The translations under genes and the position numbers were made by a program. DNA of 5,291 nt, from assembly GCA_023132075.1 (NCBI GenBank), contig JAGLYT010000119.1, forward strand, positions 1 through 5,291, written 5' to 3'. The notes below the pieces were generated by a model. It was given only the letters and a program-made list of their open reading frames with translations, ran no database searches and had not been told where the DNA came from. The DNA comes from JAGLHV01 sp023132075 [NCBI: bacterium] (lineage in GTDB: Bacteria; CBDUZB01; JAGLHV01). Shown here piece after piece: positions 1 to 5,291 of this stretch. The first letter of the stretch is position 1, and each line of letters begins with the position of its first letter.

Positions 1-12
1 TGCTATATCGTT

Positions 13-50
13 CGAAACACATTTCGCCTGTAGTGTTTCGTTTATATTTT
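13..50 (+). terminator. Possible rho-independent terminator of an upstream gene
   Basis: CGAAACAC (13-20) is perfectly complementary to GTGTTTCG (33-40), giving an 8-bp stem with a 12-nt loop, followed by the T-rich run TTTATATTTT (41-50). This fits a weak intrinsic terminator for a + strand gene ending left of the window. Two cautions apply: the stem is only half G/C, and an alternative short hairpin (13-17 with 22-26) competes with it. The upstream gene itself is not visible. Confidence 0.3.
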
Positions 51-76
51 GGTCTTTTATTTTTTTATCTGTAGTT

Positions 77-118
77 GCTTCATTTATGAAGCGAGCCCGC
101 CAGTTTGTATGGGCGGGC
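77..118. repeat. Two adjacent palindromes (AT/GC hairpin pair)
   Basis: GCTTCAT (77-83) and ATGAAGC (86-92) form a 7-bp stem with a 2-nt loop. Two bases later GCCCGCC (95-101) and GGCGGGC (112-118) form an all-G/C 7-bp stem with a 10-nt loop. The second is conspicuous because its surroundings are strongly AT-rich. Neither stem is followed by a T-run on either strand, so an intrinsic terminator is unlikely. The form suggests a dispersed intergenic palindromic repeat or a transcript-stabilising element; copy number in the genome cannot be seen here. Confidence 0.5.
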
Positions 119-162
119 AGGCAAAAAGGGTTGTGGTTTCCAAACAAAAAAATCATAAAGTA

Positions 163-184
163 AATGTCAAACATTTTTGACATT
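163..184 (+). promoter_or_regulatory. Perfect 9-bp dyad upstream of the lipoprotein gene
   Basis: AATGTCAAA (163-171) is the exact reverse complement of TTTGACATT (176-184), with a 4-nt spacer CATT. It ends 10 nt before the Shine-Dalgarno and 25 nt before the ATG at 210. As DNA it looks like a repressor or activator operator (core TGTCAA-N6-TTGACA); as RNA it would be a 9-bp hairpin in the leader. The right arm contains TTGACA, a perfect -35 hexamer, but no matching -10 at a position that would leave a leader, so I do not call it a promoter. Confidence 0.45.
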
Positions 185-194
185 ACTAAAAAAA

Positions 195-201
195 GAGGGG
201 G
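195..201 (+). promoter_or_regulatory. Ribosome binding site fixing the start at 210
   Basis: GAGGGGG lies 8 nt before the ATG at 210. It rules out the in-frame TTG at 177, which would place this purine block inside the gene and add an 11-residue polar extension ahead of a clean signal peptide. Confidence 0.75.
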
Positions 202-209
202 TATTTAAA

Positions 210-1118
210 ATGAATAAAATCAGAGTGTATTTATTGGCCGTTGTTTTGTTAGTAAGTTTCATTTCTTTAGGAATTTTTAGCTGCAGCAAGAAAAAGAAGC
301 TCACTTTAAGTTCGTTGGTAATTAGTGTAGTACCAAATCCGGCAGTGGTGACGGTAGACAGTAGCCAGACTTTTACTGCCACAGCTTTGCGTGACGGTGC
401 ACCGGTAAGCGTAGATTTTACCTGGTCGGTAAATCCCAGCACACTGGGGACAATAACTGCTGAAGGAGTATTTACTGCCGGGTCTAATTCCGGAGACGGA
501 ACGGTCGTTGCCTCTGCACAGGGAGACAGCGGTAGTGCCGAAGTGATCGTAAGTGGAGGATCGTTTAATTACTATGGTCTTCTTAGTGATACGTATACAA
601 CTCCTAGTATAAAATTTGATACGAATAATCCTCCTGATACCGATGGAGGGAAATTAGGTCTTTGGCCTGGTGCGCCTTTGCCTGTAATGGAAAGTGACGC
701 TACAACATTTACGGAAGGACCTGCAAGTACAAAATTTACTATTAGTAGTGGTTGGGCAGGTCTTTGGCTACAATTTGGTTATCCGACAGCTTTGGGTGAT
801 CTTATTCCACGACAGGGTAAAGATATGTCTGCTTATTCAGATGCTTATCTTAAGTTTGATGTGAAAACGAGTACGGAAGTTGTTGTAAGTGTTGAGTGGA
901 TAGATGAAGCTACCGGAAATAAAGATTCAGCAGCAAAGAAAATTAATGAAGATTTACTAATAGCAATGGATGATAATTGGCATCCTGTATCAATAGATCT
1001 TTCTCTTTTAACAGGTTCCTTGGGTTCAATCAATTTTAATAAAATTTGTGTACCTTTTGCGTTTTCAGCAGAAGGAGGAACTGTTTTTTGGATAGATAAA
1101 GTCCGTTGGGAAAAGTAA
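210..1118 (+). CDS. Surface lipoprotein with Ig-like domain and carbohydrate-binding-like domain
   Basis: 302 residues from the ATG at 210, chosen because of the strong Shine-Dalgarno at 195-201. Residues 1-24 are a lipoprotein signal peptide: MNKIR, a hydrophobic core, then a lipobox-like GIFSC with Cys25 as the expected lipidation site, followed by Ser at +2 and a KKKK tether. Ser at +2 would favour the outer membrane under the E. coli sorting rule, which may not hold here. Residues about 36-115 resemble a bacterial Ig-like (Big_2-type) domain, with VVPNPAVVTV, TWSVNPSTLGTI and GVFTA motifs. Residues about 118-302 look like a beta-sandwich of the galactose-binding/CBM kind: a long polar beta-rich stretch with GWAGLWLQFG, YLKFDVKT, WHPVSIDLS and the terminal VFWIDKVRW, a common ending of such modules. 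No catalytic domain is present, so a binding or adhesion role is likely; the ligand is unknown. It lies 54 nt upstream of the propeller gene on the same strand. G+C falls sharply after the Ig-like domain. Confidence 0.88.
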   Translation: MNKIRVYLLAVVLLVSFISLGIFSCSKKKKLTLSSLVISVVPNPAVVTVDSSQTFTATALRDGAPVSVDFTWSVNPSTLGTITAEGVFTAGSNSGDGTVVASAQGDSGSAEVIVSGGSFNYYGLLSDTYTTPSIKFDTNNPPDTDGGKLGLWPGAPLPVMESDATTFTEGPASTKFTISSGWAGLWLQFGYPTALGDLIPRQGKDMSAYSDAYLKFDVKTSTEVVVSVEWIDEATGNKDSAAKKINEDLLIAMDDNWHPVSIDLSLLTGSLGSINFNKICVPFAFSAEGGTVFWIDKVRWEK

Positions 1119-1172
1119 AATTAAAAAAGTTATTTACTTAGGTATAAATAATTAAGAAAGATATGGCAAGAA

Positions 1173-2795
1173 ATGAATAGAATAAGATATGTATTTTTAA
1201 TTTTTTTCTTTGTTTTTAGTTTTTTGATTTTCAATCATTCTTTAATCCAGGCAAAGTGGAAAATAGAAATACTTGATACAGAAGATGATGTAGGACAATA
1301 CACCTCTATTGCCATAGATAAAGATAATTATCCCCATATTAGTTATTATGATGTTACCAGTAGCGATCTTAAATATGTGTATTGGGATAACTCTTCTTGG
1401 ATACATAATATCGTGGATTCAATTGGTGATGTAGGCAAGTATTCTTCACTTGCTCTCAATACAGCTAATTGTCCTCACATTAGTTATTTTAACAATACTA
1501 ATCTTCATCTTAAATATGCTAAAAAGGTAAATTCTATTTGGTATATTGAAGAACCGGAAGGGGCAAGCGGTGGTCCGGATAGTTCAATCGCTCTTGATAC
1601 CAATGGGAATCCTCATATTAGTTTTTTGTATCTAGGTCCGCCCCGTCTTGGATATGCCTATTTGTATCCGAGTTATCCTTTTTCATGGTATACTAACTAT
1701 TCAATAGAAGTAAATAACACTGGTTATTATACTTCTATTGCCCTTAATAGTCAAACAGATGAGGTTTATATTAGTTATTACGATCTTGATAATGGTGATC
1801 TCAAATATGCCCGTAAGGAAGGTTTAAATTGGTATAAAGAAATAATTGATTCTGACTACGATGTTGGTTTATATACTTCACTTGCGCTTGATTCAGATAA
1901 TTATCCTTATATTAGTTATTATGATAATACCCATGGTGATCTTAAATATGCTTATCTAAATGGTTCAAGTTGGTCTATTTGTATTATTGATTCCCAGGAT
2001 AATGTCGGGCAATACACTTCACTGCAGATTGATTCCAATGATAATCCTCACATAAGTTACTATGATGCCTCTAATGGCCGTCTTAAATATGCCTATAAGA
2101 ATGGTTCTTCTCCCTGGGCTATTGAAATAGTTGATGAGGAAGGCTATGTAGGACAGTATTCTTCGCTTGCTTTAGATGAAAATGACCATCCGCATATTAG
2201 TTATTATGATGTAACTAACGCAGACCTTAAATATGCTAAGTGGGTTCCTGGTTATTTTATTAAGGGACATGTCAAAAACTCAGCAGGCGTAGGATTAGAA
2301 TGTATTAACTTAACTTTGTCTGGAGATGATTCAAGGACTTCCACTACTACAGATATAGGATACTATGAATTTCTCGATTTGCTTTCCGGTAATTATACTC
2401 TTACTGCTACTAAATCCGACGGGACAATTTCCTTTGAGCAGAAAAATTATTTACCGTTGGAGAATAACTTAGAGAATCAAGATTTTATTGGTGTGGAGAT
2501 TGAGGGTATAAAAAGAAAAATGGAAGTACACAATTATCCTAATCCTTGTCGTCGGGGAAAGGGAACCACTTTTGTTTATACCGTTGATAAAGAAAACAAT
2601 GTTTTGCTAAATATTTACACTGATGTAGGGGAATTTGTGAGAGGGGTAATAGATGTTCATTCTCTACCGGGTACTTATGAAGCAGAATGGAACGGGAAGG
2701 ATATTCATGGGAATCGGATGGAAGCGGGGTTATATTTTGTTGTTTTGAAAGTAGGAAATGAAGTGACAAAAAATGCCTTGGTTATTCTTCCTTGA
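1173..2795 (+). CDS. Secreted seven-repeat beta-propeller-like protein with C-terminal FlgD/T9SS-like sorting domain
   Basis: 540 residues. Residues 1-27 are a signal peptide (MNRIR, long F/I/L core, probable cut after SLIQA). Residues 29-358 are seven repeats of 47-49 residues, each starting at Trp29, 76, 123, 172, 220, 267 and 315, with consensus W-x-I-x-I-V-D-...-V-G-x-Y-(S/T)-S-L-A-L-D-...-P-H-I-S-Y-Y-D-...-L-K-Y-A; repeat 3 is the most divergent. Residues about 361-440 resemble a carboxypeptidase-regulatory-like Ig domain (IKGHVKNSAGVGLECINLTL, GYYEFLDLLSGNYTLTATK). Residues about 450-540 match the FlgD Ig-like / T9SS type A sorting pattern: NYPNPCR, VLLNIYTDVGEFVR, WNGKDIHGNRMEAGLYFVVLKVG. 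The repeats suggest a surface binding or scaffold protein; no enzyme motif is seen. The start has only a weak purine stretch (AAGAAAG, 1154-1160); an ATG at 1163 is out of frame and stops after five codons. It may be cotranscribed with the lipoprotein gene, as no terminator separates them. Confidence 0.9.
   Translation: MNRIRYVFLIFFFVFSFLIFNHSLIQAKWKIEILDTEDDVGQYTSIAIDKDNYPHISYYDVTSSDLKYVYWDNSSWIHNIVDSIGDVGKYSSLALNTANCPHISYFNNTNLHLKYAKKVNSIWYIEEPEGASGGPDSSIALDTNGNPHISFLYLGPPRLGYAYLYPSYPFSWYTNYSIEVNNTGYYTSIALNSQTDEVYISYYDLDNGDLKYARKEGLNWYKEIIDSDYDVGLYTSLALDSDNYPYISYYDNTHGDLKYAYLNGSSWSICIIDSQDNVGQYTSLQIDSNDNPHISYYDASNGRLKYAYKNGSSPWAIEIVDEEGYVGQYSSLALDENDHPHISYYDVTNADLKYAKWVPGYFIKGHVKNSAGVGLECINLTLSGDDSRTSTTTDIGYYEFLDLLSGNYTLTATKSDGTISFEQKNYLPLENNLENQDFIGVEIEGIKRKMEVHNYPNPCRRGKGTTFVYTVDKENNVLLNIYTDVGEFVRGVIDVHSLPGTYEAEWNGKDIHGNRMEAGLYFVVLKVGNEVTKNALVILP
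1257..2246 (+). repeat. Seven coding repeats of ~47 codons (propeller blades)
   Basis: Units begin at 1257, 1398, 1539, 1686, 1830, 1971 and 2115, each at a TGG codon, and run without spacers to about 2246. Similarity is mainly at protein level, but the HISYYD segment is conserved in DNA: the 20 bases at 1335-1354 (unit 1) are identical to 2193-2212 (unit 7). Unit 3 (1539-1685) lacks the YYD motif and reads HISFLYLGPPRLGYAY. Seven units with no remainder fits a closed seven-bladed propeller, which is inference from the count and unit length. Confidence 0.85.
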
Positions 2796-2804
2796 GTAAA
2801 AATA

Positions 2805-2844
2805 ATTCTTTAATAAATAATGTGAAGAAATAGTTTTAAAGAAT
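2805..2844 (+). repeat. 9-bp inverted repeat after the propeller gene
   Basis: ATTCTTTAA (2805-2813) is the exact reverse complement of TTAAAGAAT (2836-2844), with a 22-nt spacer. It starts 9 nt after the stop codon at 2793-2795. With a single G/C pair, a large loop and no T-run after it, it is too weak to call a terminator. It could be an mRNA 3'-end structure or chance in AT-rich DNA. Confidence 0.25.
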
Positions 2845-2857
2845 AAGGGTGTTTAAT

Positions 2858-2892
2858 AAAGGAAAAATATGTTTCTCTCGCTTACGGCATAA
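2858..2892 (+). other. Seven-codon mini-ORF with good ribosome binding site
   Basis: AAAGGA (2859-2863 is the core AAGGA) lies 5 nt before ATG at 2869, which opens MFLSLTA and stops at TAA 2890-2892. After the stop the same frame stays open to TAG around 2998-3000, overlapping the start of the barrel gene. The stretch 2872-2911 is visibly richer in G/C than its flanks. This could be a leader peptide, a remnant of a decayed gene or of an inserted element, or chance. Nothing shows that it is translated. Confidence 0.15.
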
Positions 2893-2968
2893 TTTTACCC
2901 TTCGGGCACGCAAAAACAAGATAGTTATTTTTATATTATTCCACCAATATTAATGTTCGAGAAAAGTG

Positions 2969-5167
2969 ATGAAAAAAAAAGCTATAGCTATAATAATTAG
3001 TTTGTTAACGGTGAGTAGTTTCGTTTTCAGTTCTGAAATGAAAGTGCCTGCCGGGGTGCAGGTGTCTGCGATGGGAGGAGCCGGGACTTCTTTGGTACGA
3101 GAAGAATCAGTTTATTACAATTCCGCAGCACTTGCTTTTTTTAAAATTCCTTCGGTAGTTACTTCCTGGCAAAGATGGTATGATTTTATTGATAAAGGAC
3201 AGATTATAGGGATTTTGCCCTGCTTTAAAAATATGACTGTAGGTATTTTCGATAGTTATTCGACTACGGAAAAAATAGATTGTTGGGATGAAGATAATAA
3301 TCGGATTGATTCTTCCCGTTTTTCTTCTAATTTAGTAAGTATGTCCGCAGGGTGGAGACTAATCAATAATTTGTCCGTAGGCGGAAGTATAAAATATCTT
3401 ACTGAAAACACTGATAATGAAGAGGTCTCTTCGGATGTTGCCGGAGATTTAGCCGTTTTTAGTCAGTACAAAAAAATGATAAATATGGGAGTTAATTGGC
3501 AAAATATCGGCGATAAGCAGGAAAGTGTAGTAAAGGTAGGCGTCTCTATATTGGATGAATCAGGAAAACTTTCGCCGTTTCCTACTGTATTTAGTTTAGA
3601 TTTAAATTATCCTCTGCAATTCAAATCTTATTTATCTTTCGGAATAGAAACATTTCTTTACTCAATATTATATGTCCGTTTGGGATACAGGACAGGGCCG
3701 TTGGACCTTGAAAGATTAGGATACTTGAACGGGTTAAGTCTTGGATTTGGGGTTAAACCTGTTCAGGAGAGTAATTGGCAATTAGATTATTCCTTTGTTC
3801 CTAACGGGGATTTGGGAGAGATGCATAAGGTGGGTTTGGGATATAAATTTGGGAAGAAGTTAAAACCGGCAGAAGAGGACAAAGAATATTTATCCTTGCA
3901 GGAAGATAAACTTGTTGGTGAGGGAGAAATAAAAGCAGAGGTTGTTTTTCAGGAAGGAATACAGTTAGCCCAACAGAAAAATTATTTAGAAGCAATACTT
4001 GCCTTCAAAAAGTGCTTAAAACAAAATTCGGATTATCAGGAAGCAAAGGATATGCTAAAAGAAATTACCGCTAAGCTGGATAAGGAAATTAATCTGGAAG
4101 GGCAGGATTCAATGATTTTTCAGAGTGTAAAAAAATATTATATAAAGGGTATTGGTGAATACAAAAGAGGTAATTTTGAGGGAGCAATTGTGGAATTTAA
4201 TAAAGTATTAAAACAAACCTTTCATCCTAAAACCGGGAAATATCTCAAACAGGCAAAACAACATCTTTCAATAATAGAAAACAGAAAACAAGCAAAATTA
4301 TATTTTCAGCAGGCTGAAAATTCAATTCAGGAAGGACGGTATTCTCAGGCAAAAGAAAAATTGGAAAAAAGTCTTCTCTGTTATCCTGAATATTTGTCGG
4401 CGAAGGAGTTATTAGAGCAGGTGTTGCTCAAGACAGAGGGAGAGCAGAAAATAAAAAAACATTTATCCAGGGGGAGAAAGAATTTTAATAAAAAAGAATA
4501 TGAGAAGGCTTTAATTAATTTTTATCATGTTTTGAGGCTTAATCCGGAAAATAAAGAATCTCTACAAATGGTGAGAAAGTGCGGGTTAAAAATCATAAAG
4601 ACGGATAAAGTAGAAGAGCTTTCTGAAAAGGCAAGGAAAGATTGTTTTGAAAAAGGGAAAATTCTTGAAAAAAAAGGGGAATATCAAAGAGCTGTTTATC
4701 AATGGGCAAAGATAATTATAAATCAACCAACGGACATAGAAGTGCTTAAAGAAATAAAGAGAGTTCATTACAAAGCACAAAAAAACAAAAAAGAAGAACA
4801 GCTTGTTTTAAAACAAGAAAAGGAAAAAATCAAGGACTACAATAAAAAAGCCGAAGAATTTTATAAAAAAGGTGAGTATAATTTTGCTATTGAATATTGG
4901 CAGAAGGTTTTAGATTTAGCTCCGGAAAATAAACAGGCGAAAGAAGGAATAAAAAAATCTGGTGAAAAAATGGAAAGAATGGCGGGTAACGGCGTGAATA
5001 TGAAGGTGGTGGAAGAATATTACAAACAGGGCTTGATTTATTATAATCAGGGAAAATACCGGGAAGCGATATTTGAATGGAAAAGAGTTTTAGATTTAGT
5101 GCCTGATCATGAAAAAGCAAAAGCAAATATAAAAGCGGTCGAAGAAAAAATGCAGGTGGATAGATAA
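2969..5167 (+). CDS. PorV/PorQ-like outer-membrane barrel fused to a TPR domain
   Basis: 732 residues from ATG 2969; a GTG at 2966 directly before it would add one residue. ATG is preferred because GAGAAAA (2959-2965) gives better spacing. Residues 1-21 are a signal peptide (MKKK, I/L/V core, FVFS). Residues about 22-296 match the PorV/PorQ (UPF0164, FadL-like) family: the N-terminal AGVQVSAMGGAGTSLVREES followed by YYNSAALAFF, then alternating strands, and the family-typical ending LGYRTG...GLSLGFGVK...WQLDYSFVPNGDLGEMHKVGLGYKF. Residues about 325-724 hold some seven TPR-like units (near 325-364, 389-424, 442-483, 496-534, 555-594, 623-664, 682-724) with signatures such as YNQGKYREAIFEWKRVLDLVP, plus a Lys/Glu-rich, possibly coiled-coil linker at about 600-622. 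Stand-alone PorV-type proteins end soon after the barrel, so the TPR half is an extension, presumably periplasmic and protein-binding. In T9SS, PorV shuttles cargo by its C-terminal domain; here substrate is unknown and hydrophobic-compound transport is an alternative. Confidence 0.9.
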   Translation: MKKKAIAIIISLLTVSSFVFSSEMKVPAGVQVSAMGGAGTSLVREESVYYNSAALAFFKIPSVVTSWQRWYDFIDKGQIIGILPCFKNMTVGIFDSYSTTEKIDCWDEDNNRIDSSRFSSNLVSMSAGWRLINNLSVGGSIKYLTENTDNEEVSSDVAGDLAVFSQYKKMINMGVNWQNIGDKQESVVKVGVSILDESGKLSPFPTVFSLDLNYPLQFKSYLSFGIETFLYSILYVRLGYRTGPLDLERLGYLNGLSLGFGVKPVQESNWQLDYSFVPNGDLGEMHKVGLGYKFGKKLKPAEEDKEYLSLQEDKLVGEGEIKAEVVFQEGIQLAQQKNYLEAILAFKKCLKQNSDYQEAKDMLKEITAKLDKEINLEGQDSMIFQSVKKYYIKGIGEYKRGNFEGAIVEFNKVLKQTFHPKTGKYLKQAKQHLSIIENRKQAKLYFQQAENSIQEGRYSQAKEKLEKSLLCYPEYLSAKELLEQVLLKTEGEQKIKKHLSRGRKNFNKKEYEKALINFYHVLRLNPENKESLQMVRKCGLKIIKTDKVEELSEKARKDCFEKGKILEKKGEYQRAVYQWAKIIINQPTDIEVLKEIKRVHYKAQKNKKEEQLVLKQEKEKIKDYNKKAEEFYKKGEYNFAIEYWQKVLDLAPENKQAKEGIKKSGEKMERMAGNGVNMKVVEEYYKQGLIYYNQGKYREAIFEWKRVLDLVPDHEKAKANIKAVEEKMQVDR
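3941..5146 (+). repeat. TPR-like repeat region of the barrel gene
   Basis: About seven TPR-like helix pairs at intervals of some 50-65 codons, wider than the 34 of tightly packed TPRs, so extra helices or linkers lie between units. The last two units are the closest to each other: AIEYWQKVLDLAPENKQAKEGI and AIFEWKRVLDLVPDHEKAKANI, with matching DNA TTTTAGATTTAG near 4908 and 5089. This suggests a relatively recent duplication at the 3' end. Confidence 0.75.
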
Positions 5168-5194
5168 GGGTAAAGACGAAGACAAAAATAATAC

Positions 5195-5224
5195 AGTCCA
5201 TAGTCCACAGTCGATAGTCCATAG
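5195..5224. repeat. Heptanucleotide tandem repeat, AGTCCAT family
   Basis: Four consecutive 7-bp units, AGTCCAT, AGTCCAC, AGTCGAT, AGTCCAT (5195-5222), plus a partial AG. It starts 27 nt after the stop codon of the barrel gene. Short 7-bp tandem arrays of this form are intergenic minisatellites; the unit length resembles the STRR heptamers described in cyanobacteria, though the sequence differs. Read on the minus strand, the array gives an open frame (MDYRLWTMD...) that is a repeat artefact and not a gene. Confidence 0.8.
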
Positions 5225-5240
5225 ATAAAAACTAACAGAA

Positions 5241-5268
5241 AGTTATGAGTTATTAGTTACAAGTTAAA
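5241..5268. repeat. Second heptanucleotide tandem repeat, AGTTATN family
   Basis: Four consecutive 7-bp units, AGTTATG, AGTTATT, AGTTACA, AGTTAAA (5241-5268). They share period and the AGT start with the AGTCCAT array but have a different core, so two related heptamer families sit side by side with a 16-nt spacer (5225-5240). Confidence 0.7.
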
Positions 5269-5278
5269 GACAAACAGA

Positions 5279-5291
5279 AGTCCATAGTCGA
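5279..5291. repeat. Third heptamer block, AGTCCAT family, cut by the window end
   Basis: AGTCCAT (5279-5285) followed by AGTCGA (5286-5291), the latter matching the variant unit AGTCGAT at 5209-5215. The array therefore resumes after the AGTTATN block and continues beyond the window. Both the AGTTATN block and this block are preceded by ACAGAA. Confidence 0.65.

What the first reader, a model, noticed from the sequence alone, without database searches (positions are those of the whole stretch)
1173..5167. Possible minimal T9SS-like pair: sorting-domain cargo next to a PorV/PorQ-like barrel
The propeller protein ends in a FlgD-like/T9SS-type domain (NYPNP...WNGKD..G...AGLYF), and the next gene encodes a PorV/PorQ-like barrel. 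In Bacteroidota, PorV binds the C-terminal sorting domain of T9SS cargo and passes it to the PorU sortase. Adjacency of the two types raises the idea of a dedicated export or surface-anchoring pair in a lineage that may lack full T9SS. The domain patterns are seen in the sequence; the PorV-cargo relation is established for T9SS; the pairing here is inference.
Basis: partly seen in the sequence, partly recalled or inferred. Interest (0 to 1): 0.6.

Follow-up and report, generated by a model that had tools for sequence, protein, structure and literature searches.

The report
Surface cargo paired with own barrel

Summary
Confirmed and extended. Gene B (1173-2795) is a lectin-like propeller with a C-terminal T9SS-type sorting domain (CTD); gene C (2966-5167) is a divergent PorV/PorQ-type barrel with a long TPR tail. 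The pair is one of many. In fetched loci of three congeneric genomes, 36 of 47 barrel genes whose upstream gene is visible are directly preceded by a CTD gene on the same strand (7 of 49 followed by one). In 13 genomes of 13 other families, 56 of 98 barrels examined have a CTD ending within 700 bp upstream; 0 of 98 have one on the opposite strand. The lineage carries a divergent SprA translocon. No PorU-type sortase was found in the window's genome or in one congener; the other has a short C25 protease. Motor genes were not detected, but without a positive control. So this is not a minimal pair replacing T9SS but, most likely, a T9SS variant in which type A-like cargo uses cognate PorV-like barrels, as type B cargo uses PorP/SprF in Flavobacterium. 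Tails with TPR, OmpA or LysM suggest the barrels also anchor cargo. Physical contact is untested. New variant of a known kind.

The parts
177..1118 (+). gene A: probable lipoprotein (lipobox-like FSC) with weak Big_2 and galactose-binding-like matches; 54 bp before B
   Evidence: ORF; Pfam Big_2 15 bits and Exop_C 17.1 bits, both under cut-off; lipobox read by eye. A similar lipoprotein ORF precedes the B ortholog in G002 (L039 199-1107)
1173..2795 (+). gene B: CTD cargo, 540 aa: signal peptide, propeller (res. 28-358), CarboxypepD_reg-like Ig (363-415), C-terminal sorting domain
   Evidence: the propeller model matches the PLL fucose-binding lectins of Photorhabdus, TMt about 0.73; signal peptide by eye
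2523..2792 (+). C-terminal sorting domain of B (last 90 aa)
   Evidence: TIGR04183 25.2 bits against cut-off 23; 17-member profile A2 best PDB hits PorZ 5m11 2.3e-7, FlgD 3osv 2.4e-5, PorU 6za2 6.3e-5
2966..5167 (+). gene C: PorV/PorQ-type barrel with TPR tail, 733 aa, signal peptide (by eye)
   Evidence: NF033709 E 3.2e-19; 28-barrel profile A7, which includes C, matches PorV 6h3i_F at 4.7e-31; TPR_2 1.8e-28
2966..3865 (+). barrel part of C (about residues 1-300)
   Evidence: not folded by AlphaFold2 (pLDDT about 20-33 over residues 1-320)
3932..5164 (+). TPR tail of C (about residues 323-733), inferred to be periplasmic
   Evidence: Pfam TPR families; helical repeats modelled with pLDDT mostly 67-91 from residue 321

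Best explanation
B and C are a cargo-carrier pair of a divergent T9SS. B is exported by Sec, its C-terminal sorting domain takes it through the SprA channel, and it is received there not by one general PorV but by the barrel encoded next door, C. Because no PorU sortase is evident, the CTD is probably not cut off; the cargo stays bound through it to its barrel, which thus acts as carrier and surface anchor, as proposed for PorZ/PorQ and for type B cargo with PorP/SprF. The TPR tail of C (OmpA or LysM in some paralogs) probably lies in the periplasm and docks the barrel to the translocon or cell wall, doing in one chain what PorE or PorW/SprE do as separate proteins in Bacteroidota. Shown: domains, recurrence and order of the pairs, SprA, lack of a detectable PorU in G000 and G002, fused tails. 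Inferred: physical pairing, uncut CTD, anchoring, tail location and function.
For: CTD identity. Barrel identity. Recurrent order CTD gene then barrel: 34 of 70 merged hits, 36 of 47 visible upstream neighbours against 7 of 49 downstream, nine of 36 pairs with overlapping ends. Other families: 56 of 98 barrels, 0 of 98 on the opposite strand, each of the 13 genomes with at least one. Pairs stay together: in 21 of 33 usable pairs the nearest barrel and the nearest CTD point to the same other pair; Mantel r 0.50 for 19 non-redundant pairs, 1 of 5000 permutations as high. SprA: hhalign prob. 100, E 1.7e-79 to SprAs that match 6h3i_A at 2.7e-185, nearly full-length profile hits in G001 and G002 and two pieces in G000. 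PorU: the C25 search finds none in G000 and G002 but strong hits (E below 1e-65) in 9 of the other 13 genomes searched. Tails: TPR_2 in 20 of 28, OmpA in 4 of 28 tailed barrels, LysM in one of 10 scanned singly. Cargo: subtilase, thermolysin-like and matrixin proteases, a glycosidase-like protein, beta-helix and laminin-G domains among 10 paired cargos of G000. Literature parallel: PMC12618676 (abstract and introduction read), PMC9143113 (abstract and discussion read), PMC10202324 (section 16 read).
Against: No complex was predicted and the barrel model failed. The window's own barrel is below the NF033709 cut-off, and in G002 two genes lie between the orthologs of B and C (5253 bp from CTD hit to barrel hit); in G001 the DNA upstream of the barrel is off the contig. 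48 of 82 merged CTD hits are not within 700 bp before a barrel. Pairing is not limited to PorU-less genomes: 25 of 32 without C25 against 31 of 66 with it, p 0.0045, but with the window's genus added p 0.21, so a link to sortase loss is not established. Mirror-tree signal is absent within G002 alone (r 0.11, 1075 of 5000 permutations as high) and elsewhere could reflect joint duplication; the window's own pair has different nearest partners for barrel and CTD. G020 and G029 have pairs but no convincing SprA. G001 has a C25 protease with apparently intact catalytic residues (by eye), cut by the contig end. No motor was found, so the energy source is unexplained.
Confidence: 0.6

Rival explanations
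1. Ordinary T9SS: the barrels are generic PorV/PorQ paralogs that serve all type A cargo; gene adjacency only reflects co-regulation, and a sortase and motor exist but lie in missing contigs or are too diverged.
For: SprA and many CTD cargos are present. G000 is only 87% complete. G001 carries a C25 protease. Pairing also occurs in genomes with C25 proteins (31 of 66). 48 of 82 CTD hits are not paired. The motor searches had no positive control.
Against: Type A CTDs are described as all recognised by the PorV shuttle in Bacteroidota (PMC12618676), whereas here there are 22-26 barrel hits per genome, mostly with the CTD gene first and with tight or overlapping spacing. G002 (97% complete) has no candidate in the Pfam C25 search.
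Confidence: 0.25
2. The C-terminal domain is only a structural FlgD-like Ig domain, and the barrels are FadL-type or unrelated outer-membrane proteins; the neighbours share a process such as glycan uptake but not secretion.
For: FlgD_ig is the best Pfam match of B's CTD (25.9 bits), and 10 of 17 CTDs match FlgD_ig at E 0.01. The G002 locus lies before sugar ABC transporter genes (read by eye). Toluene_X/FadL matches in 3 of 28 tailed barrels.
Against: TIGR04183 matches 17 of 17 CTDs at E 0.01 (14 of them chosen by PF18962, two by eye, plus the window's) and B's is over cut-off. The domain sits at the extreme C terminus of proteases, a glycosidase-like protein and lectin-like proteins. SprA is present.
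Confidence: 0.08
3. A SprA-independent two-partner route: the CTD protein is moved across or held at the outer membrane by its barrel alone, and SprA in some lineages is a separate matter.
For: G020 (10 of 11 barrels paired) and G029 (2 of 3) show the pairs without a convincing SprA by two profiles.
Against: SprA sequences diverge strongly (only 65 bits with TIGR04189 in G000), so absence may be a detection limit; FadL-type barrels are not known to pass folded proteins (recalled); SprA is present in the window's own lineage.
Confidence: 0.07

Closest known systems
Type B CTD cargo with cognate PorP/SprF shuttle (Flavobacterium johnsoniae SprB-SprF)
   Same: A cargo gene is followed directly by a gene for a FadL-type barrel; several barrels per genome; cognate pairing (PMC12618676 introduction read; PMC9143113 discussion read)
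   Different: Here the CTDs are type A-like (TIGR04183; only 4 of 17 match type B TIGR04131 at E 0.01) and the barrels are PorV/PorQ-type; many have fused TPR or OmpA tails; the F. johnsoniae pairs belong to a full T9SS with motor and sortase
PorZ with PorQ, and PorU with PorV, in Porphyromonas gingivalis
   Same: A CTD is kept uncut and stays bound to a PorV-like barrel (PMC10202324 section 16); PorZ is the best PDB match of the window's CTD family; PorQ is the best-scoring equivalog model for 7 of the 8 barrels scanned that lack an OmpA tail
   Different: PorZ and PorU are parts of the attachment machine; here the partners are varied cargos (proteases, lectin-like, glycosidase-like) and no PorU is evident in G000 or G002
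PorE-PorP-PG1035 complex (P. gingivalis)
   Same: Barrel plus periplasmic TPR/peptidoglycan-binding protein plus surface CTD cargo (PMC9143113 discussion read)
   Different: Here the TPR or OmpA part is fused to the barrel in one chain, and the barrel is of PorV/PorQ type
SprE/PorW, TPR lipoprotein of the extended translocon
   Same: Periplasmic TPR module docked to SprA near PorV (PMC10994853 passages read)
   Different: A separate lipoprotein in F. johnsoniae; homology of the tails to SprE was not tested
NCBIfam NF052325 'putative type IX sorting system protein PorV2'
   Same: A curated model which shows that extra PorV-like barrels are already recognised; 25 of 28 tailed barrels match it at E 0.001
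   Different: The eight scores seen are far below its cut-off (36-96 bits against 325), so these are not that equivalog

Membership tests
T9SS type A cargo (TIGR04183 / PF18962) | C-terminal sorting domain over curated cut-off | tested here: inconclusive
   TIGR04183 25.2 bits for the last 90 aa against 23 (met), 22.5 for the whole protein (just missed); PF18962 17.6 against 27 (not met)
T9SS type A cargo (TIGR04183 / PF18962) | N-terminal signal peptide and domain at the extreme C terminus | tested here: met
   CTD match reaches residue 539 of 540; hydrophobic N terminus read by eye, modelled as helix 2-20 (low confidence there); no signal-peptide predictor was available
T9SS type A cargo (TIGR04183 / PF18962) | secretion depends on the CTD | not testable with these tools
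   needs an export assay
PorV/PorQ family (NF033709) | score over 90 bits | tested here: not met
   window barrel 69.7 bits, E 3.2e-19: a homologous, divergent relative, not filed as a member by the curated rule; 44 of 70 merged barrel places of the three genomes pass it
canonical PorV (NF033710) | score over 250 bits | tested here: not met
   no match for the window barrel listed at E 10; best of the paralogs scanned 149 bits
complete T9SS | SprA/Sov translocon | tested here: met
   in G000 the gene is split over contigs C44 and C22
complete T9SS | PorU C25 sortase | tested here: not met
   none in G000 and G002; one short C25 protein in G001 (380 aa, cut by the contig end); strong hits in 9 of 13 other genomes
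complete T9SS | GldL/GldM motor | tested here: inconclusive
   none in G000-G002; GldL: 5 of 60 genomes with weak sub-cut-off matches; GldM: 0 of 16; no control genome rang
complete T9SS | PorK, PorN and PorP/SprF genes | not tested
type B CTD (TIGR04131 / CHU_C) | type B domain over cut-off | tested here: not met
   window CTD: CHU_C 22.4 against 27, no TIGR04131 match at E 0.01
FlgD Ig domain (PF13860) | score over 27 bits | tested here: not met
   25.9 bits alone, 23.9 in the whole protein

The most novel reading that the evidence does not exclude
A sortase-free branch of type IX secretion, spread over several distant bacterial lineages, in which each type A-like cargo is held at the surface for good by its own PorV-like barrel, and the barrel carries its own periplasmic tether (TPR, OmpA or LysM tail) to the translocon or cell wall; the general shuttle plus PorU of Bacteroidota would then be one derived form of an older one-cargo-one-barrel scheme.
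Probability: 0.3. Interest if true: 0.78.

Novelty: new variant of a known kind. Interest (0 to 1): 0.6.

Why it matters
Published work describes type A cargo as served by PorV and sorted by PorU. A widespread architecture in which type A-like cargos come with private PorV-like barrels, some fused to TPR or peptidoglycan-binding tails and present where no sortase is detected, would change how cargo selection and surface anchoring are thought to work and where T9SS came from. It also gives a ready rule for predicting cargo-carrier pairs in uncultured bacteria and a direct test: does each CTD prefer its neighbouring barrel.

Tried and rejected
AlphaFold2 for barrel C (three orthologs) gave pLDDT about 20-33 over residues 1-320, so no fold search was made with it. 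For protein B (two orthologs) the propeller was good but residues 412-540 were below 50, so the CTD fold was not judged from structure. PDB searches with the window barrel alone or with the two-row SprA alignment found nothing useful; wider profiles A3 and A7 did. Rfam found nothing in the window. Promoter- and terminator-like sites are near shuffle level (25 against 18.5, sd 4.1; 3 against 2.7), so co-transcription of B and C is not shown. GldM and GldL searches had no positive control. A paper cited elsewhere for T9SS in Cloacimonadota held no PorV or PorU in its text.

The idea that pairing marks sortase-less genomes was tested: 25 of 32 against 31 of 66 barrels (p 0.0045), but adding the genus itself (34 of 70, measured slightly differently) gives p 0.21, so it is not claimed. 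A first count from truncated hit lists gave only 15 of 118 with the CTD first and 0 with the CTD behind; it was replaced by the direct count. For that, 100 barrel places were fetched out of 205 matches (matches include pieces of one gene, and its list was cut): 33 places of the four C25-less genomes (three lower-scoring listed G031 places were left out) and the 67 best-scoring of the nine others; 2 of the 100 were dropped for lack of upstream DNA. These 13 genomes were chosen because they matched the window barrel by BLAST. In one search, 3 of 36 pairs were dropped for truncated barrels. The 62 barrels come from loci picked for holding a barrel or CTD hit; a few contigs with barrel hits (G000 C57, G001 C112, G002 C120, C169, C85, C33, C83) were not fetched. 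The 50 barrels include two frames of one frameshifted gene, and G000 contig C67 counts one barrel twice, because its ends overlap by 25 bp.

Recalled, not from a call: that FadL-type barrels have both termini in the periplasm and are not known to pass folded proteins.

Full report
What is in the window. Three genes lie on the + strand: A (177-1118, probable lipoprotein), B (1173-2795, 540 aa) and C (2966-5167, 733 aa). B has a signal peptide (read by eye), a propeller, a CarboxypepD_reg-like domain and a C-terminal domain. Its propeller model (residues 28-358, pLDDT mostly 70-91) matches the fucose-binding PLL lectins of Photorhabdus best (TMt about 0.73), which suggests a glycan-binding surface protein. 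C has a signal peptide (by eye), a region matching the PorV/PorQ family (E 3.2e-19) and a TPR array.

Is the C-terminal domain a T9SS signal or only FlgD-like Ig? The last 90 residues score 25.2 bits with TIGR04183 (cut-off 23) but 25.9 with FlgD_ig (cut-off 27); the whole protein scores 22.5 and 23.9. A profile of 17 such domains from the same genome finds PorZ (5m11, E 2.3e-7) first in the PDB, then FlgD (2.4e-5), PorU (6.3e-5) and the F. johnsoniae CTD in 8glj (1.5e-3). TIGR04183 matches 17 of 17 at E 0.01; of these 17, one is the window's, 14 came from a PF18962 search and two were added by eye, so this count is partly circular. The T9SS reading is favoured but rests on family evidence for this one domain.

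Is the pairing real? The own CTD profile and NF033709 find, after merging of pieces, 30, 20 and 32 CTD hits and 22, 22 and 26 barrel hits. A CTD ends within 700 bp upstream of the barrel on the same strand in 11 of 22, 11 of 22 and 12 of 26; about 0.1 each is expected from density. Seen from the other side, 48 of 82 CTD hits have no barrel behind them. In 74 fetched loci (681 kb) there are 62 barrels; 47 have a visible upstream ORF, and 36 of these are CTD genes on the same strand. Downstream the count is 7 of 49. Median spacing is 93.5 bp; nine of the 36 pairs overlap, seven of them by 4 bases. In 21 of 33 usable pairs the nearest barrel and the nearest CTD in the set point to the same other pair; for 19 non-redundant pairs the distance matrices correlate (r 0.50, 1 of 5000 permutations as high), as they do within G000 (r 0.51, 8 of 5000) and G001 (r 0.81, 0 of 5000), though not within G002 (r 0.11, 1075 of 5000).

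Wider distribution. From 13 genomes of 13 other families, chosen because they matched the window barrel by BLAST, 100 barrel neighbourhoods were fetched out of 205 family matches. Of 98 with enough DNA, 56 have a CTD ending within 700 bp upstream, and none has one on the opposite strand within 2.3 kb; each genome has at least one pair. Pairing is commoner in the four genomes without C25 proteins (25 of 32) than in the nine with them (31 of 66), but this contrast vanishes when the window's genus is added. So the pairing is a general feature of these PorV-type barrels in this sample, not a mark of sortase loss.

What else of T9SS is there? SprA: TIGR04189 gives weak colinear hits (65 bits in G000), but a profile comparison with eight SprAs gives probability 100 and E 1.7e-79 over 948 columns, and those SprAs match the solved F. 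johnsoniae SprA at 2.7e-185. The mixed profile, which contains the G001 and G002 sequences, finds nearly full-length SprA in G001 and G002 and two pieces in G000 that continue each other on contigs C44 and C22. LptE-like and LptF/G-like genes are neighbours (the LptF/G names are from reading the sequences). PorU: Peptidase_C25 is absent in G000 and G002; G001 has a 380-residue C25 protein, cut by the contig end, that starts soon after its signal peptide. G000 keeps only the last part of its ortholog on C257, plus a C25-like stretch inside a giant frame on C1. The same C25 search finds strong hits in 9 of 13 other genomes, so the method works. Motor: GldM (16 genomes) and GldL (60 genomes) gave nothing in the genus and nothing over cut-off anywhere, without any positive control. 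PorK, PorN, PorW and genome-wide PorP/SprF were not searched.

Barrels and tails. A profile of 28 tailed barrels matches PorV of the translocon structure (6h3i_F, 4.7e-31). In the three genomes 44 of 70 merged barrel places pass the NF033709 cut-off; the window's barrel does not (69.7 against 90) and is a divergent relative. Of 50 barrels with complete ORFs, 28 have a tail of at least 90 aa. Of these 28, 20 match TPR_2 and 4 match OmpA; single scans show LysM in one and polysaccharide-export/SLBB domains in another. In P. gingivalis the separate protein PorE (TPR, propeller, peptidoglycan-binding part) binds the PorP barrel, which binds the type B cargo PG1035 (PMC9143113, discussion read), and in F. 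johnsoniae the TPR lipoprotein SprE docks on SprA beside PorV (PMC10994853, passages read). Fusion of such parts to the barrel here fits a shared task; that is inference.

How it most likely works. In F. johnsoniae two type B cargos need a cognate PorP/SprF barrel whose gene lies directly downstream, an order described as common, whereas type A cargos use PorV (PMC12618676, abstract and introduction read). A review suggests that cognate PorV-like barrels may protect CTDs from cleavage, as for PorZ/PorQ (PMC10202324, section 16 read). The present loci look like this cognate scheme applied to type A-like CTDs and PorV/PorQ-type barrels. Without an evident sortase the cargo probably stays on its barrel. 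Shown: sequences, order, recurrence, SprA, missing C25 in G000 and G002, tails. Not shown: binding, uncut CTDs, tail location, energy source.

Cargo. Ten paired cargos from G000 include a subtilase, a thermolysin-like protease, a matrixin, a glycosidase-like protein, a beta-helix protein, a laminin-G protein and two Ig-domain proteins; two show no further domain. These are typical of secreted or surface proteins.

Limits. In G002 two genes separate the orthologs of B and C, so the window pair is not the tightest example. The three genomes of the genus are draft assemblies. The phylum of the lineage could not be named; no relatives between genus and domain level were returned. [quoted passage not shown] whether this lineage is in FCB is unknown.

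Novelty. I found no paper on cognate PorV-type barrels for type A cargo in nine searches of the held library, where I saw capped listings and abstract starts, and parts of the few papers named above. None of the papers listed for 'PorV2' held the word, though NCBIfam already names a PorV2 family. New variant of a known kind.

Noticed in passing
G000:C1 1-35308 (first 20 kb is L136): One open frame fills the whole 35.3-kb contig (11,769 aa without an end). Read by eye it holds repeated propeller-like blocks, a C25-like stretch and a methyltransferase-like stretch. CTD hits in G031 lie in frames of up to 9,114 aa. Giant genes.
   Followed up: partly
G020 and G029 (for example L153, L147): Genomes with many CTD-barrel pairs (10 of 11 and 2 of 3) but no convincing SprA by two profiles.
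   Followed up: partly
G000:C257 (L088) 5647-6597 and G001:C412 (L075) 4651-5791: A C25 protease with apparently intact catalytic residues in G001 survives in G000 only as its last part; it may be decaying in the genus.
   Followed up: partly
G000:C120 (L084 305-1924): A PorV-like barrel fused to polysaccharide-export (Wza-like) and SLBB domains.
   Followed up: no
G000:C67 (L065): The contig's ends overlap by 25 bp and a barrel gene reads across the join: a circular or tandemly repeated CTD-barrel unit, or an assembly loop.
   Followed up: no
window 5190-5291: Short direct repeats of the kind tccatagtcca after gene C (by eye); the protein frames after the ortholog in L039 suggest similar repeats there.
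   Followed up: no
L039 3269-7853 and 14889-18195: Genes between and after the B and C orthologs in G002: a membrane protein, a large VWA-like protein and a sugar ABC transporter set (names from reading the sequence).
   Followed up: no
SprA loci L074, L076, L062, L063: The SprA gene lies among LptE-like and LptF/G-like lipopolysaccharide transport genes (partly by eye).
   Followed up: no
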